A stretch of 64,000 bases of DNA from Streptomyces qinzhouensis (GTDB lineage Bacteria > Actinomycetota > Actinomycetes > Streptomycetales > Streptomycetaceae). The notes beneath the pieces are model-generated. The model was not told the DNA's origin. It saw nothing but the letters and a program-made list of their open reading frames with translations, and made no database searches. Positions 1 to 64,000 of the stretch are shown in pieces. Positions within the stretch are counted from its first letter, which is position 1; each line of letters begins with the position of its first letter. The position numbers and the translations under genes are program-made. The stretch lies in the NCBI RefSeq assembly GCF_007856155.1, contig NZ_CP042266.1:3596001-3660000 (forward strand), given 5' to 3'.

Positions 1-582
1 GAACGGCAGCCCCTTGATCCGCTGCTTGGCCCGGCTGACGCGCTGGGCCATGGTCGCCTCGGGGACCAGATGGGCCCGGGCGATCTCGGCGGTGGTCAGT
101 CCGCCGACGGCCCGCAGGGTGAGCGCGATCTGTGCGGCGGGGGTGAGGTCGGGGTGGCAGCAGAGGAAGAGGAGGGTGAGGGTGTCGTCGTCGGAGGGGG
201 CCCGGTCCTCGCCGGGCGGCGGCGCGGTGAAGGCATCGCGCGGGGCGAGGTTCGCGGCGCTCTCCTCCCGGCGGCGCCGGGACTCCTCGGCGCGCAGCAG
301 ATCGATCAGCCGGCGCGCCGCGATCTTGATCAGCCAGCCGCGCGGATTGGCGGGGACGCCCTCGGCGGGCCACTGCCCGGCGGCGGCGAGCAGCGCTTCC
401 TGGACGGAGTCCTCGGCGAGGTCGAAGTGTCCGTACCGGCGTACGAGAGCGCCGAGGACCTGCGGCGCATGGCGGCGCAGCAGGTCCTCGACGGTGTCGG
501 CGGTTCCGGCGGCCCCCGTTCCGGAGCCGGGGCCGGGGCCCGCGGTGGAGTCGGTATCGGTACGCGTACGGCTGCGGCTCAT
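1..582 (-). CDS. ECF42-type RNA polymerase sigma factor (C-terminal part outside window)
   Basis: The reading frame runs from an ATG at 582 to the left edge, giving about 194 residues. Sigma-70 region 2 is visible (RYGHFDLAEDSVQEALL, then NPRGWLIKIAARRLIDLLR), followed by the CCHPDLTP segment and a region-4 helix-turn-helix (TTAEIARAHLVPEATMAQR, then RAKQRIK). The FLCCHP motif and the adjacent YCII gene are typical of ECF42 sigma factors, which usually carry a long C-terminal TPR-like extension. That part lies beyond the window. The role is to redirect RNA polymerase to a small regulon; the signal is unknown. Confidence 0.85.
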   Translation of the reverse strand, partial: MSRSRTRTDTDSTAGPGPGSGTGAAGTADTVEDLLRRHAPQVLGALVRRYGHFDLAEDSVQEALLAAAGQWPAEGVPANPRGWLIKIAARRLIDLLRAEESRRRREESAANLAPRDAFTAPPPGEDRAPSDDDTLTLLFLCCHPDLTPAAQIALTLRAVGGLTTAEIARAHLVPEATMAQRVSRAKQRIKGLPF

Positions 583-655
583 GGCGCTGTACGTATCACG
601 GCCCCGGGTGCGCCGTACGGCTGTCGCCTGCGGCCGGGCGGGGCCCGGTCATCGG

Positions 656-1066
656 TCAGGCGTCGGGGCCCTCGTCGATCGGCCGGATCACGACCGGCGC
701 GGGGATGCTCCCCTCGGGCTCCGGGCAGGCGATGATGCGGGCCGCGATCTCGGTCACCCGGTCCAGGCTCGCGCAGTCGACCACCCAGTAGCCCGCGAGC
801 ACCTCCTTGGTCTCGCTGTACGGCCCGTCCGTGATCACCGGCTTGCCGTCGGCGCCCGCCAGGACGGTACGGCTCCGCGCGGGCGCGGCCAGCCCGTTGC
901 CGTCGACCAGTTCGCCGGACTCGGCGAGGTCGTCGTTGATGGCACCCATGTGCGCGAACATCGCGGAGAGCTCGGCTTCGCTCCAGGCCGGGTAGCCCGG
1001 CGATGCCTTGCCTTCCATGGCGTCGTAAGAAGCCTGGGTGCCCTGGATCATCACCAGATACTTCAT
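656..1066 (-). CDS. YCII/DGPF-domain protein, partner of the sigma factor
   Basis: A 136-residue protein beginning MKYLVMIQGTQ and containing the YCII-related pattern ending in DGPYSETKEVLAGYW, the DGPF-type signature. ATG at 1066 is preferred over an in-frame GTG at 1075, because AGGGAG lies about 8 nt upstream of the ATG. It sits directly upstream of the sigma gene on the same strand with a 73-nt gap. This sigma plus DGPF arrangement is the family norm. DGPF proteins are small dimeric ferredoxin-fold proteins thought to act in sensing or a minor enzymatic role. No catalytic function can be assigned. Confidence 0.85.
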   Translation of the reverse strand: MKYLVMIQGTQASYDAMEGKASPGYPAWSEAELSAMFAHMGAINDDLAESGELVDGNGLAAPARSRTVLAGADGKPVITDGPYSETKEVLAGYWVVDCASLDRVTEIAARIIACPEPEGSIPAPVVIRPIDEGPDA

Positions 1067-1259
1067 GGGGTCCACTCCCTGCGGTCGCTGTTCCTCCGGG
1101 CGGGGGTTCCCCGCCGCTGCCCGTCGTGGGCAACTGTCACAGGAGACGTCGGAGCCGGTGCCGGGTTCTCGACACCGGTCGACGGAATTTCCCGAAGGTT
1201 TTTCCGGAGGTCCCCCGGGAACCCCCCGGAGGCACCGGACCAGGGCGGCGGCCGGGCGG

Positions 1260-1514
1260 TTACTGAATCGCGCCCGCGACCTGGGCGACCGGGTCGATCA
1301 GCGGGGCCAGCTGGTTGGGGATCTCCATCAGCTGGTTGAGCTGGTTCAGGTCCTTGATGCCGCCGTTCAGGGCCTGCACCCCGTCGGTGAGGGACATCGC
1401 GCCCTGCGGCGCCGGTGCCGCGTGGTGTCCGTTCGCCGAGGCGGCGGACACGGAGAGGGCGGAGGCACCGGCGGCGAGGGCGACGGCGGTGAGGATGCGC
1501 TTCGTCTTGGTCAT
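1260..1514 (-). CDS. small secreted protein
   Basis: An 84-residue protein with a clear Sec signal peptide (MTKTKRILTAVALAAG, hydrophobic core, AxA-like site near residues 26-28). The mature part is only about 56 residues, rich in N, Q, L and P (for example NQLNQLMEIPNQ), with no cysteine. Streptomyces encode many such short exported proteins. It lacks the chaplin cysteines and chaplin core, so I do not call it a chaplin. It is divergent from the HNH gene to its right across a 163-bp gap. Function unknown. Confidence 0.6.
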   Translation of the reverse strand: MTKTKRILTAVALAAGASALSVSAASANGHHAAPAPQGAMSLTDGVQALNGGIKDLNQLNQLMEIPNQLAPLIDPVAQVAGAIQ

Positions 1515-1677
1515 GCCGGGACAACGCGCCCGCGGCGGCGCGGGTCACGGGCGCGGGCCCCGGGTGGACGGCCCCCGGTCGGCAGAAACGTTTCCCGAGT
1601 GAACCGGCACCGCCATCCGGCCCAGTGGGCCGATTCATCGCACCGCGAAGGGGTGAACGCCACGTACTCAGATTGAC

Positions 1678-2433
1678 GTGATCAACCACGCAAACCACGC
1701 AAACCACACGGCGCGTGCCAAGGGCCGCAACCGCCTCCGGCGCGCCGCCACGGCCGCCGTCCTCGCCCTGGTCCCCTTCGCCGCCGTCACCGCACCCGCG
1801 ACGGCGGCCTCCGCCGCACCGGCCCCGGTGGCCGAGACCGTACGGGCCGCCGCACCCGAGACCGTGCCGATCCTCGTCGCCGTCGCCGGCCTCGCCGTCG
1901 CCGACGAGAGCCGCGCGGGCTACAACCGGGACCTGTTCAAGCACTGGAACGCGGGCCTCAACCCCTCCGACGGCTGCAACACCCGTAATGAGGTCCTGAT
2001 CGCCGAGGCGGTCACCGCCCCGACCGTGGGCGCCCGCTGCGCGCTGACCGGCGGACAGTGGTGGTCGTACTACGACGACACCCTTGTCACGCCCGCCAAC
2101 GCGCTCGATATCGACCATATGGTTCCGCTGGCCGAGGCCTGGGACTCCGGGGCCTCGGCGTGGACGGCCGCCCGCCGCGAGGCGTACGCGAACGACCAGG
2201 GCCAGGACTCCTCCCTGATCGCCGTCACCGCCAAGTCCAACCGCTCCAAGGCCGACCAGGACCCCGCCCAGTGGCTGCCGCCCGCCGCCGACGCCCTCTG
2301 CCGCTACACCTCGGAGTGGCTGGCCACCAAGCTCCGCTGGGGGCTGAGCATCGACGGGGCCGAGCAGTCGGCGCTCTACCGGCTGGCCGCCGGATGCCAG
2401 GGTGACGAGGTGACGTACACCGTCGCCCCGTAA
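1678..2433 (+). CDS. secreted HNH endonuclease family protein (DUF1524-like)
   Basis: A 251-residue protein from GTG 1678. The N-terminus is basic followed by a hydrophobic Ala-rich signal sequence (residues about 15-45). The C-terminal part has the GmrSD/DUF1524-type HNH signature: DIDHMVPLAEAWDSGA (residues about 141-156) and NRSKADQDPAQWLPP (about 187-201). These carry the H and N/D residues expected to bind metal and cut DNA. Export suggests extracellular DNA scavenging or competition, an inference only. Closely related proteins are abundant in Streptomyces. It is a single gene; the next gene is convergent. Confidence 0.85.
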   Translation: MINHANHANHTARAKGRNRLRRAATAAVLALVPFAAVTAPATAASAAPAPVAETVRAAAPETVPILVAVAGLAVADESRAGYNRDLFKHWNAGLNPSDGCNTRNEVLIAEAVTAPTVGARCALTGGQWWSYYDDTLVTPANALDIDHMVPLAEAWDSGASAWTAARREAYANDQGQDSSLIAVTAKSNRSKADQDPAQWLPPAADALCRYTSEWLATKLRWGLSIDGAEQSALYRLAAGCQGDEVTYTVAP

Positions 2434-2481
2434 AACCCCCTCCGGTGCACCATCCGTCCGGCCCGTCCCGGCCCTCCGTGG

Positions 2482-3531
2482 TCAGGGGCGGGCCGCCGGC
2501 ACCTCGGCCACGACGACGTACAGCGTCACCGACGCCAGGAAGGGGCCGTCGGACGCCAGGGCCGCCAGCCAGCTGTCCGCCTGCTCCTCGGTCAGATATC
2601 CGGCGGCGACCGCACGCCGGGTGTTGCGGTGCAGTCCGAGGACGGAGTCGGCGGCCCGGACGTCCCGGAAGACGGAGGTCGTCGCGGTGACGGCCGGCAC
2701 GGTGAAGCCCGCCTCCTGAGCGAGCCGCGGCAGTTGCCGTCCGATGATCCCGTTACGGATGATCCGGTCGGTGATGTGCCGGGTGTAGGCGCGGGCGGTG
2801 TCGAGGTCGGCGTGGTCCACGGCGAGGGAGTCCCAGTCGGGTTCGGCGAGCACCAGCCGCCCGCCGGGCCGCAGGACGCGCCGCACCTCGGCGAGGACGG
2901 CCGCCGGGTCGTCGACGTGCTGGAGCACCCGGTCGGTGCGGGCCCGGTCGGCACCGGCGTCCGGCAGGGGCAGTTGGTGGATGTCCCCCAGCCGGACATC
3001 GACCGTGGGCAGCCCCTCGGTCCGCTCCCGTGCCAGCTCCACCATCTCGCGGCTCGCGTCGATCCCGATCACGGCACCCGCGGGCCCCACGCATCCGGCG
3101 AGGGCGGCCAGATCGGTGCCCGGGCCGCAGCCGAGGTCGAGGACGGTGTGCCCGGGGCCGGCCCGGAGTTCGTACCGGGCGACATGCTTGTACGTCCGGC
3201 CCGCGCCGGTCGCGGCCACCCGGTCGAGATAGCGCACCTCGTCGGGGGTCACCGTCTCGAAGACCTGCCCGCTGACCCGCTCCATGGTCCGGGCCTCGCG
3301 CGCCAGCAGTTCCCGGCCCCGGCCGGTGATCCGGTACGGCCGCTGACGGCCCTGTGCCGCCAGGGCTTCGACCAGCCCCTTCCGCTCCAGCCGGGCGAGG
3401 GCGCCGTAGAGACTGCCCGCGCCGAGCCGGGCGCCGGAGAGCTTCTCGACGGCGGTGTTGACGGCGTAGCCGTGCAGGGGTCCCTCGGTGAGCGCGGTCA
3501 GAACGAGGGTCTGGGCGTCATGGGTTCGCAT
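2482..3531 (-). CDS. PadR-like regulator fused to a SAM-dependent methyltransferase
   Basis: 349 residues. Residues 1-90 are a PadR-type winged helix (LVLTALTEGPLHGYAV, GSLYGALARLERKGLVE, PYRITGRG). Residues about 105-345 are a class I methyltransferase with the glycine-rich SAM loop VLDLGCGPGTDLA, an acidic residue at the end of beta-2 (GIDAS) and LRPGGRLVLAEPDW. One start codon serves both parts and no stop lies between them, so this is a real fusion. The ATG lies 8 nt downstream of a possible -10 (TACTAT, 3540-3545 read on the minus strand), so the transcript may be leaderless. A methyltransferase whose substrate or product tunes its own DNA binding is a plausible reading. The substrate is unknown. 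Confidence 0.8.
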   Translation of the reverse strand: MRTHDAQTLVLTALTEGPLHGYAVNTAVEKLSGARLGAGSLYGALARLERKGLVEALAAQGRQRPYRITGRGRELLAREARTMERVSGQVFETVTPDEVRYLDRVAATGAGRTYKHVARYELRAGPGHTVLDLGCGPGTDLAALAGCVGPAGAVIGIDASREMVELARERTEGLPTVDVRLGDIHQLPLPDAGADRARTDRVLQHVDDPAAVLAEVRRVLRPGGRLVLAEPDWDSLAVDHADLDTARAYTRHITDRIIRNGIIGRQLPRLAQEAGFTVPAVTATTSVFRDVRAADSVLGLHRNTRRAVAAGYLTEEQADSWLAALASDGPFLASVTLYVVVAEVPAARP

Positions 3532-3539
3532 GCCGAGGG

Positions 3540-3545
3540 ATAGTA
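3540..3545 (-). promoter_or_regulatory. possible -10 element, leaderless start of the PadR-methyltransferase gene
   Basis: TACTAT on the minus strand ends 8 nt before the ATG at 3531. The same GTACTA hexamer recurs 14 nt further upstream, which could be a pair of half-sites for autorepression. The -35 region is weak. Inference from spacing only. Confidence 0.35.
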
Positions 3546-4041
3546 CACATGGCGTAGTACGCGGCGCGAAGCATGCGCGGTACGGCAGTTGACCGGCATA
3601 CCCCGGCGAGACCGGGGCACCAGCCCGTCAGGACCCCGCCGCGCTCCCCCCCTCGCGGCGGGGCCCGTCGCTTTTCCGTTCGCCTCGCCTCAACACCCGT
3701 ACGACGCTCAGGAATTCGACGGAAAACCCTTATCCACCCCCCACAATTCCTTCACCTCGACGCAGGATCGTTTCCCCCTAAGCCGGGCCCGGAAAATTCG
3801 CCACACCGAGCATCAGAATCTCCACACACCGGCCACGACCTGCGACAACACCGGACACCACAGCGCATGAACCTCACGATGAAACCAGCGCACGGAGGCA
3901 TCAATTGCCTCTGCCGAACCAAAGTGCGCCGCCGTTCCGGGGTTGGCATACAGGCCGATCAACGGGAAATTCATCGAGCGGGAAATACACCCGCCGGGCC
4001 ATTGAACCGGCCCGGTCCGACGCGTAATCCACGGAGGTTCC
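3546..4041. other. intergenic region without a recognisable gene
   Basis: About 500 bp between divergent genes, visibly less GC-rich than the surroundings from about 3700 to 3980. I see no reading frame with coding character and no RNA gene. It presumably holds the promoter of the secreted DUF642-like gene at 4042. Confidence 0.5.
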
Positions 4042-4650
4042 ATGTCAGCCTTGCGTGCCTGCACCACCGCCGTCGCCGGGGCGCTCGCCCTCGCCGCGAC
4101 GTGCGCCGCCCTCGCCACGCCCGCCCAGGCGGCGGCGATCAGCCGCTTCGACGACGGCAGCTTCGAATATCCGCTCGCCCCCGCGAACTCTTTCAGCAGT
4201 TTTACGGCCGGACAGTTCCTGGGCCCGTGGCAGGTGACGGCCGGTTCGGTCGACCTGATCGGCAACGGCTTCTGGCAGGCGGCCGAAGGGAACCAGTCCG
4301 TCGATCTCAGCGGTGGCGGTCCCGGCACGGTCGCCCAGACGTTCACCACGGTGCCCGGGGCGACGTACTCCGTCAGCTACTCCCTGGCCGGCAATATCGA
4401 CGCCGCGTCCGTGCCGGTCGTCAAAACGGGCCGGGCCCTGGTCGACGGCCAGGTGTTCCAGGACTTCACCTTCGACATCACCGGCAAGACCCGGCCGAAC
4501 ATGGGTTATGTGAACCGCCAGTTCACGTTTGTCGCATCGGCCGCGGCGACCACCCTCGCCTTCGCCAGCACCACCGCGGGCGCGCATGGTCCCGTACTGG
4601 ACAACGTGCAGGTCAAGGCCGCCTGTTGCGGCTGCTCATCGAGCTGCTGA
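4042..4650 (+). CDS. secreted DUF642-like / choice-of-anchor C protein
   Basis: 202 residues from ATG 4042, preceded by GGAGG with good spacing. A Sec signal peptide ends near TPAQAAA (residues about 26-32). The mature protein is a single beta-sandwich of the DUF642 type: DGSFEYP at the start, GPWQVTAGSVDLIG, GNQSVDLSG, and LDNVQVK at the end. DUF642 folds resemble carbohydrate-binding modules, so cell-wall or glycan binding is a reasonable guess. The last 9 residues carry four cysteines (ACCGCSSSC), which is unlike the usual family ending and may mediate cross-linking. A strong hairpin follows at 4663-4695. Confidence 0.75.
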   Translation: MSALRACTTAVAGALALAATCAALATPAQAAAISRFDDGSFEYPLAPANSFSSFTAGQFLGPWQVTAGSVDLIGNGFWQAAEGNQSVDLSGGGPGTVAQTFTTVPGATYSVSYSLAGNIDAASVPVVKTGRALVDGQVFQDFTFDITGKTRPNMGYVNRQFTFVASAAATTLAFASTTAGAHGPVLDNVQVKAACCGCSSSC

Positions 4651-4662
4651 ACGGTTCGTTCC

Positions 4663-4695
4663 GGTCCGGGCCCCGCACCGCGCGGGGCCCGGACC
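4663..4695. terminator. bidirectional terminator hairpin
   Basis: Perfect 14-bp stem (GGTCCGGGCCCCGC with its complement) and a 5-nt loop. It lies between the stop of the DUF642-like gene and the stop of the convergent VOC gene. Confidence 0.8.
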
Positions 4696-4698
4696 CGT

Positions 4699-5439
4699 TT
4701 ACTCCATCAGGCTGGTGGCCGGGTCGCGGTCGGTGAGGCAGTACAGCCCGCCGGCCGGATCGCGCAGCACGGTCCAGCGGTCGAACACCTCGACCACGGT
4801 CGCCCCCAGCTTCTCGTGCGCGACGGCGGACGCGGCCCGGTCGGCGGCGGAGAAGTCCAGATGGGCGCCGACCGCCCGGGGCTCGTCGAGCCGCTGGAGC
4901 AGAATCCGTACGGGAAGCCCCACCGGCCCCTGTACGGCGCGGTACTCGGAGCGCGGCGCGTACAGCAGCGGCCAGCCGGTCAGCGCACTCCAGAAGGCGG
5001 TCTCCCGCTCGTACAACTGCGGCGGAATGTCCACGGACACCTGGTCCAGCCGGATCCCCCCGAACAGGTCCGGCCGTCGCGACTCGCCCTGCCAGGGCAC
5101 CGCGCAGAACGCCTGCCCGGCGGGGGACGCCAGCACGATGCAGTCCTCGTACTCCACGACGATGTCCGCACCGGCGGAGACGGCCCGCGCGGTGAACGCG
5201 GACACATCGTCGACGGCGAAGTCGATATGCGATCCGCGCAGCCCGTCGTCCCAGGCGCCGACGCCCTGGAGCTTCACATACGGATCGGCGACCGCCGCAT
5301 CAGGCAGAAAGGTCGCGTACTCGCCGTACTCGCCCCGGCGCGGGGAGAGCCGGGTCCCCGTGACGGCCGTCCAGAACTCCGCGGCGACCTCGAACCGCTC
5401 CCGCGGCCGGTCCACGAACACACACACCCAGCGGATCAT
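4699..5439 (-). CDS. VOC (glyoxalase-like) family protein with two VOC modules
   Basis: 246 residues. Two halves of about 120 residues show the paired beta-alpha-beta-beta-beta pattern of the vicinal-oxygen-chelate superfamily: residues 1-118 (MIRWVCVFVDRPRERFEVAA, GSHIDFAVDDVSAF) and 125-246 (LDQVSVDIPPQLYERETAFW, GAHLDFSAADRAA). Expected metal-site His and Glu positions are only partly obvious. These proteins range from dioxygenases to drug-binding proteins; the substrate cannot be told. It stands alone, with an 87-bp gap to the next gene. Confidence 0.75.
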   Translation of the reverse strand: MIRWVCVFVDRPRERFEVAAEFWTAVTGTRLSPRRGEYGEYATFLPDAAVADPYVKLQGVGAWDDGLRGSHIDFAVDDVSAFTARAVSAGADIVVEYEDCIVLASPAGQAFCAVPWQGESRRPDLFGGIRLDQVSVDIPPQLYERETAFWSALTGWPLLYAPRSEYRAVQGPVGLPVRILLQRLDEPRAVGAHLDFSAADRAASAVAHEKLGATVVEVFDRWTVLRDPAGGLYCLTDRDPATSLME

Positions 5440-5526
5440 GCCGTGCTCCCCTCACCGATGACTCCCCGTGCCTCGCAGCCTAGGCCGACTCATGTGGATC
5501 TCGCCGGGGGACGAAGAGCGGGATAG

Positions 5527-6111
5527 TCAGCCCGGCTTCCGCGAGGACCGCAGGGAGGCGAGCAGTCCGAGCTCCGGGGCCAGCACTCCGGGCTGCCCGA
5601 GAGACCGGAAGTCCGCCTCGACCGCCGCCAGGTCGAGGGCACCGGCGCGCACCGCCCGGTACCGGACGGCCGACCACAGGAAGACATCGAGGTTGTCGTA
5701 CTGCGTATCGGCTTCCAGGACCTCTTCCTCGTGGAACCACAACGCGACCCGGCCGCTGGTGAGCACGGTGTAATAGTTGCCGCCGCCGTCACAGCCGACG
5801 GACCACACATCATCGCCGGACAGTTCCGTCTCATAGTCGGAGTCCAGGATCCCCACACCATTGGCTTCGAAGTCGAAACCGTAGGACCAGTCGTAGATAT
5901 CCAGGAACTGAGGCATCGCCCCCGACCGGACCCTCCGGTCGAAACCGGCCAGCGCTGTCGCGGCACCGTGCGGGAGCCTCGCGAGGAACGGCTCGACCGG
6001 ACGGGTCGACACCGGGACCCGGACCGGCGGCTCCCCGGGGAACCAGCGCGCCAGATCGGCGTCCAGACCGCGGTCCGTATATCCGGCCAACTGATCAACT
6101 GTGAGCGGCAT
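5527..6111 (-). CDS. conserved protein of unknown function
   Basis: 194 residues starting MPLTVDQLAGYTDRGL at ATG 6111. The longer frame upstream of this ATG looks non-coding, so I use the ATG. The sequence is acidic, with many aromatic residues (FLDIYDWSYGFDFEANG, then SGDDVWSVGCDGGGNYYTV, then ALWFHEEEV). The layout resembles SMI1/KNR4 (SUKH) proteins, where a beta-sheet with a GD.W...GGN-like motif reports on a block of residues, but I cannot confirm membership. SUKH proteins often act as immunity proteins against toxins. No toxin gene is next to it. Confidence 0.6.
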   Translation of the reverse strand: MPLTVDQLAGYTDRGLDADLARWFPGEPPVRVPVSTRPVEPFLARLPHGAATALAGFDRRVRSGAMPQFLDIYDWSYGFDFEANGVGILDSDYETELSGDDVWSVGCDGGGNYYTVLTSGRVALWFHEEEVLEADTQYDNLDVFLWSAVRYRAVRAGALDLAAVEADFRSLGQPGVLAPELGLLASLRSSRKPG

Positions 6112-6321
6112 GGGGCCGAGGCTAACCGAGAGCGCCCGCGCGGGACCGCCGTTCCGGACTTCCCGCCGGGAAGCAGCCCCGTGCCCATCCGCCCGCATCC
6201 CTTGGGCGCGCCGCCGGGCTCAGGACCTGGATGTCGTGGCTGATCGTCCACCTGTCGCAGAAGTCCGGTGGACAGGGCACTCGATGCCGTCCGGTCCGGC
6301 TCTGGTCGCCCCGTGCCGGCA

Positions 6322-6342
6322 CGTCCGCTCACGCATCGCTCA
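6322..6342 (+). repeat. left copy of an exact 21-bp direct repeat
   Basis: The 21 bp starting CGTCCGCTCACGCATC are identical to 19335-19355. This copy lies 17 bp beyond the stop codon of the serine hydrolase gene. The two copies bracket about 13 kb containing recombinase and IS remnants, and could be attachment-site halves. Confidence 0.6.
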
Positions 6343-6359
6343 CGCATCCAGCGCATCGG

Positions 6360-7403
6360 TCATGCGAAGGCCACCACCCGGAAGCCGTTGCGCAGCTCGG
6401 CCAATGGTTCGCGGTCGCGCGTCAGGCGGAGCTTGTTGGTGAGGAGCACCGCCCAGCGGTCCCTCTCCGGGGAGATCCACATCGCCGTACCCGTGAATCC
6501 GTAGTGAACCCAGACATCCTCGGCGGACTCGGTGCCCGGCGCCGGATGCCAGAAGAAGCCGCGCCGTGGGGTGAGCAGTCCGGTCTGGAGACGCAGCGAC
6601 TCCTTGATCCAGCGGTGGCCGAACCCGACTCGGCCGGTGGCGGGGGCGGGATTCAGCAGGTGCCGGAGGAATCGGACCAGGTCGTCGAGAACGGTGAAGA
6701 CGCCGGCGATACCGCACACGCCTCCCAGGAGTCGGGCGGAGAAGTCGTGGGCGACGCCCTTGAGGTGGATGTTCGTCTCGTTGTCGAGCTCCGTCGGCGC
6801 GCACCGAGCGGCGATCGCGGTGGGCAAGGGGCCGAAGCGGGTGGATTCCATCTCCAGTGGACGCCAGATCCGCTCCGTCGAGAGCCGGTCAAGAGGCCGC
6901 TGGGAGAGGTGTTCGGCGAGAAAGCCGAGGACGAGGGCGGCCCGGTCCGTGTACTCGACCGCTTCCCCTGGTGGGCGGTGGAGGGCCTCGTGGAGGACGC
7001 CGTCGCGGATGTCCTGCGGGTCGGTGCCGTAGAGGCTCCGCAACTGGGCGCGGAGCGGGACGCCCGCTGTGTGGGTGAGCAGCTGGCGGGCGGTCACGGC
7101 CCCGATCGGATGGCTGTCGACCTCGTTCCAGTACGTGCCGAGCGGCGCGTCGAGGTCGAGCTTGCCCTCCTCCCAGAAGGTGCCGACGCAGGACCATACG
7201 GCGAGGACCTTGGTCAGGCTGGCGGCGTCGAAGACGGTGTCGCGGAGCATCGGTGCGGCGGGCTCGTCGGGGTCAAGGACCCCGACGGCACCGTGGGTAT
7301 GCGGCCCCGTGGCGTCGCCGACCGCCCACACGGCACCCGGGTAGACCCCGTCGTGGACGCCTTGGCTCATGAGCTGCTCGATGCGTGCCGTGCGGTGCTT
7401 CAT
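6360..7403 (-). CDS. serine hydrolase, beta-lactamase (class C/EstB) family
   Basis: 347 residues, ATG 7403 with AGGGAG a few nt upstream. Motifs: catalytic S-x-x-K as SLTK (in FDAASLTKVLAVW, residues about 58-70); Tyr of the second motif in VEYTDRAALVLG, where YxN is altered to YTD; and HYGFTGTAMWISP near the C-terminus as the third motif. The family includes esterases, D-amino-acid peptidases and DD-carboxypeptidase-like enzymes. No signal peptide, so cytosolic. It is the last gene of the minus-strand cluster, separated by 110 bp from the glycosyltransferase, and may have its own promoter. Confidence 0.8.
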   Translation of the reverse strand: MKHRTARIEQLMSQGVHDGVYPGAVWAVGDATGPHTHGAVGVLDPDEPAAPMLRDTVFDAASLTKVLAVWSCVGTFWEEGKLDLDAPLGTYWNEVDSHPIGAVTARQLLTHTAGVPLRAQLRSLYGTDPQDIRDGVLHEALHRPPGEAVEYTDRAALVLGFLAEHLSQRPLDRLSTERIWRPLEMESTRFGPLPTAIAARCAPTELDNETNIHLKGVAHDFSARLLGGVCGIAGVFTVLDDLVRFLRHLLNPAPATGRVGFGHRWIKESLRLQTGLLTPRRGFFWHPAPGTESAEDVWVHYGFTGTAMWISPERDRWAVLLTNKLRLTRDREPLAELRNGFRVVAFA

Positions 7404-7513
7404 GGTCTCCCTGTTCCTGGTGGGCACCCCGGGCAGGCCAGCGTAGTGACGTGGGCGGGGTTGGCGGAGCAATGGCACGGCGGGCGTCGAAGGCGGCGCC
7501 GGTACGTGCGGCT

Positions 7514-8635
7514 TCAGCGGATCTGACGGCCGAGGGTGGTCAGCGCCTGGGCGGTCGCCGTCAGAGGGTGACGGGCGGCATTGGCACGGCCCGCCTGTCG
7601 CAGGGCGCTCAGCAGACCGGGGGAGGTACGCAACCGTTCGAAGTCTCGGGCGAGTGCTGCGGAGTTGGTGAAGTCCATGGCGATGCCGGAGGCAGCGAGG
7701 ACCTCGTTGAGGCCGGGTACGGGCTGGTAGGCGACGGGCAGGCCGCAGGCTTGGGCCTCCAGCGACACCAGGCCCATCGCCTCCAGGGTGGTCGAAGGGA
7801 GGGCCAGCACGTCGTGCTCGGCGAAGGCCTTCCACAGTTGTGGACGGCGGAGCCAACCGAGGTACCGGACCCGAACTCCGGTGCGCTTGAGCAGCGGGGC
7901 CAAGGCGTGGAACTGGGCCCTGGGGGCGGCAACGCTCAGTTCGACGCCGGGAACGCGCGCGAGGCTCGTGACCAGACGCCGGGCGCCCTTCTCGGCGGTC
8001 AGTCGTCCCGCGTACAACAGGCGCAGGTGGCTGCTGGAGGTGCGGTCGGGGCGGTGGGGCGGGTCGGTGAGGAGATGGTCGGGGATGCCCCAGGGAATGT
8101 GGACGATCTTGCGGCGGTCGGTCCCCGGAGCGAGTTCGAGGAGGCGATCGGCCATGGCCGCAGTGGGGACCACGACGGCATCGGCGGCCCGCACCGTTTC
8201 GAGAAGCACGCGGAACTGGTCACGGTGGGTTGCTGCGAAGATCAGGTCGGTGCCGTGTACCAGGGCGATCCTGGGATGCGCGGGGAGCGCTCGGAGCAGG
8301 GCGGGCGTCGCCCCGAAAGTGAGATGTTGCAGGTGCAGTACGCCGATCCGAGCCGGGTCGATCGCGTCGGTGAGCGCCCGGCGCAGTGCCACAACATAGC
8401 GGCCGAAGCCAGGTCCCTCCAGACATTTCCCGGGCACGCTCAGCAGGTCGAGTCCGGTGGGGAGGCGGATGGGAGAACTGGGCGGTGCCAACATGAAGGC
8501 CCTTGCGGGGATCAGGGGCTCGTCCCCGGTGTAGAGGTCGAGGAAGAGTTCGACGCTGCCGCCGGGACTTCCGGCGGGTAGGTCCAGGAACGTGGCGACC
8601 AGTGGTCCCGTGCCCGGGCGCACGAGGGGACTCAT
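7514..8635 (-). CDS. GT4-family glycosyltransferase
   Basis: 373 residues with the GT-B architecture. The N-terminal domain (1-185) has weak similarity to sugar-acceptor domains. The C-terminal donor domain shows LLYAGRLTAEKGARRLV and the E-x7-E motif in TTLEAMGLVSLEAQACGLPV. Transfers a sugar from a nucleotide-activated donor; donor and acceptor unknown. The ATG overlaps the stop of the upstream deaminase-like gene (ATGA, 8632-8635), so translation is coupled. Its place beside a MurA homologue and nucleotide enzymes suggests it decorates a nucleotide-derived or cell-wall-like product. Confidence 0.8.
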   Translation of the reverse strand: MSPLVRPGTGPLVATFLDLPAGSPGGSVELFLDLYTGDEPLIPARAFMLAPPSSPIRLPTGLDLLSVPGKCLEGPGFGRYVVALRRALTDAIDPARIGVLHLQHLTFGATPALLRALPAHPRIALVHGTDLIFAATHRDQFRVLLETVRAADAVVVPTAAMADRLLELAPGTDRRKIVHIPWGIPDHLLTDPPHRPDRTSSSHLRLLYAGRLTAEKGARRLVTSLARVPGVELSVAAPRAQFHALAPLLKRTGVRVRYLGWLRRPQLWKAFAEHDVLALPSTTLEAMGLVSLEAQACGLPVAYQPVPGLNEVLAASGIAMDFTNSAALARDFERLRTSPGLLSALRQAGRANAARHPLTATAQALTTLGRQIR

Positions 8636-9168
8636 GGCGCTCCCCGGGGGAACTCTTCGTACAGGCGAGAGATGTCGATGCCGCTTGTAGCCGCATACTT
8701 GGCGTGCTGGCGCTGGTAGCTGGCCGGGGTACCGAGGCTGGTCAGAAAGACGAGCTTGCCGAAGGTCATGCCCGGATAGACCTTGACGGGTTTGGCGGCT
8801 CGCATCTCCAGCGTCCAGTGGATGGCGTGGCCTTGGTGACCGAGCGGGGCTGACACATGGACCCAGATGCCGAGGGCTCCGATTGAGTGGTCTCCGTTGA
8901 GGAGCTGCGCGTACCTTTCCGAGCCTGTCTTCTCCAGGGTGACGCCCAGGTAGAGCACTCCGGGCTCCAGGATCAGGCCGACTGCGGGGATGGTCCGTTC
9001 GGTGAACGTGGTGGGCACGGCGGCGTCCAGCTCTCCGTCGCAGATGCGGATCGTGCCGCCCAGCCTCCAGTCGTACGCGTTGGGGGAGAGGCGTGTCGGG
9101 TCGTAGGGGGCAATAGTGATCTCGCCCACGCGGACGGCCGCGGCTATCGCGGGACCGGTAAGGATCAT
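8632..9168 (-). CDS. dCTP deaminase-like protein 2 (keeps the catalytic Glu, lacks Ser/Arg)
   Basis: 178 residues, Dcd/dUTPase fold. It begins MILTGPAIAAAV. The Dcd loop that is usually G-R-S-S-x-x-R-L-G reads GDHSIGALG here, so the residues matching E. coli Ser111 and Arg115 become His and Ala. The catalytic glutamate is present in HWTLEMRAAKPVKVYPGM, which has a loop two residues shorter than usual. KYQG near the C-terminus is KYAA. The ATG overlaps the stop of its paralogue (9165-9168). Family enzymes are trimers converting dCTP to dUTP. Alone this copy should be weak or inactive as a deaminase. Confidence 0.75.
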   Translation of the reverse strand: MILTGPAIAAAVRVGEITIAPYDPTRLSPNAYDWRLGGTIRICDGELDAAVPTTFTERTIPAVGLILEPGVLYLGVTLEKTGSERYAQLLNGDHSIGALGIWVHVSAPLGHQGHAIHWTLEMRAAKPVKVYPGMTFGKLVFLTSLGTPASYQRQHAKYAATSGIDISRLYEEFPRGAP

Positions 9169-9704
9169 GAGGGCACCGCCTCCACGCCGGCCGTGTCGCG
9201 CCAGTACTGGGAGGGCTGAGGACCGGCGGCGCCCTGGTACTTGCCGTGGTACGGGGCGACGGCGCCGGTGGCGGCGAAGAACATGACCTGTCCGATCTTC
9301 ATGCCCGCGTACACCCGCAGGGGGCGGACGGGCGAGAGCATGAGCGTCCACTGGCCGTGGAAGCCGATGTCTCCGATCGGTGCCGTGATCTCGACGAACA
9401 AGCCGAGTCGTCCGACCGAGGAGCGACCGAAGAGGAGGGGGACGAAGAGGTCCGAGCCGACCTCCTCGACGGTGTGGCCCAGGTACAGCTCGCCCGGCTG
9501 AAGGACGTATCCGGCCTTGTCGATCGGGACGGAGCGCGTGGGGTTGGCGCGGTGGGAGTCGATCACCTCGGAGGTGTAGGTCAGCAGGGTCGGGCCGAGG
9601 CGGATGTTGTAGCTGTTGGGGTTCGTCTGATCCGGTGCGAAGGGAACGATACGTACACGGCCGTCGGCCACGGCCGAGTTGATCTCGGGGCCGGTGAGGA
9701 TCAC
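9165..9704 (-). CDS. dCTP deaminase-like protein 1 (keeps Ser/Arg, lacks the catalytic Glu)
   Basis: 179 residues from GTG 9704, which overlaps the preceding stop (GTGA). It starts MILTGPEINSAVADGRV and keeps the canonical loop GRSSVGRLGLFVEITA and the nucleotide-binding KYQGAAGPQPS. At the position of the catalytic Glu (TLELSN in mycobacterial Dcd-Dut) it reads TLMLSP, so Glu is replaced by Met. Together with the next gene, which has the Glu but not the Ser/Arg, the pair could make a mixed trimer. A non-catalytic nucleotide-binding role is the alternative. Alignments were made by eye. Confidence 0.75.
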   Translation of the reverse strand: MILTGPEINSAVADGRVRIVPFAPDQTNPNSYNIRLGPTLLTYTSEVIDSHRANPTRSVPIDKAGYVLQPGELYLGHTVEEVGSDLFVPLLFGRSSVGRLGLFVEITAPIGDIGFHGQWTLMLSPVRPLRVYAGMKIGQVMFFAATGAVAPYHGKYQGAAGPQPSQYWRDTAGVEAVPS

Positions 9705-10918
9705 CGTCGACCTCCTTCGGGGCGGCTGGTGCGCTCGGGGGTGGTCAGGAGGCGGCGGACCGTGTGCCCGAGCCGTAGACCGGTCGCGCTGGTGCGTCCG
9801 CCGAGGTGGCTCTGAGCGAGGTAGTCGGTCGTCAGGACGCTCCGCGGGTTCGGCGGCAGCGGATTCGGCAGGACGGCCAGCGGGCCGACGCGCTCGGCGA
9901 GCGCGTCAAGTGCCTGGGCGTGCTCGTCGGGGAGGACGGCGTGCACGAGCGTGTTGTCGAAGGGTTCGACGGCCAGGAGGTCGCCGAGGGTGAGGGTGCT
10001 GCCGAGTGGTATCGAGCGCAGGGCGGTCTCGTTGAGAACGACCGCGTCTGCTGCGGATCCGGCGCGCAGATAGGCGGTGATCTCTTCGAGGAGCCGACGG
10101 CGGTCCAGTGGGATATCGCGGTACGGCTCCCTCACCGTGCCGAGCGGGCGGGCCAGCTTCTGCTCGATGGTGGAGATCCTCTCCCGTAAGCCAATGAGGG
10201 CATCCGGGAGGACCGAGGCACTGGGAAAGAGGCGGGTGCGGGCTGTCCAGCCGCTCTCGGTCGGCGTGGCCGTGGCGTACCCGAGGCCGAGTTCTCGTCC
10301 CTTGACCACGAGGGTGTCACCGACGCGCACGGGACCGTTGACGTCGCTGTGACAGTGACCGGAGAAGACGATGCCGGCGAATGGGCAGGAGCGGGCGAGC
10401 TTTAGGTCCTCCTCGAAGCCGGAGTGGGACATGACCACCCAGGAGTCGGCACGGTGGTGGTGTTCGATCATCACCTCCCGGAGTGCACGGACGGGGTCGG
10501 TGACGCGGTGACCGGCGCGCCGGCCGGCGGGGATCGCGTGGAACGCCTGCTGGCCAATGACGGCAGTGACGGCGACTCGCCTGCCGCCGACCCGCTCGAT
10601 GCGCACCCGTTCGAAGATCGGAACTCCTTCCTCGTCGGTCGTGTTCGCGCATACGGTGATCAGCCGAAGCTCCGGCTCGAAGTAGTGCGGCCAGCCGTGG
10701 TTTCCGGGGGCGACCACGTCGTAGAGGGTGGTGAGGACGGAGCGTTCGATGGCCCCCCTGCCGAGGCGGTAGATGCCGGTGCCCTCGAAGAAGTCGCCGC
10801 TGTCCACGATGAGGCTGTTGGCCCTGGCGTTGTGCAGGAAGGCGAGCATCGGGGCGGCGGAGCCGATGGCGGAGTGGACGTCGGTCGTGGCGACGATCTG
10901 CCGGAGCTGCCGGTTCAC
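9701..10918 (-). CDS. cytosolic metallophosphatase of the UshA/5'-nucleotidase family
   Basis: 405 residues from GTG 10918, which overlaps the stop of the MurA-like gene (GTGA). The N-terminal calcineurin-like domain shows all metal motifs: TDVHS (D-x-H), SGDFFEG, PGNHGW, MSHSG and GHCHSD. The C-terminal part matches the 5'-nucleotidase C domain: ADAVVLNETALRS, then GDLLAVEPFDNTLVHAVLP. UshA enzymes are usually exported, but no signal peptide is present here. It probably dephosphorylates a nucleotide or sugar nucleotide made or consumed by its operon partners. Confidence 0.8.
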   Translation of the reverse strand: MNRQLRQIVATTDVHSAIGSAAPMLAFLHNARANSLIVDSGDFFEGTGIYRLGRGAIERSVLTTLYDVVAPGNHGWPHYFEPELRLITVCANTTDEEGVPIFERVRIERVGGRRVAVTAVIGQQAFHAIPAGRRAGHRVTDPVRALREVMIEHHHRADSWVVMSHSGFEEDLKLARSCPFAGIVFSGHCHSDVNGPVRVGDTLVVKGRELGLGYATATPTESGWTARTRLFPSASVLPDALIGLRERISTIEQKLARPLGTVREPYRDIPLDRRRLLEEITAYLRAGSAADAVVLNETALRSIPLGSTLTLGDLLAVEPFDNTLVHAVLPDEHAQALDALAERVGPLAVLPNPLPPNPRSVLTTDYLAQSHLGGRTSATGLRLGHTVRRLLTTPERTSRPEGGRR

Positions 10919-12234
10919 GGGATCACCTCGCAGATATCGGCACCGAGGGCGTGCAGTTTGACGGGCAGGTCGGCGTGGCCGCGGCGGAGCTGTTCGAGTC
11001 CGCCGAGAGTCGTCACCCCGTGGGCGGTGAGTCCGGCGATGGCCAGGGCCGAGCCGGTGCGGATGTCGGTGGCTTCCACACCGGCGCCGCTCAGTCGCTG
11101 CGGGCCCGTGATGCGGCACTCGGTGGGGCACAGCTCGTGGATCTTTGCGCCAAGTCGGGTGAGCTGGGGCAGCAGGTTGCCGTGGCGGCCGGGATTGATG
11201 GCGTCGGCGAACAGGTGGGTGCCCGGAAGCGAGAGCGCCAGAGCCATCAGCGGGGGCTCGAAGTCGGCGTCCAGAGCACCGGGGTCCAAGGAAGCGACGG
11301 CCTGTAGCGATCTGCCCGTGGGCCGGGCGCCCCGAGCGCGGACGGTCAGGGTGCCGTCATCGGCTTCGGTGGGGAACCCGAGCAGACGCAGAGCATCCAC
11401 CAGGGGGGCCAGGTCTCCACTGCGTACGCCGAGAATTTGTGCTTCTCCACCGGTGACGGCGACTGCGCACGCCAGGGTGCCCGCTTCGATCTTGTCGCCC
11501 GGCACCCGCCACGAGACCGATTCCTCCGAGGGGATCACCGGTGGGCGGAGGGAGAGGGTGTTTTCGCCGAATCGGCTCTCCCATCCAGCCGTCCTCAACG
11601 CTTCCACGACACTGAGCACCTCGGGCGAGAGATTCGGCTGCCCCAGACGCAGAGGACGTCCCTCGACGACAGCGCGCAGGAGGGCGGCGACCGTCGCACC
11701 GCGGGACCGGAAAGGCAGCATGACCGACACCGTTCCGCTGTCGCGCGCGGTCGCCTCCACGAAGTAGCCGCGGTCGTCCATGGTGGTGCGGTCGCCGAAC
11801 CGTTCGTAGACCTTGAAGTGCTGCTCCATTCCCCGTGCTCCGATGTCGCAGCCGCCCGGCCAGGGCAGACGGGCCCGGCCGCAGGCACCCAGCAGCGCGG
11901 GGACGAGGTAGTACGAGGCACGGATGCGGGCGGCGACCTCGGGAGCAAGGTCCGGCTGGGACTGGTCGCTCGGCAAGATCAACGTCGTCTGCGGATCGTT
12001 GACCGAGCGAGCCGCGTGCCAGCCACCCTGCTGGAGCAGGGTGAGCATCGTCTCGACGTCCGTGTTCGTCGGCACGTTGCCGAGGCGTACCGGTCGGCGC
12101 AGAGCGGCGGCAGCAGCGAGCAGGGGAAGGGCGGCGTTCTTGGAACCGTCGACGGTCACGGACCCGGTCAGGGGACTACCGGGTCGGATGGCGACCACTT
12201 CGGCGGCGACGGGCGGAATCCGCACGGGGACCAA
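10915..12234 (-). CDS. MurA-like enolpyruvyl (UDP-GlcNAc 1-carboxyvinyl) transferase
   Basis: 439 residues. The start is TTG 12234: AAGGAG lies 7 nt upstream, inside the end of the preceding gene. The EPSP/MurA two-domain fold is clear. Catalytic features are kept: Lys-Asn in DGSKNAALP (residues about 29-37), the active-site Cys loop in PGGCDIGARG, RIRASYYLV for substrate phosphate, ATDIRTGSALAIAGL and RGHADLPVKLHALGAD. The usual PGFPTDMQ segment is diverged (DPGALDADFEPP), so the acceptor may not be UDP-GlcNAc. The housekeeping murA should be elsewhere. Similar paralogues act on nucleotides in nikkomycin/polyoxin pathways. Confidence 0.85.
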   Translation of the reverse strand: MVPVRIPPVAAEVVAIRPGSPLTGSVTVDGSKNAALPLLAAAAALRRPVRLGNVPTNTDVETMLTLLQQGGWHAARSVNDPQTTLILPSDQSQPDLAPEVAARIRASYYLVPALLGACGRARLPWPGGCDIGARGMEQHFKVYERFGDRTTMDDRGYFVEATARDSGTVSVMLPFRSRGATVAALLRAVVEGRPLRLGQPNLSPEVLSVVEALRTAGWESRFGENTLSLRPPVIPSEESVSWRVPGDKIEAGTLACAVAVTGGEAQILGVRSGDLAPLVDALRLLGFPTEADDGTLTVRARGARPTGRSLQAVASLDPGALDADFEPPLMALALSLPGTHLFADAINPGRHGNLLPQLTRLGAKIHELCPTECRITGPQRLSGAGVEATDIRTGSALAIAGLTAHGVTTLGGLEQLRRGHADLPVKLHALGADICEVIP

Positions 12235-12246
12235 CGGTCAACTCCT

Positions 12247-12672
12247 TCACATGGGGTGGGTTTCGGCGGACGAAAGTGCGGCGCTGAACTCGAACTCGGC
12301 CCAGCACCGTTTCCCGGACGGCAACGGATCGAACCCATGGCGGTCTGCGAGCGCGGCGACCAGGAACAGGCCGCGTCCGGCTTCCGCCGCAGTGCCGGGC
12401 AGGCCGGCCTCCGGGATCTCGCTGTTCGTGTCGATGACCTCGATGCGCAGACCGCCGGTACCCAGATGGGCGCCGGCCGAGATCGGCCCATCGGCGCCCG
12501 CGTGACGTACCGCGTTCGTGATCAGCTCCGAGGCCACCAGCTCTGCCGCATCCAGGAGCTCCGGAGGGAGAAGGGTGCCCCAAGCCCGTATGGCGGCTAC
12601 CAGGTCGCGCCTCGCGGATGAGGCGGCAGCGTGTGTGCCGGGTACGGGAAACCGGATCTGGTGCACCTTCAC
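12247..12672 (-). CDS. RsbW-like ATP-binding (HATPase) regulatory protein
   Basis: 141 residues from GTG 12672 with AGGAGG 4 nt upstream. GHKL ATPase motifs: N-box ELVASELITNAVRHAG, and a G-box region ending in EAGRGLFLVAALADRHG. These short Streptomyces proteins resemble anti-sigma factor kinases (RsbW/SpoIIAB) and often pair with XRE regulators. It is first in the minus-strand operon, 12 bp ahead of the MurA-like gene, and divergent from the XRE regulator. It likely takes part in control of the cluster rather than in its chemistry. Confidence 0.8.
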   Translation of the reverse strand: MKVHQIRFPVPGTHAAASSARRDLVAAIRAWGTLLPPELLDAAELVASELITNAVRHAGADGPISAGAHLGTGGLRIEVIDTNSEIPEAGLPGTAAEAGRGLFLVAALADRHGFDPLPSGKRCWAEFEFSAALSSAETHPM

Positions 12673-12746
12673 TGAGCCTCCTGGATCGGGGCGACGTACT
12701 CACGTAACCGCCCTGGAGAGGGCTGGTTCCAGGCCGCTTGCCGGGC

Positions 12747-12772
12747 CTGCATCGCTCATGCAGAAGCTGCAT
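12747..12772. promoter_or_regulatory. candidate operator with three alternating half-sites
   Basis: CTGCAT (12747), ATGCAG (12758) and CTGCAT (12767) form two overlapping palindromes with spacers of 5 and 3 nt. The array lies midway in the 165-bp divergent gap between the ATPase operon and the XRE gene, where a shared operator would be expected. The regulator binding it is assumed, not shown. Confidence 0.45.
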
Positions 12773-12837
12773 CGCAGGCGAAATCGGCTCGGCTACGCTC
12801 GGTCGGGCAGGCAGGATCGGCGACGGCGGAGGGAGCC

Positions 12838-14121
12838 GTGGCGCGGATGGCCGAAGTGCAGAGCGAAGCGCAGCGGATCGGCGAAGTGATCCGCCAGGCA
12901 AGGGTGTTACGACGACGCTCCCAGAAGGACGTTGCCACAGAACTCGGGTACCACCAGTCGAAGGTGAGCCGACTGGAGAGCGGACGAGGCACTCAGGACA
13001 TCACCGTGCTGCGTGAGGTCGCACGGGTGCTGGACATCCCACCCGACCGCCTGGGCCTTGCCCCTTCTCCCCCAACCAACCCTTCCACCCCAGAGACAGA
13101 AGACATGCGCCGCCGTCGACTCCTCACCGCGGGCGCAGCCGTGCTCGCAGTCCCCGCCACACCTCTCGTCCCCGGACACCCGGAACTGATCCAGTCATTG
13201 CTCCCCGGCCCGAGTCCCGCGTTCACCGAGCCGGTGGGCGATCTGCCGCAATTGCGGATGCAGACCGCGAACGCCCGCCGACTCTTCTGCACCTGTGACT
13301 ACACGGCACTCGAGCGCACTCTGCCCGGACTGATCGGGCAGCTTCGGCGGGCCGCTGCCGACAATCCCGGATCGTCCGACCTGTCCGGCCTCCTCGCCAC
13401 GGCCTACCAGACCTCGGCCGGCCTGCTGCTGAAGCAGAGCGACCTCGGCAATGCCTGGCTCGCCGTCGGACGGGCCATGGCCGAGGCCGAGCGATCCAGT
13501 GACCCGGTAGTGCTCGCCTCCAGCGTCCGGGTCCACGCACACGTTCTCGCCCGGGACGGTCACTCCGCCCAGGCCATCACCCTGGTCCGCCACACCGCCG
13601 ATCAACTCACCGGCTCCTACGACCGACGCTCCCCGGAGTACCTCGCGGCACTGGGACTGCTCCTTCTGCGCGGCGTGACAGCCGCGAGCACCGGCGGCGA
13701 TCGCTCCGCCACGGAGGACTTCCTCGCGGAGGCACGGGACGTGGCCCACTACGTCTCGCTCGACCGTCCCGACGCCTGGGCCAACTTCAGCCCCACCAAC
13801 GTGACCCTGCACAGCATCAGTGCGATGGTCGTCTTCGGGGACGCGGGCATCGCCCTCGACGCCGCCCGACCACTCATGCGCCGCCACATCCCCGTGCCCG
13901 AACGCCGGGCGGCCCTGTGGGTCGAAACCGCCCGCGCCTACAACCAACAGGGCCGCCTCGCCGACGGCTACCAGGCACTGCGCATCGCCGAGAGCTGCGC
14001 GGCACAGGACATCCGCCGCCCTGCCGTACGGGAACTGGTGGCCGACATGGCGGCCCGCGACCGCCGCCGTACCCTGCCGGAACTGCACCACTTCAGCCGT
14101 CGACTCGGAGTCCCCGCGTGA
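12838..14121 (+). CDS. XRE-family regulator with a TPR-like C-terminal domain
   Basis: 427 residues from GTG 12838, with GGAGGGA close upstream; an ATG 9 nt later is the alternative. Helix-turn-helix at residues about 14-68 (IGEVIRQARVLRRRSQKDVA, GYHQSKVSRLESGRG). Then a Tat-signal-like stretch MRRRRLLTAGAAVLAVP (about 86-102) and a long helical TPR-like region to the end, suited to binding a peptide or small ligand. It is divergent from the MurA/Dcd operon and translationally coupled to the flavoprotein gene (GTGA overlap). Likely the local regulator of the cluster. Confidence 0.85.
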   Translation: MARMAEVQSEAQRIGEVIRQARVLRRRSQKDVATELGYHQSKVSRLESGRGTQDITVLREVARVLDIPPDRLGLAPSPPTNPSTPETEDMRRRRLLTAGAAVLAVPATPLVPGHPELIQSLLPGPSPAFTEPVGDLPQLRMQTANARRLFCTCDYTALERTLPGLIGQLRRAAADNPGSSDLSGLLATAYQTSAGLLLKQSDLGNAWLAVGRAMAEAERSSDPVVLASSVRVHAHVLARDGHSAQAITLVRHTADQLTGSYDRRSPEYLAALGLLLLRGVTAASTGGDRSATEDFLAEARDVAHYVSLDRPDAWANFSPTNVTLHSISAMVVFGDAGIALDAARPLMRRHIPVPERRAALWVETARAYNQQGRLADGYQALRIAESCAAQDIRRPAVRELVADMAARDRRRTLPELHHFSRRLGVPA

Positions 14122-14675
14122 GCGATCAGCCCGCCCAGCAGATCAAGAAGCCGTTCCTCTACGTCGTGGTCTGCGCGGCCGGGATCGCCGGTGACGTCGG
14201 CAGGCTGATCACCGCTGCTCAGGACGCGAACTGGGAGGTCGGAGTCGTCGCCACCCCGCAGGGTCTCGGCTTCCTCGACGCGCCCGCCGTCGAGGAGCAG
14301 ACCGGCTACCCCATCCGCTCCGCCTGGCGCCTCCCGGGCGACCCGCGCCCGCTGCCGCCCGCCGACGCCATCGCGGTCGCGCCGGCCACCTTCAACACGA
14401 TCAACAAGTGGGCCGCCGGGATCTCCGACACCCTGGCGCTCGGCATCCTGTGCGAGGCGCACGGCTTCGGCATCCCCACCGCCGTCCTGCCCTACCTGAA
14501 CTCCGCCCAGGCCGCCCACCCCGCCTACGCCCGGAGCTTGGAGCAGTTGCGCGAGATGGGCGTCCTGATCGGCTCGTACGAGCCCCACCAGCCGAAGGCC
14601 GGCGGCGGCGCGGACCGCTTCCGCTGGGAGGCGGCGTTGGAACTGCTCACCCCCAAGGTGCCCCTGGCGGGATGA
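14118..14675 (+). CDS. flavoprotein (HFCD/CoaC-like family)
   Basis: 185 residues from GTG 14118, overlapping the regulator stop by 4 nt. It starts after a short lead with KPFLYVVVCAAGIAGDVGRL, a Rossmann-like flavin fold. PATFNTINKWAAGISDTLAL matches the family P-A-T-x-N-T motif that holds FMN in phosphopantothenoylcysteine decarboxylases and lantibiotic decarboxylases. The catalytic His of EpiD/CoaC enzymes is not obvious. It is regularly found after XRE-TPR regulators in Streptomyces. The role may be redox sensing or decarboxylation; not resolved. Confidence 0.8.
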   Translation: MSDQPAQQIKKPFLYVVVCAAGIAGDVGRLITAAQDANWEVGVVATPQGLGFLDAPAVEEQTGYPIRSAWRLPGDPRPLPPADAIAVAPATFNTINKWAAGISDTLALGILCEAHGFGIPTAVLPYLNSAQAAHPAYARSLEQLREMGVLIGSYEPHQPKAGGGADRFRWEAALELLTPKVPLAG

Positions 14676-14717
14676 TCAGCGCCGTCGTGTTGGTGTTGTC
14701 TGCGGCGGTGGGGCGAT

Positions 14718-15061
14718 CACTGCCGACGCCAGCAGGAGAAGCAGGCGGCGTGGGGCCCGGCCTGAAACGAGACCGGCAAGGTCATCACCCGGGAGGACAG
14801 CTCATGGCTCCACCCCGAGACGGTCTCGGAAACCTTCCGCCGCGTCCTCGCCGCCACGGATCTACCGCCAATCACCTTGCGCGATCTGCGTCACGTCGCC
14901 CCGACGCTCACTCACGGCGGAGGCAGTGACCTCCACACGATCAAGAAGACGCTGCGGCACTCCACGATCACGCTGACGTCGGACACGTACACGAGCCTGC
15001 TGCCGAGGTGGATCAGGCTGCCGCGAGGCTCATCCCCCGCGCAGCCCGCAAGTCCGTTTAG
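14718..15061 (+). pseudogene. tyrosine recombinase (integrase) C-terminal remnant
   Basis: Translation in one frame gives the familiar integrase C-terminal half: HCRRQQEKQAAWGPA, then NETGKVITREDSSWLHPE, then LPPITLRDLRHVAPTLTHGG, then TLRHSTITLTSDTYTSLLP. A TGA at 14763-14765 replaces the expected Trp after WGPA. A one-base loss near 15008 shifts the frame, after which GAG GTG GAT CAG GCT restores the usual EVDQAAARLIP ending and TAG at 15059. The N-terminal half, including the first catalytic Arg, is missing. It is dead but diagnostic of a past integration event. Confidence 0.85.
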
Positions 15062-15108
15062 ACCGCAAATCGGGTGACCATACGAAGGGGGTGCCAGAAG
15101 GTGTCTCC

Positions 15109-16323
15109 ATGAGCACCCATGATGAGCCCACCGTTTCCCTGGTCACGGTGGACCGAGAGACTGCTTCCATCATTCTGTCGCGCTCAGATGGCAAGGAGGC
15201 ACACTTTCCCCTGTCGCCTTCCTTCTTCGCTGCCAGCAGCACGCTATCGAGGCTACATGTCCCGCTGTCTCTCAATGTACTGATTGCCAGCACGCTATCG
15301 GGGGATGACATCCTCTTCGAGCTACCGCAGTACGATGCGCCAACTGGCCAACTGGGCGGACGTCTCGTCGTGTACCTCGACCAAAACAAGTGGAGCGAGA
15401 TCGGAAATGCCCTTCACGCACCATCAAAGGTGAGTGATTCATCCCGAAGGGCCGCTGAAAAGCTGGCACAGTGGGTAAAAGAGGGGCGCATCATCTTGCC
15501 AGCATCCGCTGGCCACCACAACGAAACCACGAAGCGGTTCGATACCCGGAAGCGATACAGCCTCGGCCTAACGGTTCTGCAGTACAGCCGTGGCTGGCAG
15601 ATGCGACACCCTCTCCAGGTACGCCGCAACGAACTCCACGACAGCTTCTGCCACCGTTCCGGCCAACTCGCGAAGGTCCGCTCAGCCCCGGTGTTCACAC
15701 TGGCCCCGGATGCCTTGTACTCAACCGCCCAGCGCGGCATGCGGCACTATTCAGCGCCAGCAGACTTCGAGCCACCCCTAGCATTCACGACCGAGGCGCT
15801 GGTAACAGCGACTAGCTCGATTGACGTCATGCTAGACACAGAGCGAATCGAACCAGGCCCAAAGACGAGCTGGGCGGAGGTGAATCAGCGCTTCAGCGAC
15901 TGGCTGGACGAGCAAGATATCGACTCTCAGCAGAAGCGAAAGCACATTGACGCATTCTTTCTGACGGATATCCAGAAGGAAGTAGCCGAGGAGGCCCACT
16001 CTGCAGCTCTCGCCATCGACGATCTAAGCCGCTGGTTCCTGAGGGAGGCAATCGGCGATATCCGCAGGTTTCCAGCTCTGGGACTATTTCGCGAAATGCT
16101 GCACAACCGGCACCTCAACAAGGGGACCAGGTGGCGCCTAAACGATCTTACAGACATGATGTATCTATCCTGCGCAGCTGGCTACGCCGACTTCGTCGTA
16201 TGCGAACGACACATGCGTGACCCCCTGGCTCACGGCCTCAGGCGCTTGGGGCTGAAGACTCCGGTCTACCGCCACCTTGCCGAGGCCGTCGATGCCATCG
16301 AAGAGACACTGACGGAGCCCTAG
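15109..16323 (+). CDS. PIN-like domain protein, probable nuclease of foreign origin
   Basis: 404 residues from ATG 15109 (AAGG 7 nt upstream). Base composition and codon use are much less GC-biased than neighbours (frequent A/T third positions), a sign of recent transfer. RLVVYLDQNKWSEIGNAL (residues about 87-104) and NDLTDMMYLSCAAGYADFVV (about 350-369), followed by CERHM, give the acidic D...(N)D..D.......YAD pattern of PIN-type Mg-dependent nucleases at the two ends of the domain, with a long helical insert between. PIN-like nucleases of this size occur in defence islands. It lies just after the integrase remnant, with no antitoxin-like partner. Exact family not recognised. Confidence 0.7.
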   Translation: MSTHDEPTVSLVTVDRETASIILSRSDGKEAHFPLSPSFFAASSTLSRLHVPLSLNVLIASTLSGDDILFELPQYDAPTGQLGGRLVVYLDQNKWSEIGNALHAPSKVSDSSRRAAEKLAQWVKEGRIILPASAGHHNETTKRFDTRKRYSLGLTVLQYSRGWQMRHPLQVRRNELHDSFCHRSGQLAKVRSAPVFTLAPDALYSTAQRGMRHYSAPADFEPPLAFTTEALVTATSSIDVMLDTERIEPGPKTSWAEVNQRFSDWLDEQDIDSQQKRKHIDAFFLTDIQKEVAEEAHSAALAIDDLSRWFLREAIGDIRRFPALGLFREMLHNRHLNKGTRWRLNDLTDMMYLSCAAGYADFVVCERHMRDPLAHGLRRLGLKTPVYRHLAEAVDAIEETLTEP

Positions 16324-16427
16324 ATGAATGGGGCTGATGTTTGTGCCAGCCGCGACCATGGCGAGGGGCGCCCGTTGGTCAGTGTGCGAAGACAAACCTG
16401 GACGCCCCTCTCGCGCACTGTAGGCGT

Positions 16428-16745
16428 TCACCGGTAACCATGTGGGACCTTGCTGGGCAGTCGCCTCGCGGATCGAGCGCACTTGCTTGCCAGACAGGGG
16501 TGGCGGAGGCGATCACCCCCGTCGGCATCGGCTCCCGTCGGCCCGAGCAGGGCGTCGGTGAGCCGGTCGAGCATCGAACCCCCAGTGCTTCTGGTGTCGG
16601 TCTGGCAGGCGACCTCGGCGTGCACCTCGGTCTTGGCGCGGGCAGCAGTGGCGTAGTCGTGCGCTGAGTCGGCCTCGCCGACCCTCTCAACCAGATGAAG
16701 GGCACCGTCGAGAGCGGAGTCGGCGAGCTGCTCGCGCCGCTGGGG
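16428..16745 (-). pseudogene. in-frame continuation of the 16746-17183 gene beyond a TAG
   Basis: Directly after the TAG that ends the 145-codon gene, the same frame stays open for about 106 codons and looks like protein: REQLADSALDGALHLVERV, ADSAHDYATAARAKTEVHAE, GGSMLDRLTDALLGPTGAD, ending at TGA 16428. Either a nonsense mutation split one gene of about 250 codons, or this is the relic of a second gene. No start or ribosome site is evident at its beginning. Confidence 0.45.
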
Positions 16746-17183
16746 CTACGCCACGTGCAAACGCCTCTGCTCTGCCCCGGGCTGCGCCGGCCTTGCTGCG
16801 TTCAGCTTGCGCAGTGCGCCGACGAACGACCCCACGTAGGGCGCGTCTGCATGCGAGTAAGGATGCCGGAACGCATTGAGCACGCGCTCCATGAGGGTGG
16901 ACAACTCGGGGTCGGTGCCGATCGCGGAAAGGTCGACGGTGACCAGCTCCGGCCGGTAAACAGCAAACGACCACCACTCGTCGGGACAACTGGGGCGCTT
17001 GGGGTAGCAGTTCAGACCTCGCCGATGCAGCAACTGGTAGACCCGCTGCAGCCTCTCCATCCGGAGTCGATCCCGCCCTTCAAGCGACTTGACCCTGGCG
17101 TTCTTGATCAACGCAGCGCCGCCCTCTTCGTCCACGGTGCGCATGATCGCTTCGATCGTGCTTGGGCATACGTGAATCGCCAC
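16746..17183 (-). CDS. uncharacterised protein, possibly truncated by a nonsense codon
   Basis: 145 residues from GTG 17183, with AGAGAGG 4 nt upstream. Sequence features: a central EGRDRLRMERLQRVYQLLHR basic helix, a C-x6-C pair in NCYPKRPSCPDEWWSFAVY and an acidic DLSAIGTDPELSTLMERV segment. I recognise no family. The frame stays open and protein-like after its TAG (see 16428-16745), so this may be the first part of a broken gene. It sits between the PIN-like gene and an IS element. Confidence 0.5.
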   Translation of the reverse strand: MAIHVCPSTIEAIMRTVDEEGGAALIKNARVKSLEGRDRLRMERLQRVYQLLHRRGLNCYPKRPSCPDEWWSFAVYRPELVTVDLSAIGTDPELSTLMERVLNAFRHPYSHADAPYVGSFVGALRKLNAARPAQPGAEQRRLHVA

Positions 17184-17343
17184 AGTGCCTCTCTTAAGTA
17201 GATTTAGCTGGAGGCACTGTGTCGTTCCGTGGGTTTCTCAGGTACCGCAACAACCGTTCCCGGGACGCACAACCGGTTGTGTGCTAAGAGGCGCTGGAAC
17301 ATGTGCCCCCGCTCGTCGAGCGGCGCGGGCACCGTGCAGTCCG

Positions 17344-17349
17344 CCTAGG
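17344..17349. repeat. left target-site duplication of the IS481-type element (CCTAGG)
   Basis: CCTAGG directly adjoins the left inverted repeat and is repeated at 18405-18410 beyond the right one. It fits the NCTAGN target I remember for IS481. Confidence 0.75.
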
Positions 17350-18346
17350 TGTATTGACCTGCAGGGTTGTTAACGCGGCTGATGGGTGGGTGTCCGCCGA
17401 GTGCGGTGTGGCTGCGGTGGTGGTTGTAGGTGTGGAGGAAGTCTGCCAGGGCCCGGGTCCGCTCGTCGTTCGAGTGGTAGGGCCGCTGGTAGGCCCATTC
17501 GTCCAGGAGGGTGCGGTTGAAACGTTCGACCTTGCCGTTGGTCTGCGGCCGGTAGGGGCGGATCTTCTTGTGCGTGATGCCGGCGGTGGCCAGGGTCCGG
17601 GTGAACAGTTTGGCCTTGTAGCAGGAGCCGTTGTCGGTGAGGACCCGCTGGACGGTGATGCCGTGGGCGGCGAAGAAGGCGTTCGCCCGCTGCCAGAAGC
17701 CCGCGGCCGTGTGCCGGCGCTCGTCGGGCAGGACTTCGCTGTAGGCCGGGCGGGAGTGGTCGTCGACCGCGGAGTGGACGAAGGAGTAGCCGATCACCGG
17801 TTTGCAGCTCCTGCGCTCGTCGGTGGTTGCGAGCTTGTTGTCCATCGCCTGCCTGCGGTCCATAACTTTGTGGCCGCCCCCGTGGGGGATGTTGCCGAGC
17901 TTCTTGATGTCGACGTGGACCAGGTCGCCCGGCCGGGCGTGTTCGTAGCGGCGGATCACCCGGCCGGTGGGCCGGTCCAGGAAGGCGAGGCGGTTCAGGC
18001 CGTGGCGGACCAGGATCCGGTGCACGGTCGAGGCGGGCAGGCCCAGGACCGGGCCGATGCGGGCCGGGCCGAGCTTGCGCACAGTCCGGATGCGGCATAC
18101 CTCCGCCTCGACCACGGCCGGGGTACGGTGCGGAGTCGTGTGCGGGCGGCTGGAGCGGTCGGCAAGGCCGCTGTCGCCCTCGGCCCGCCAGCGCCGCACC
18201 CACTTGTGGGTGGTCGGCCGGGAGATGCCCATCTCGGCCGCCACACGCTCGACCAGGATCCGCCTGCCGTGAACGGTCAGCCGGGCATTACGGTGGGACG
18301 CGAAGACCTCCGTGTGCGGTGTGGAGCCTAGACACCTCCACCACAC
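17345..18346 (-). CDS. IS481-family transposase
   Basis: About 333 residues from GTG 18346; a start further in, near SHRNARLTVHGRR, is equally possible since most relatives begin MSHRNAR. Two helix-turn-helix segments (VAAEMGISRPTTHKWVRRW; LGPARIGPVLGLPASTVHRI), then a DDE domain: Asp in HSAVDDHSRPAYSEVL, Asp in RVLTDNGSCYK, Glu in QTNGKVERFNRTLLDEWAY. LVERVAAEMG appears about nine residues shorter than in relatives, which could impair DNA binding. The stop codon TAG lies in the CCTAGG target duplication, outside the element proper. Confidence 0.85.
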   Translation of the reverse strand: MWWRCLGSTPHTEVFASHRNARLTVHGRRILVERVAAEMGISRPTTHKWVRRWRAEGDSGLADRSSRPHTTPHRTPAVVEAEVCRIRTVRKLGPARIGPVLGLPASTVHRILVRHGLNRLAFLDRPTGRVIRRYEHARPGDLVHVDIKKLGNIPHGGGHKVMDRRQAMDNKLATTDERRSCKPVIGYSFVHSAVDDHSRPAYSEVLPDERRHTAAGFWQRANAFFAAHGITVQRVLTDNGSCYKAKLFTRTLATAGITHKKIRPYRPQTNGKVERFNRTLLDEWAYQRPYHSNDERTRALADFLHTYNHHRSHTALGGHPPISRVNNPAGQYT

Positions 18347-18404
18347 CGGAGGTCTTCGCCATGATCAAGACCCGACACTGTCAACAACGCTCGTGATCAA
18401 TACA
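17350..18404 (-). mobile_element. IS481-family insertion sequence, 1055 bp
   Basis: The ends are imperfect inverted repeats starting TGTATTGA (17350 rightwards; 18404 leftwards on the other strand) and sharing GGTTGTT/CGTTGTT-like inner parts. Both sides are flanked by CCTAGG. The element carries one transposase gene on the minus strand and a hairpin upstream of it at 18301-18358. Length and organisation match IS481 members. The duplication is intact, so the insertion has not been rearranged since. Confidence 0.85.
18301..18358. promoter_or_regulatory. large hairpin inside the IS upstream of the transposase
   Basis: CGAAGACCTCCG (18301) pairs with CGGAGGTCTTCG (18347-18358), with more pairing inside. 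In IS elements such stem-loops shield the transposase gene from outside transcription. It overlaps the putative start region, so it may also hide the ribosome site. Confidence 0.5.
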
Positions 18405-18791
18405 CCTAGGCGAATAGCGGCCACAGCTTCCAGGCATGCCACCCCTCACAGAAAGTCACGAACGTGTAACGGCCCGGCGCTTCTGGCTGGCGAGCGGCTC
18501 ACCGGTGTCAGGCTGTAAGGACGCTTCGCTTCACGATTACCAACGGCTGCTGCTGCCAAGTACGTCCAGCCATCTGCGAAGCCGCAGGCAGGATCAGAGG
18601 CCAGGGAGCTTTGCCCTGACCTGTGGCCTTGCCTGGATATGCGCGCTGCGTCCGTGGTTGGGCGCAGTTCGAGACCTGGCGTAGTGCGGGAATACGCGGC
18701 AGGCGGTCTCGGCATCGACCACTAGTCATGTGGTCGGGCCGAGGCTGCCTGTCTTCGGTCCGATCACCACGTGTGAAAGGTGACTGGGCCC
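18405..18791. other. region without a supported gene
   Basis: About 390 bp after the IS. The open frames here lack coding character and starts. It is probably part of the decayed island. Confidence 0.4.
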
Positions 18792-18947
18792 GTGGAGACT
18801 GTTGGCTGGGCTACCGCCGTAGTAGCTGCCCTTGGTGCTTGCTTCCTGATTCTGGGCTATGTCCTCGACCAGATCCCTGCGCTGTCCGACAAGGCGGTGC
18901 GCGCCATCGTGGCCGTTCGCCGGCTCCGCGATGAATGGCAGAAGTGA
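18792..18947 (+). CDS. small single-pass membrane protein
   Basis: A 51-residue frame from GTG 18792 to TGA 18945: METVGWATAVVAALG, then ACFLILGYVLDQIP, then a basic tail ending RRLRDEWQK. Residues about 5-27 form one transmembrane helix and the rest is amphipathic and charged. GAAAGG lies about 10 nt upstream. The codon use is Streptomyces-like. Similar short membrane proteins occur on actinomycete mobile elements. Function unknown; it may be a chance frame. Confidence 0.45.
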   Translation: METVGWATAVVAALGACFLILGYVLDQIPALSDKAVRAIVAVRRLRDEWQK

Positions 18948-19334
18948 GGCCCCGGGTGCTCCACTCCGGACCACATCTCACACAACGACGCTTCGTTCTG
19001 CCGCTTCCAGGCCACCAACGAGGCTGCTACATCAACCCACCCACCCCCATACGCGCAGCCCGTCGCGGTCGAGCGGCACGGGTGCCGTGCAGTCCTCCCC
19101 GATTGAGCAGGTCACCCTCTGGGCCTCGTGCGGGTCGGTGAGCAGGGGGTGAGCTCGCCGCCGCCGCACAACAGGGACGGCCGGTCGAGTATGGGCGTGG
19201 TGCGCTGGACAAGGCCGAGAGTCCGCAAGAGCCAGCCTTCGGCTAGCTAGCCGGCTGGTGAGGCATGCATGCGACGAACACCCGGCAGCGCCCGCTTACT
19301 GCTGGAGACGTCGGAGCACTGCCTGCTGTCAGGG
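18948..19334. other. region without a supported gene
   Basis: About 390 bp with no convincing frame. A short stretch at 19060-19090 resembles 17310-17340 (both hold CGAGCGGC followed by CCGTGCAGTCC), hinting at duplicated or decayed sequence on the two sides of the IS. Confidence 0.4.
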
Positions 19335-19355
19335 CGTCCGCTCACGCATCGCTCA
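19335..19355 (+). repeat. right copy of the exact 21-bp direct repeat
   Basis: Identical to 6322-6342 over 21 bp; it ends GCATCGCTCA. It lies 95 bp from the 3' end of tRNA-Lys. Confidence 0.6.
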
Positions 19356-19376
19356 GGCACGAGCCCCCTAACGCCG

Positions 19377-19411
19377 AAGTGCCCCACCGGCCTCAGCCGA
19401 GTGGGGCACTT
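19377..19411. terminator. hairpin terminator near tRNA-Lys
   Basis: AAGTGCCCCAC pairs perfectly with GTGGGGCACTT (11 bp, 13-nt loop), beyond the 3' end of the minus-strand tRNA. Confidence 0.65.
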
Positions 19412-19450
19412 CTTCGCAGGTCACGGGCTTGCGCCCGACCCCGCGCGCGG

Positions 19451-19523
19451 TAGGCCGCGTGGGACTCGAACCCACAACCAACGGATTAAAAGTCCGCTGC
19501 TCTGCCAATTGAGCTAGCGGCCC
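19451..19523 (-). tRNA. tRNA-Lys (anticodon UUU)
   Basis: 73 nt. Acceptor GGGCCGC pairs with GCGGCCU (one G-U), discriminator A, anticodon loop CUUUUAA, T arm with GGTTCGAGTCC. The 3' CCA is not encoded. It lies at the right edge of the accessory island. Confidence 0.95.
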
Positions 19524-19657
19524 TCGGCCGAACCACACCTGAGCATAGCCGGACCCGGCGCGAGAGCCGATCGGGTATCCCTTGGTAGCGGTGTGGCGTC
19601 GGACAAGGAGGGCCGTCGCCGGGGTGCGGGAGCGTCCCCCGGCGACGGTTCCGGGGG

Positions 19658-22600
19658 TCAGTGCAGGGAGGTGTAGCGCTGCCAGCCGGTGCCGACCTGG
19701 GTCGCGGCGGACAGCGTGCCCTTGCCCGTGCCGAGGTGCTGCCAGAGGCGGCCCGTGGTGTCCCGGGAGACCAGGTCCGCGTTGCCATCGCCGTTGAGGT
19801 CGCCGATGCCCGCGAACACCTTGCCGGTCACCGCCCAGTCCTTCTGGACCAGGGTCTTCGCGCCCAGGGTGCCCTTGCCCGTGCCGTTGTAGCGCCAGAG
19901 CTCGCCGCCCGCGTCGCGCGCCAGCAGATCGCCGTGGCGGTCGCCGGTCAGATCACCCGGGGCGATCAGGGTGAGGCCCTTGAAGGAGCCGCTGACGGTC
20001 CCGGCGGAGCGCAGGGCACCGGTCGCGGTGACCGCGTACACGAACAGCTTGCCGTCCGGCTTGCGGGCCAGCAGATCGCCGCGGCCGTCGCCGGTCAGAT
20101 CACCCGCGGGCAGGATCGTGTCGAAGGCGGCGAAGCCCCCGCCGATACGGACCCTGGCCGAGGTCGGGCCGGGCAGTCCCGTGCCGGTGCCCTCGTGGCG
20201 CCACAGCTCGCCCTTGGTGTTGCGGACGACGAGGTCGTCCCAGCCCTGATGGTTCATATCGCCCATGGGCAGCACGGCGGTGATGTTCTTCCAGCCCTTG
20301 GAGACGCGCTGGACGGTGCCGCCCGTGGCCGTCTTCACCAGGCCCTGGTGGGTGGTGAGGTCGGCACCGAGGCGGGTGACCACCTCGGGGACTCCGTCGG
20401 CGTTGTAGTCGCGCGGCGCGTCGTGGCTGCCGTACAGCGTGGTCCAGTTGCTGACGAGCGGGCGCCCGTCGACGGTCAAGGTCACGCCGTACTTGCCGTT
20501 GGGCAGGGTCCGTCCCGCCGCGCTCTTCCCGTCCCAGACCGCGGCGAGCCGGGCACCGGTCTGCGGTACGGAGCCCTGCGCCAGGGTGCGTACGACAGCG
20601 CCCGCCGCGTTCTTGACCGTCACGGACCAGGTGCCGGCCGGGCGGCTGAGCTGCCAGTGGCCGTTCCAGGTCCGGTCGTCGGAGGAGGCCGCGGGCGTGA
20701 ACGCGCTGTCGATCTCGGACTCGGCGAGAGCGATCGGGCCGCGGGGTACGTCCACGGCCCGCACCCGGATCGCCTGCTCGGCGTCCGTGTACGCGAGGTG
20801 GCCGCCGAACTTGTCGACCGCCCACTTCGCGTTCGCGGGGATGGTCGCAACGGGGGTCGTGGTGCCGGTGTGGAGATTGGTCAGCGCCAGCTCGCCGCTG
20901 CTCTCACGGACCACGAAACCGTCACCGAGCTTCGCCCGGCCGCCCGCCGCCACCGGGAGGCTCTTCGCGGCGGTGCGGTCGTACACGCCCGCCTTGGTGG
21001 TGCCGCAGGCCCAGTACAGCCAGCGGCCCACGGCCTGGAGGTCGTTCGGTACGCAGCCGGAGCCCAGCTTCAGCTCGGGCTGCGACTTCCGGGTCTTCAG
21101 ATCAAGGGCGACAACGCTTCCGGCCGTCTTGCCGGGCGTCCACAGGGTCGTGCCCCAGACCGAAGCGGCCGTCTTGATCCGCGAAATGGGGACATTGGTA
21201 CCCCAGTGCTGCCGTACATCGCCGATGTACTGCCAGTCCGCGCTGCCGGAGAGGATCAGATAGCGGCCACTGGCTTCGTCCAGAGTCGCCGGCCTGGGCG
21301 CGTCGACCGAGTTGAGGCTGCCGTCCGGGTTCGGTACAAGGACTCCGGCGCCGTTGACGAAGGCACTGCGGCCGTCGCCGAGGGAGTGCAGCTCCCCGGT
21401 GGCCGGGCTGTTGCTCTCGTACCCCTTGTCCCGGGGGCCGATGACGGGGGTGCCGGAGCCGGTGACGTCATGGCTGTGAAGGGTCCGCCACTGGCCCCCC
21501 TCGGGCTGCGCCACATAGCTGAGCCTGCCGCCGCCGAGCGCCAGGCCGTCGATCGGCACGGGCATCGCGGGGATCTGGTGTGCGGTGGTCATCTTCGGGC
21601 TGCCGTCGGCCTCCGCGGTGACCCGGCGTACGGCCCAGTCCCTGGGGCTGCTGCCGCCCGTGACGAGCACGCTGCCGTCGGGGGCCGTCACCAGCTGGTG
21701 GGTCGCGTAGGGCAGGAGTTCGCGCGTCTCGCCGGTGTTCCCGATGGGGACCGCGAACAGCTTCCCGCCGAGCACGGGAGCCTTCGCGTACGGGTTGATC
21801 TCACGGCTGACAAGAATCGTGTCACCGACCAGGGCGACCGCGCCGGACCGCTGCTCAAGACCTTGCGGCGCGGGGATGTCGGTCACCACGGGTGCCGCGT
21901 CCGGCTTGCGCAGGTCAAAGGTGGTGACCCGGTTTTCGAGGGGGTCGAAGCTGATGATCACCCGGTGCTGACCGGGCTGGTGGAGGGACCAGCCGACGGG
22001 CACCTCGGTGAGCTTCGCGGTGGCATAGTCGAGGTACCAGCTCGAGACGACACCGATGTTGCCCCTCCTGGCCCTGATGACGGCGGCGAAGTCCTGCTGC
22101 TCCCGCGGAAAGACAAGCAGGGAGGTGCTGTTGTCGGGAACACCGGTGACCGGGGTCTCCGTGGTGGTGCCGTCGGCGGCACGCCGCAGGATGCTCAGCG
22201 AGGTGATGGCGCCTTCGGCGCTCTTCCGGTAGACGACGATCGCGTCACGGGTGTAGGCCTCGGCATAGATGGCTTCCCGAGGTAGGCGGTAGGCCGTATT
22301 CCGGTCCGTGGCCAGGTCGGTGATGGTGACGGTCCGAGTCCCGTCGTCGCCGACCGACGTACGGCTCCGCAGCCCGGAGTGCCCGGGCTGGTGGTCGTTG
22401 GCGACCGGGCGGGTCTCACCGGTCGCGAAGTCGGTCCAGACCCGGGTGCTGTTGCCCTCCACCGTGGCCAGGTAGCCGGTGGGTCCCGCTTCGTGCACCG
22501 CGACGCGGCGAGGCGTCCGGCGGTCCTGCGGCGGCAGTACGGCCTCACCGGCCGCGTTCGCCCGCGGGTTCGTGGCCGGGGCCGCGGGGGCGGCCGTCGC

Positions 22601-22705
22601 GGCCGGTGCCACCGCCGTGACCAGGCCCGCGCCCAGGGCCACCGTGACTGCCGTCGCCACGGAGCGACGGATGGCCGTACGGGAACGGCCGTTGTGGTGC
22701 TGCAA
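19658..22705 (-). CDS. large secreted FG-GAP/VCBS repeat protein
   Basis: 1015 residues. The TTG at 22705 is chosen because AGGGGAGGGG lies 5 nt upstream and the signal peptide begins right after it (RRSVATAVTVALGAGLVTAV, cleavage near ATAAPAAP). Residues about 60-670 look like a WD/beta-propeller-type repeat region. A FlgD-like Ig segment follows (GTWSVTVKNAAGAVVRTL, then NGKYGVTLTVDG). The last 250 residues are FG-GAP repeats with calcium-type motifs DYNADGVPEVV, GDLTGDGRGDLLA, GDLTGDRHGDLLA and GDLNGDGNADLVS. It is probably an extracellular surface or matrix protein. A monocistronic unit. Confidence 0.85.
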   Translation of the reverse strand: MQHHNGRSRTAIRRSVATAVTVALGAGLVTAVAPAATAAPAAPATNPRANAAGEAVLPPQDRRTPRRVAVHEAGPTGYLATVEGNSTRVWTDFATGETRPVANDHQPGHSGLRSRTSVGDDGTRTVTITDLATDRNTAYRLPREAIYAEAYTRDAIVVYRKSAEGAITSLSILRRAADGTTTETPVTGVPDNSTSLLVFPREQQDFAAVIRARRGNIGVVSSWYLDYATAKLTEVPVGWSLHQPGQHRVIISFDPLENRVTTFDLRKPDAAPVVTDIPAPQGLEQRSGAVALVGDTILVSREINPYAKAPVLGGKLFAVPIGNTGETRELLPYATHQLVTAPDGSVLVTGGSSPRDWAVRRVTAEADGSPKMTTAHQIPAMPVPIDGLALGGGRLSYVAQPEGGQWRTLHSHDVTGSGTPVIGPRDKGYESNSPATGELHSLGDGRSAFVNGAGVLVPNPDGSLNSVDAPRPATLDEASGRYLILSGSADWQYIGDVRQHWGTNVPISRIKTAASVWGTTLWTPGKTAGSVVALDLKTRKSQPELKLGSGCVPNDLQAVGRWLYWACGTTKAGVYDRTAAKSLPVAAGGRAKLGDGFVVRESSGELALTNLHTGTTTPVATIPANAKWAVDKFGGHLAYTDAEQAIRVRAVDVPRGPIALAESEIDSAFTPAASSDDRTWNGHWQLSRPAGTWSVTVKNAAGAVVRTLAQGSVPQTGARLAAVWDGKSAAGRTLPNGKYGVTLTVDGRPLVSNWTTLYGSHDAPRDYNADGVPEVVTRLGADLTTHQGLVKTATGGTVQRVSKGWKNITAVLPMGDMNHQGWDDLVVRNTKGELWRHEGTGTGLPGPTSARVRIGGGFAAFDTILPAGDLTGDGRGDLLARKPDGKLFVYAVTATGALRSAGTVSGSFKGLTLIAPGDLTGDRHGDLLARDAGGELWRYNGTGKGTLGAKTLVQKDWAVTGKVFAGIGDLNGDGNADLVSRDTTGRLWQHLGTGKGTLSAATQVGTGWQRYTSLH

Positions 22706-22978
22706 GGATTCCCCTCCCCTGGAACCGCGGCACCGGAGAACAGCGGCACCGAGGATCCGTCCTGCATGAGTGAGCCCACGGGGTGAGGGAGGAGCGGATG
22801 CCATTCGGCCGCTGCTGGTGGGACACTCCCGTCCCGGGTGGCGGACATCGTAGCAACGGGATCGGTGCTATGAGCAGCCATTGTGGGCGGGGCAGTGCGC
22901 GGGTACGGGACAGGGCCCGCCCCCCTGTTCGGGGTGCGGGCCCTGTCGCCTGTCTGACGGTGTTCCGGTGACCTTCGG
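22706..22978. other. intergenic region with terminator of the helicase gene
   Basis: Holds the promoter of the FG-GAP gene and a hairpin at 22910-22946. No other feature seen. Confidence 0.5.
22910..22946. terminator. terminator hairpin after the DEAD-box helicase gene
   Basis: ACAGGGCCCGC pairs with GCGGGCCCTGT (11 bp) a few dozen bp beyond the helicase stop. Confidence 0.7.
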
Positions 22979-25219
22979 TCAGCCGTTGCGCTTCCAGCGC
23001 GGCTTGTCGTCGCGGCGGCCGAACGAGCTCGAGCCGGAGCCGGAGGAGCCGGAGCCCGAGCCGGTGCCGCGGTGGTCGTCGCGGCGGCCGTACGGACGGT
23101 CCGAGGAGCCGGCGCGGAAGCCGCCCGCGGGGCGGTCGTCACGGCGGTCACGGTTGAACGGACGGTCGCTGCCGCGGTGGCCGCCGCTGGGGCGGTCGTC
23201 GCGGCGGAACGACGGACGCTCGTCACGACGGTCGTCGCGGCGGTCGCGGTCGAAGGACGGGCGCTCGTCACGGCGGAACGAGGGGCGCTCGTCACGACGG
23301 TCACGGTTGAACGGACGGTCATCACGACGCTCATCACGACGGAACGACGGACGCTCATCACGACGGTCACGGTTGAACGGACGGTCATCACGACGCTCAT
23401 CACGACGGAACGACGGACGCTCATCACGACGGTCACGGTTGAACGGACGGTCATCACGACGCTCGTCACGACGGAACGACGGACGCTCGTCACGACGGTC
23501 ACGGCGCTCGAAGTTGCCCCGGTCGTCGCGGCGGTCGCGGTCACGGTCGAAGGACCGCTCCTCGCGCTCCTTCTTCGCGGCGGCGGCGGCCGCCACGGCC
23601 TCCGCCTCCAGCTCGGCCTCCACCGCGCCGGCCACCTCGGCCACCGCGGCCTCGGGGTCCTCGCCCCGCTCGCGCGCGGCCCGGGCCACCAGGCGGTCGG
23701 CCTCGTCGCGCAGTTCGACCGCGCGCCGCTGCACCCGCTCCAGCTGCCGGTTCAGGTCGGCGACCTCGCGCTCGGCCTGCTTGGCGGCGTTGTTCGCGGA
23801 GTCGGCCTGCACCTCGGTCAGCGACCGGGCGCCGGTGATCTCGGCGACCTCGGGGTCGAAGGCGCCCGCGCCGCCCACGATGTGGCGGGAGGCGTCCACG
23901 CCCGCGTCCTCCATCAGCCGGAAGATCTGGCGGCGCTGGTGGGGCAGGGAGAGGGAGACGACCACACCGGAGCGGCCCGCGCGGGCGGTACGGCCGGAGC
24001 GGTGCAGATAGTCCTTGTGGTCACCGGCCGGGTCCACGTTCAGGACCAGGTCGATGCCGTCGACGTGGATACCGCGGGCGGCGACGTCGGTGGCGACGAG
24101 CACGTTCACGTACCCGTCCTTGAAGTCGGCGAGGGTGCGCGTCCGCGCGCCCTGCGTCATGCCGCCGTGCAGCGCGTCGGCCTTCACACCGGACTCGCGC
24201 AGCTGCTCGGCGACGCGGTCGGCGCCCAGCTGGGTGCGGACGAAGATGATCGTACGGCCCTTGCGGGCGGCGATCGCGGCGGTGACCGGGGCCTTGTCCT
24301 TCGGCTTCACGACGAGGACATGGTGGGTCATGGTGGTGACATTGCCCTGGGCGCTGTCGACCTCGTGGCTCACCGGGTCGTTGAGGTAGCGCTTCACCAG
24401 GGTGGTGATCTCGTTCTCCATGGTGGCGGAGAAGAGCATCCGCTGACCGCCCTGCGGGACCTGGTCCAGCAGCTCGGTCACCTCGGGCAGGAAGCCGAGG
24501 TCGGACATCTGGTCGGCCTCGTCGAGGATGGCGACCTGGGTCTGCTCCAGGGAGCAGGCGCCGCGGTTGATGACATCGCGCAGCCGGCCCGGGGTGGCGA
24601 CGAGGATGTCGACACCGCGCTCCAGGGCGTAGATCTGGTTGCCCATGGACGTACCGCCGCAGACGACCTTCATCTTCAGGCCGAGGACGTCACCGTACGG
24701 CTGGAGGGCGTCGGCGACCTGCATCGCCAGCTCGCGGGTCGGGGTCAGGATGACACCGCGGGGCTTCTTCTTCTCCGTACGGCCGCCCGCGAGGGTGGCC
24801 AGCAGCGGGAGACCGAAGGAGAGCGTCTTGCCGGAGCCGGTACGGCCGCGGCCCAGGATGTCCTTGCCGGCCAGGGCGTCCGGGATGGTCGCGGCCTGGA
24901 TCGGGAAGGGGGTCGTGACGCCGTTCTGCGCGAGCTTGCGCACGATGCCCTCGGGGAGACCGAGGTCGGCGAAGGTGATTCCGGGCTCGGCGGAGTCGGC
25001 CGAAGCCTCGTCCTCGTCGAGCTCATCGGCGTCCAGCTCGTCGGCGAGCTCGGTGTCGTCGTCGACAGCGTCGGTGTCGGCGGCGGTGTCAACGCCCGTG
25101 TCGGTGTCGGTGGTCGCCTCGACGGTGTCGGCGGCGTTCTCAACGGCCTCGATGGGCTCGACGACCTCTACGGCCTCGTCCTCGGACACGACAATCTGAT
25201 CAGAAGCAAAAGTGGACAT
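22979..25219 (-). CDS. DEAD-box ATP-dependent RNA helicase with repetitive RD-rich tail
   Basis: 746 residues from ATG 25219. An acidic, Asp/Glu/Thr-rich lead (1-85) is followed by a full DEAD core: GRGRTGSGKTLSF (motif I), PTRELAMQ, TPGRL, LDEADQMSDLGF (motif II), SATM (III), then FVRTQLGADRVAEQL, ATDVAARGIHVDGID and HRSGRTARAGRSG (VI). The tail (about 530-746) is highly charged, built on repeats such as RRDERPSFRRDERRDDRP, and ends in a Gly/Ser/Arg-rich stretch. Such tails bind RNA and phase-separate. Role: RNA unwinding, ribosome assembly or mRNA decay, probably cold or stress related. Upstream 285 bp is noncoding. Confidence 0.9.
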   Translation of the reverse strand: MSTFASDQIVVSEDEAVEVVEPIEAVENAADTVEATTDTDTGVDTAADTDAVDDDTELADELDADELDEDEASADSAEPGITFADLGLPEGIVRKLAQNGVTTPFPIQAATIPDALAGKDILGRGRTGSGKTLSFGLPLLATLAGGRTEKKKPRGVILTPTRELAMQVADALQPYGDVLGLKMKVVCGGTSMGNQIYALERGVDILVATPGRLRDVINRGACSLEQTQVAILDEADQMSDLGFLPEVTELLDQVPQGGQRMLFSATMENEITTLVKRYLNDPVSHEVDSAQGNVTTMTHHVLVVKPKDKAPVTAAIAARKGRTIIFVRTQLGADRVAEQLRESGVKADALHGGMTQGARTRTLADFKDGYVNVLVATDVAARGIHVDGIDLVLNVDPAGDHKDYLHRSGRTARAGRSGVVVSLSLPHQRRQIFRLMEDAGVDASRHIVGGAGAFDPEVAEITGARSLTEVQADSANNAAKQAEREVADLNRQLERVQRRAVELRDEADRLVARAARERGEDPEAAVAEVAGAVEAELEAEAVAAAAAAKKEREERSFDRDRDRRDDRGNFERRDRRDERPSFRRDERRDDRPFNRDRRDERPSFRRDERRDDRPFNRDRRDERPSFRRDERRDDRPFNRDRRDERPSFRRDERPSFDRDRRDDRRDERPSFRRDDRPSGGHRGSDRPFNRDRRDDRPAGGFRAGSSDRPYGRRDDHRGTGSGSGSSGSGSSSFGRRDDKPRWKRNG
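23299..23496 (-). repeat. three tandem 66-bp coding repeats in the helicase tail
   Basis: Units start at 23299, 23365 and 23431, period 66 bp (22 codons). The first two units are identical and the third differs at 2 positions. Partial units flank them. They encode the alternating DERRDDRPFNRDRR / DERPSFRR blocks. Near-perfect DNA identity means recent expansion and likely length variation between strains. Confidence 0.9.
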
Positions 25220-25504
25220 GCGAAATGCGAAACCTTCCGGAGTCTCGGCACGCGCCCAACTCCGTGATTTCACAAAAGACCGCCTCGATGCGGTCGGCCA
25301 CGGCAAGGGAGATACGCGCCACACGGCGCGCTCTTTTGGCGCCGGGCAATGGGATCAAACGATCTACCACCATACGCACTCTCCCCCGCCTGAGGCAAAC
25401 CGCGATCGCGTGACCCCCGTTACACGACGACGACTCCTGGTGATCGGCCGCTCACCCGTACGTCACATCCGCCCCGCGCCGCACATCCTTCCCACCGGAA
25501 TGGG
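25220..25504. other. upstream region of the helicase gene
   Basis: 285 bp with relatively low GC near 25220-25400, long enough for a structured 5' leader of the helicase mRNA. No specific motif identified. Confidence 0.4.
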
Positions 25505-26092
25505 TCAGGCCGGGCCCGGTTGCGGCGAGGCCTCCGGCCGCCCCCGCATCCCCCGCCCGTCCGCGTCCACGAGCCGCATCGCCCCCGCGTGCACCTCCGG
25601 CGCCGATGAGGCCGACGGCGGATCGGTCGGCTGCGGCGGCTCCGAGACCGGCGGGTCGGTGGGCTCCTCCACGGGCGGATCCACCGGCGGCGGCGTCGGC
25701 TCCGCCGCCGGTGGCGTGGGCCGGGGCGCGGGCGGCTTCGGCCCGCCCGGCTGCGGCCGGGGCCGCTCCGCCCCTGGTCCGGGCCGGTCGTCCGCGGGCT
25801 CGGCCGAGGCGCCGGGGCTCGGCGACACCTCGGGGCGCCCGTCCTTACGCCCGCGGTCGCCGGACTTCCCGGAGTCCGGGTGCCGCCCGGCGCCGCCCGC
25901 GTGCCGGCCGCCGCCCGGGCGCTCGTAGCCGCCGTCCGGGTCCGCGACGGTGTCGCGCCGGTCGGGCGAGCCGCTGGGCGCGGGCTCGGCCCGCTCGTCG
26001 TCGCCGACGCTCATACACCCGGCCGATGCGGCGAGCGCGAGCGTGACGGCGAAGGCGGCGGCCACACGGACGGGGACGGACAACTGGCGCAC
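25505..26092 (-). CDS. proline-rich lipoprotein
   Basis: 195 residues from GTG 26092 (GGAGG 6 nt upstream). Signal peptide with lipobox: ALAASAGC, Cys at about residue 26. The mature protein is low complexity: a Gly/Arg/Asp region followed by a Pro/Glu/Thr region (PTPPAAEPTPPPVDPP, then EEPTDPPVSEPPQPTDPP) that could span the cell wall. No catalytic domain. Function unknown. It is the last gene after the two crcB genes but 240 bp apart from them. Confidence 0.7.
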   Translation of the reverse strand: MRQLSVPVRVAAAFAVTLALAASAGCMSVGDDERAEPAPSGSPDRRDTVADPDGGYERPGGGRHAGGAGRHPDSGKSGDRGRKDGRPEVSPSPGASAEPADDRPGPGAERPRPQPGGPKPPAPRPTPPAAEPTPPPVDPPVEEPTDPPVSEPPQPTDPPSASSAPEVHAGAMRLVDADGRGMRGRPEASPQPGPA

Positions 26093-26333
26093 AGGGGCAC
26101 CTCCGGAACAGGGCGGGAACAGGGGCGCGCAGTGTGCGCCCGGGCGCTCGGGGGCGCCCGGCCACGAGCCGCGCACCGCGCGCGGGACTCGTTCCCGTAC
26201 GCGGGTCTCCCTGCCCAACTCCCGGCGGGCCGCCGGGGACACGCCCCGCGCCCTGACGAGTACACGACCGCGCCTCGGCTTCCGCATCCCGTGCGCCCCC
26301 GGTCCGCCGGTGCGGTGACCCGCCGGACCCGGT

Positions 26334-26696
26334 CTAACCCCGCACGGCCCCCGCCAGCTCCGCCCCCAGCACCAGCGCTCCCGTGCCCACCAGCACGGAG
26401 CCCGCGGCATTGGCCGCCGCGAGGGGCCACCGGCCGGTCTCGGCGAGCCGCAGGGTCTCGTACGAGAAGGTCGAGTACGTGCTGAGCGCTCCGCACAGGC
26501 CGGTCCCCAGCAGGGCGTACAGCTCGGTGGAGACGGCGGCGCCCGCGGTCGCGCCGAGGACCAGACACGCGGCGGCGTTGACGGTGAAGGTGCCCCAGGG
26601 GAAGGCCGATTCATGCCGGGACTGCACCGCCCGGTCGGTCAGATACCGCAGCGGCGCGCCCACGGCGGCGCCGAGCGCGACCAGCAGCCAGCTCAC
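26334..26696 (-). CDS. crcB: CrcB/FluC fluoride channel subunit
   Basis: 120 residues from GTG 26696, overlapping the stop of the paired gene (GTGA). Four transmembrane helices. Family signatures: GAAVGAPLRYLTDR near the N-terminus, GTFTVNAAACLVLG with the Asn of the pore region, and GLCGALSTYSTFSYETLRL with the Phe-box residues. FluC proteins are antiparallel dimers. In Gram-positives with two adjacent crcB genes they form heterodimers that export fluoride. No fluoride riboswitch was recognised upstream. Confidence 0.9.
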   Translation of the reverse strand: MSWLLVALGAAVGAPLRYLTDRAVQSRHESAFPWGTFTVNAAACLVLGATAGAAVSTELYALLGTGLCGALSTYSTFSYETLRLAETGRWPLAAANAAGSVLVGTGALVLGAELAGAVRG

Positions 26697-27205
26697 CGGC
26701 CCGCCCCCGGGCGCCCGGTGAGCGCCCACCGGGTCAGGGCGACCGCCGCCCACACCGCGCCCAGACAGCCCGCGAGGGTTCCGGCCACATAGCCGAAGGC
26801 CGCCGCGCCCTCACCGCGTGCCAGCAGGTCACGGGCGTCGAGCGCGTACGCGGAGAAGGTGGTGAACCCGCCGAGCACCCCGGTCCCGGCGAACGGCCGC
26901 AGCAGCGGATGCGGACTCCACCGGCCGTGGCCCTCGGCGACCGGCACCATCAGCACACCGATCAGGAACGAGCCGAGGACATTGATCCCGAGCGTGACGA
27001 GCGGGGCCGAAGCCGGGTCGCCGGGCCAGGCACGGACCGCCGCGTAGCGGGCGAGCGCGCCGATGACCCCGCCCGCGGCGACGGCCGCGAGCACCAGCAG
27101 CAGCCGCGCCCCGGCGGTCTCGGCGCGCTGGGCCGGGACATGCAGATCGACATCCGGGTCGACCGGGACCGGCTCGCCCCCGGCGCCGGGCGGGGCCGGG
27201 TTCAC
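26693..27205 (-). CDS. crcB: CrcB/FluC fluoride channel subunit (second copy)
   Basis: About 170 residues using GTG 27205; no strong ribosome site is seen and the first 40 residues (Pro/Asp-rich) are uncertain. The core has four helices with GVIGALARYAAVRAW, VTLGINVLGSFLIGVLM and GVLGGFTTFSAYALDAR, all typical FluC motifs. It precedes and overlaps the other crcB by 4 nt, so the two subunits are made together for a heterodimeric channel in the cytoplasmic membrane. The longer upstream frame lies antisense to the metallopeptidase gene and is not used. Confidence 0.85.
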   Translation of the reverse strand: MNPAPPGAGGEPVPVDPDVDLHVPAQRAETAGARLLLVLAAVAAGGVIGALARYAAVRAWPGDPASAPLVTLGINVLGSFLIGVLMVPVAEGHGRWSPHPLLRPFAGTGVLGGFTTFSAYALDARDLLARGEGAAAFGYVAGTLAGCLGAVWAAVALTRWALTGRPGAGR

Positions 27206-27425
27206 CGCCGGTCCGCGGGCGGGCGTACGGCGATCACGGGACAGCGGCGGGCTCCGGGTGTCGGCACGGACCGCATTCTCCCGCGCGGCCCGCGTCGGCG
27301 CCCGGTCCTGATCCCACCCGGGCGGGGCGGCGCCCGGTACGGCGGGATAGGCGCGGCGGAGGGCGCGACGGAACCGGGCCGACCGCCCGGGTCCGTTGCG
27401 ACGGGAGGTCGCGCAGAATGGCCGT

Positions 27426-27776
27426 GTGCTGGAGATGACGCGTGAGGCGTTCGAAGAGCTGGTGAGCGAGGCGCTGGACTCGATCCCGCCGGAGCTGACC
27501 CGGGTGATGGACAACGTGGCCGTGTTCGTGGAGGACGAACCCGATCCGTCCGACCCGGAGTTGCTGGGGCTGTACGAGGGCACCCCGCTCACGGAGCGCG
27601 GCGAGTGGTACGCGGGGGTGCTGCCGGACCGGATCTCCATCTACATGGGCCCGACGCTCCGCTACTGCGAGACGCCGGAGGACGTGGTCCACGAGGTCGC
27701 GGTGACCGTGGTCCACGAGATCGCCCACCATTTCGGCATCGAGGACGACAGACTCCACGAACTGGGCTGGGGCTGA
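27426..27776 (+). CDS. zincin-like metallopeptidase family protein
   Basis: 116 residues, starting VLEMTREAFEELV at GTG 27426; ATG 27435 is possible. The C-terminus carries the HExxH zinc motif in TVVHEIAHHFGIEDD, followed by HELGW. These short proteins (about 115-130 residues) are a widespread actinobacterial and proteobacterial family of minimal zincins whose substrates are unknown. Cytosolic. It is divergent from crcB and followed at 234 bp by the membrane metallophosphoesterase. Confidence 0.85.
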   Translation: MLEMTREAFEELVSEALDSIPPELTRVMDNVAVFVEDEPDPSDPELLGLYEGTPLTERGEWYAGVLPDRISIYMGPTLRYCETPEDVVHEVAVTVVHEIAHHFGIEDDRLHELGWG

Positions 27777-28009
27777 CGGACCCTGCCGTGCCCTGCCCGG
27801 GCCGGGCCATGGGGTTCTCCGGGACCCCGCGCCCCGGGACCGGCAGACGCCCCGTCCGGGCAGGACTCCTCCGGTACGGCCACCCCCGCACCGCCCCGGC
27901 GCCGGGAGCCACCCGGGCCCGCACGGGATGCGCCGGCCGGGGCCCGGCGCGCCCCCGACCATCCCCCGCCCTTCGCATGGCGGCCGCCGCCGACGGGCAT
28001 ACGCGCCCC

Positions 28010-29818
28010 ATGACAGGCCCATCGGCACCCGACCGGCAGTCCTGGATCAGCGCCCTCCGCGGGCGGGCGGCACGGCTCCGTACGGCCCTGGCCCGGCGCC
28101 GTATCCCGGTGGGAAAGGGCCTCCGCGGCCGAATCCGTACGGCGACGGCCCGGCTCCGTACCGCCGCCGCCCGCATCCCCACCCGGCCCCCCACCCGACT
28201 CCCTAAGGCAGCGGCCCCGCGCCGGACAGCCGCCGCGCCCTCCCTCCGCCACCCCGCGCCCCGCCCCTGGGCCCGCGCCTGCGGGCTGGCCGTCGTCGCC
28301 GGGCTCGGCGCGTGGCTCGGGCTGCTGGTCGTCGGGAGCGTGCACACCCAGGTCGGGCCGATGGAGACGAGCATGGCCCTGCGCCCCGACCTGACCGGCG
28401 GGACCCGGATCAACGTCTCCCCACTCGGCGCGCTGGAGCTCGCGTCCCACACCGCGCCGCTCCGGCTCGACGTCGAGGTGGAGCAGCTCGACCCGGCCCG
28501 TTCCAGCGCGCTGGTCGAGCATCCGGAGCGGCTCTCCGGGCTGGAGGACGAGGTCGCGGCCGATATCGTCGCCGGCACGACGGAGCTGGCCTTACGGTCG
28601 TGCGCGGCCGTCGTCTCGGGCGCCACCGCCCTCGGGCTCGCGGTCTACCGCCGCCCGCGCCGGGCGCTCGCCGCCGGGGGCCTCGCGCTCGCGCTGCTCG
28701 CCGCCTCCACGGCTGCCGCCGCCGCGACCTGGAACCCCCGGTCGGTCCTTGAACCCCGCTATTCGGGGCTGCTGACCAGCGCGCCGTCCCTGATCGGCAA
28801 CGCGCGGTCGATCGTCACCGAGTTCGACGTCTACCAGCAGGAGCTGGCCCGGCTGGTCACCAATGTCACCAAGCTGTACGACGCCACCTCGACGCTGCCC
28901 GCGTTCCGGCCGGACCCGGGCAGCATCCGGGTCCTGCACGTCTCCGACCTCCACCTCAACCCGGCCGCCTGGCACATCATCGCCTCGCTGGTGACGCAGT
29001 ACCGGATCGACGTGATCGTCGACTCGGGCGACACGATGGACCACGGTTCGGCCGCCGAGAACGCCTTCCTGGACCCGATCCGCGATCTGGACGCGCCCTA
29101 TGTGTGGGTGCGCGGCAACCACGACTCCCGGACCACTCAGGCGTATCTGTCCCGGATGAAGAACGTGACGGTCCTCGACGAGGGCCGGGCCGCCACGGTC
29201 GGCGGGCTGCGGATCGCGGGCACCGGCGATCCGCAGTTCACCCCGGACCGCTCGGTGGCGGCCCGGGGCGCCCCGGCGGAACGGCTGGCGGGCATCCGGC
29301 TGGCGTCCGCGATCCGCGACCAGGCCAGGGCGGGCACCCCGGTGGACCTCGCGGTGGCGCACAACCCGGACGCGGCCCGGGAGACCGACGGCACGGTCCC
29401 CCTCGTCCTCGCCGGGCATCTGCACCGGCGGGAGGTGGAGGTGATGAGGTTCGGCACCCGGCTGAAGGTGGAGGGGTCGACGGGCGGCGGCGGTCTGCGG
29501 GCGGTGCAGAACGAGAAGCCGGAGAAGGTCCGGGCCTCGGTGCTCTATCTGGACCGGACGACGAAGCGGCTCCAGGCCTGGGACGAGATCACCCTCGGCG
29601 GTCTCGGGCTGACGACGGCCGAGGTCGGCCGCCATCTGCCGGAGGAGAACAAGCCGGGGGCGAAGCCGTCCCCCGGCCCCTTCGCCGAACCGTCGTCATC
29701 GGCGGGTCCGCGACCGGCCGCGGACCCCGTCGGGAAGCCGTCCCCCGGGCCCTCGCCGGCCGCTCCGGCGACCCCCTCCAGGGGGCCTTCCGGAGCCGCT
29801 CGTTCCGCGGTTCCGTAA
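28010..29818 (+). CDS. membrane-anchored metallophosphoesterase
   Basis: About 602 residues from ATG 28010 (an in-frame ATG at 27977 is also possible; neither has a clear ribosome site). The N-terminal 80 residues are very Arg/Pro-rich, then transmembrane segments (LAVVAGLGAWLGLLVVG; a second near ALAAGGLALALLAAS). The C-terminal calcineurin-like domain has HVSDLHLNP, DSGDTMDHG, RGNHDSRT and GHLHRREVEV, a full two-metal site. The tail is Pro/Ser-rich. The domain between the helices probably faces outside. Substrate unknown. Confidence 0.8.
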   Translation: MTGPSAPDRQSWISALRGRAARLRTALARRRIPVGKGLRGRIRTATARLRTAAARIPTRPPTRLPKAAAPRRTAAAPSLRHPAPRPWARACGLAVVAGLGAWLGLLVVGSVHTQVGPMETSMALRPDLTGGTRINVSPLGALELASHTAPLRLDVEVEQLDPARSSALVEHPERLSGLEDEVAADIVAGTTELALRSCAAVVSGATALGLAVYRRPRRALAAGGLALALLAASTAAAAATWNPRSVLEPRYSGLLTSAPSLIGNARSIVTEFDVYQQELARLVTNVTKLYDATSTLPAFRPDPGSIRVLHVSDLHLNPAAWHIIASLVTQYRIDVIVDSGDTMDHGSAAENAFLDPIRDLDAPYVWVRGNHDSRTTQAYLSRMKNVTVLDEGRAATVGGLRIAGTGDPQFTPDRSVAARGAPAERLAGIRLASAIRDQARAGTPVDLAVAHNPDAARETDGTVPLVLAGHLHRREVEVMRFGTRLKVEGSTGGGGLRAVQNEKPEKVRASVLYLDRTTKRLQAWDEITLGGLGLTTAEVGRHLPEENKPGAKPSPGPFAEPSSSAGPRPAADPVGKPSPGPSPAAPATPSRGPSGAARSAVP

Positions 29819-29898
29819 ACCGTTTTGGCGATACCTCCCGCCATCCCATATGCTTCTCACGTCCCCGACGCGCTGAGAAGCGCCCAGGTGGGCCCTTA

Positions 29899-29971
29899 GC
29901 CCTCATCGTCTAGTGGCCCAGGACGCCGCCCTTTCAAGGCGGTAGCACGGGTTCGAATCCCGTTGGGGGCA
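29899..29971 (+). tRNA. tRNA-Glu (anticodon UUC)
   Basis: 73 nt. Acceptor GCCCTCA/TGGGGGC (one wobble), anticodon stem CCGCC/GGCGG with loop CTTTCAA, T arm ACGGGTTCGAATCCCGT, discriminator A. First of a three-gene array. Confidence 0.95.
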
Positions 29972-30015
29972 CGCAACACCTGTGCGAGAATATCGCTCGC
30001 GCAGTTGCATTACCT

Positions 30016-30090
30016 GGTCCTGTGGAGCAGTTTGGAGTGCTCGCCACCCTGTCAAGGTGGAGGCCGCGGGTTCAAATCCCGTCAGGACCG
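30016..30090 (+). tRNA. tRNA-Asp (anticodon GUC), copy 1
   Basis: 75 nt. Acceptor GGTCCTG/CAGGACC, anticodon stem CCACC/GGTGG with loop CTGTCAA, T arm CGGGTTCAAATCCCG, discriminator G. It differs from the copy at 36616 by one base in the variable region (C versus T). Confidence 0.95.
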
Positions 30091-30133
30091 CTACAGCTCG
30101 TGCGAACGCCTCGTGCGAACCGCACAGTTGTTC

Positions 30134-30207
30134 GGCTGGGTAGCTCAGTTGGTACGAGCGATCGCCTGAAAAGCGATAGGTCGCCGGTTCGATCCCGGCC
30201 CCAGCCA
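30134..30207 (+). tRNA. tRNA-Phe (anticodon GAA)
   Basis: 74 nt. Acceptor GGCTGGG/CCCAGCC, anticodon stem ATCGC/GCGAT with loop CTGAAAA, T arm GCCGGTTCGATCCCGGC, discriminator A. Last gene of the Glu-Asp-Phe array, followed by a strong terminator. Confidence 0.95.
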
Positions 30208-30216
30208 CAGTTTTCC

Positions 30217-30248
30217 CTCAGGCCCCGTCCACCAGGACGGGGCCTGAG
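30217..30248. terminator. bidirectional terminator between tRNA array and ccdA
   Basis: Perfect 14-bp stem CTCAGGCCCCGTCC with its complement and a 4-nt loop. It serves the tRNA array and the convergent ccdA-dsbA operon. Confidence 0.85.
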
Positions 30249-30262
30249 GCGTTTCCGGCTCC

Positions 30263-31111
30263 CTACGCCTCCTCCGCATCGGCCGCGGTCGCGGGGGTAC
30301 GGCGCCGAGCGGCGCGGACCACGAGAACGGCACCGGCCACCGCCACCACCCCCACCAGCAGCACCCAGTCCGGTACCGCGGCCCCCACCTCGCCCGCCCA
30401 CTGCTCGGCGGCGAAGGAGCGGTCCACGGAGACCAGCCCGGGCAGCGCGGTCGCCCCGTCGAAGACCAGGAAGAGCACCCCGAGCAGGACGAAGAACAGC
30501 CCGGACAGCAGCGATGTGGTGTGCAGCCGGAACCGGCCCACCGAGAAGCCCCGGCCGCGCAGCCAGCGCCGCCGGCCCAGATCGAAGCGGTCCCAGAGCA
30601 GGGCGAGGAAGAACAGCGGTACGGCCATCCCCAGGGCGTACACGGCGAGCAGCAGCCCGCCGTAGACCGGGTTGCCGCTGAACGCCGCGACCGTGAGCAC
30701 ACTGCCGAGGATCGGCCCGGCGCAGAAGCCCGCGAAGCCGTAGACCAGGCCGAGGGCGTAGACCGAGGCCGCCGTGGTGGGGCGGATCCGGCCGGAGAGC
30801 GCGGCGAGCCGGCGGGAGGCGAAGCCGAGGCCGAGGAGCTGCGCCACGCCCAGCGCGATGATCAGCCAGCCGCCGACGGCGACCAGCAGATCGCGGTTGC
30901 CGTAGAAGAAGCGGGCGGCGTACGAACCGGCGACGCCGAGCGGGACGAGGGTGGTGGCCAGTCCGGCGTAGAAGATTCCGGTACGGGCCAGCAGCCGGCC
31001 CGTCGAATCGAGGGAGTAGGCGAAGAAGGCCGGGAGCAGCAGCGCGCTGCACGGACTGATCAGGGCGAGCAGACCGCCGAGGAAGGCGGCCAGATAGCCG
31101 ATCTCGGTCAT
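30263..31111 (-). CDS. ccdA: CcdA-family thiol-disulfide transporter
   Basis: 282 residues, at least six transmembrane helices. The two redox cysteines of the family are in ISPCSALLLPAFFAY (residue about 20) and YGFAGFCAGPILGSV (about 129). CcdA passes electrons from cytoplasmic thioredoxin to extracytoplasmic partners. The ATG overlaps the stop of the DsbA-like gene (ATGA, 31108-31111), so the two are co-translated and CcdA probably serves that protein. The C-terminus is Ala/Arg-rich. Confidence 0.85.
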   Translation of the reverse strand: MTEIGYLAAFLGGLLALISPCSALLLPAFFAYSLDSTGRLLARTGIFYAGLATTLVPLGVAGSYAARFFYGNRDLLVAVGGWLIIALGVAQLLGLGFASRRLAALSGRIRPTTAASVYALGLVYGFAGFCAGPILGSVLTVAAFSGNPVYGGLLLAVYALGMAVPLFFLALLWDRFDLGRRRWLRGRGFSVGRFRLHTTSLLSGLFFVLLGVLFLVFDGATALPGLVSVDRSFAAEQWAGEVGAAVPDWVLLVGVVAVAGAVLVVRAARRRTPATAADAEEA

Positions 31112-31926
31112 GATCCCGAGCCGTCGCCCGGGGCGGCGGAACCGCCGGACTTCGCGGCGCCGGTGCCGCCCGCGGACTTCAGGGCGGACTCGATGGCGTC
31201 GGTGAAGGTCTGCTCGGGCTGGGCGCCCGCGATCGGGCGGCCGTTGATCAGGAAGGAGGGGGTGGAGGTGGCGCCCAGGGCGTAGGCCTCGTCCTGGTCC
31301 CGCTTGACGGACCGCTTCGCGGCGTCGCTCTCCAGGTCCGTGGCGAACCGCTCCGGGTCGGGCACGCCGGCCTGCTCGGCGAGCTGCTTCACCCGGTCGG
31401 CGGAGAAGCCCTTCTCCTTGGCACCCTTGGCGTAGGCGGCGGCGTGGAACTCCCAGAACTTGCCCTGCCGGGACGCGGCCCAGGCACCGCGGGCGGCGTT
31501 CTCGGAGGGTTCGCCGAAGATCGGGAAGTTGCGCCATTCGATCCGCAGCTTGCCCTGGTCGACGTACTTCTTGATCAGCTCGGGCTCGGTGTCCCGGGCG
31601 AACTTTCCGCAAAAGCCGCACTGGAAGTCGGCGTACTCGATCATGACGACGGGTGCGTCGGCGCGGCCGACGGCGAGCCCGTCCCCGGCCTCGCGGCGGG
31701 CGAGCTTCTCCAGCTCCGGGTAGGCGCCGGTCTTCTCCTCCACGGTCGCGGGGGCCTCACCGGGCCGGGAGGCGGCGGGGGACGCGGTGCCGGTGGCCTT
31801 GACCGTGGCCGCCGGGTCCTCCGGGCGGGTCGCGGTGTACGAGGCGATGCCGAGCACCAGCGCGGCGGTCAGCACGCCCGCGCCGATCAGCAGTGGCTTG
31901 CGCTGGGTGGCGGGGATCGACGGCAT
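31108..31926 (-). CDS. membrane-anchored DsbA/thioredoxin-like protein
   Basis: 272 residues from ATG 31926. One N-terminal transmembrane helix (LLIGAGVLTAALVLGIASY), a Thr/Ala/Pro-rich linker, then a DsbA-type thioredoxin fold with the active site FQCGFCGKFA (CGFC) and the cis-Pro loop TSTPSFLINGRPI. Ends in a Gly/Ser/Ala-rich tail. It acts outside the membrane in disulfide exchange, coupled with ccdA. In actinomycetes such proteins support oxidative folding or cytochrome maturation. Confidence 0.9.
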   Translation of the reverse strand: MPSIPATQRKPLLIGAGVLTAALVLGIASYTATRPEDPAATVKATGTASPAASRPGEAPATVEEKTGAYPELEKLARREAGDGLAVGRADAPVVMIEYADFQCGFCGKFARDTEPELIKKYVDQGKLRIEWRNFPIFGEPSENAARGAWAASRQGKFWEFHAAAYAKGAKEKGFSADRVKQLAEQAGVPDPERFATDLESDAAKRSVKRDQDEAYALGATSTPSFLINGRPIAGAQPEQTFTDAIESALKSAGGTGAAKSGGSAAPGDGSGS

Positions 31927-32013
31927 AGGGGAACGCTCCTGAACGAAAGACGGGAAGAAAGCGGGCAAAGGCCCCGGATCTCAATGAACCAGGGCATGGC
32001 ATGGCTTCCCGGC

Positions 32014-32400
32014 CTATACGCGCAGGATCGACCGTTCCTCCGGAGAGCCGGGTATCGGCGGCGGTCGGCCGTCCGCGACCGGCCCGGGCGCGGCGGCGGC
32101 GCGGCTGTGCGGAGCCGTACCACTGTGTGGTTCGTACGGCGCGGGCGGCGGTTCGTGGGAGGCGGCACCGCGCGGCGGGGTGGCGGGCTGTGCGTCGCGC
32201 TCACCGCCGCCGGAGCCGTTGCCGCAGCCCGCGGCGCCCTCCGGGGCCGTCACCACCGTCCGGTCCGCGTGCTCCTGCGCCGCATGCGCCGCACCGGCCA
32301 CGCCGAAGACGGGACAGAGCGCCAGCAGCACGGCCACCAGCACACCGAGCGCCGCCGGGCGCGGGCGGACCCGGCCCGGGCGCGACTGCGGCGGCGGCAT
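32014..32400 (-). CDS. small secreted or membrane protein
   Basis: 128 residues from ATG 32400; GGGGGA lies upstream. Hydrophobic segment at residues 17-40 (LGVLVAVLLALCPVFGVAG) ending AHAAQEH, a likely signal peptide. The rest is low complexity, rich in Pro, Gly, Ala and Arg, with one Cys. No domain recognised. Divergent from hrpA. Could be an exported protein of unknown role; coding status is moderately supported by position and composition. Confidence 0.5.
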   Translation of the reverse strand: MPPPQSRPGRVRPRPAALGVLVAVLLALCPVFGVAGAAHAAQEHADRTVVTAPEGAAGCGNGSGGGERDAQPATPPRGAASHEPPPAPYEPHSGTAPHSRAAAAPGPVADGRPPPIPGSPEERSILRV

Positions 32401-32554
32401 GCTGGCTGGTCCCCCTGTGTCGGCTCCTGTGGATCGCCCCGGACGTGCGGCCCGGCGACGGTCGTGAACGATCGCTCCATACTGCACCAAAGACGAGAAG
32501 AGCCGTGAAATGCGTTCGCCCTCCGTTTCCCGGGGGTGCGATGCTGGAGGCCGT

Positions 32555-35500
32555 ATGTCTACTTCCTTCGCCGACCTTCAGACGCTGCTGGCCGAGGCCC
32601 CGTTGCGGGACGCCCACCGGCTCGGCCGCCGACTCGAAGGCGCTCGCCGCATCCGTAAGCCCGAGGCGCGGCAGGCCGTGCTGGACGAGATCGCCGCCGA
32701 GGCGGAGAAGGCGGCGGCCCGGACCGCCGCGCGCGCCGGCCGGGTGCCGGAGGTGACCTACCCGGAGCAGTTGCCCGTCAGCCGCAAACGGGACGAGATC
32801 CTGGAGGCGATACGGGACCACCAGGTCGTGATCGTCGCGGGTGAGACCGGCTCCGGCAAGACCACCCAGATCCCGAAGATCTGCCTGGAACTGGGCCGGG
32901 GCGTCCGGGGCATGATCGGCCACACCCAGCCGCGCCGGATCGCGGCCCGTACGGTCGCCGAACGCGTCGCGGAGGAACTGCGCACCCCGCTGGGCGAGGC
33001 CGTCGGCTGGAAGGTCCGCTTCACCGACCAGGTGAACCAGGACGCGACCTTTGTGAAGCTGATGACGGACGGCATCCTGCTCGCCGAGGTCCAGACCGAC
33101 CGCGAGCTGCGCGCCTACGACACGATCATCATCGACGAGGCGCACGAGCGGTCCCTCAACATCGACTTCCTGCTCGGCTATCTGGCGCAGCTGCTGCCCC
33201 GGCGGCCCGATCTGAAGGTGATCATCACCTCCGCGACGATCGACCCCGAGCGGTTCTCCCGCCACTTCGGCGACGCCCCGATCATCGAGGTCAGCGGGCG
33301 GACCTACCCGGTGGAGGTCCGCTACCGACCGCTGCTGGAGGAGGACACCGAAGAATCGGCGGAGAGCGACCGGGACCAGATCACCGCGATCTGCGAGGCC
33401 GCCGAGGAGCTGATGGCCGAGGGGAAGGGCGATATCCTCGTCTTCCTCTCCGGCGAGCGCGAGATCCGCGACACCGCGGACGCCCTCAACAAGCGGAACT
33501 ATCGCTTCACCGAGGTGCTGCCGCTCTACGCCCGGCTCTCCCACGCCGAGCAGCACCGGGTCTTCCAGCCGCACACCGGCCGCAGGATCGTTCTGGCGAC
33601 CAATGTCGCCGAGACCTCGCTGACCGTCCCCGGCATCAAGTACGTGATCGACCCCGGCACCGCCCGGATCTCCCGCTACAGCCATCGCACCAAGGTCCAG
33701 CGGCTGCCGATCGAACGGATCAGCCAGGCCAGCGCCAACCAGCGCAAGGGCCGCTGCGGCCGTACCTCCGACGGCATCTGCATCCGGCTCTACTCCGAGG
33801 ACGACTTCGACGCCCGGCCGGAGTTCACGGACGCCGAGATCCTCCGCACCAACCTGGCGTCGGTCATCCTCCAGATGACGGCCGCCGGACTCGGCGATAT
33901 CGAGAAGTTCCCCTTCATCGACCCGCCGGACCACCGCAATATCCGCGACGGTGTGCAGCTGCTCCAGGAGCTCGGCGCCTTCGACTCGGAGCAGAAGGGC
34001 TCCCGGGGGAAGGCGGGACAGCACCTCACCCCGCTCGGCCGGAAGCTCTCCCAGCTCCCCGTCGACCCCCGGCTCGCCCGGATGGTCGTCGAGGCCGAGA
34101 AGAACGGCTGTGTCCGCGAGGTGATGGTGATCGCCGCCGCGCTCTCCATCCAGGACCCGCGGGAGCGGCCCGCCGACAAACAGACCCAGGCCGATCAGCA
34201 GCACGCCCGCTTCAAGGACGAGACGTCCGACTTCCTCGCCTTCCTCAACCTCTGGCGGTACGTCCGCGAGCAGCAGAAGGAGCGCGGCTCCGCGAGCTTC
34301 CGCCGGATGTGCAAGCAGGAGTATCTGAACTTCCTGCGGATCCGCGAATGGCAGGACATCTACGCCCAGGTGCGGCAGGTCGCCAAGTCCATGGGCATCC
34401 ATGTCAACGAGGAGGACGGGCCCGAGTCCGGTGTCCATGTGTCGCTGCTGGCGGGGCTGCTGTCGCATATCGGGCTGAAGGACACCGACTCCAAAAACGA
34501 GTATCTGGGGGCCCGCGGCGCCAAATTCGCCGTCTTCCCCGGCTCCGCCCTCTTCAAGAAGCCGCCCCGGCTGGTGATGTCCGCCGAGCTGGTGGAGACC
34601 TCCCGCCTCTGGGCCCGGGTCAACGCGAAGATCGAACCCGAGTGGGTCGAACCGCTGGCCCAGCACCTGCTGAAGCGGACGTACTCGGAACCGCACTGGG
34701 AGAAGGACCAGGCCGCGGTGATGGCGTACGAGAAGGTCACCCTGTACGGGGTGCCGATCGTCGCCCAGCGGAAGGTCAACTACGGCCGGATCGACCCCGA
34801 GACCTCCCGGGACCTCTTCCTCCGCAACGCCCTGGTGGAGGGCGACTGGCGGACCCACCACAAGTTCTTCGCCGACAACCGCAGACTGCTGACCGAGGTC
34901 GAGGAGCTGGAGCACCGGGCCCGGCGCCGGGACATCCTCGTCGACGACGAGACCCTCTTCGACTTCTACGACCAGCGGGTGCCCGCGCACATCGTCTCCG
35001 GCGCCCACTTCGACTCCTGGTGGAAGCAGAAGCGCCAGGAGGAGCCCGAGCTGCTCGACTTCGAGCGCGAGATGCTCATCAACGAGAAGGCCGGCGCGGT
35101 CACCAAGGACGACTATCCGGACTCCTGGCGCCAGGGACGGCTGAAGTTCCGGGTGACGTACCAGTTCGAGCCCGGCGCCGACGCGGACGGTGTGACCGTC
35201 CACATCCCCGTCCAGGTGCTCAACCAGGTCACCGACGAGGGCTTCGACTGGCAGATCCCCGGACTGCGCGAAGAGGTCGTCATCGAGCTGATCCGCTCCC
35301 TGCCGAAGCCGGTGCGCCGGCACTACGTACCCGCCCCGAACTACGCGAAGGCGTTCCTGGAGCGGGCCGTGCCCCTCCAGGAGCCGCTGACGGCGACCCT
35401 GGCGCGGGAGCTGAAGCAGCTGGTCGGCGTCCCGGTCGACGCCGAGGACTTCGACCTGTCCAAGGTCCCCGACCACCTCAAGATCACCTTCCGGATCGTC

Positions 35501-36499
35501 GACGAGCGGCGCCGCAGGCTGGCCGAGGCGAAGGATCTGGAGTCCCTGCGGGTGAAACTGCGCCCCAAGGCCCGCCAGGCCCTCTCCCAGGCCGCCGCGG
35601 GGGCCGCGGGGCCCACGGGCGAGTCCATCGAGCGCACGGGCCTCACGGACTGGACCATCGGCGCCCTGACGAAGGTCTTCGAGACCCGGCGGGCCGGACA
35701 GCCGGTGAAGGCGTACCCGGCGCTCGTCGACAACGGCGACACCGTCTCCGTACGCCTCTTCGACACCGAGGCCGAACAGCGGGCCGCCATGTGGCGGGGC
35801 ACCCGCCGGCTCATCCTGCGCAACATTCCCGTGAACCCGGCCAAGTTCGCCTCGGACAAGCTGACCAACCCGCAGAAGCTGGCGCTCTCCAGCAACCCCC
35901 ACGGCTCCAACCAGGCCCTCTTCGAGGACTGCGCGACCGCCGCGGCGGACAAGCTGATCGCCGACCACGGCGGGCCCGCGTGGGACGAGGAGTCCTACCG
36001 CAAGCTGTACGAGGCGGTCCGCGCCGATCTCGTCGATGTCACCGTCCGCACGGTCTCCCAGGTCCAGCAGGTGCTGGCGGCCTGGCAGGCCTGCGAGCGG
36101 CGGCTCAAGGCCACCACCAGCCCCGCGCTGGCGGCCAACGTCGCCGATGTGCGCCGCCAGTTGGACGTGCTGATGCCGGCGGGCTTCGTCACCCTCACCG
36201 GACTGGGGCGGCTCCCCGACCTCATGCGCTATCTGGTCGCCGCGGACCGGCGGCTGACCCAGATGCCGTCGGCGGTCCAGCGCGACACCTCGCGCATGGA
36301 GAAGGTCCAGGACATGCAGGACGAGTACGCCTGGCTGCTGGAGCAGTTGCCCCAGGGGCGGCCGGTGCCGAAGAGCGTCCTCGACATCCGCTGGATGATC
36401 GAAGAGCTGAGGGTCAGCTACTTCGCGCATGCGCTGGGGACCGCGTATCCGGTGTCGGACAAGCGGATCGTGAAGGCGATCGACGCGGCGGCGCCGTAG
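32555..36499 (+). CDS. hrpA: ATP-dependent RNA helicase HrpA (DEAH-box)
   Basis: 1314 residues, full length for HrpA (about 1300). ATG 32555 with GGAGG 4 nt upstream. DEAH motifs: VAGETGSGKTTQIPK (I), TQPRRIAAR (Ia), IIIDEAHERSLN (II), ITSATID (III), TNVAETSLTVPGI (V), QRKGRCGRTSDG (VI). Then the helicase-associated and OB domains and the long HrpA-specific C-terminal region (DUF3418). In E. coli HrpA processes fimbrial mRNA and resolves collided ribosomes. Cytosolic. A very long frame on the opposite strand is a codon-bias shadow. Confidence 0.95.
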   Translation: MSTSFADLQTLLAEAPLRDAHRLGRRLEGARRIRKPEARQAVLDEIAAEAEKAAARTAARAGRVPEVTYPEQLPVSRKRDEILEAIRDHQVVIVAGETGSGKTTQIPKICLELGRGVRGMIGHTQPRRIAARTVAERVAEELRTPLGEAVGWKVRFTDQVNQDATFVKLMTDGILLAEVQTDRELRAYDTIIIDEAHERSLNIDFLLGYLAQLLPRRPDLKVIITSATIDPERFSRHFGDAPIIEVSGRTYPVEVRYRPLLEEDTEESAESDRDQITAICEAAEELMAEGKGDILVFLSGEREIRDTADALNKRNYRFTEVLPLYARLSHAEQHRVFQPHTGRRIVLATNVAETSLTVPGIKYVIDPGTARISRYSHRTKVQRLPIERISQASANQRKGRCGRTSDGICIRLYSEDDFDARPEFTDAEILRTNLASVILQMTAAGLGDIEKFPFIDPPDHRNIRDGVQLLQELGAFDSEQKGSRGKAGQHLTPLGRKLSQLPVDPRLARMVVEAEKNGCVREVMVIAAALSIQDPRERPADKQTQADQQHARFKDETSDFLAFLNLWRYVREQQKERGSASFRRMCKQEYLNFLRIREWQDIYAQVRQVAKSMGIHVNEEDGPESGVHVSLLAGLLSHIGLKDTDSKNEYLGARGAKFAVFPGSALFKKPPRLVMSAELVETSRLWARVNAKIEPEWVEPLAQHLLKRTYSEPHWEKDQAAVMAYEKVTLYGVPIVAQRKVNYGRIDPETSRDLFLRNALVEGDWRTHHKFFADNRRLLTEVEELEHRARRRDILVDDETLFDFYDQRVPAHIVSGAHFDSWWKQKRQEEPELLDFEREMLINEKAGAVTKDDYPDSWRQGRLKFRVTYQFEPGADADGVTVHIPVQVLNQVTDEGFDWQIPGLREEVVIELIRSLPKPVRRHYVPAPNYAKAFLERAVPLQEPLTATLARELKQLVGVPVDAEDFDLSKVPDHLKITFRIVDERRRRLAEAKDLESLRVKLRPKARQALSQAAAGAAGPTGESIERTGLTDWTIGALTKVFETRRAGQPVKAYPALVDNGDTVSVRLFDTEAEQRAAMWRGTRRLILRNIPVNPAKFASDKLTNPQKLALSSNPHGSNQALFEDCATAAADKLIADHGGPAWDEESYRKLYEAVRADLVDVTVRTVSQVQQVLAAWQACERRLKATTSPALAANVADVRRQLDVLMPAGFVTLTGLGRLPDLMRYLVAADRRLTQMPSAVQRDTSRMEKVQDMQDEYAWLLEQLPQGRPVPKSVLDIRWMIEELRVSYFAHALGTAYPVSDKRIVKAIDAAAP

Positions 36500-36615
36500 C
36501 GGCGGCGCCGCGAGGACGTGACGGGGCGGTCACTGAGCGCGAGTTCGACCGGAGCGCCGATGCTGCTGTAGAGTCTCTTCTCGCAGCCCAGCGCAGGAAT
36601 CGGGCCGCGAAATCT

Positions 36616-36690
36616 GGTCCTGTGGAGCAGTTTGGAGTGCTCGCCACCCTGTCAAGGTGGAGGTCGCGGGTTCAAATCCCGTCAGGACCG
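36616..36690 (+). tRNA. tRNA-Asp (anticodon GUC), copy 2
   Basis: 75 nt; differs from the copy at 30016 at one base. Same stems and GUC loop. Confidence 0.95.
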
Positions 36691-36700
36691 CGTTGATTCT

Positions 36701-36739
36701 CCGAAGGGCCCGCGCCACTGGTTGGCACGGGCCCTTCGG
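36701..36739. terminator. terminator after tRNA-Asp copy 2
   Basis: CCGAAGGGCCCG pairs with CGGGCCCTTCGG, with an inner GCCA/TGGC, immediately behind the tRNA. Confidence 0.85.
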
Positions 36740-37349
36740 CGTGCCGCCGGTTCCGCGCCATTTCCTTGCGCCTTGAGTGCCGTCCGCGCCCGCCGATTCC
36801 AAGTGGGCGAACCCTCAGCGCCCCTGAAACTCCGAGCCACGCTGCGATTGGTTGCGCCGTGAGTATCGACCGCGGCCCGCCGTCGGCTGTTCGCGCAGTT
36901 CCCCGCGCCCCTAAAGGCCTTTCCCTCGCCACCTCGATGGGGCATGCACCCCAGAGGCTCGACTCGGCAAGCGCGAGCGGCCAAGGAGCCTAGGGGGCGC
37001 TGGGGGTCCCCCCGCGCCGCCAGGCGCAGGGGGCGGAACTGCGCGACAAGCCACAGACCGGCCGCAGTCGGCCAACTCGCGGAGGCAGCAACTCCATAGC
37101 CGCCCGGGGCGGGCCCGCCCGTAGGCGGATGCCCACCAAGGGATCGGGACCTTGGTCCCGGGGGCGGGGGACCTCGGGGGCATGGCGCGCGGCGCCGGAA
37201 GATGACACGCTCAACGTTGGCAAGGGTTGCAGCATGTGACGGGTGTCACCGTATAGGTTTTGCGTAGACAGGTTTTTAGGCCCCGTTTACAACCAACCAA
37301 TTTAATATGTGCAATTGCACTGCCTCGATAACCTCCCCGCTCACCCCCC
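36740..37349. other. intergenic region with Streptomyces-type intergenic repeats
   Basis: About 610 bp without a gene. Two inverse copies of the common Streptomyces intergenic sequence occur: CGCGCAGTTCCCCGCGCCCC at 36892 and GGGGGCGGAACTGCGCG near 37029. An AT-rich stretch at 37240-37340, unusual for this genome, lies just beyond the bldC terminator. Confidence 0.6.
36892..37045. repeat. inverted pair of Streptomyces intergenic repeat sequence
   Basis: CGCGCAGTTCCCCGCGCC (from 36892) and the reverse-oriented GGCGGAACTGCGCG (to 37045). I recognise the motif from many Streptomyces intergenic regions. The pair could fold into a long imperfect hairpin. Confidence 0.5.
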
Positions 37350-37387
37350 AAAAAAATCGCGCCGGACTCGACGGAGTCCAGCGCGAT
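37350..37387 (-). terminator. intrinsic terminator of bldC
   Basis: On the minus strand a hairpin ATCGCGC-TGGACTC / GAGTCCG-GCGCGAT (one mismatch pair) is followed by seven U. A textbook rho-independent terminator, rare in such GC-rich DNA, 130 bp after the bldC stop. Confidence 0.9.
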
Positions 37388-37519
37388 CGGTGACCGACGA
37401 CCCGTTGGGGCGGGCGCCCGTCGTATGGAGCTATGGGGTGGGCTTACCGGAATGGGGGTCCCGGAGCGCCCGGATCCGGAGAGGCCACCAGGCAGTGGCC
37501 GGCCTCGCCGGGACGAGGC

Positions 37520-37726
37520 TTATGCCTCGCTGCGCTGCTGCGGAATGCCCGCCAGCAGTGCGCGTACTTCCGCCTCGCGGTAGCGGCGGTGGCCGCCGAG
37601 CGTGCGGATCGACGTGAGCTTCCCTGCCTTGGCCCAGCGGGTGACCGTCTTCGGGTCCACACGGAACATCGTGGCGACCTCAGCCGGGGTCAACAGCGGC
37701 TCGGCGTCAGGGGTGCGAGCGGTCAT
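37520..37726 (-). CDS. bldC: BldC developmental regulator (MerR-like HTH)
   Basis: 68 residues, the size I recall for S. coelicolor BldC. It starts MTARTPDAEPLLTPAEVATM at ATG 37726, with GAGGAGG 6 nt upstream. It is a single winged-helix of the MerR type: AEVATMFRVDPKTVTRW, then GHRRYREAEVRALL. BldC binds DNA cooperatively as head-to-tail oligomers and holds back entry into development. hrpA upstream and vdh downstream match the core Streptomyces order. A hairpin lies in its leader (37744-37763). Confidence 0.95.
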   Translation of the reverse strand: MTARTPDAEPLLTPAEVATMFRVDPKTVTRWAKAGKLTSIRTLGGHRRYREAEVRALLAGIPQQRSEA

Positions 37727-37743
37727 GAGCGGCCTCCTCGGGA

Positions 37744-37763
37744 GAACCGAACCTTCTCGGTTC
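37744..37763 (-). promoter_or_regulatory. inverted repeat in the bldC 5' leader
   Basis: GAACCGA and TCGGTTC form a perfect 7-bp stem with a 6-nt loop, ending 4 nt before the Shine-Dalgarno sequence. It could be an RNA hairpin affecting translation or a DNA operator. Confidence 0.5.
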
Positions 37764-38203
37764 ATTCCTCTAAATTCTGCACCTTGACCCGCGTTGCCCG
37801 AAATGGCGTATGCGGGTTGAGTCGGTAATAGGACGAACGGCTTGTCCTCGGCACTACAACTACACCATCTGTCCAGCCGCCACGGCCAAACCGTTGGAAT
37901 TGCCCTCCGAGGTGTTCATCAGTGGCGGAACTCCGATGGACCATGCCATAGCGGACAGTTACACCACAGTGACGATCAGTCACAGAGCGATCAGGAGCCA
38001 CCAGACCCCCCATAGAGCACAATGCCGAGCGTTCCGCCCTCACTTGGACGGAAGGAACCCTCCCCGGACTCCTTGTCCTATTTTGACACGAGGGTAGGCG
38101 TTGGGCGCAAGAGCCCTGTTAGTGCAGTCCGTCACGCTTGACACAAAGGCCCGGATCGGGACCTAGGACCCGCCCGGTGGTCCCGTAGTCGATTCGGGAA
38201 CGG
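37764..38203. other. bldC upstream region
   Basis: 440 bp, moderately AT-rich, with no gene seen. It must contain the bldC promoter; I could not pick a single convincing -35/-10 pair. Confidence 0.5.
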
Positions 38204-39046
38204 TCAGTTGGCGGACTGAAGGTTCCGCACGGCCCCCCACCGGTCGGAGAGGCGGGCGTAGGCGACCCGTGCCCCCTCCGCGTCACCGGCCCGCAGGGCC
38301 GCGATCCCGGCCGCCAGGTCCGCCGCCGAGTGATCGCCGGCGAGCACCGGACCGGACAGCGCGTGCACCAGTCCGCCGTAGTCCAGTTCGACGAGGGAGC
38401 GCGGATGGAATTCCTCCAGCCACTTCCCTACATCTACCAAACCCGCCGCGAGCTGCCCCCCGTCCTGGGACTCCCGCAGCGCCTTCAGCGCCCGGGCGAC
38501 CCGCCGCCGGGCCTGCGCCATGGGGGTGCGGTAGCGCAGTTCGGCCGGGCCGGCCGGGCCGGCGGGCCGGTAGTGCCGCTCCTCGTCGCCGAAGAGGGTG
38601 AACCACCGCACCGGCACCTGCCACACCGCCGTACGGATCCAGGGGCGCGCGTCCGGGTTCCGCTCCCGCCAGTGCTCCCAGTCCGCCGCGGCCTCCTTCC
38701 GCACCACCGGCGGCAGGGCCGCGTCGAGCAGTACCGCCGGGAAGCGGTCGGGCGCCTCCTGGAGCGCCAGCCGGCTCCTCAGCTTGGTCCGCCAGGGGCA
38801 GATCAGCACCGCACCGTCCACTTCCGCCACAAACGCCTCGGTACTTTCATGGATCGGGACGGGAACGGGCGGTGTGGGCACCAAATCGGCGAGGGAGCGG
38901 CGGAGTTCGTCCTGAGCCGTGGGAGCCTCCCCACGGGCCGCGTAGCGCGTCCAGTGGGCCCTTTCCGGCTCCGGGAAGGCGGCCAGGGGCTCGTACACCC
39001 GCAGAAAGGCCGCATAGGGAACGATCACCGAGGACACCGCAGGCAT
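38204..39046 (-). CDS. conserved protein of unknown function
   Basis: 280 residues from ATG 39046 (GGAAG about 12 nt upstream). No signal peptide or membrane helix. Features: [17 protein letters not shown] at the start, [36 protein letters not shown] and a C-terminal helical part. The gene is conserved between bldC and vdh in Streptomyces. I know no function. It is divergent from vdh across 162 bp. Confidence 0.75.
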
Positions 39047-39208
39047 ACCGGAAATACTTCCACGCCCGGGCCGCCGTGCACCCCTCACCCGAGTGATCCT
39101 TCGCACTGCGGCGCGTCCCCGCCGGTGGAGGACTTACCCTCGTGCCGTCTGGGGGTTTCCCCCACCCCGGGAAACCCACCCGCCGCTTCGTACTTGGGAG
39201 TCACCACC

Positions 39209-40309
39209 GTGACCGACATGACCGGCGTCTCCGCCCCCGTGCTCCACACCCTGTTCCGATCCGATCAGGGCGGGCACGAGCAGGTGGTCCTCTGCCAGGA
39301 CCGCGCCTCCGGCCTCAAGGCCGTGATCGCCATCCACTCCACCGCCCTGGGCCCGGCCCTGGGCGGTACCCGGTTCCATCCGTACGCCTCCGAGGAGGCC
39401 GCCCTCTCCGACGCGCTGAACCTGGCGCGCGGGATGTCGTACAAGAACGCCATGGCCGGACTCCGCCACGGCGGCGGCAAGGCCGTGATCATGGGAGATC
39501 CCCGGACGCTGAAGTCGGAGGAGCTGCTGCTGGCCTACGGCCGGTTCGTGGACTCCCTCGGCGGCCGGTACGTGACCGCCTGTGACGTGGGGACGTACGT
39601 CGCCGATATGGACGTCGTCGCCCGGGCCACCCGCTGGGCCACCGGCCGCTCCCCTTCGAGCGGCGGCGCCGGCGACTCCTCCGTACTGACCGCCTACGGG
39701 GTGTACCAGGGCATGCGCGCCAGCGCCCGGCAGCTCTGGGGCGACCCGGGGCTCGCCGGGCGCACGATCGGTGTCGCGGGCGTCGGAAAGGTCGGCCATC
39801 ACCTGGTGAAACACCTGGTCGACGAGGGCGCCCGGGTGATCGTCACGGATGTCAGCGAGGAGTCCGTACGCCGGGTTCTCGACCGGCACCCCGAGGTCAC
39901 CGCGGTCCCCGACACCGCCGCCCTGATCCGCACCGAAGGCCTGGACGTCTACGCGCCCTGCGCGCTCGGCGGGGCGCTGGACGATCACTCGGTACCGGTG
40001 CTCACCGCGGCGATCGTCTGCGGCGCGGCCAACAACCAGCTCGCCCACCCGGGCGTGGAGAAGGACCTCGCCGACCGGGGGATCCTCTACGCCCCGGACT
40101 ATGTGGTGAACGCCGGAGGGGTCATCCAGGTCGCGGACGAACTGCACGGCTTCGACTTCGACCGGTGCAAGGCGAAGGCCGCACGGATCTACGAAACCAC
40201 CCTGGAAATCTTCGCACACGCAAATTCAGAGGGGGTTCCTCCGGCGGTGGCGGCCGACCGGATCGCCGAGCGGCGGATGGCCGACGCACACCGCCCCGAA
40301 CACGGCTGA
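39209..40309 (+). CDS. vdh: valine (branched-chain amino acid) dehydrogenase
   Basis: 366 residues from GTG 39209 with GGGAG 8 nt upstream. Glu/Leu/Phe/Val dehydrogenase family: catalytic Lys in [17 protein letters not shown] and the second Lys in [14 protein letters not shown]-binding Rossmann motif [13 protein letters not shown]-terminal AANNQLAHP and [16 protein letters not shown]. Deaminates L-Val, Leu and Ile to 2-oxoacids with NAD+, feeding branched-chain acyl-CoA for fatty acid and polyketide synthesis. Confidence 0.95.
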
Positions 40310-40646
40310 CGGTCGGCTCGACAGCGGCCGGCCCGTCGTCGCGGGCCCGCCGCCGCGCCACGGCCGGAGCGGCCCGCCCGTTCCCGGGGCCGGGAATGAC
40401 GAGACTCACCCCGGACAGGCGGGCCCACCGCCAAGAAGAGGTTAATATCGCAGATGACCAGCGAGGACGGGGCTCCTCGCGGGTTCTGCGACGTGGCACG
40501 TCATGCGGGCGGCGTACCGTATGGCCGCGGAAGCAGGTACCGTTGAAGCCCTACGGGCCGGTCTCCCCACGGGGAGTCCGTTCCGACTCATGAACGCGTG
40601 TCAAGACTCTGGGGCCGTCGAGCCCCGTCACCGAGGGGGTCGAGCC
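40310..40646. other. intergenic region upstream of the DUF3073 gene
   Basis: 337 bp. Nothing specific apart from GC-rich inverted repeats after vdh and a possible promoter for DUF3073. Confidence 0.4.
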
Positions 40647-40901
40647 ATGGGGCGCGGCCGGGCCAAGGCCAAGCAGACAAAGGTCGCCCGCCAGCTGAAG
40701 TACAACAGCGGCGGTACTGACCTGACACGACTGGCCACTGAGCTGGGCGCATCTTCTTCAAGCCAGCCTCCGAACGCAGAGCCGTTCGAGGACGAGGACG
40801 AAGAGGACGACCCGTACGCACAGTACGCGGAGCTGTACAACGACGACGAGGACGAGGACGACGAGTCCGGTCCCGCGTCGCAACAGCGCCGCGGCGCTTG
40901 A
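40647..40901 (+). CDS. DUF3073 family protein
   Basis: 84 residues from ATG 40647. A basic start (MGRGRAKAKQTKVARQLKY), which is the family signature, then a very acidic tail (FEDEDEEDDPYAQYAELY, DDEDEDDESG). Found in essentially all actinobacteria next to purM. The split basic/acidic layout suggests nucleic acid or ribosome interaction, but the function is unknown. A terminator follows at 40921. Confidence 0.9.
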   Translation: MGRGRAKAKQTKVARQLKYNSGGTDLTRLATELGASSSSQPPNAEPFEDEDEEDDPYAQYAELYNDDEDEDDESGPASQQRRGA

Positions 40902-40920
40902 CGCTGTACTGACCACCGAC

Positions 40921-40950
40921 CCGGTCCAGGGGCGAAAGCTCCGGGACCGG
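40921..40950. terminator. bidirectional terminator between DUF3073 and purM
   Basis: CCGGTCC pairs with GGACCGG around an inner GGCGAAAGC tetraloop-like hairpin, between convergent genes. Confidence 0.75.
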
Positions 40951-41110
40951 GTTCTGTGCTGTCCGGACCGCGCCGGGCGCCGGAGCCGACGCGCCGGGGC
41001 GCGGTGGGCGGTGCGGCCCTGAGCCGTACCGCCACCGCCTTGCCGCCGTCGCGTCCGTGGGTATTCACCGCGGGATCCGCTACCGTGCGCCGCCGCGTCC
41101 GTACCGTAGG

Positions 41111-42181
41111 TCAGACCGCGTAGTCGCCGACGAGCGCGGCACCCGTGGAGTGCTCGCCGCGGTCGGTGATCTCACCGGCGACCCAGGCCGGCACGCCCCG
41201 GTCCGCCAGCACGGTCAGGGCGGTGTCGGCCGACTCCCGCGGCACGACGGCGATCATGCCGACGCCCATGTTCAGGGTCTTCTCCAGCTCTTCCCGCTCG
41301 ACCTGCCCGGCCCGGCCGACCAGATCGAAGACCGGACCCGGGGCCCAGGTGGAGCGGTCCACGACCGCGTGCAGACCCTCGGGGACGACCCGGGCGAGAT
41401 TGTTCGCCAGGCCGCCGCCGGTGATGTGGCTGAAGGCGTGGATCTCGGTGGTCCGGGTCAGCGCCAGACAGTCGAGGGAGTAGATCCGGGTGGGCTCCAG
41501 GAGCTCCTCGCCCAGGGTCCGGCCGAACTCCTCGACCCGCTGCTCCAGGGCCATGCCCGCCCGGTCGAAGAGCACATGCCGGACCAGCGAGTACCCGTTG
41601 GAGTGAAGGCCGGACGAGGCCATGGCGATCACCACATCACCCGTACGGATACGATCCGCGCCCAGCAGCCGGTCGGCCTCGACCACACCGGTGCCGGCGC
41701 CCGCGACATCGAACTCGTCCGGGCCGAGCAGCCCGGGGTGCTCGGCGGTCTCGCCGCCGACCAGGGCGCAGCCCGCGAGGACACAGCCCTCGGCGATGCC
41801 CTTGACGATCGCGGCGACCCGCTCCGGGTGGACCTTGCCCACACAGATGTAGTCGGTCATGAAGAGGGGCTCGGCGCCGCAGACGACGATGTCGTCGACG
41901 ACCATGCCGACCAGGTCGTGGCCGATGGTGTCGTAGACGCCCAGGCGGCGGGCGAGGTCGACCTTGGTGCCGACGCCGTCGGTGGCGGAGGCCAGCAGCG
42001 GGCGCTCGTAGCGCTTGAGGGCGGAGGCGTCGAAGAGTCCGGCGAAGCCGCCGATACCGCCCAGGACCTCGGGGCGGCGGGTCTTCTTCACCCACTCCTT
42101 CATCAGCTCGACCGCGCGGTCTCCGGCCTCGATGTCGACACCCGCGGCCGCGTAGCTGGCACCGGTGAACTCAGTGGTCAT
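41111..42181 (-). CDS. purM: phosphoribosylformylglycinamidine cyclo-ligase (AIR synthetase)
   Basis: 356 residues. PurM family: EVLGGIGGFAGLFD, LLASATDGVGTKVDLA (nucleotide-binding Asp), GHDLVGMVVDDIVVCGAEPL, GETAEHPG, GLHSNGYSLVR and HITGGGLANNLARVVP. Converts FGAM to AIR with ATP, step five of de novo purine synthesis. It lies 91 bp downstream of purF on the same strand, so the pair is probably one operon. Confidence 0.97.
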   Translation of the reverse strand: MTTEFTGASYAAAGVDIEAGDRAVELMKEWVKKTRRPEVLGGIGGFAGLFDASALKRYERPLLASATDGVGTKVDLARRLGVYDTIGHDLVGMVVDDIVVCGAEPLFMTDYICVGKVHPERVAAIVKGIAEGCVLAGCALVGGETAEHPGLLGPDEFDVAGAGTGVVEADRLLGADRIRTGDVVIAMASSGLHSNGYSLVRHVLFDRAGMALEQRVEEFGRTLGEELLEPTRIYSLDCLALTRTTEIHAFSHITGGGLANNLARVVPEGLHAVVDRSTWAPGPVFDLVGRAGQVEREELEKTLNMGVGMIAVVPRESADTALTVLADRGVPAWVAGEITDRGEHSTGAALVGDYAV

Positions 42182-42272
42182 GACAGGGGGCTTTCTGGTT
42201 CTGAGGGCGGCGCCGTCGCCGTCGACGGCATCGAGGAGGCCGGGCGAGGGGACTGCGGCGGCGCGGCGCTCA

Positions 42273-43790
42273 TCAGGGGCGGCGCAGCGCGTCGGCGGCG
42301 TCGGCGCCGCCCGCCAGCTCGGTTTCGAGAAGCTGCTTGCCGAGCAGCTCGGGATCGGGCAGCTCCATCGGGTACTCGCCGTCGAAGCAGGCCCGGCAGA
42401 GGTTCTGCTTGGCGATCGTGGTGGCCCCGATCATGCCGTCGATGGAGATATAGGCGAGGGAGTCGGCTCCCATGGAGGCGCCGATCTCGTCGATGGTCAT
42501 GCCGTTGGCGATCAGCTCGGCGCGGGTGGCGAAGTCGATGCCGAAGAAGCAGGGCCACTTCACGGGCGGTGAGGAGATCCGTACGTGGACCTCGGCGGCG
42601 CCCGCCTCGCGGAGCATCTTCACCAGGGCGCGCTGGGTGTTGCCGCGGACGATGGAGTCGTCGACGACGACCAGCCGCTTGCCCCGGATGACCTCGCGCA
42701 GGGGGTTGAGCTTCAGCCGGATGCCGAGCTGGCGGATGGTCTGGGAGGGCTGGATGAAGGTCCGGCCGACATAGGCGTTCTTGACGAGTCCGGAGCCGTA
42801 CGGAATTCCGCTGGCCTCGGCGTAGCCGATGGCGGCCGGGGTGCCGGACTCCGGGGTCGCTATGACGAGGTCGGCGTCGGCGGGGGCCTCGGCGGCCAGT
42901 TTCCGGCCCATCTCGACCCGGGAGAGATAGACGCTCCGCCCGGCGATATCGGTGTCGGGGCGGGCCAGGTAGACATATTCGAAGACACAGCCCTTGGGCT
43001 TCGCTTCTGCGAATCGGGAGGTACGGATCCCGTTCTCGTCGATGGCGATCAGCTCGCCCGGCTCGATCTCGCGGACGAAGCTCGCACCGCAGATGTCGAG
43101 GGCGGCGGACTCGCTGGCCACGACCCAGCCGCGGTCGAGGCGGCCGAGGACCAGCGGGCGGATGCCCTGCGGGTCACGGGCCGCGTAGAGGGTGGACTCG
43201 TCCATGAAGACCAGCGAGAAGGCGCCCCGGACCCCGGGCAGGACCCGGGTGGCGGCCTGCTCCACGGAGAGCGGCTTGCCGTCCGCGTCGGTCTGGCCGG
43301 CGAGGAGGGCGGTCACCAGATCGGTGTCGTTGGTCGCGGCTACCTGGGTGGCGCGGCCGTCCTGGCGGGGCAGCTCGGCGACGAGCCGGGCCAGTTCGGC
43401 GGTGTTGACCAGATTGCCGTTGTGGCCGAGGGCGATGGAGCCGTTGGCCGTGGCGCGGAAGGTGGGCTGGGCGTTCTCCCAGACCGAGGCGCCGGTGGTC
43501 GAGTAGCGGGCGTGTCCGACGGCGATATGTCCCTTGAGGGAGCCGAGGGAGGTTTCGTCAAATACTTGGGAGACCAGTCCCATGTCCTTGAAAACAAGGA
43601 TTTGTGAACCGTTGCTGACCGCGATACCCGCGGATTCCTGGCCTCGATGCTGGAGGGCGTAGAGCCCGAAGTACGTGAGCTTTGCGACCTCTTCTCCCGG
43701 GGCCCAGACCCCGAAGACGCCGCAAGCGTCCTGGGGGCCCTTCTCGCCGGGGAGCAGATCGTGATTGAGTCGACCGTCACCACGTGGCAC
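42273..43790 (-). CDS. purF: amidophosphoribosyltransferase
   Basis: 505 residues using GTG 43790. The frame opens earlier (GTG 43841), but the stretch between holds a good promoter and no ribosome site. Propeptide of about 22 residues, then the N-terminal nucleophile Cys in DACGVFGVWAPGEE. Class II glutaminase domain (LQHRGQESAGIAV, GHARYSTTG, GHNGNLVN), then PRTase domain with VVVDDSIVRGNTQ. Cys residues for a B. subtilis-type Fe-S cluster are present near the C-terminus. Commits PRPP and Gln to purine synthesis. Followed by purM. Confidence 0.95.
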   Translation of the reverse strand: MPRGDGRLNHDLLPGEKGPQDACGVFGVWAPGEEVAKLTYFGLYALQHRGQESAGIAVSNGSQILVFKDMGLVSQVFDETSLGSLKGHIAVGHARYSTTGASVWENAQPTFRATANGSIALGHNGNLVNTAELARLVAELPRQDGRATQVAATNDTDLVTALLAGQTDADGKPLSVEQAATRVLPGVRGAFSLVFMDESTLYAARDPQGIRPLVLGRLDRGWVVASESAALDICGASFVREIEPGELIAIDENGIRTSRFAEAKPKGCVFEYVYLARPDTDIAGRSVYLSRVEMGRKLAAEAPADADLVIATPESGTPAAIGYAEASGIPYGSGLVKNAYVGRTFIQPSQTIRQLGIRLKLNPLREVIRGKRLVVVDDSIVRGNTQRALVKMLREAGAAEVHVRISSPPVKWPCFFGIDFATRAELIANGMTIDEIGASMGADSLAYISIDGMIGATTIAKQNLCRACFDGEYPMELPDPELLGKQLLETELAGGADAADALRRP

Positions 43791-43797
43791 GGTCCCG

Positions 43798-43827
43798 AGT
43801 GTAGGCGAGATCGACCACTGGTCCGAA
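43798..43827 (-). promoter_or_regulatory. promoter of purF, leaderless transcript predicted
   Basis: On the minus strand TTCGGA (-35, 43822-43827) and TACACT (-10, 43798-43803) are separated by 18 nt. Only 7 nt separate the -10 from the GTG at 43790, so transcription should start at or next to the start codon. Confidence 0.6.
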
Positions 43828-43850
43828 TTGGCGAAGGTCACATCGCGGAG

Positions 43851-44360
43851 TCAGTCCGCGGTCGCCCGGAGACCGGTGCCGTCGGGGCCGGTCAGAACGG
43901 CGGTGCGGCCGTCGACGGCATAGCCGACCTTTCCGGCCAGAACCTTGAGCAGATGCTGTTCGACGGCTCCCTTGCCGCCGTCGCAGAGCATCTTGGTCCC
44001 GGCGACCGGTCCGAGGGTGAGGGCGGAGCCGGTGTCCTGCGCCCGGGCCGTGAAGCGGTTGCAGCCGAGGCTGCCGCTGAGGGTGCCGTCCGCGCCGAGG
44101 GTGAAGTGGGCGGCCTTCTCGGCACCGGCGGGCAGGTCCTCGGTGACGTTCGCGGCGGTCAGTCCGGTCACGGTCCAGACGGTGCCGGTCAGCGGCTCGG
44201 GCGAGGGTTCGGTGGTGACCCCGGCGGCGGGGGGCTGTCCGTCGCCGTTCTTGTCGGTCCTCCCGTCCTGGTTCGAGGCCTTCTCGCTGCCGCAGCCGGC
44301 GGTGGCGAGCAGCGCGAGGAGCAGCAGGGCGGTCGTGGGGGTGCTCGGGTGCCTACGCAT
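43851..44360 (-). CDS. META-domain lipoprotein
   Basis: 169 residues. Signal peptide with lipobox LLATAGC (Cys about 23), a short Asn/Asp/Pro-rich linker, then one META (HslJ-like) domain: GTVWTVTGLTAAN, LSGSLGCNRFTARA, LTLGPVAGTKMLCDG. META domains occur in stress-related outer-surface proteins; the function is not established. It ends 61 bp before the purF GTG, with the purF promoter in that gap. Confidence 0.85.
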   Translation of the reverse strand: MRRHPSTPTTALLLLALLATAGCGSEKASNQDGRTDKNGDGQPPAAGVTTEPSPEPLTGTVWTVTGLTAANVTEDLPAGAEKAAHFTLGADGTLSGSLGCNRFTARAQDTGSALTLGPVAGTKMLCDGGKGAVEQHLLKVLAGKVGYAVDGRTAVLTGPDGTGLRATAD

Positions 44361-44450
44361 GCCCCTGGGACGCGACCGGCCCGCGACCGGTTCCCGGCCG
44401 GGGTGTTGTCCGAGAACGGGCGGGTTGTTGTCCGAGGACGGGCCCGGGGG

Positions 44451-45257
44451 CTATCCGAGGACGGGCAGTACGCCGGAGAGGTCGGCCCGTTCGCCACTTG
44501 CGGCCACCTTCGCGGACTCCAGGGCCGCCGCCCAGTCGAGCCGGCCGGTGGCAAGCCGGATCCAGGTCAGGGGGTCGGTCTCGACGACATTGGGCGGGGT
44601 GCCGCGGGTGTGCCGGGGGCCCTCGACGCACTGGACGACCGCGTACGGCGGCACCCGTACCTCGACCGAACCGCCGGCCACGGCGGTGGCCAGGGCGTCG
44701 GCGAGGAGCCGGGTGGTGGTGGCGAGTCCGTCCCGGTCGTACGGCAGGGCGATCCCGGCGGGGGCGAGTGCGTCGTTGAGGTCGTCGCTGTGGACGATGA
44801 GTTCCACGGTCCGGGTGACCAGATGGTCGGCGAACCGCATGGCCCCCAGCCTGGTGGCGACCCGCCGGTCGTCGGGAGTGGCGGAGAGGACCGCGGCGAG
44901 CTCGCCGGCCAGTTCCTCGTATGCCTGAGGGAGCCGGCCCTCGGCCGCCCGTCGCCGGGTGTCCTGGTCGATCGGGCCCGCGTAGGCACCGGTGGCCGAC
45001 GGCCACTGCTCCAGGGCGAGGAGCGCGGCACCGCTCGGCGGTTCGGGCGCGGCGGTGAAGGTGACGATGTTCCCCACGGCGAGGTGGATATGGGCGACCA
45101 GTTCGCGGACGGTCCAGTCGCCGAGCCGGGTGGGCAGCGCCGACTGCTCGGGCGTCAGCTCGGCGACGACGGCGCGGACGGCGCCGTACTGGCCGAGGAC
45201 GGCCGCGCGGATCTTCGCGGAGTCGTAGCGGCGGGGTCGCTTCTTGACCGGGGGCAT
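44451..45257 (-). CDS. maleylpyruvate isomerase / sterol-carrier-like family protein
   Basis: 268 residues from ATG 45257. N-terminal DinB-like mycothiol-dependent isomerase domain (LGDWTVRELVAHIHLAVGNI, the metal His region; FADHLVTRTVELIVHSDDL) and a C-terminal sterol-carrier-like part. Family members use mycothiol in isomerisation or detoxification. Substrate unknown. 10 bp downstream of the M23 peptidase gene, so probably co-transcribed. A GTCCGAG-type motif repeats three times around its stop codon (44405-44465). Confidence 0.75.
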   Translation of the reverse strand: MPPVKKRPRRYDSAKIRAAVLGQYGAVRAVVAELTPEQSALPTRLGDWTVRELVAHIHLAVGNIVTFTAAPEPPSGAALLALEQWPSATGAYAGPIDQDTRRRAAEGRLPQAYEELAGELAAVLSATPDDRRVATRLGAMRFADHLVTRTVELIVHSDDLNDALAPAGIALPYDRDGLATTTRLLADALATAVAGGSVEVRVPPYAVVQCVEGPRHTRGTPPNVVETDPLTWIRLATGRLDWAAALESAKVAASGERADLSGVLPVLG

Positions 45258-45267
45258 GATCGCGAGC

Positions 45268-46215
45268 CTAGGCGTTCTCCCGGTCGTCCGCAGCTGGATT
45301 CGGGGCCGGGTCCGGGAAGGTGAACTTCTCGCCGTTGGCGGGCAGCTCCATACCGCGCCAGCGGAACGGGATCCCGCGGGCGATCTCGGGGTCCGGCCGG
45401 TCCATGAGCTGGAAGTGGACATGCGGTTCGGTGGAGTTGCCGGAGTTTCCGCAGGTGCCGACGGTCTGCCCGGCGCGGACCCGGTCACCGTCCCGGACCG
45501 TGAGGGAGCCACGCCTGACGTGCGCGTAGAGGGCGTAGGTACCGTCCCCGAGGTCGAGCACCAGATGGTTGCCGGTGATGCCCCACGGGCCGCGCAGGGA
45601 GCGGACGAAGGCCTCCACGACCATCAGATAGACGATCATCGGCAGGGAGTTGCGGCTGAGGTGGTCGCGCTGCCCGTCCCGGGCCCGGACGACGGTGCCG
45701 TCGGCGACCGCGAGCAGCGGGGCGCCGAAGGCCGGGAAGGCGGAGCTGCGGCGGACCGGCGGCCATACCCAGCGGAAGGCGGGGCTTTCCGGGCCGTCCG
45801 CCGGAGCGGCGACGATATCGATGGCGTAGGACTGCCCGAGCTGGTGCGTGCCATGGCTCGGGACCTTGTCGGCCGGGCTGTTGTGGGCCAGCCAGCGGCC
45901 GGTGACGGGAGCGCCGACCGTCACCGCGGCCGGTGGTTCGGTCTTCCGGTGCTCGGTGTTCTGGAGCCGGGAGCGGACCAGGTCGAGGGCGATGGCGGCG
46001 ACGCCCGCGAGGAGCGGCGGCCACCCGGCGCCGGGTCCGAGCAGGTCCAGCGCGATCAGGACGATGACCAGCCACCAGCAGACCCGGGCGCCGACCGAGA
46101 CGCCCTTGAGCGTACGGTCCCGCCCGCGGCGCGCCTCGGGCACGGTTACGGACGCGGTTACGGGCTCGGGCGCGGTTACGGGCACGGGCGCGGTTACGGG
46201 CACGGGCTCGGGCAT
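45268..46215 (-). CDS. M23-family (LytM-like) peptidase, membrane protein
   Basis: 315 residues from ATG 46215 (GGGGGAGA upstream). The first 25 residues are a P-V-T-A repeat (PVPVTAPVPVTAPEPVTA). One or two transmembrane helices follow (CWWLVIVLIALDLLG, PPLLAGVAAIALDL). The C-terminal M23 domain has SHGTHQLGQSYAIDI, GNHLVLDLGDGTYALYAHV and HVHFQLMD. The first H-x4-D zinc ligand of M23 (HxGxDI) reads QSYAIDI, so catalysis is uncertain. It lies 26 bp after the HTH gene. Confidence 0.8.
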   Translation of the reverse strand: MPEPVPVTAPVPVTAPEPVTASVTVPEARRGRDRTLKGVSVGARVCWWLVIVLIALDLLGPGAGWPPLLAGVAAIALDLVRSRLQNTEHRKTEPPAAVTVGAPVTGRWLAHNSPADKVPSHGTHQLGQSYAIDIVAAPADGPESPAFRWVWPPVRRSSAFPAFGAPLLAVADGTVVRARDGQRDHLSRNSLPMIVYLMVVEAFVRSLRGPWGITGNHLVLDLGDGTYALYAHVRRGSLTVRDGDRVRAGQTVGTCGNSGNSTEPHVHFQLMDRPDPEIARGIPFRWRGMELPANGEKFTFPDPAPNPAADDRENA

Positions 46216-46241
46216 GGCGGTCTCCCCCGGAGGTAGGTCGG

Positions 46242-46769
46242 TCAGGGCTGGGCCGCGGTGAGCGCGACCAGCAGGGGCACGGTCCGGGCCGGCGGTACGG
46301 CGTACCGGCCGCGGCCCGTGGTGTGGAGCCAGCCCGTGGAGCTGAGCCGGCTGAGGTGGTGGTAGATCTGGCCGGAGGTGCCGAGGCCGTCCAGTTCGGC
46401 CAGTTCGGCGGCGGTACGGCGGCCCCCGAGGATCTCCCGGAGCAGCCGGAGCCGGACCGGGTGGCCGAGGGCGGCGAGCGCGTCGGACAGCGTCGTCCAG
46501 TCCCGGTCCAGCAGTTCGTCCGCGAGCACGCCGAACTGCCACTCGTACCGTTCGCCGGTCGGCAGCCGTACAGCACCGGTGAACAGCACCCCGCCGTCCT
46601 CCGCACCGAGGCCGGCGAGCTGCTCCTTGAGTCCGGCCAGGGCCCAGAAGGAAGCCCGGTCGCCGTCCTCCGCGGGGGCGTGGGGCGCGGGCTCGGTACG
46701 CCCCGCCTCCCGCTCCTCCAGTGCGGCCAGCCGGGACTCCAGCTCGGCGACCCGCTGCTCCAGATTCAT
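46242..46769 (-). CDS. ArsR-like winged-helix regulator
   Basis: 175 residues. N-terminal coiled coil (MNLEQRVAELESRLAALEER), then a linker domain, then an ArsR-type HTH (LAALGHPVRLRLLREILGG, TAAELAELDGLGTSGQIYHH, LSRLSSTGWL). No metal-binding CxC. It heads a probable operon with the M23 peptidase and the isomerase-like gene. Its promoter is leaderless and overlaps two ACGTA palindromes, consistent with autoregulation. Confidence 0.85.
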   Translation of the reverse strand: MNLEQRVAELESRLAALEEREAGRTEPAPHAPAEDGDRASFWALAGLKEQLAGLGAEDGGVLFTGAVRLPTGERYEWQFGVLADELLDRDWTTLSDALAALGHPVRLRLLREILGGRRTAAELAELDGLGTSGQIYHHLSRLSSTGWLHTTGRGRYAVPPARTVPLLVALTAAQP

Positions 46770-46776
46770 AACACCG

Positions 46777-46810
46777 ATCCTACGTAGTTACGGATTTACG
46801 TGCAAACGTA
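46777..46810 (-). promoter_or_regulatory. leaderless promoter and operator of the ArsR-like gene
   Basis: TTGCAC (46800-46805) and TAGGAT (46777-46782) with an exact 17-nt spacer. The -10 ends 7 nt before the ATG at 46769. CTACGTAG (46780-46787) overlaps the -10, and TACGT-GCAA-ACGTA (46797-46810) overlaps the -35. Confidence 0.65.
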
Positions 46811-46848
46811 TATGCGGACCCGGCACCACACAGGCGGCCGGGAAAACA

Positions 46849-46886
46849 CCGAGCCCCCGGCCGCGCGAACGCGGCCGGGGGCTCGG
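46849..46886. terminator. terminator of purL
   Basis: Perfect 17-bp stem (CCGAGCCCCCGGCCGCG with its complement) with a CGAA loop, 15 bp beyond the purL stop. Confidence 0.9.
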
Positions 46887-46900
46887 AAGGGATCGGGCCG

Positions 46901-49150
46901 TCAGGCCAGCAGCGCCGGGATCGTTCCCTCGTGCGCCGTACGCGCCTCGGCCAGCGGGATCGTGAACTCCCCCTGCACCTCCAGCGCATCGCCGTCGACC
47001 ACACCGATCCGGGTCGCGGGCAGCCCGCGCGCCCCGCACATATCGGTGAACCGCAGCTCCTCGCTGCGCGGTACGGCGACCACCGCCCGCCCGGCCGACT
47101 CGCTGAACAGGAAGGTGAAGGCGGACAGACCGTCCGGGACGACCAGCCGCGCGCCGTACCCGCCGCGCAGGGCCGACTCCACGACCGCCTGCACCAGACC
47201 GCCGTCCGACAGATCGTGCGCCGCGTCGATCATCCCGTCGCGGGAGGCCGAGATGAGGATCTCGGCCAGCAGCTTCTCCCGGTCGAGGTCGACCGCCGGG
47301 GGCAGCCCGCCGAGATGGTCGTGGACCACCTGCGACCAGGCCGAACCGCCGAACTCCTCCTTCGTCTCGCCCAGGAGGTACAGCAGCTGCCCCTCCTCGG
47401 CGAAACCGATCGGGGTACGGCGGTTGACGTCGTCGATCACCCCGAGCACGGCGACGACCGGCGTCGGGTGGATCGCCGTCTCCCCGGTCTGGTTGTAGAG
47501 GGAGACATTGCCGCCGGTGACCGGCGTACCGAGGTGCAGACAGGCGTCCGCGAGACCGCGGGTGGCCTCGGCGAACTGCCACATCACGCCCGGGTCCTCG
47601 GGCGAACCGAAGTTCAGGCAGTCGGAGACCGCCAGCGGCCGGGCGCCGGAGGCGGCGACATTGCGGTACGCCTCGGCGAGCGCGAGCTGGGCGCCGGCGT
47701 ACGGGTCGAGCTTGGCGTACCGGCCGTTGCCGTCGGTCGCCATCGCCACGCCGAGGTTGGTCTCCTCGTCGATCCGGACCATGCCCGCGTCCTCGGGCTG
47801 GGCGAGGACCGTATTGCCCTGGACGAAACGGTCGTACTGGTCGGTGATCCACGCCTTCGACGCCTGGTTCGGCGAGGAGATCAGCCGCAGCACCTGCGCC
47901 CGCAGCTCGGCCGCGTCCCGCGGCCGGGGCAGCGCGCCCGCGTCGTCCGCCTGGAGGGCGTCCTGCCACTCGGGGCGGGCGTAGGGGCGCTCGTACACCG
48001 GGCCCTCGTGGGCGACCGTCCGCGGCGGGACGTCCACGATCTGCTCGCCGTGCCAGAAGATCTCCAGCCGCTCGCCCTCGGTGACCTCACCGATGACGGT
48101 GGCGATGACGTCCCACTTCTCGCAGATCTCCAGGAAGCGGCCGACCTTGCCGGGCTCGACGATCGCGCACATCCGCTCCTGCGACTCGCTCATGAGGATC
48201 TCCTCGGGCGAGAGCGTGGCATCGCGCAGCGGCACGGTGTCCAGGTCGATGTGCATACCGCCCGAACCGGCGCTGGCCAGCTCGCTGGTCGCGCACGACA
48301 GACCGGCGCCGCCCAGGTCCTGGATGCCCGCGACGAGCTTCTCCCGGAAGATCTCCAGGGTGCACTCGATGAGCAGCTTCTCCTGGAAGGGGTCGCCGAC
48401 CTGGACCGCGGGCCGCTTGGCGGGGCCCGTGCTGTCGAAGGTCTCGGAGGCCAGCACGGAGACGCCGCCGATACCGTCGCCGCCGGTGCGGGCGCCGTAC
48501 AGGATGACCTTGTTACCGGGGCCCGACGCCTGCGCGAGATGGATGTCCTCGTGCTTCATCACACCGATGCAGCCCGCGTTGACCAGGGGGTTGCCCTGGT
48601 AGCAGGGGTCGAAGACGACCTCGCCGCCGATATTCGGCAGCCCGAGGCAGTTGCCGTAGCCGCCGATGCCCGCGACCACGCCCGGCAGGACGCGGCGGGT
48701 GTCGGGGTGGTCGGCCGCGCCGAAGCGGAGCGGGTCGACGACCGCGACCGGGCGGGCACCCATCGCGAGGATGTCGCGGACGATGCCGCCGACTCCGGTG
48801 GCCGCGCCCTGGTAGGGCTCGATATAGGAGGGGTGGTTGTGCGATTCGACCTTGAAGGTGACCGCATAGCCCTGGCCGACGTCGACCACGCCCGCGTTCT
48901 CGCCGATACCGACGAGCATCGCGTCGTTCTCGGGGGCCTTCTCGCCGAACTGCCGCAGATGGACCTTGCTCGACTTGTACGAGCAGTGCTCGGACCACAT
49001 GACCGAGTACATGGCCAGTTCGGCACCGGTCGGGCGGCGGCCGAGGATCTCCCGGATCCGACTGTACTCGTCCTGCTTCAGTCCGAGTTCGGCCCAGGGC
49101 TGTTCGGTGTCGGGCGTGCCCGTGGCGTGCTTGACCGTGTCGAGGCTCAT
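46901..49150 (-). CDS. purL: phosphoribosylformylglycinamidine synthase, large subunit
   Basis: 749 residues, the small-PurL type that needs PurS and PurQ. Motifs: [79 protein letters not shown] and [10 protein letters not shown]. Converts FGAR to FGAM with ATP and ammonia from PurQ. Start ATG 49150 overlaps the purQ stop (ATGA). Ends at a strong terminator. Confidence 0.97.
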
Positions 49151-49827
49151 GCTGCCACCAGCTTCTTGATGATCGAGGTGAAGAAGGGGAGGCCGTCGGT
49201 GCGGCCGGTGCCGATCAGCGGCTCCACGGCGTGCTCCGGGTGCGGCATCAGTCCGACGACATTGCCCTCGGCGTTGGTGATCCCGGCGATGTCGCGGAGC
49301 GAGCCGTTGGGGTTGGTGCCGAGATAGCGGAACGCCACCCGGCCCTCCGCCTCCAGCTCGTCGAGGACCCGCTCGTCGGCGACGTAACGGCCGTCGATGT
49401 TCTTCAGCGGTACGGAGATCTCCTGGCCCGCCGAGTAATCGGAGGTCCATGCGGTCTCCGCGTTCTCCACCCGGAGGCGCTGATCCCGGCAGATGAAGTG
49501 CAGATGATTGTTCCGGAGCATGGCACCGGGCAGCAGATGCGACTCGGTGAGGATCTGGAAACCATTGCAGATACCGAGAACCGGCAGACCGGCCCTCGCC
49601 TGTTCGATGATCGTCTCCATCACCGGCGAGAAGCGGGAAATAGCACCGGCCCGGAGATAGTCGCCGTAGGAGAACCCACCGGCGAGGACCACGGCGTCCA
49701 CCTGATGGAGATCTTTGTCACGGTGCCAGAGCGAGACGGGTTCGGCCCCCGCGAGACGGACCGCCCGGAGACTGTCGCGGTCGTCGAGCGTGCCGGGGAA
49801 CGTGACGACCCCGATACGAGTTGTCAC
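49147..49827 (-). CDS. purQ: phosphoribosylformylglycinamidine synthase, glutaminase subunit
   Basis: 226 residues from GTG 49827. Class I glutaminase: nucleophile Cys in [13 protein letters not shown], His/Glu in [25 protein letters not shown] is the PurQ signature. Supplies ammonia to PurL. The start overlaps the purS stop (GTGA) and the stop overlaps purL. Confidence 0.97.
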
Positions 49828-50072
49828 GACTCGTCTACCTTTACAACGAAGTCTTCGATGACGGTGTTGGCGAGAAACGTCTCGGCCATCTCATGGATAC
49901 GGGCGAGGGCGGCGTCGTCGACCGGCCCCTCGACCTCCAGCTCGAAACGCTTTCCCTGACGTACGTCCGCGATGCCGTCGAATCCGAGGCGGGGCAGTGC
50001 GCGCTGCACCGCCTGGCCCTGCGGGTCGAGGATCTCGGGCTTGAGCATGACGTCGACTACGACGCGTGCCAC
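49824..50072 (-). CDS. purS: phosphoribosylformylglycinamidine synthase, PurS subunit
   Basis: 82 residues from GTG 50072 ([17 protein letters not shown]); GGGAG lies 5 nt upstream, and an earlier in-frame GTG is part of that ribosome site. Contains [18 protein letters not shown]. PurS bridges PurL and PurQ. First gene of the purS-purQ-purL operon with 4-nt overlaps throughout. Confidence 0.95.
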
Positions 50073-50560
50073 GGGCACTCCCGGGGTGATGTGGTGCGTA
50101 AGGCGGTTCGCCCAGCGTACCCGGCCGGAAAATCTACTCGCGTAGATATACGACGTTCGCACCAGGGAACACACCCGGAACAGCCGGGGCGGCAAACGGT
50201 GGAAATCCCGCAGAATTTCCCGCACGCTTTGCCGGGCTCCACCGTGTTCCGGCGGGGGCGGTGGCGCCGTCCGGCGGAGGGCGCGGGTCCGGTCCCGCCC
50301 GGAACGCACCCGGCATCCCGGCAACAACCCCCGGCCCGATCCCGTACTCCTTCCCGTGGTTCCGCATGACTTCGGACACGGAAGACGCGCGGGCAATTGC
50401 CCGCTCTTCACAATGCCCCGTCGGTCGCTGTACAAAGGAATACGTAACCCTCATTGCCGGAAAGTCGGTATCACCATCCGGAGCCGGTGACGGAACCGGC
50501 TGCACCCTTACCCGGCCCATCGGCCGGAGGATGCGATACCGCGGGAAAGGACCGATATCC
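50073..50560. other. divergent promoter region of purS and lsr2
   Basis: 488 bp without a gene. It has an inverted repeat at 50132-50147 close to purS and lower GC toward lsr2. Nothing else recognised. Confidence 0.5.
50132..50147. promoter_or_regulatory. palindrome upstream of the purSQL operon
   Basis: ATCTAC and GTAGAT are perfect inverted arms around TCGC, 60 bp upstream of the purS start. Candidate operator; no known purine-regulator consensus is matched with certainty. Confidence 0.45.
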
Positions 50561-50896
50561 GTGGCTCAGCGAGTAGTGGTCGCGCTCTTCGACGACATCG
50601 ACGGAGGCGAAGCGGCGGAAACGGTCACGTTCGGCCTGGACGGGAAGTCGTACGAGATCGACCTCAATACCGCGAACGCTAAGAAACTGCGGTCGGCGCT
50701 CGCGCCCTACCTGACGGCCGGGCGGAAGCAGCCCGCCGGCGGACGGCGGCGTCCGGCCAGGACCGTGTACAAGCACACGACGCTGGAGCCGTCCCCCGCC
50801 GCGGTACGGGCCTGGGCCCAGTCCAACAAAATGGAGGTACCGGCCCGGGGCCGGATCCCCAAGGCGGTGTACGAGGCGTTCCGCAAGGCGAGTTGA
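50561..50896 (+). CDS. lsr2: Lsr2-family nucleoid-associated protein
   Basis: 111 residues from GTG 50561 (AAAGGA about 9 nt upstream). N-terminal dimerisation part (AQRVVVALFDDIDGGEAAET, GKSYEIDLNTANAKKLR) and C-terminal AT-hook-like DNA-binding part with RGRIPKAVYEAF (core R-G-R). Lsr2 is the actinobacterial H-NS analogue that silences AT-rich and acquired DNA, including gene clusters. This looks like a standard-length copy. Confidence 0.93.
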   Translation: MAQRVVVALFDDIDGGEAAETVTFGLDGKSYEIDLNTANAKKLRSALAPYLTAGRKQPAGGRRRPARTVYKHTTLEPSPAAVRAWAQSNKMEVPARGRIPKAVYEAFRKAS

Positions 50897-51099
50897 GCGG
50901 CGGGGCCGTGACCGGAGGGCGGGGCCGGGTCCGCGCCGCCGGAAAGCCATGATCCGCGCCGCTCTCCGGACGCAAGATCCACTCGTGATCCACTCGTGAA
51001 CCGGCCCGGCCCGGTTCCGAGTTGCACAACCCCCCGGGGAGTCGGCTAAAGTCTGAGTCACGCCGAGGGGCGAGGCCGAAAAGCCCACCTCAGCAGCGT

Positions 51100-51171
51100 G
51101 CGGGTGTAGTTCAGTAGTAGAACATCCCCCTTCCAGGGGGAAGGCGCAGTGTGCAATCCCTGTCACCCGCT
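51100..51171 (+). tRNA. tRNA-Gly (anticodon UCC) with aberrant D and T arms
   Basis: 72 nt. Acceptor GCGGGTG/CACCCGC is perfect, anticodon stem TCCCC/GGGGA with loop CTTCCAG gives UCC. The D loop lacks the invariant GG (TTCAGTAGTAGAA). The T arm reads GCAGTGTGCAATCCCTGT: a bulged T in the stem, and GUGCA where GTPsiCR should be. Both elements of the tRNA elbow are therefore changed, while acceptor and anticodon are intact. This fits a tRNA that is charged but poorly used on the ribosome. Confidence 0.8.
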
Positions 51172-51249
51172 CTCATCACTGTCATCGACCACTCCGGTGG
51201 ATCGGGTACAGTGGTGTTCGCACCGCAGGCGAAAGCCGAGCGGGAGCAT

Positions 51250-51322
51250 GCGGACGTAGCTCAGTTGGTAGAGCGCAACCTTGCCAAGGTTGAGGTCGCC
51301 AGTTCGAACCTGGTCGTCCGCT
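51250..51322 (+). tRNA. tRNA-Gly (anticodon GCC), copy 1
   Basis: 73 nt. Acceptor GCGGACG/CGTCCGC, anticodon loop TTGCCAA, T arm CCAGTTCGAACCTGG, discriminator T. A normal elongator tRNA, identical to the copy at 55361. Confidence 0.95.
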
Positions 51323-51329
51323 CAGCGAT

Positions 51330-51358
51330 AAGGCCCCGGTCGAAAGACCGGGGCTTTT
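51330..51358 (+). terminator. intrinsic terminator of the tRNA-Gly pair
   Basis: GCCCCGGTC pairs with GACCGGGGC across a GAAA loop, followed by TTTT. Confidence 0.85.
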
Positions 51359-51422
51359 CGCATTTCCCAGGACTTCCTTCCCACCTCTTCCCGCCCCTTC
51401 AGTGCGCTCCCTCATGGCCCTC

Positions 51423-51436
51423 ATGACAAATGTCAT
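51423..51436. promoter_or_regulatory. palindromic operator candidate before the ABC/two-component operon
   Basis: ATGACA-AA-TGTCAT, perfect 6-bp arms, 58 bp upstream of the ABC ATPase start. A likely binding site for the operon's own NarL-type response regulator; inferred from position. Confidence 0.5.
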
Positions 51437-51493
51437 CGGGGCCGGTGACAGCCCGCACTGCCCGCGGCCGCCGGGCGGCGGAAATCTGTAGGC

Positions 51494-52411
51494 ATGACCA
51501 CTGACCAGTACGTGATCACGGCCGAGGACCTGCGGCGCAGTTATGCGGGGGGCTTCGAGGCCGTACGCGGAGTCTCCTTCTCCGTGGCCCGCGGCGAGAT
51601 CTTCGCCCTGCTCGGGACGAACGGCGCCGGCAAGACCTCCACGGTCGAGATCCTCGAAGGGCTCTCCGTCCCCTCCGCCGGATCCGTACGCGTCCTCGGC
51701 CACGACCCGTACCGCGAACGCTCCGCCGTCCGCCCCCGGGTCGGGGTCATGCTCCAGGAAGGCGGCTTCCCCTCCGATCTCACGGTCACCGAGACCGCCC
51801 GGATGTGGGGCGACTGCACCAGCGGGGCGCGCCCGGTCGCCGAGGCGCTCGGCCTGGTCGGGCTGACGGCCCGGGCCAAGGTCCGGGTCAGCCAGCTCTC
51901 CGGCGGCGAACGGCGGCGGCTGGACCTGGCGCTGGCGCTCATCGGCCGCCCCGAGGTCCTCTTCCTCGACGAGCCGACCACCGGTCTTGACGCGGAGGGG
52001 CGGCGGGACACCTGGGACCTGGTGCGGGCTCTGCGGGACACCGGCACGACCGTCTTGCTGACCACGCACTATCTGGAGGAGGCGGAGACGCTGGCCGACC
52101 GGCTCGCGATCATGCACCAGGGAGTGATCGTCACCACCGGCAGCCCCGCCGAGGTCACGGCCGCCCGGCCGGCCCGGATCCGGTTCGCGCTGCCGCCGGA
52201 GGTGCCCGCCGCCCGGCTGCCGCTCTCCCTGAAGGCCGGGGCCGCGGGACAACAGGTCGAGATCCGCACCCACGAACTCCAGGAGTCCCTGGAGGAACTG
52301 CTGCGGTGGGCACGGGAGAACGGAGTGCGGCTGGAGGGTCTCGACGCCCGTGCCGCCTCCCTGGAAGAGGCGTTCCTCGAGATCGCGCAGACGGAAACGG
52401 CGGGTGTGTGA
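51494..52411 (+). CDS. ABC transporter ATP-binding protein (drug-exporter type)
   Basis: 305 residues. Walker A LLGTNGAGKTSTVE, Q-loop VMLQEGGFPSDLTV, signature VSQLSGGERRRLDLALALIG, Walker B VLFLDEPTTGLD, H-loop LLTTHYLEEAE. A C-terminal DUF4162-like part follows, typical of CcmA/DrrA exporters. Start ATG 51494 has no clear ribosome site. It powers the permease encoded 1 nt further on; regulation by the kinase/regulator pair behind it is likely. Confidence 0.9.
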   Translation: MTTDQYVITAEDLRRSYAGGFEAVRGVSFSVARGEIFALLGTNGAGKTSTVEILEGLSVPSAGSVRVLGHDPYRERSAVRPRVGVMLQEGGFPSDLTVTETARMWGDCTSGARPVAEALGLVGLTARAKVRVSQLSGGERRRLDLALALIGRPEVLFLDEPTTGLDAEGRRDTWDLVRALRDTGTTVLLTTHYLEEAETLADRLAIMHQGVIVTTGSPAEVTAARPARIRFALPPEVPAARLPLSLKAGAAGQQVEIRTHELQESLEELLRWARENGVRLEGLDARAASLEEAFLEIAQTETAGV

Positions 52412-52412
52412 C

Positions 52413-53246
52413 ATGGCGACGACGGCGACGAACGACGCGGGTACGGGAGCGGGAGCGGGCACCGGAGCGGGCACGGCCCGGCGGGTCACGACGGCACGGA
52501 AGCTGACCGTCCTCGGCCGGGCCGAGCTGACCCTGCTGCTGCGGAACCGGACCGCGCTCTTCATGGCCCTGGCGATGCCCCTGTTCATGGTGGCGACCGT
52601 GCAGGCTTCGCTCAAGGAGATGGACCTCGGCAAGATCGGGATGAGCGTCGCGGAGGCCGCGGTCATCGGCGGCACCGGCTTCATCCTGCTGCTGGTGGTC
52701 CATGTCAATCTGGTCCCCGCCTATGTGTCCCGGCGCGAGGAGCTGGTCCTCAAGCGGCTGCGCACCGGGGAGATCTCCGACCGGGAGATCCTCATCGGGA
52801 CGGCACTGCCCTCGGTGGGTCTGGCGCTGGCGCAGCTCGTGCTGCTGATGGTGGCGTCGGTGGCGCTGCTCGACGTCGGCCTCCCGGAGCGGCCGGATCT
52901 GCTGCTGGCCGGGGTGGTGCTGGCGGTGCTGGTGCTGGCCGGGCTGGCCGTGGTGATCTCGGCCTGGACCCGGACCGTGGAGAGCTCCCAGCTCACCGTG
53001 TTGCCGATGCTGCTGATCTCGTCGATCGGCTCGGGGCTCTTCGTACCGGTCGAGCTGTTCCCCGAGCACATCGGCGCGGCGGCGCAGCTGCTGCCGATGA
53101 CCGGGACGATGACGCTGATCCGGGACGGCTGGGTCGGGGCCTCCGACGGCAAGGACCTGCTCGTCGCCACGCTCACGGCCCTGGCGTGGATCGCGCTCTC
53201 GGTGTTTGCTGTGAACCGGTGGTTCCGCTGGGAGCCGCGCCGCTGA
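52413..53246 (+). CDS. ABC-2 type transporter permease
   Basis: 277 residues from ATG 52413. A Thr/Gly/Ala-rich N-terminus, then six predicted membrane segments (TALFMALAMPLFMVATV, VIGGTGFILLLVVHVNLV, LALAQLVLLMVASVALL, LLAGVVLAVLVLAGLAVVI, VLPMLLISSIGSGLFV, ATLTALAWIALSVFAV). LVPAYVSRREELVLKRLRTG is the ABC-2 cytoplasmic loop motif. Forms the export channel with the ATPase upstream. Substrate unknown, possibly an antibiotic or lipid. Confidence 0.9.
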   Translation: MATTATNDAGTGAGAGTGAGTARRVTTARKLTVLGRAELTLLLRNRTALFMALAMPLFMVATVQASLKEMDLGKIGMSVAEAAVIGGTGFILLLVVHVNLVPAYVSRREELVLKRLRTGEISDREILIGTALPSVGLALAQLVLLMVASVALLDVGLPERPDLLLAGVVLAVLVLAGLAVVISAWTRTVESSQLTVLPMLLISSIGSGLFVPVELFPEHIGAAAQLLPMTGTMTLIRDGWVGASDGKDLLVATLTALAWIALSVFAVNRWFRWEPRR

Positions 53247-53292
53247 CCTGTAGTTTTACCGCGATACCAAGGCGATCTGGGGGGCTGCTGCT

Positions 53293-54729
53293 GTGCGTGT
53301 GAAGGGCTGGAGCGGGCGCGGCAAGCTCGCCAAGATCAATATCTACTCCCGCGGCACGGTGTACTTCGTCCACTGGGTCAATGTGGCCTTCTTCCTCCTG
53401 CTGATCGTGATCGACCCCATCCGGGAGAAGGCTCCCGCGATCGCGGTGGCCGGTGTGCTGACCGGCACCGTCTCGGCCTTCGTCGGTGCCCGGCTGCTCC
53501 GCCGTGCGATGGACGCCTATCTGGGGCAGGGCGAGGTCCGCCGGGCCCTGCTGGTGGCAGGCGGCGCGCTGGCGGCGGTGAACAGCGGTCTCGGGCTGAC
53601 CGTCGCGATGACCGGGGTGGTCGACCAGCGCGACGAGGGTCTGGTGTATCTCGTCGCCGGCGGGCTGATCCCCTTTCTCCTCGCGCACTGTCTCCTGGTG
53701 CCGGTCCGGACCACGATCCGGGTCCAGGGCGCGCTGCTGACGGGGATCACCGGTCTGCTGGCGCTCGCCGGCCTCCCGGGGTCCACCCTGGTGGGCGTCT
53801 TTCTGGCCGCCGCGTTCATGACCGGGTGGATGGCCTTCTCGGTGGTCGCGTCGATGTGGGGTCTGAAGGTCGTCGGGGAGCTGCGGGACGCCCGGGACGT
53901 CCGGGCCCGGCTGGCGGTCGCCGAGGAGCGGCTGCGGTTCGGCCGGGATCTGCACGATGTGCTCGGGCGGAATCTGGCGGTCGTGGCGCTCAAATCGGAG
54001 CTGGCGGTGCAGTTGGCCCGGCGCGGCCGGGCCGAGGCCGTCGACCAGATGGTGGCGGTGCAGCAGATCGCCCAGGACTCGCAGCGCGAGGTGCGCGAGG
54101 TGGTCCGGGGCTATCGGGAGGCGGATCTGCGGGTCGAGCTGGAGGGCGCCCGGTCGGTGCTGGGCGCGGCCGGAATCAACTGCACGGTCATCGCGGACGA
54201 GGTGGACGAACTGCTGCCGGCACCGGCACGGTCGGCGCTGGGGTGGGTGGTCCGGGAGGCGACGACCAATGTGCTGCGGCACGGGGACCCGCGGCGCTGC
54301 ACGATCTCGTTGGGGGTCGTCGACGGCACGGTCGTCCTGGTGGTGGAGAACGACCACGCGGACGCGCCGTCGCTCCGCCCGGACAGCGGCGGCTCCGGCC
54401 TCGCGGGCCTGCGGGAACGGCTGGCCGCGGTGGGCGGCAACCTGGAGGCGGGCCCGGTGCGCGGCGGCCGTTTCCGGGTGACGGCGCGCGTTCCGGCGGA
54501 GGCGCCGGAGGCGCCGAAGGCGCCAGTCAGGGGGAGTCGGAGTGCCGGACCGGTCCCGGAGCCGCGGTGCGCGGGCGGGGACGCGGGGGACGGGGACGCC
54601 GTGGCGGACGAGGGTCCGCGGCCCGGGGACCCCGTACCCGATGGGGAGGTACGGAACGAGGACGCCGTACTCGACGGCGCATCGCGGCCGGTGGGTGTGG
54701 CCGGGGCGCGCGGGGAGGGTGTGGCATGA
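53293..54729 (+). CDS. NarL-type sensor histidine kinase (DesK-like)
   Basis: 478 residues from GTG 53293 (GGGGGG 8 nt upstream). Five or six membrane helices in the first 190 residues, then the HisKA_3 box with the phospho-His in RFGRDLHDVLGRNLAVVALK, and the ATPase domain (VVREATTNVLRHGDP N-box; SGGSGLAGLRERLAAVGG G-box). The last 70 residues are a disordered Gly/Asp/Pro/Arg tail absent from most relatives. DesK-like kinases sense membrane state. Coupled to the regulator gene (ATGA overlap). Confidence 0.9.
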   Translation: MRVKGWSGRGKLAKINIYSRGTVYFVHWVNVAFFLLLIVIDPIREKAPAIAVAGVLTGTVSAFVGARLLRRAMDAYLGQGEVRRALLVAGGALAAVNSGLGLTVAMTGVVDQRDEGLVYLVAGGLIPFLLAHCLLVPVRTTIRVQGALLTGITGLLALAGLPGSTLVGVFLAAAFMTGWMAFSVVASMWGLKVVGELRDARDVRARLAVAEERLRFGRDLHDVLGRNLAVVALKSELAVQLARRGRAEAVDQMVAVQQIAQDSQREVREVVRGYREADLRVELEGARSVLGAAGINCTVIADEVDELLPAPARSALGWVVREATTNVLRHGDPRRCTISLGVVDGTVVLVVENDHADAPSLRPDSGGSGLAGLRERLAAVGGNLEAGPVRGGRFRVTARVPAEAPEAPKAPVRGSRSAGPVPEPRCAGGDAGDGDAVADEGPRPGDPVPDGEVRNEDAVLDGASRPVGVAGARGEGVA

Positions 54730-55337
54730 CCGCCGTACGCATCCTGCTCGCCGACGACGAGCATCTGATCCGCGGCGCCCTCGCCGCGCTGCTCTCCCTG
54801 GAGGACGATCTGGAGATCGTCGCCGAGGCCGCGTCCGGCCCCGAGGCCCTCGCGATGGCCCGGGTCCACCGTCCCGATGTCGCCGTACTGGACCTTCAGA
54901 TGCCCGGGGCCGACGGTGTGAGTGTGGCCACATCCCTGCGGTCCGAACTGCCCGGCTGCCGGACCATGATCGTGACCAGTCATGGGCTGCCCGGCCATCT
55001 CAAGCGCGCCCTGACCGCCGGGGTCCGGGCCTTCGTCCCCAAGACCGTCAGCGCTCAGCGGCTCGCCGAGATCATCCGTACCGTCCATGCGGGAAATCGC
55101 TATGTCGACCCGGAGTTGGCCGCCGACGCGATCTCCGCGGGCGACTCCCCGCTGACCGCCCGCGAGGCGGAGGTGCTGGAGCTGGCGGCGGACGGTGCGC
55201 CGGTCGCGGAGATCGCCCGGCGGGCCGCGCTCTCCCAGGGGACGGTCCGGAACTACCTCTCGTCGGCGGTCTCGAAGCTGGGCGCCGAGAACCGTCACAC
55301 GGCGGCCCGTCTCGCCCGTGAGCGCGGTTGGGTATAG
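54726..55337 (+). CDS. NarL/DesR-type response regulator
   Basis: 203 residues from ATG 54726. Receiver domain with RILLADDEHLIRGALAALL, phospho-Asp in AVLDLQMPGADG, Thr in TMIVTSHGLPGH and Lys in AFVPKTVSAQ. C-terminal LuxR HTH: LTAREAEVLELAADGAPVAE, then LSQGTVRNYLSSAVSKLGAE. It should bind the palindrome at 51423-51436 and control the ABC exporter. Confidence 0.92.
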   Translation: MTAVRILLADDEHLIRGALAALLSLEDDLEIVAEAASGPEALAMARVHRPDVAVLDLQMPGADGVSVATSLRSELPGCRTMIVTSHGLPGHLKRALTAGVRAFVPKTVSAQRLAEIIRTVHAGNRYVDPELAADAISAGDSPLTAREAEVLELAADGAPVAEIARRAALSQGTVRNYLSSAVSKLGAENRHTAARLARERGWV

Positions 55338-55360
55338 TAGGCAGCGCGCAACGGCGCAGT

Positions 55361-55433
55361 GCGGACGTAGCTCAGTTGGTAGAGCGCAACCTTGCCAAGG
55401 TTGAGGTCGCCAGTTCGAACCTGGTCGTCCGCT
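55361..55433 (+). tRNA. tRNA-Gly (anticodon GCC), copy 2
   Basis: 73 nt, identical to 51250-51322. Begins 23 bp after the response regulator stop. Confidence 0.95.
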
Positions 55434-55439
55434 CGGCGA

Positions 55440-55475
55440 AAAGACCCCGGCCCTCCTCGGAGGGCCGGGGTCTTT
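55440..55475. terminator. bidirectional terminator between tRNA-Gly and purC
   Basis: Perfect 15-bp stem AAAGACCCCGGCCCT with its complement, with A and T runs on both sides. Confidence 0.9.
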
Positions 55476-55493
55476 CGCGTACGCGGGTTCGGG

Positions 55494-56396
55494 CTATGAC
55501 CAGGTCTCGCCGGTCAGCAGCTCGTACGCCTCCAGATACTTCGCCCGGGTCGCCGCGACAATCTCCGCCGGCAGCGGGGGCGGCGGCTGTTCGCTCTTGC
55601 GGTCCCAGCCCGACGCCGGGGACGTCAGCCAGTCGCGGACGTACTGCTTGTCGTACGACGGCTGGGCGCGGCCCGGCTGCCACTGGTCGACCGGCCAGAA
55701 GCGGGAGGAGTCGGGTGTGAGGACCTCGTCGGCGAGGACCAGCCGCCCGGCGTCGTCGTAGCCGAACTCGAACTTGGTGTCGGCCAGGACGATGCCCCGC
55801 TCCCGGGCGATGTCACGGGCCCGGCCGTAGACCGCGAGCGTCAGCTGCCGCAGCAGCGCCGCGGGCTCGGCGCCGATCCGCCGGGCGACCTCCTCGTACG
55901 GGACGTTCTCGTCGTGGTCGCCGACGTCCGCCTTGGTAGCGGGGGTGAAGATCGGCGCGGGCAGTTCGGAGCCGTCCGAGAGCCCTTCGGGGAGCGCGAG
56001 CCCGCAGACCGTACGCGTCGCGTTGTACTCGGTGAGCCCGGAGCCGGTGAGATAGCCGCGGGCGACCGCCTCGACGGGAATCATCCGCAGCGACTTGCAG
56101 ACCAGGGTGCGGCCCGCCCAGTCGGCGGGTGCGCCGGCGGGCAGCTCGGTGCTCAGTACATGGTTGGGGACGAGGTCGGTGAGGCGGTCGAACCACCACT
56201 GCGACAGCCGGGTGAGGACCCGGCCCTTGTCGGGGATCTCGGTCGGCAGCACCCAGTCGTAGGCGGAGATACGGTCGGTCGCGACCATCACGAGGTCGCC
56301 CGCGTCGTTGCGGTACAGCTCCCGCACCTTGCCGGTGTGGAGGTGGACCAGCCCCGGCACCTGCGGCGCCTCGGGCTTTTCGACGAATCCGGACAC
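55494..56396 (-). CDS. purC: SAICAR synthetase
   Basis: 300 residues from GTG 56396 (AGGAG 6 nt upstream), the long actinobacterial/yeast-type PurC. VHLHTGKVRELYRNDAGDL, MVATDRISAYDWVLPTEIPD, CKSLRMIPVEAVARGYLTGS and LADTKFEFGYD are family motifs. Joins aspartate to CAIR with ATP, step seven or eight of purine synthesis depending on numbering. A single gene with 89 bp to the next. Confidence 0.96.
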   Translation of the reverse strand: MSGFVEKPEAPQVPGLVHLHTGKVRELYRNDAGDLVMVATDRISAYDWVLPTEIPDKGRVLTRLSQWWFDRLTDLVPNHVLSTELPAGAPADWAGRTLVCKSLRMIPVEAVARGYLTGSGLTEYNATRTVCGLALPEGLSDGSELPAPIFTPATKADVGDHDENVPYEEVARRIGAEPAALLRQLTLAVYGRARDIARERGIVLADTKFEFGYDDAGRLVLADEVLTPDSSRFWPVDQWQPGRAQPSYDKQYVRDWLTSPASGWDRKSEQPPPPLPAEIVAATRAKYLEAYELLTGETWS

Positions 56397-56485
56397 GGCT
56401 GCTCCTGGTGGTTTCCGACGTGCGTGGCTGTGGCCGATTCTCTCAGCCGGGCCCGGGCGTCTTCCGGTGGGCCCGTCGGGGCCGG

Positions 56486-58099
56486 TCAGTCGCGTTTGCA
56501 GATCCGGTCGAGGAGGTTGGCGGTGGCCCGCTGGATCCGGGGGTCGGCGTGGCCGGGCCGGTCCAGCGCCGGTGACCAGGCGAAGGTTCCGGACGCGAAG
56601 ACGAGGGCGCCGGACGGCGCGCGGTACAGGGATGTCTCCTGGTGGCGCGGTACCCCACCGCCGTCCCGGTACGGGGAGTGGGCGAGGAGGATCCGGCGGC
56701 GGTGCTCGGGCAGCGGGGAGCGCGGGAAGTAGCGGTCGGCCTCGCCCGCGACCAGTCCGGGCAGTTCGTCGCCCTCACCGGCGCCGGTGGCCTCCCAGAG
56801 CCAGTGGTCCGCGTTCCGTACGACCAGGGGATGCGGTTCGGGCACCCGGCCCGCGTACTGGATGCCGAGTAACTGCTGTTCGGCGCGGTCGGCCTCGCGC
56901 CAGAGCGCCGATCTGCCGGGGCCGCGGCGTTTACGGCAGGTCAGCAGGCGGTTCTCGGTGCCGGAGGGGGAGGGGCTCAGCTCCACCTGCCAGTAGAGGG
57001 TGTTGGCGGAGAGGAAGACGAGGGAGGTGCCCCGGTCGCGGGCGGCCTCGGCGGCGCGCCGCATGGGGACGGACCAGTACTCGTCGTGGCCGGGGAAGAC
57101 CAGTCCGCGGTAGGCGGTGAGGTCGATGCGTCCGGCGTGCAGATCGCGGGTGTCGGCGTAGGCGAGGTCGTAGCCGTAGCGCTCGGCCCAGCGGATGAAG
57201 TCGTAGGCGTGACCGACGTGCAGCGGCAGTCCGGAGCCCGCGTACGGCCGGTCGAAGGAGAGCGTGGTCGCGGCATCGTGCTCGCCGAGCAGCCGGCCCT
57301 CCTCGTCCCAGGCGTGGTAGAAGCTGGCGCCCGTACGGCCGTCCTCGGGGTAGAGGTTGTAGGCCTGCCAGGTGATGTCGGGCAGGACCAGCAGCAGATC
57401 GGCGGCGCGGTCGTCGCGGACCGTGAAGGGGATGTGGGAACGGTAGCCGTCGACCGTGGTGAGGACGGCGACATAGGCGCCGACGGACCAGTACGAGGGG
57501 ATCTGGAGGCGCCAGGAGAGCCACCAGTGGTGGCAGGAGACCGTACGGCCCGCGGTGAGCGGCGGGTGCTGGACGATGCCGGAGAGCCGGGGGCTGGTGG
57601 TGACCTTGAAGGCGCCGTGTCCGGCGTAGTGGCCGATGCGGTAGACGTCGACGAGGAACTGCTGGGGCGGGTCGACGGTGATGTGGAAGTCGATGGACTC
57701 GCCGGGGGCGACCGGGCCGTTGGAAACGAAGCCTTTGATCTGGCGGTGGACGTCGTCGGCGGTGCGGGGGGCGCGGGTGCTGCGGCCGCGGTCGGGGTCG
57801 GCGTACCAGGGGACGGCGCGGCCGGTGTCGTCGAGGTACTGCTCGCTGCTGCGGAGCCAGGGGAGCGGGCCCTGGCCGAAGGGGTCGGTCACGGCGTGGG
57901 CGAGGGCGCCGGACTCCCAGCGGCGGACGCGCGGGGGCGCGGCGGCAGGCTCCGGGGCGGGCGGGGCGGCGGGCTTCGGGGGCGGGCGGCGGGCGGTTCC
58001 GTGCGGATCGCGCGTACCGTCGTCCGCGGCGCTCCCGGTGGTGGTGCGGGCGCCGTTTCCGGTGGTCCCCCTGCCCTCCATGGACCCCGTCTCCCCCAT
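56486..58099 (-). CDS. N,N-dimethylformamidase large-subunit-like protein
   Basis: 537 residues from ATG 58099 (AAGGGG 10 nt upstream). The first 75 residues are disordered and Pro/Thr-rich. The remainder matches the DMFase beta-subunit C-terminal family: VSNGPVAPGESIDFHITVDP, VLPDITWQAYNLYPEDGRTG, FDRPYAGSG, GLVFPGHDEYWSVPMRRAA, and LVFLSANTLYWQVEL. No small subunit is nearby. Many actinobacteria carry such proteins without known amidase activity, so the substrate is open. No signal peptide. Confidence 0.8.
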   Translation of the reverse strand: MGETGSMEGRGTTGNGARTTTGSAADDGTRDPHGTARRPPPKPAAPPAPEPAAAPPRVRRWESGALAHAVTDPFGQGPLPWLRSSEQYLDDTGRAVPWYADPDRGRSTRAPRTADDVHRQIKGFVSNGPVAPGESIDFHITVDPPQQFLVDVYRIGHYAGHGAFKVTTSPRLSGIVQHPPLTAGRTVSCHHWWLSWRLQIPSYWSVGAYVAVLTTVDGYRSHIPFTVRDDRAADLLLVLPDITWQAYNLYPEDGRTGASFYHAWDEEGRLLGEHDAATTLSFDRPYAGSGLPLHVGHAYDFIRWAERYGYDLAYADTRDLHAGRIDLTAYRGLVFPGHDEYWSVPMRRAAEAARDRGTSLVFLSANTLYWQVELSPSPSGTENRLLTCRKRRGPGRSALWREADRAEQQLLGIQYAGRVPEPHPLVVRNADHWLWEATGAGEGDELPGLVAGEADRYFPRSPLPEHRRRILLAHSPYRDGGGVPRHQETSLYRAPSGALVFASGTFAWSPALDRPGHADPRIQRATANLLDRICKRD

Positions 58100-58513
58100 A
58101 CCGTCGCGCCCCTTCTCGTACGCCCGTGTACGCCGCGCCCGTGCCGGTGTGGCCGGTGTGTGCTCGTGCCGGTGTGTGCTCGTGTCCGTGCGCCGCGTCC
58201 GGTGCGTCCCGCGCCGTACGCCGTGCGCCGTAACTCCGGGGATCCCGGTGGACCGAGGCGTACCGCACGGCTCGGTGAACCGTCGGCGGCGGCCTCGGTG
58301 CGCCATGCGGAGGGCGCGAACCCCAGCACATCACATAACGCGCTCACCCCGTCACCCTTCGTCGTGAAAATGTGCCCGGGCGGGCGGCGGCAGGCCGGTT
58401 TTGCCGGGGTTTCTCCACGAAGGAGCCGGGGTTTCTCCGCGAAGGTTTCTCCGTGGCGGGGAGGACGGCCCCGGGCGCCCGGGGAGGGGGCACCGGGGCC
58501 TCGGGCGCCCCGG
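58100..58513. other. intergenic region with short direct repeats
   Basis: 414 bp. It includes repeats at 58406-58459 and GC-rich inverted repeats at about 58468-58512 that may terminate the neighbouring gene upstream. No gene seen. Confidence 0.5.
58406..58459. repeat. tandem short repeats, two full and one partial
   Basis: GGGGTTTCTCCRCGAAGG at 58406 and 58428 (period 22), then a partial GGTTTCTCCGTGGCGG at 58444. Origin unknown. Confidence 0.6.
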
Positions 58514-60283
58514 CTACACCAGACGGACGGGCTTCTCCGCCCGGACACCCGTGGCGGCGAGCCAGGTACGCAGCGGCCCCGGGTCGCCGTCCTCGGTGAG
58601 GGCGAGCACCCCGGAGGAGAGGCCGGCGCAGCGCTCGCCGTGCAGCAGGAGCACCGGGCCGTCCAGCCAGTCGAGGCCGGGGAGGGCCCCGGCGGTGTCG
58701 ACGGCGGCGCAGCAGACCATCGCGGTGACATGGTCGGCCAGGAGGTCCCGGCCGGTGCGCGGCGGCTGGAGGGGGAAGAGGGGCAGCGGGTCGGCGCCCC
58801 AGCCGTGGGGTGCGTCCACGGCGGTCCGGGCGGCGGGCCCCTGGTCCCGGCCCTGGTCTCCTGCCTCATCCGGCCCCTGGTCACGGTCCGCCGGGTCCGG
58901 GCCGCCGCCCGGGCGGGTCCCGGCGGCCTCCTCGCGGGCGACGGCGGCGGTGATCCCGGCCGCGAGCCGGTCGGCCGCCTCCGGTCCTGGCCCGGTGAGA
59001 TGGGCCAGGACCCTTTCGAGGGTGGGGTCGTCGTCGGATCCGGCGGCGGCGGATTCCGCCGCGTCGAGTACGTGATGCAGGCGGGCGGCCTCCGTACGCC
59101 ATTTGCGGTCCACGACCTCTTCCGGATACTGCCGCCAGTCGACGGGTGACCAGTCGGGTCCGGCCTCGGCGGGGCCGCCGTGGAAGAGCCGGGCGGCCAG
59201 CAGGGACGTGGCCTCGTCGACGGCCCCCGGCTCCTCCAGCAGATCGCAGGCGGGCCGCTCGCCGAGCCGGGAGGCGAAGCCCTCGGCGAGCCGGTCGCGG
59301 CGGGACAGCTCGGTGAGCGCGGACACCACTCCGGCGTCCAGCCGGGAGGGCCAGCGGCCCATGCGCCAGGCGGGCAGCGCGACCCGGGTCAGCAGCCGGT
59401 CCCAGCCCGCGTACGCCAGGCCGACCTGCTCCTGGGCGACGATCCGCAGACCGTAGTCGACGGACTGGGCGCGCTCGGACGCGGCGGCGGCGACCCCGCG
59501 CTCCATCTCCGCCGCGTGCACCCGGCAGCTCCGCAGCAGCAGCCGGGCGATCCGGCCGACGAACCCGAGGGCGAGCCGGCGGGGGAACCGGAGGATCCGT
59601 ATCGGCGCGAGGGCGCGGCGGGAGCCGGGGGCGGGCCGGGCGGCGAGCGCCACCGCGGCGTCCAGGCCCCGGACGAACCGGCGCGCGGTGGCTATGTCGG
59701 GCTGGGCCGCCGATGCCGTACCGGCCACGACGGGTGCGAGCAGGGCGCGCAGCTCGGCGACCCGCATCCACCAGAGGAACGGGGAGCCGATGACCAGGAC
59801 GGGCGCCCGGTCGGTGCGCCGCAGCCGGATACCGGGGCCGGCCCGGCGCGCGGACGGCGGGCTGTGCGCCGGGTGGGTGCGGTCCTCCAGCCAGCTGTCG
59901 CAGTCGGGGGTCAGCGCGAGCGCGGAGGGCGCGGGCACGTCGAGCCGCTCGGCGAGGTCCCCGACCAGGCGATAGAGGTCGGGGGCCGACTTCTCGGAGA
60001 GTTCGACGGTCGGGCTGAGGGCCGGCTCGGCCCTCGCGATCACCGCTGCGACGGCGAGCGCGGCCAGTCCGGTGAGGACGGCGAACACCATGGCGACGGC
60101 GCGGGCGGTGTCCCAGCCCTCGCCGCGCATATGTCCGGAGACATCACCGGCGACGAGCACCACGGCCACGGCCGCGGGAAGGATCGCGACGGCGACCGCC
60201 CGGCCGCGGATCCGCAGCACGGCCTGCGCCCGTGAGCGCGCGGCCCGCGCGCCGATGGACTCACCGATTCCGGTCATGGACAC
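58514..60283 (-). CDS. membrane protein resembling a degenerate M48 peptidase
   Basis: 589 residues from GTG 60283 (GAGGA 7 nt upstream). Two N-terminal membrane helices (AVAILPAAVAVVLVAG, AMVFAVLTGLAALAVAAVIA), then APDLYRLVGDLAERLDVPAPSA-type sequence and PVLVIGSPFLWWMRVAELRA followed by LLAPVVAG. In M48 peptidases this segment runs ...ELRAVLAHELGH, so the HExxH zinc site is missing here. The rest is Ala/Arg-rich helical sequence and an Asp/Gly/Pro linker. Likely a non-catalytic relative; function unknown. Confidence 0.65.
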   Translation of the reverse strand: MSMTGIGESIGARAARSRAQAVLRIRGRAVAVAILPAAVAVVLVAGDVSGHMRGEGWDTARAVAMVFAVLTGLAALAVAAVIARAEPALSPTVELSEKSAPDLYRLVGDLAERLDVPAPSALALTPDCDSWLEDRTHPAHSPPSARRAGPGIRLRRTDRAPVLVIGSPFLWWMRVAELRALLAPVVAGTASAAQPDIATARRFVRGLDAAVALAARPAPGSRRALAPIRILRFPRRLALGFVGRIARLLLRSCRVHAAEMERGVAAAASERAQSVDYGLRIVAQEQVGLAYAGWDRLLTRVALPAWRMGRWPSRLDAGVVSALTELSRRDRLAEGFASRLGERPACDLLEEPGAVDEATSLLAARLFHGGPAEAGPDWSPVDWRQYPEEVVDRKWRTEAARLHHVLDAAESAAAGSDDDPTLERVLAHLTGPGPEAADRLAAGITAAVAREEAAGTRPGGGPDPADRDQGPDEAGDQGRDQGPAARTAVDAPHGWGADPLPLFPLQPPRTGRDLLADHVTAMVCCAAVDTAGALPGLDWLDGPVLLLHGERCAGLSSGVLALTEDGDPGPLRTWLAATGVRAEKPVRLV

Positions 60284-60707
60284 GGTCGGTCCTCACCCCC
60301 TCTGCCCCGCGACGATGGACGGTGTAGGTGCACTCCCACTGTGGCACCCGCCACCGACATCGCAATGCCGGTGGGCCAAGTGCCGGAACGCCCTCGCCGC
60401 ACCATAGTTGGGGCGGTCGCGGGCGTCATCCGGATGGCCGAGCATCACTCGATGGAATGGCCTTGGGCAAAGGTGCTGACGAATGAGGGGGCGGTGTGAG
60501 TTCCCTGTGTAGACGGCGTGAACACGCTGGTCCGCGCGGGGGCGGCGGGCCGGGCCCGTACCTACCGACCGGGACGCGCTCGGAGACGTACCACCCGGAT
60601 ACAGCGGTGTGCCGGGCCCGCGGGGATCGCCCCTCGGACCCGGCACGACGGAGCCGAACAGCCCCGTTCCGTACGGCCGCGCGAAACCTGGCGCGGCCGT
60701 CCCGTGT
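60284..60707. other. intergenic region between purD and the M48-like gene
   Basis: 424 bp, with the purD-side hairpin at 60609-60646. No gene recognised. Confidence 0.5.
60609..60646. terminator. hairpin after purD
   Basis: GTGCCGGG pairs with CCCGGCAC around GC-rich inner sequence, about 60 bp beyond the purD stop on the minus strand. Confidence 0.6.
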
Positions 60708-61961
60708 CTACGCGGACTCGGCGGCCTCACGGGCGATGTCCGTACGGTGGTGGGAGCCGTCGAGGCCGATCCGGCCGATGGCCGCGTACGCCCGTTCGCG
60801 CGCCTCGCGCAGATCCTTTCCGGTCGCGGTGACCGAAAGCACCCGGCCGCCCGCGCTGACGACGGAGTCGCCGTCCTGTCGGGTACCGGCGTGGAGGACG
60901 TACGCGTGCGGCGCGTCCTTCCCGGCGACCTCGGCGAGACCGGTGATCGGGTCACCGGTGCGCGGGGTGTCCGGGTAGTTGTGGGAGGCGATGACGACGG
61001 TGACGGCGGCGTCCTCGTGCCAGCGCAGCGGCGGCTCGTCGGCGAGGGTGCCCCGGGCGGCGTGGAGCAGGACGCCCGCGAGGGGGGTCCGCAGCCGGGC
61101 GAGGACGACCTGGGTCTCCGGGTCGCCGAAGCGGGCGTTGAACTCGATGACGCGGACGCCGCGGGAGGTGATCGCCAGGCCCGCGTAGAGCAGTCCGGCG
61201 AACGGGGTACCGCGCCGGCGCAGCTCGTCCACGGTCGGCTGGAGGACCGTGTTCATGACGTCGTCGACGAGCTTGGGGTCGGCCCAGGGCAGCGGCGAGT
61301 AGGCGCCCATGCCGCCGGTGTTGGGGCCCTCGTCGCCGTCGAGGGCGCGCTTGAAGTCCTGGGCGGGGGTGAGCGGGACGACGGTCTCTCCGTCGGTGAT
61401 CGCGAAGAGGGAGACCTCGGGACCGTCGAGGTACTCCTCGATGACGACGCGGTCGCAGGCGAGGGCGTGTGCCCGGGCGGCGGCGAGGTCCTGGGTGACG
61501 ACGACGCCCTTTCCGGCGGCCAGACCGTCGTCCTTGACCACATAGGGGGCGCCGAAGGCGTCGAGGGCCTCGTCGATCTCCTCGGAGTCGGTGCAGACGT
61601 AGGAGCGGGCGGTGGGCACTCCGGCGGCGGCCATGACGTCCTTGGCGAAGGCCTTGGAGCCTTCGAGCCGCGCGGCTTCCCGGGAGGGGCCGAAGCACGG
61701 GATCCCGGCGGCGCGTACGGCGTCGGCGACGCCGGCGACGAGCGGTGCCTCCGGGCCCACGACGACGAGACCGGCCTCCAGTTCGGCCGCGAGGCGGGCG
61801 ACGGCAGCACCGTCGAGGGCGTCGACCGGGTGCAGTTCGGCGACCTCGCCGATGCCCGCATTGCCGGGCGCGCAGTGCACAGCGGTGACGTCGGGGTCGA
61901 GGGAGAGTGAGCGGCACAGGGCGTGTTCGCGGGCGCCGCCGCCGATGACAAGGACCTTCAC
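60708..61961 (-). CDS. purD: phosphoribosylamine-glycine ligase
   Basis: 417 residues from GTG 61961. ATP-grasp enzyme: [96 protein letters not shown] and [12 protein letters not shown]. Couples glycine to phosphoribosylamine, step two of purine synthesis. It has its own unit between dnaX and the M48-like gene. Confidence 0.97.
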
Positions 61962-62022
61962 GGGCGCCAGCCTAACCGCCCGGGGGCCGGGCATCCCTGT
62001 ACGGGCCTCCTAAGCGGCCGCG

Positions 62023-64000
62023 CTACTCATTCGTATATTCCTCCAGGACCGTGGCGCCCAGCTCGCGCACGATCAGATCGTGACCGGAGAGCGCGGAGTC
62101 GACGAGGTCGGGGTCGTCGTCCTCCGGGGTGTCGTCCTCGGGGGCGACGGGCGGGGGGCCGCCGTAGGCCTCGGGGGCCGGGGGCGGCGGGGGCTGCGCG
62201 GCCGGGGGGCGTCCGGACGACGGTGGCTGTTGCTGCTGCGAGGGAGCGGGCGACGACGGTACGGGGGCGGCCGGGGGGCCGCTCGGCGCGGGGGCCGCGG
62301 GGCGCGGGGGCGCGGACGGGGCCTGGGACGGCCGACCGTAGCCACCGCTCGCGCCGCCGCCGGGGCCCGAGGGGCCGCCGGCGCCGCCCGTGGGGTCGAC
62401 GATGGCCTCGATCTTCCACTGGACGTGGAACTGCTCGGCCAAGGCCTGGCGGAGGACCTCTTCGCTGCCGCTGCTCGCGAAGTTGTCGCGGGCGCCGGGG
62501 TTGAGGAAACCGATCTGGAGGGTGGTGCCGTCGAACCCGGCGACCTGGGCGTTCTGGCTGAGGAGAATCCAGGTGAAGCGGCGGCGGTTCTTCACGGCCT
62601 CCAGGATCCCGGGCCACATGTTGCGCACCTGGGCGGCGCCCTGTGCCGCCGCGGGGGCCGGGGGCTGGGACTGCGGCTGGGACTGGGGCCGGGTCTCCGG
62701 GGCCGGGGCGGGCTGCGGTGCCTGGGGCGCGGTCCTGGCGCCCTCGCCGGGCGCGGTGGCGGTGGGCCAGCCACCGGGCCGCCGGCCGCCCTCGCCTCCG
62801 GCACCGGCACCGGCACCGGGCCAGGCTCCGGGACGCTGCTGCTGGGACTGCTGCGGCTCGTGCTGCTGCGCGGGCTCGGGGGCCGCCGGCGGGGCCTGCG
62901 GTACGGCGGCGGGGGCCACCGGCTCGGCGGCGACGGGCTCAGGGGCGACGGGCACGCTCCGGGGGTGCACGGCGGAGGCCGCTCCCCCGCTCTCGTACCC
63001 CATGGGCACACCACCGGGCGCGGGCGCGGCGGGCCCGGCGGAGAAGGTCGCACCCGCGGCGGCGCCCCGCTCCAGCCGGTCGAGCCGGGCCTGGAGCGAA
63101 CGCTCGTCGTCGAAGGCGCCGGGCAGCAGCACGCGGGCGCAGATCAGCTCCAGCTGGAGCCGGGGCGCGGTGGCCCCGCGCATCTCGGTGAGCCCGGTGT
63201 TGACCAGGTCGGCGGCGCGGCTCAGCTCGGCGGCGCCGAAGACGGCGGCCTGCCCCTGCATCCGTTCCACGACATCGACCGGGGCGTCGATGAGGCCCTT
63301 CTCGGCGGCGTCCGGGACGGCGGCCAGGATCACCAGATCGCGCAGCCGCTCCAGCAGATCGGCGACGAAGCGCCGGGGGTCGTTGCCGCCTTCGATGATC
63401 CGGTCGACCACCTCGAAGGCCGCGGCGCCGTCCCCGGAGGCGAAGGCTTCCACGACGGAGTCGAGCAGGGACCCGTCCGTGTACCCGAGGAGGCCGGTGG
63501 CCATGGCATAGGTCACACCTTCCTCGGTGGCCCCCGCCAGCAACTGGTCCATCACCGACATGGAATCCCGCACGGACCCGGCACCGGCCCGGACGACCAG
63601 CGGCAGGACGCCGTCCGCCACGGGGATCTTCTCCTGCCCGCAGACCTCGCCCAGATAGTCCCGCAGGGTCCCGGGCGGGACGAGCCGGAACGGGTAGTGG
63701 TGCGTACGCGAGCGGATGGTCCCGATGACCTTCTCCGGCTCGGTGGTCGCGAAGATGAACTTCAGATGCTCCGGCGGCTCCTCGACCACCTTCAGCAGGG
63801 CATTGAATCCCTGCGGGGTGACCATGTGGGCCTCGTCGATGATGTAGATCTTGTAGCGGCTGCCCGCCGGCCCGAAGAACGCCTTTTCCCGCAGGTCACG
63901 GGCGTCGTCCACACCACCGTGCGAGGCCGCGTCGATCTCGATGACATCGATGGACCCGGGCCCGTTGCGCGCGAGGTCCCGGCAGGACCGGCACTCCCCG
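62023..64000 (-). CDS. dnaX: DNA polymerase III subunit gamma/tau (5' end outside window)
   Basis: 659 codons from the right edge to TGA/TAG at 62023. Zinc-module end (ECRSCRDLARNGPGSIDVIE), EIDAASHGGVDDARDLRE, Walker B/DEAH-like YIIDEAHMVTPQGFNALLK, sensor 1 FIFATTEPEKVIGTIRSR and sensor 2 GAGSVRDSMSVMDQLL. Then domain III and a long Pro/Ala/Gln-rich linker (about 300 residues) with poly-Gln patches, and a conserved C-terminal part (RRFTWILLSQNAQVAGFDG). The Walker A lies outside. Clamp loader component of the replisome. Confidence 0.95.
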   Translation of the reverse strand, partial: GECRSCRDLARNGPGSIDVIEIDAASHGGVDDARDLREKAFFGPAGSRYKIYIIDEAHMVTPQGFNALLKVVEEPPEHLKFIFATTEPEKVIGTIRSRTHHYPFRLVPPGTLRDYLGEVCGQEKIPVADGVLPLVVRAGAGSVRDSMSVMDQLLAGATEEGVTYAMATGLLGYTDGSLLDSVVEAFASGDGAAAFEVVDRIIEGGNDPRRFVADLLERLRDLVILAAVPDAAEKGLIDAPVDVVERMQGQAAVFGAAELSRAADLVNTGLTEMRGATAPRLQLELICARVLLPGAFDDERSLQARLDRLERGAAAGATFSAGPAAPAPGGVPMGYESGGAASAVHPRSVPVAPEPVAAEPVAPAAVPQAPPAAPEPAQQHEPQQSQQQRPGAWPGAGAGAGGEGGRRPGGWPTATAPGEGARTAPQAPQPAPAPETRPQSQPQSQPPAPAAAQGAAQVRNMWPGILEAVKNRRRFTWILLSQNAQVAGFDGTTLQIGFLNPGARDNFASSGSEEVLRQALAEQFHVQWKIEAIVDPTGGAGGPSGPGGGASGGYGRPSQAPSAPPRPAAPAPSGPPAAPVPSSPAPSQQQQPPSSGRPPAAQPPPPPAPEAYGGPPPVAPEDDTPEDDDPDLVDSALSGHDLIVRELGATVLEEYTNE

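Follow-up and report, generated by a model that had tools for sequence, protein, structure and literature searches.

In the NikO/PolA branch of nikkomycin and polyoxin biosynthesis, which leads to enolpyruvyl-UMP, a nucleoside-type Streptomyces operon encodes both an enzyme of the MurA fold and a phosphatase. The locus described here resembles it in both respects and is contained in a 64,000-nucleotide stretch of the Streptomyces qinzhouensis genome (the window). However, the nikkomycin/polyoxin pathway also has a radical SAM enzyme (NikJ/PolH) and peptide genes, both of which are missing from the window block, and a Dcd pair and a GT4 glycosyltransferase are not known to be part of that pathway. 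Family profile scans of the nine block proteins found no radical SAM partner.

The two Dcd proteins of the block share their fold family with dCTP deaminases and bifunctional DCD-DUT enzymes, and match them in length and N-terminal start as well as in the arrangement of the motifs. They differ in being the products of neighbouring genes of which one has lost the Glu and the other the Asp, and in the loss of the phosphate motif from Dcd2. Characterised members of the DCD family are reported to be homotrimers under allosteric control by dTTP (PMC4827122). The nucleotidase of the block belongs with the UshA/CD73 5'-nucleotidases, which have ∼500 residues in the aligned chains, whereas the window protein is shorter (405 residues) and apparently cytosolic.

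The compact nine-gene set, which travels among soil bacteria on mobile DNA, looks like a so far unstudied pathway to a nucleotide-derived small molecule. A literature search, with subscription papers mostly outside its scope, returned no work on the block operon, on a MurA + Dcd cluster or on paired Dcds in a biosynthetic cluster among the matches listed. The explanation that we tentatively favour is that the block is a self-contained mobile biosynthetic cassette for such a molecule, in which Dcd1 and Dcd2 would form a hetero-oligomer with composite sites.

Organization and conservation of the block

Protein families were assigned by Pfam and NCBIfam profile scans (Table 1). The block is made up of seven minus-strand genes and a divergent XRE/flavoprotein pair on the plus strand. 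Five of the minus-strand genes are coupled by 4-nt overlaps, which read GTGA at the MurAL/nucleotidase (10915-10918) and nucleotidase/Dcd1 (9701-9704) junctions and ATGA at the Dcd1/Dcd2 (9165-9168) and Dcd2/GT4 (8632-8635) junctions. The open reading frames and overlap bases bear out an earlier, sequence-only reading of this DNA, which had described seven minus-strand genes, four exact overlaps and the divergent pair; the XRE and flavoprotein genes likewise share 4 nt. The TTG start of MurAL at 12234, with GAAGGAG upstream, is separated from the HATPase gene by a 12-nt gap, and the database protein of this genome, at 427 residues, is 12 shorter. The serine hydrolase is not overlap-coupled because its likely start, ATG 7403, lies 110 nt past the GT4 stop. 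A consensus scan of 5900-15100 gave no sigma-70-like promoter (0.4 expected), and one terminator-like site was found there versus 2.0 expected; neither outcome was drawn on as evidence. Automatic annotation labels the block genes with housekeeping names.

Table 1. Features of the block and its surroundings in the window
Feature	Position	Strand	Assignment or basis
Serine hydrolase	6360..7403	-	beta-lactamase/DD-peptidase fold; SxxK: ASLTK, EYTDRA, YGFTGT; likely start ATG 7403
GT4-family glycosyltransferase	7514..8635	-	PF00534/PF13692
Dcd2, E-type pair member	8632..9168	-	PF22769 E 2.1e-23
Dcd1, Q-type pair member	9165..9704	-	PF22769 E 8.3e-40
UshA/CD73-type 5'-nucleotidase-like phosphoesterase	9701..10918	-	UshA/SoxB-like by NCBIfam; no Pfam match
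MurAL (MurA-like enolpyruvyl transferase; EPSP_synthase)	10915..12234	-	PF00275 E 3.2e-33; TTG start
Small HATPase, RsbW/anti-sigma-like, HATPase_c_2	12247..12672	-	PF13581 E 2.8e-14; heads minus-strand unit
Divergent intergenic region, 165 bp, presumed control region	12673..12837	.	position only
XRE/NsdA-like regulator, TPR-like C-terminus	12838..14121	+	PF01381; NF053720 57 bits, below cut-off 75
Flavoprotein, PPC-decarboxylase/EpiD family	14118..14675	+	PF02441; PDB 6jls E 8.7e-9
Tyrosine-integrase C-terminus remnant	14766..15074	+	by eye, LRDLRH..LRHSTITLTSDTYTSLLP; adjoins block
IS481-type transposase, between block and tRNA-Lys	17345..18346	-	PF13683, PF13011
tRNA-Lys(TTT), probable island integration site	19449..19523	-	ARAGORN

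As the sequence-only reading had proposed as a check, the five coupled genes do occur together elsewhere: they are found in identical order in 37 of 42 genome-contig loci, with three of the misses at contig ends, and in 24 of 25 loci of a second set, which includes the window itself and may share strains with the first. An annotated plasmid copy in Streptomyces sp. NBC_00161 has 4-nt overlaps at all four junctions. The order kept across both locus sets, together with the overlaps of the plasmid copy, indicates that the arrangement is not due to chance. Homologues of the XRE and flavoprotein genes are present in 31 and 32 of the 42 genome-contig loci, respectively, and a HATPase homologue (at least 45% identity over more than half its length) in 27. 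The HATPase was seen in type-A copies of the block.

MurAL and its partner enzymes

MurAL scores 249.6 bits on TIGR01072 (MurA), below the cut-off of 392.7, and is only 27-28% identical to the two other MurA-type genes of the genome. In an alignment that took in those two proteins, catalytic-type motifs (Lys/Asn, Cys, Asp and Arg positions) are present in at least 95% of the 63 aligned MurAL sequences, and we presume that these residues have catalytic roles. The acceptor loop reads GxRGM in MurAL, versus GGRPID and GTRTIE in the other two proteins. Judged by its sequence, MurAL is no ordinary wall duplicate, and the low identity and sub-cut-off score disfavour the ordinary peptidoglycan duplicate that the sequence-only reading had named as the case against its proposal. 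The structure that AlphaFold2 predicted for MurAL was of poor quality (pLDDT 58.6) and was left out of the evidence. NikO (4fqd) is a detectable homologue, at 92 bits, but MurA scores higher, at 152 bits, and a UDP-sugar acceptor is therefore possible.

The nucleotidase has a full-length two-domain 5'-nucleotidase fold with metal-binding motifs, falls under every curated NCBIfam cut-off listed, and shows no signal peptide by eye. The serine hydrolase matches PF00144 (E 5.6e-49 with the longer open reading frame as query), and its motifs are kept at 97% or more in 34 aligned sequences, with relatives beginning at ATG 7403. Among class C beta-lactamase/PBP4-type equivalogs, its best score is 62.9 bits for NF002968, versus a cut-off of 385.

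These properties bear on a wall-precursor or sugar-nucleotide pathway, a somewhat unlikely alternative in which MurAL would enolpyruvylate some UDP-sugar but not UDP-GlcNAc, the uridine part would be released or recognised by the nucleotidase and Dcds, and a wall or glycan product would be the target of the GT4 and serine hydrolase. Such a role would suit the closer relationship of MurAL to MurA than to NikO, its retention of the MurA Cys, and the DD-peptidase/beta-lactamase fold of the serine hydrolase. However, the MurAL acceptor loop is unlike that of both other MurA-type proteins, no membrane or secreted component is seen by eye, and Dcd pairs with a GT4 are found in inspected stretches that have no MurA-like gene, so the theme does not depend on MurA. 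Two 18-kb stretches that carry closely related Dcd1-Dcd2-GT modules have neither the MurA nor the nucleotidase gene, and these two genes seem to be exchangeable parts.

Reciprocal residue loss in Dcd1 and Dcd2

All 61 aligned Dcd1 sequences retain the phosphate motif of the family (RSS/KSS..R; RSSVGR in the window) and the motif III Asp, with the Glu replaced by Met (TLM). Dcd2 retains the Glu of TLE (WTLE in the window) and has His in place of the IDPG-site Asp in 60 of 60; its RSS phosphate motif is gone (GDHSIGA in the window) and is likewise absent from all 60. The aligned orthologues behind these counts are not all independent, and the same strain may occur in both locus sets. We take the Glu that ends the hairpin to be the catalytic residue E138 of E. 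coli dCTP deaminase. On TIGR02274 (dCTP deaminase; cut-off 92.8 bits), Dcd1 scores above the cut-off at 100.5 and Dcd2 below it at 59.6. With the RSS in Dcd1 and the Glu in Dcd2, neither protein alone therefore has all the features of a dCTP deaminase. The reciprocal loss is found in 18 of 18 Dcd pairs compared. From these alignments we infer that the two proteins assemble obligately into a hetero-oligomer, built like the trimeric dUTPase/DCD enzymes and with composite active sites. If this is true, duplicated subunits of a homo-oligomer have split their catalytic residues between them, an idea that is testable with two small proteins.

The catalytic activity of the pair may be wholly lost. 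An unlikely alternative along these lines is that the Dcds are pseudoenzymes, serving as non-catalytic nucleotide sensors or scaffolds that regulate the pathway, like the allosteric dTTP-binding DCDs, and leaving the chemistry to the other enzymes only. Each partner does lack one catalytic residue, and dTTP allostery is on record for the family (PMC4827122), but the remaining residues are invariant (the Glu in all 60 Dcd2 sequences, the RSS and Asp in all 61 of Dcd1) and the loss is reciprocal rather than random in every one of the 18 pairs.

Proposed pathway

In the cassette that we favour, the phosphate motif (RSS) of Dcd1 would meet the base-binding hairpin and Glu of Dcd2 in a composite site that deaminates or otherwise alters a nucleotide of the pyrimidine type, most likely one of (deoxy)cytidine or an analogue. 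MurAL would transfer enolpyruvyl from PEP to a nucleotide hydroxyl by NikO-like chemistry, the nucleotidase would then strip the phosphate, the GT4 would attach a sugar, and the serine hydrolase would make a final acyl or amide change; every substrate in this scheme, that of the Dcd pair included, and the order of the steps are guesses. The XRE, flavoprotein and HATPase proteins may control expression. The pathway acting on a nucleotide or sugar nucleotide that was put forward in the sequence-only reading finds partial support in the coupled unit, the MurA-like motifs with their different acceptor loop, the nucleotidase fold, and the recurrence of the parts in natural-product clusters. The reciprocal residue loss of the Dcds, the mobile setting, and the two Dcd1-Dcd2-GT stretches that lack MurA and nucleotidase genes go beyond that reading.

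Several observations argue against a biosynthetic cassette. Most antibiotic clusters carry a transporter, a resistance gene or a scaffold enzyme, and the block has none of these. It also lacks a radical SAM partner of the nikkomycin/polyoxin kind, and the defence genes adjoining some islands would suit a defence role as well.

Mobile setting of the block

A relaxase homologue is found near the block in 25 of 38 loci, and the block is also plasmid-borne, in Streptomyces sp. NBC_00161. The tRNA-Lys(TTT) gene of the window also adjoins the block in loci L031 and L035; the L031 copy is flanked by perfect 76-bp repeats of tRNA-Lys, and no att-type direct repeats were seen around the L035 copy. Within the window, no further match to tRNA-Lys exceeds 15 bp, and the integrase remnant consists of 103 open codons bounded by two stops. 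Integrase matches obtained elsewhere with a query of doubtful reading frame were set aside. No empty site was found for the window copy of the block: among the 99 other relatives searched, just one has a homologue of the gene to its left (5527-6198). L035 is flanked by a type IIG restriction gene and L033 by one for a caspase-like protein; the neighbour genes scanned were hand-picked, without a control set.

A near full-length nucleotidase of the block kind occurs in 22 of 199 genomes of the genus, the window's own included, and in 2 of 396 genomes of the phylum, and no homologue (E ≤ 1e-5) was found in 50,697 phage records. If the block is what we propose, an unstudied mobile pathway is carried by about one in nine of the sampled genus genomes.

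An anti-phage system acting on nucleotides and borne on mobile islands, which the sequence-only reading had already listed as its alternative, stays in view as a rival, although it is quite unlikely and has no family-level support. The mobile setting, the XRE-type regulator and the restriction and caspase-like neighbours are all consistent with it. An effector role in conflict systems has been proposed for GT4 domains (PMC8195603), and the F12 and Nonomuraea cassettes have larger GT4s that score above the cut-off of PF20706 (GT4-conflict), with the F12 sister GT4 at 56.6 bits. However, the window GT4 reaches only 20 bits, below the gathering score of 26, and family scans show no sensor or effector-like domain. 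PADLOC (PADLOC-DB 2.0) returned no match for the seven minus-strand proteins, for the flavoprotein or for the three F12-cassette proteins given to it; the XRE protein had nine matches, in the HTH region. That the block is an ordinary metabolic duplicate, with a spare MurA, Dcd and nucleotidase backing up housekeeping as the automatic names would suggest, is highly improbable given the divergence of MurAL from the genome's other MurA-type genes, the incomplete active site of each Dcd, and the patchy mobile distribution.

Dcd pairs in other clusters

Reciprocal Dcd pairs are also found in further actinomycete clusters of biosynthetic type and in Rhizobium, and parts of the block recur in clusters with typical natural-product tailoring enzymes. 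In a class sample of 394 genomes, a Dcd pair is present in five, the window's own included; all five belong to the same genus and none was found outside it. The pairs of Nonomuraea, Nocardiopsis, Embleya and Rhizobium come from a plasmid collection. Many groups in a clustering of neighbouring genes looked like antisense artefacts, and at three loci the true genes were read from the codon GC pattern instead. In a full-length tree, the E-type Dcds form one clade (support 97/92). Without the motif columns they do not, and two changes are required, which leaves it unsure whether the split arose only once.

A broader proposal, which we put forward with caution, is that the reciprocally degenerate pair, as an obligate hetero-oligomer with composite sites and often accompanied by a GT4, is a mobile building block for unrelated natural-product clusters of actinomycetes and rhizobia, where it would initiate or modify a nucleotide-derived unit through chemistry foreign to its homotrimeric ancestors. 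If so, adjacent Dcd genes whose hairpins end in TLE versus TLQ, TFQ or TLM provide a signature that reveals uncharacterised nucleotide-based clusters.

In one sister cluster, that of NBC_00239, the Dcd pair is accompanied by a GT4, an aaRS-like ligase and a PIG-L deacetylase, a combination that we take to be like the mycothiol-type MshA/B/C pathways. This resemblance is confined to the sister cluster, and the window block differs in having neither deacetylase nor ligase. Unannotated genes of the sister clusters were named by eye, and those of loci L163 and L167 were also checked with Pfam; one misaligned open reading frame piece from L163 and one from L165 were left out of the comparison. The window GT4 is 35% identical to the GT4 of the NBC_00239 cluster and 54-56% identical to those in L163 and L167.

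Conservation of a coupled gene block

The window spans positions 3596001-3660000 of a genome that forms a single contig of 8.15 Mb, and the block comprises nine genes. The sequence-only reading had described five of them, those for the MurA-like protein (MurAL), the nucleotidase (Nuc), the paired dCTP-deaminase-fold proteins Dcd1 and Dcd2 and the GT4 enzyme, as a unit joined by four 4-nt overlaps. These overlaps are exact in the sequence (GTGA, GTGA, ATGA and ATGA), a fifth joins the XRE and flavoprotein genes in the window, and the coupled unit was confirmed by its recurrence elsewhere. A scan of genome contig records gave 42 loci, 37 of which keep the five genes in order with each match at least 45% identical; three misses lie at contig edges (L038, L065, L066), one is a nucleotidase alone (L064) and one a fragment (L067). 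The order is also kept at 24 of 25 loci from the genus genomes, the window's own counted, the miss being genome G128; the two sets may have strains in common. The conserved coupled unit is real.

Positions of the block and of neighboring features in the window
Feature	Position	Strand	Remark
Serine hydrolase	7403-6360	-	Block end
GT4, Dcd2, Dcd1, nucleotidase, MurAL			Between serine hydrolase and HATPase, in that order
Small HATPase	12672-12247	-	Other end of minus-strand run
XRE/NsdA-like regulator	12838-14121	+	Divergent
Flavoprotein	14118-14675	+	
ORF	15091-16323		Between block and tRNA-Lys; no Pfam match
ORF	16746-17183		Between block and tRNA-Lys; no Pfam match
tRNA-Lys(TTT)	19449-19523		4.8 kb from flavoprotein

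The nucleotidase has matches in 23 of 199 genus genomes, its own included (E ≤ 1e-30), that of G128 covering only 122 residues; two of the 199 carry two copies each. Beyond the family such a nucleotidase is seldom found: the phylum sample has it in 2 of 396 genomes, one being the host's. Dcd2 has 453 relatives at E ≤ 1e-5, the best 120 of which are all at least 73% identical, with Streptomyces, Kitasatospora, Streptacidiphilus and Actinacidiphila as named sources; one contig-record locus of the block comes from a record titled Microtetraspora glauca.

Two types of block can be distinguished. Type A includes the HATPase, XRE and flavoprotein genes, with MurAL mostly 65-79% identical to that of the window (88% in L026). 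In type B, MurAL is ∼59% identical and the three genes mostly have no match, the exceptions being a flavoprotein match in L047 and a 26% XRE match in L043. The S. hokutonensis (L027/L051) and S. roseicoloratus (L041/L050) records each hold two different copies. Some copies may be broken (L010, L013, L015, L019, L024, L039, L062 and L063), with either one reported in-frame stop in the nucleotidase match or split Dcd, Nuc or GT matches. L063 also has a second flavoprotein–XRE pair away from the block (19034-19540; 85% and 78%); these regulators may therefore act on behalf of other cargo.

Reciprocal residue loss in the Dcd pair

The reciprocally degenerate Dcd pair is the strange, testable part of the finding. 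In alignments that include the window's sequences, all 61 Dcd1 proteins have GRSS[VI]GR, the Asp and TLM; all 60 Dcd2 proteins have TLE and a His at the Asp position, and none has the RSS motif. Further pairs are found in genome G854 and on plasmids of Streptomyces (NBC_00239, F12 (pFRL6), NBC_01384, S. globisporus NBC_01078 and NBC_01237), Nonomuraea, Nocardiopsis, Embleya, Rhizobium etli and R. sullae. In all 18 tabulated pairs (7 window-type and 11 others), the E-type member, corresponding to Dcd2, retains the Glu but not the Asp (LGH, LGN or LGQ), and the Q-type member, corresponding to Dcd1, keeps the Asp and has Gln or Met at the Glu position. Among the 11 non-window pairs, 9 have a Q-type with a weakened phosphate motif (RSG, KSG or RSW), and two, NBC_00239 and Embleya, retain RSS there. 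Pairs of the window and Embleya types have instead lost the phosphate motif from the E-type. Asp, Glu and SS are all present in three single Dcds, two from Paenibacillaceae plasmids and one the strain's own housekeeping enzyme.

The F12 Q-type has matches in 30 of the 199 genus genomes, window-type ones counted (E ≤ 1e-28). Nine stretches were fetched from this search and their members called by residue pattern; five have both members (L161, L164, L165, L168, L169) and four the Q-type alone (L162, L163, L166, L167), and all nine agree with the reciprocal-loss rule. The L163 E-type, which ends in TLE, was found on separate inspection, and L166 and L135 appear to be one plasmid. In Embleya-type clusters (L136 8995-11278; L161, L162, L169), the two Dcd genes lie ∼1 to 9 kb apart, with a P-loop protein encoded ahead of the E-type.

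The Glu of the DCD hairpin has a role in deamination. The reciprocal loss suggests that Dcd1 and Dcd2 may form a hetero-oligomer; if the fold follows a dUTPase-like pattern, the phosphate motif would come from Dcd1 and the Glu-bearing hairpin from Dcd2, and the opposite interface would be dead.

Gene company and possible function

The F12, NBC_01384, S. globisporus and NBC_01237 clusters combine a divergent HTH regulator, a P-loop protein and the Dcd pair with cytidine-deaminase-like, methyltransferase, GalU-like nucleotidyltransferase, radical SAM, GT4 and HAD proteins. An epimerase or Gfo/Idh protein replaces some of these in Nonomuraea and Nocardiopsis; the Rhizobium pairs accompany methyltransferase, deaminase-like and NUDIX proteins. 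NBC_00239, G012 and G079 have a Nuc homologue, TauD, the Dcd pair, PIG-L, WbqC, GT4 and a ProRS-like ligase, and G854 and G110 a P450, the Dcd pair, a LysRS-like protein, methyltransferases and a PLP decarboxylase (P450 and decarboxylase named by eye in G854).

Most telling are G038 and G159, which have window-like Dcd1 (72-74%), Dcd2 (66-68%) and GT4 (54-56%) and no MurAL or nucleotidase match within the 18 kb examined. In G038 (L163), an AurF-type oxygenase precedes Dcd1, Dcd2 and GT4, and Pfam identifies O-methyltransferase, P450, FAD enzyme, nitroreductase, HAD, CutC and HIT genes; the G159 layout (L167) is equal by translated comparison. GT4 accompanies the pair in the window, L163/L167, NBC_00239, F12, Nonomuraea, Nocardiopsis and Embleya types and was not seen in the inspected G854/G110, Rhizobium and G014/G024 stretches. 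The constant part of the theme is thus the Dcd pair, frequently accompanied by GT4, and MurAL and the nucleotidase seem replaceable.

The best available reading is the broad proposal already made from sequence, a putative pathway to a nucleotide-type metabolite. Against it, there is no product, transporter or resistance gene, and it could still be argued that the pair or block acts in sensing, wall chemistry or defence.

A Nuc homologue (41%, only a fragment in G128) is also part of another kind of cluster, on the NBC_01244 plasmid (L112, 1-15158) and in G128:C2 (L111), together with NRPS-like, HAD and P-loop (TmrB-like by eye) proteins; L112 adds an aminoglycoside phosphotransferase. Neither stretch has a Dcd match.

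The block as probable mobile cargo

The block is probably mobile cargo. Streptomyces sp. NBC_00161 has all nine genes on a plasmid of 208 kb, and in many loci the flavoprotein side carries DUF3631, DUF2637 and MobA-type relaxase genes (Pfam on L027 and L028; the L028 relaxase homologue has no Pfam match of its own). Two relaxase queries from these loci found homologues in the flanks of 25 of 38 window-type loci (E ≤ 1e-12), a count that includes partial matches and flanks that stop at contig ends. In L031, from an S. acidiscabies record, a tRNA-Lys(TTT) gene stands on one side of the block, and on the other a 76-bp stretch of that gene's 3' portion and flank is repeated perfectly (6099-6174 and 16944-17019, ∼10.85 kb apart). 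The same tRNA gene adjoins the block in L035, where no second such repeat was seen. In the window, an integrase remnant and an IS481-type transposase lie between the flavoprotein and tRNA-Lys(TTT) genes, and no second tRNA-Lys repeat was found.

Defence-type genes stand beside some block copies: a caspase-like protein (weak matches; L033 19306-21192), a type IIG restriction-modification gene (L035 18628-21225) and a weak PD-T7-5 match (L027 15218-16399).
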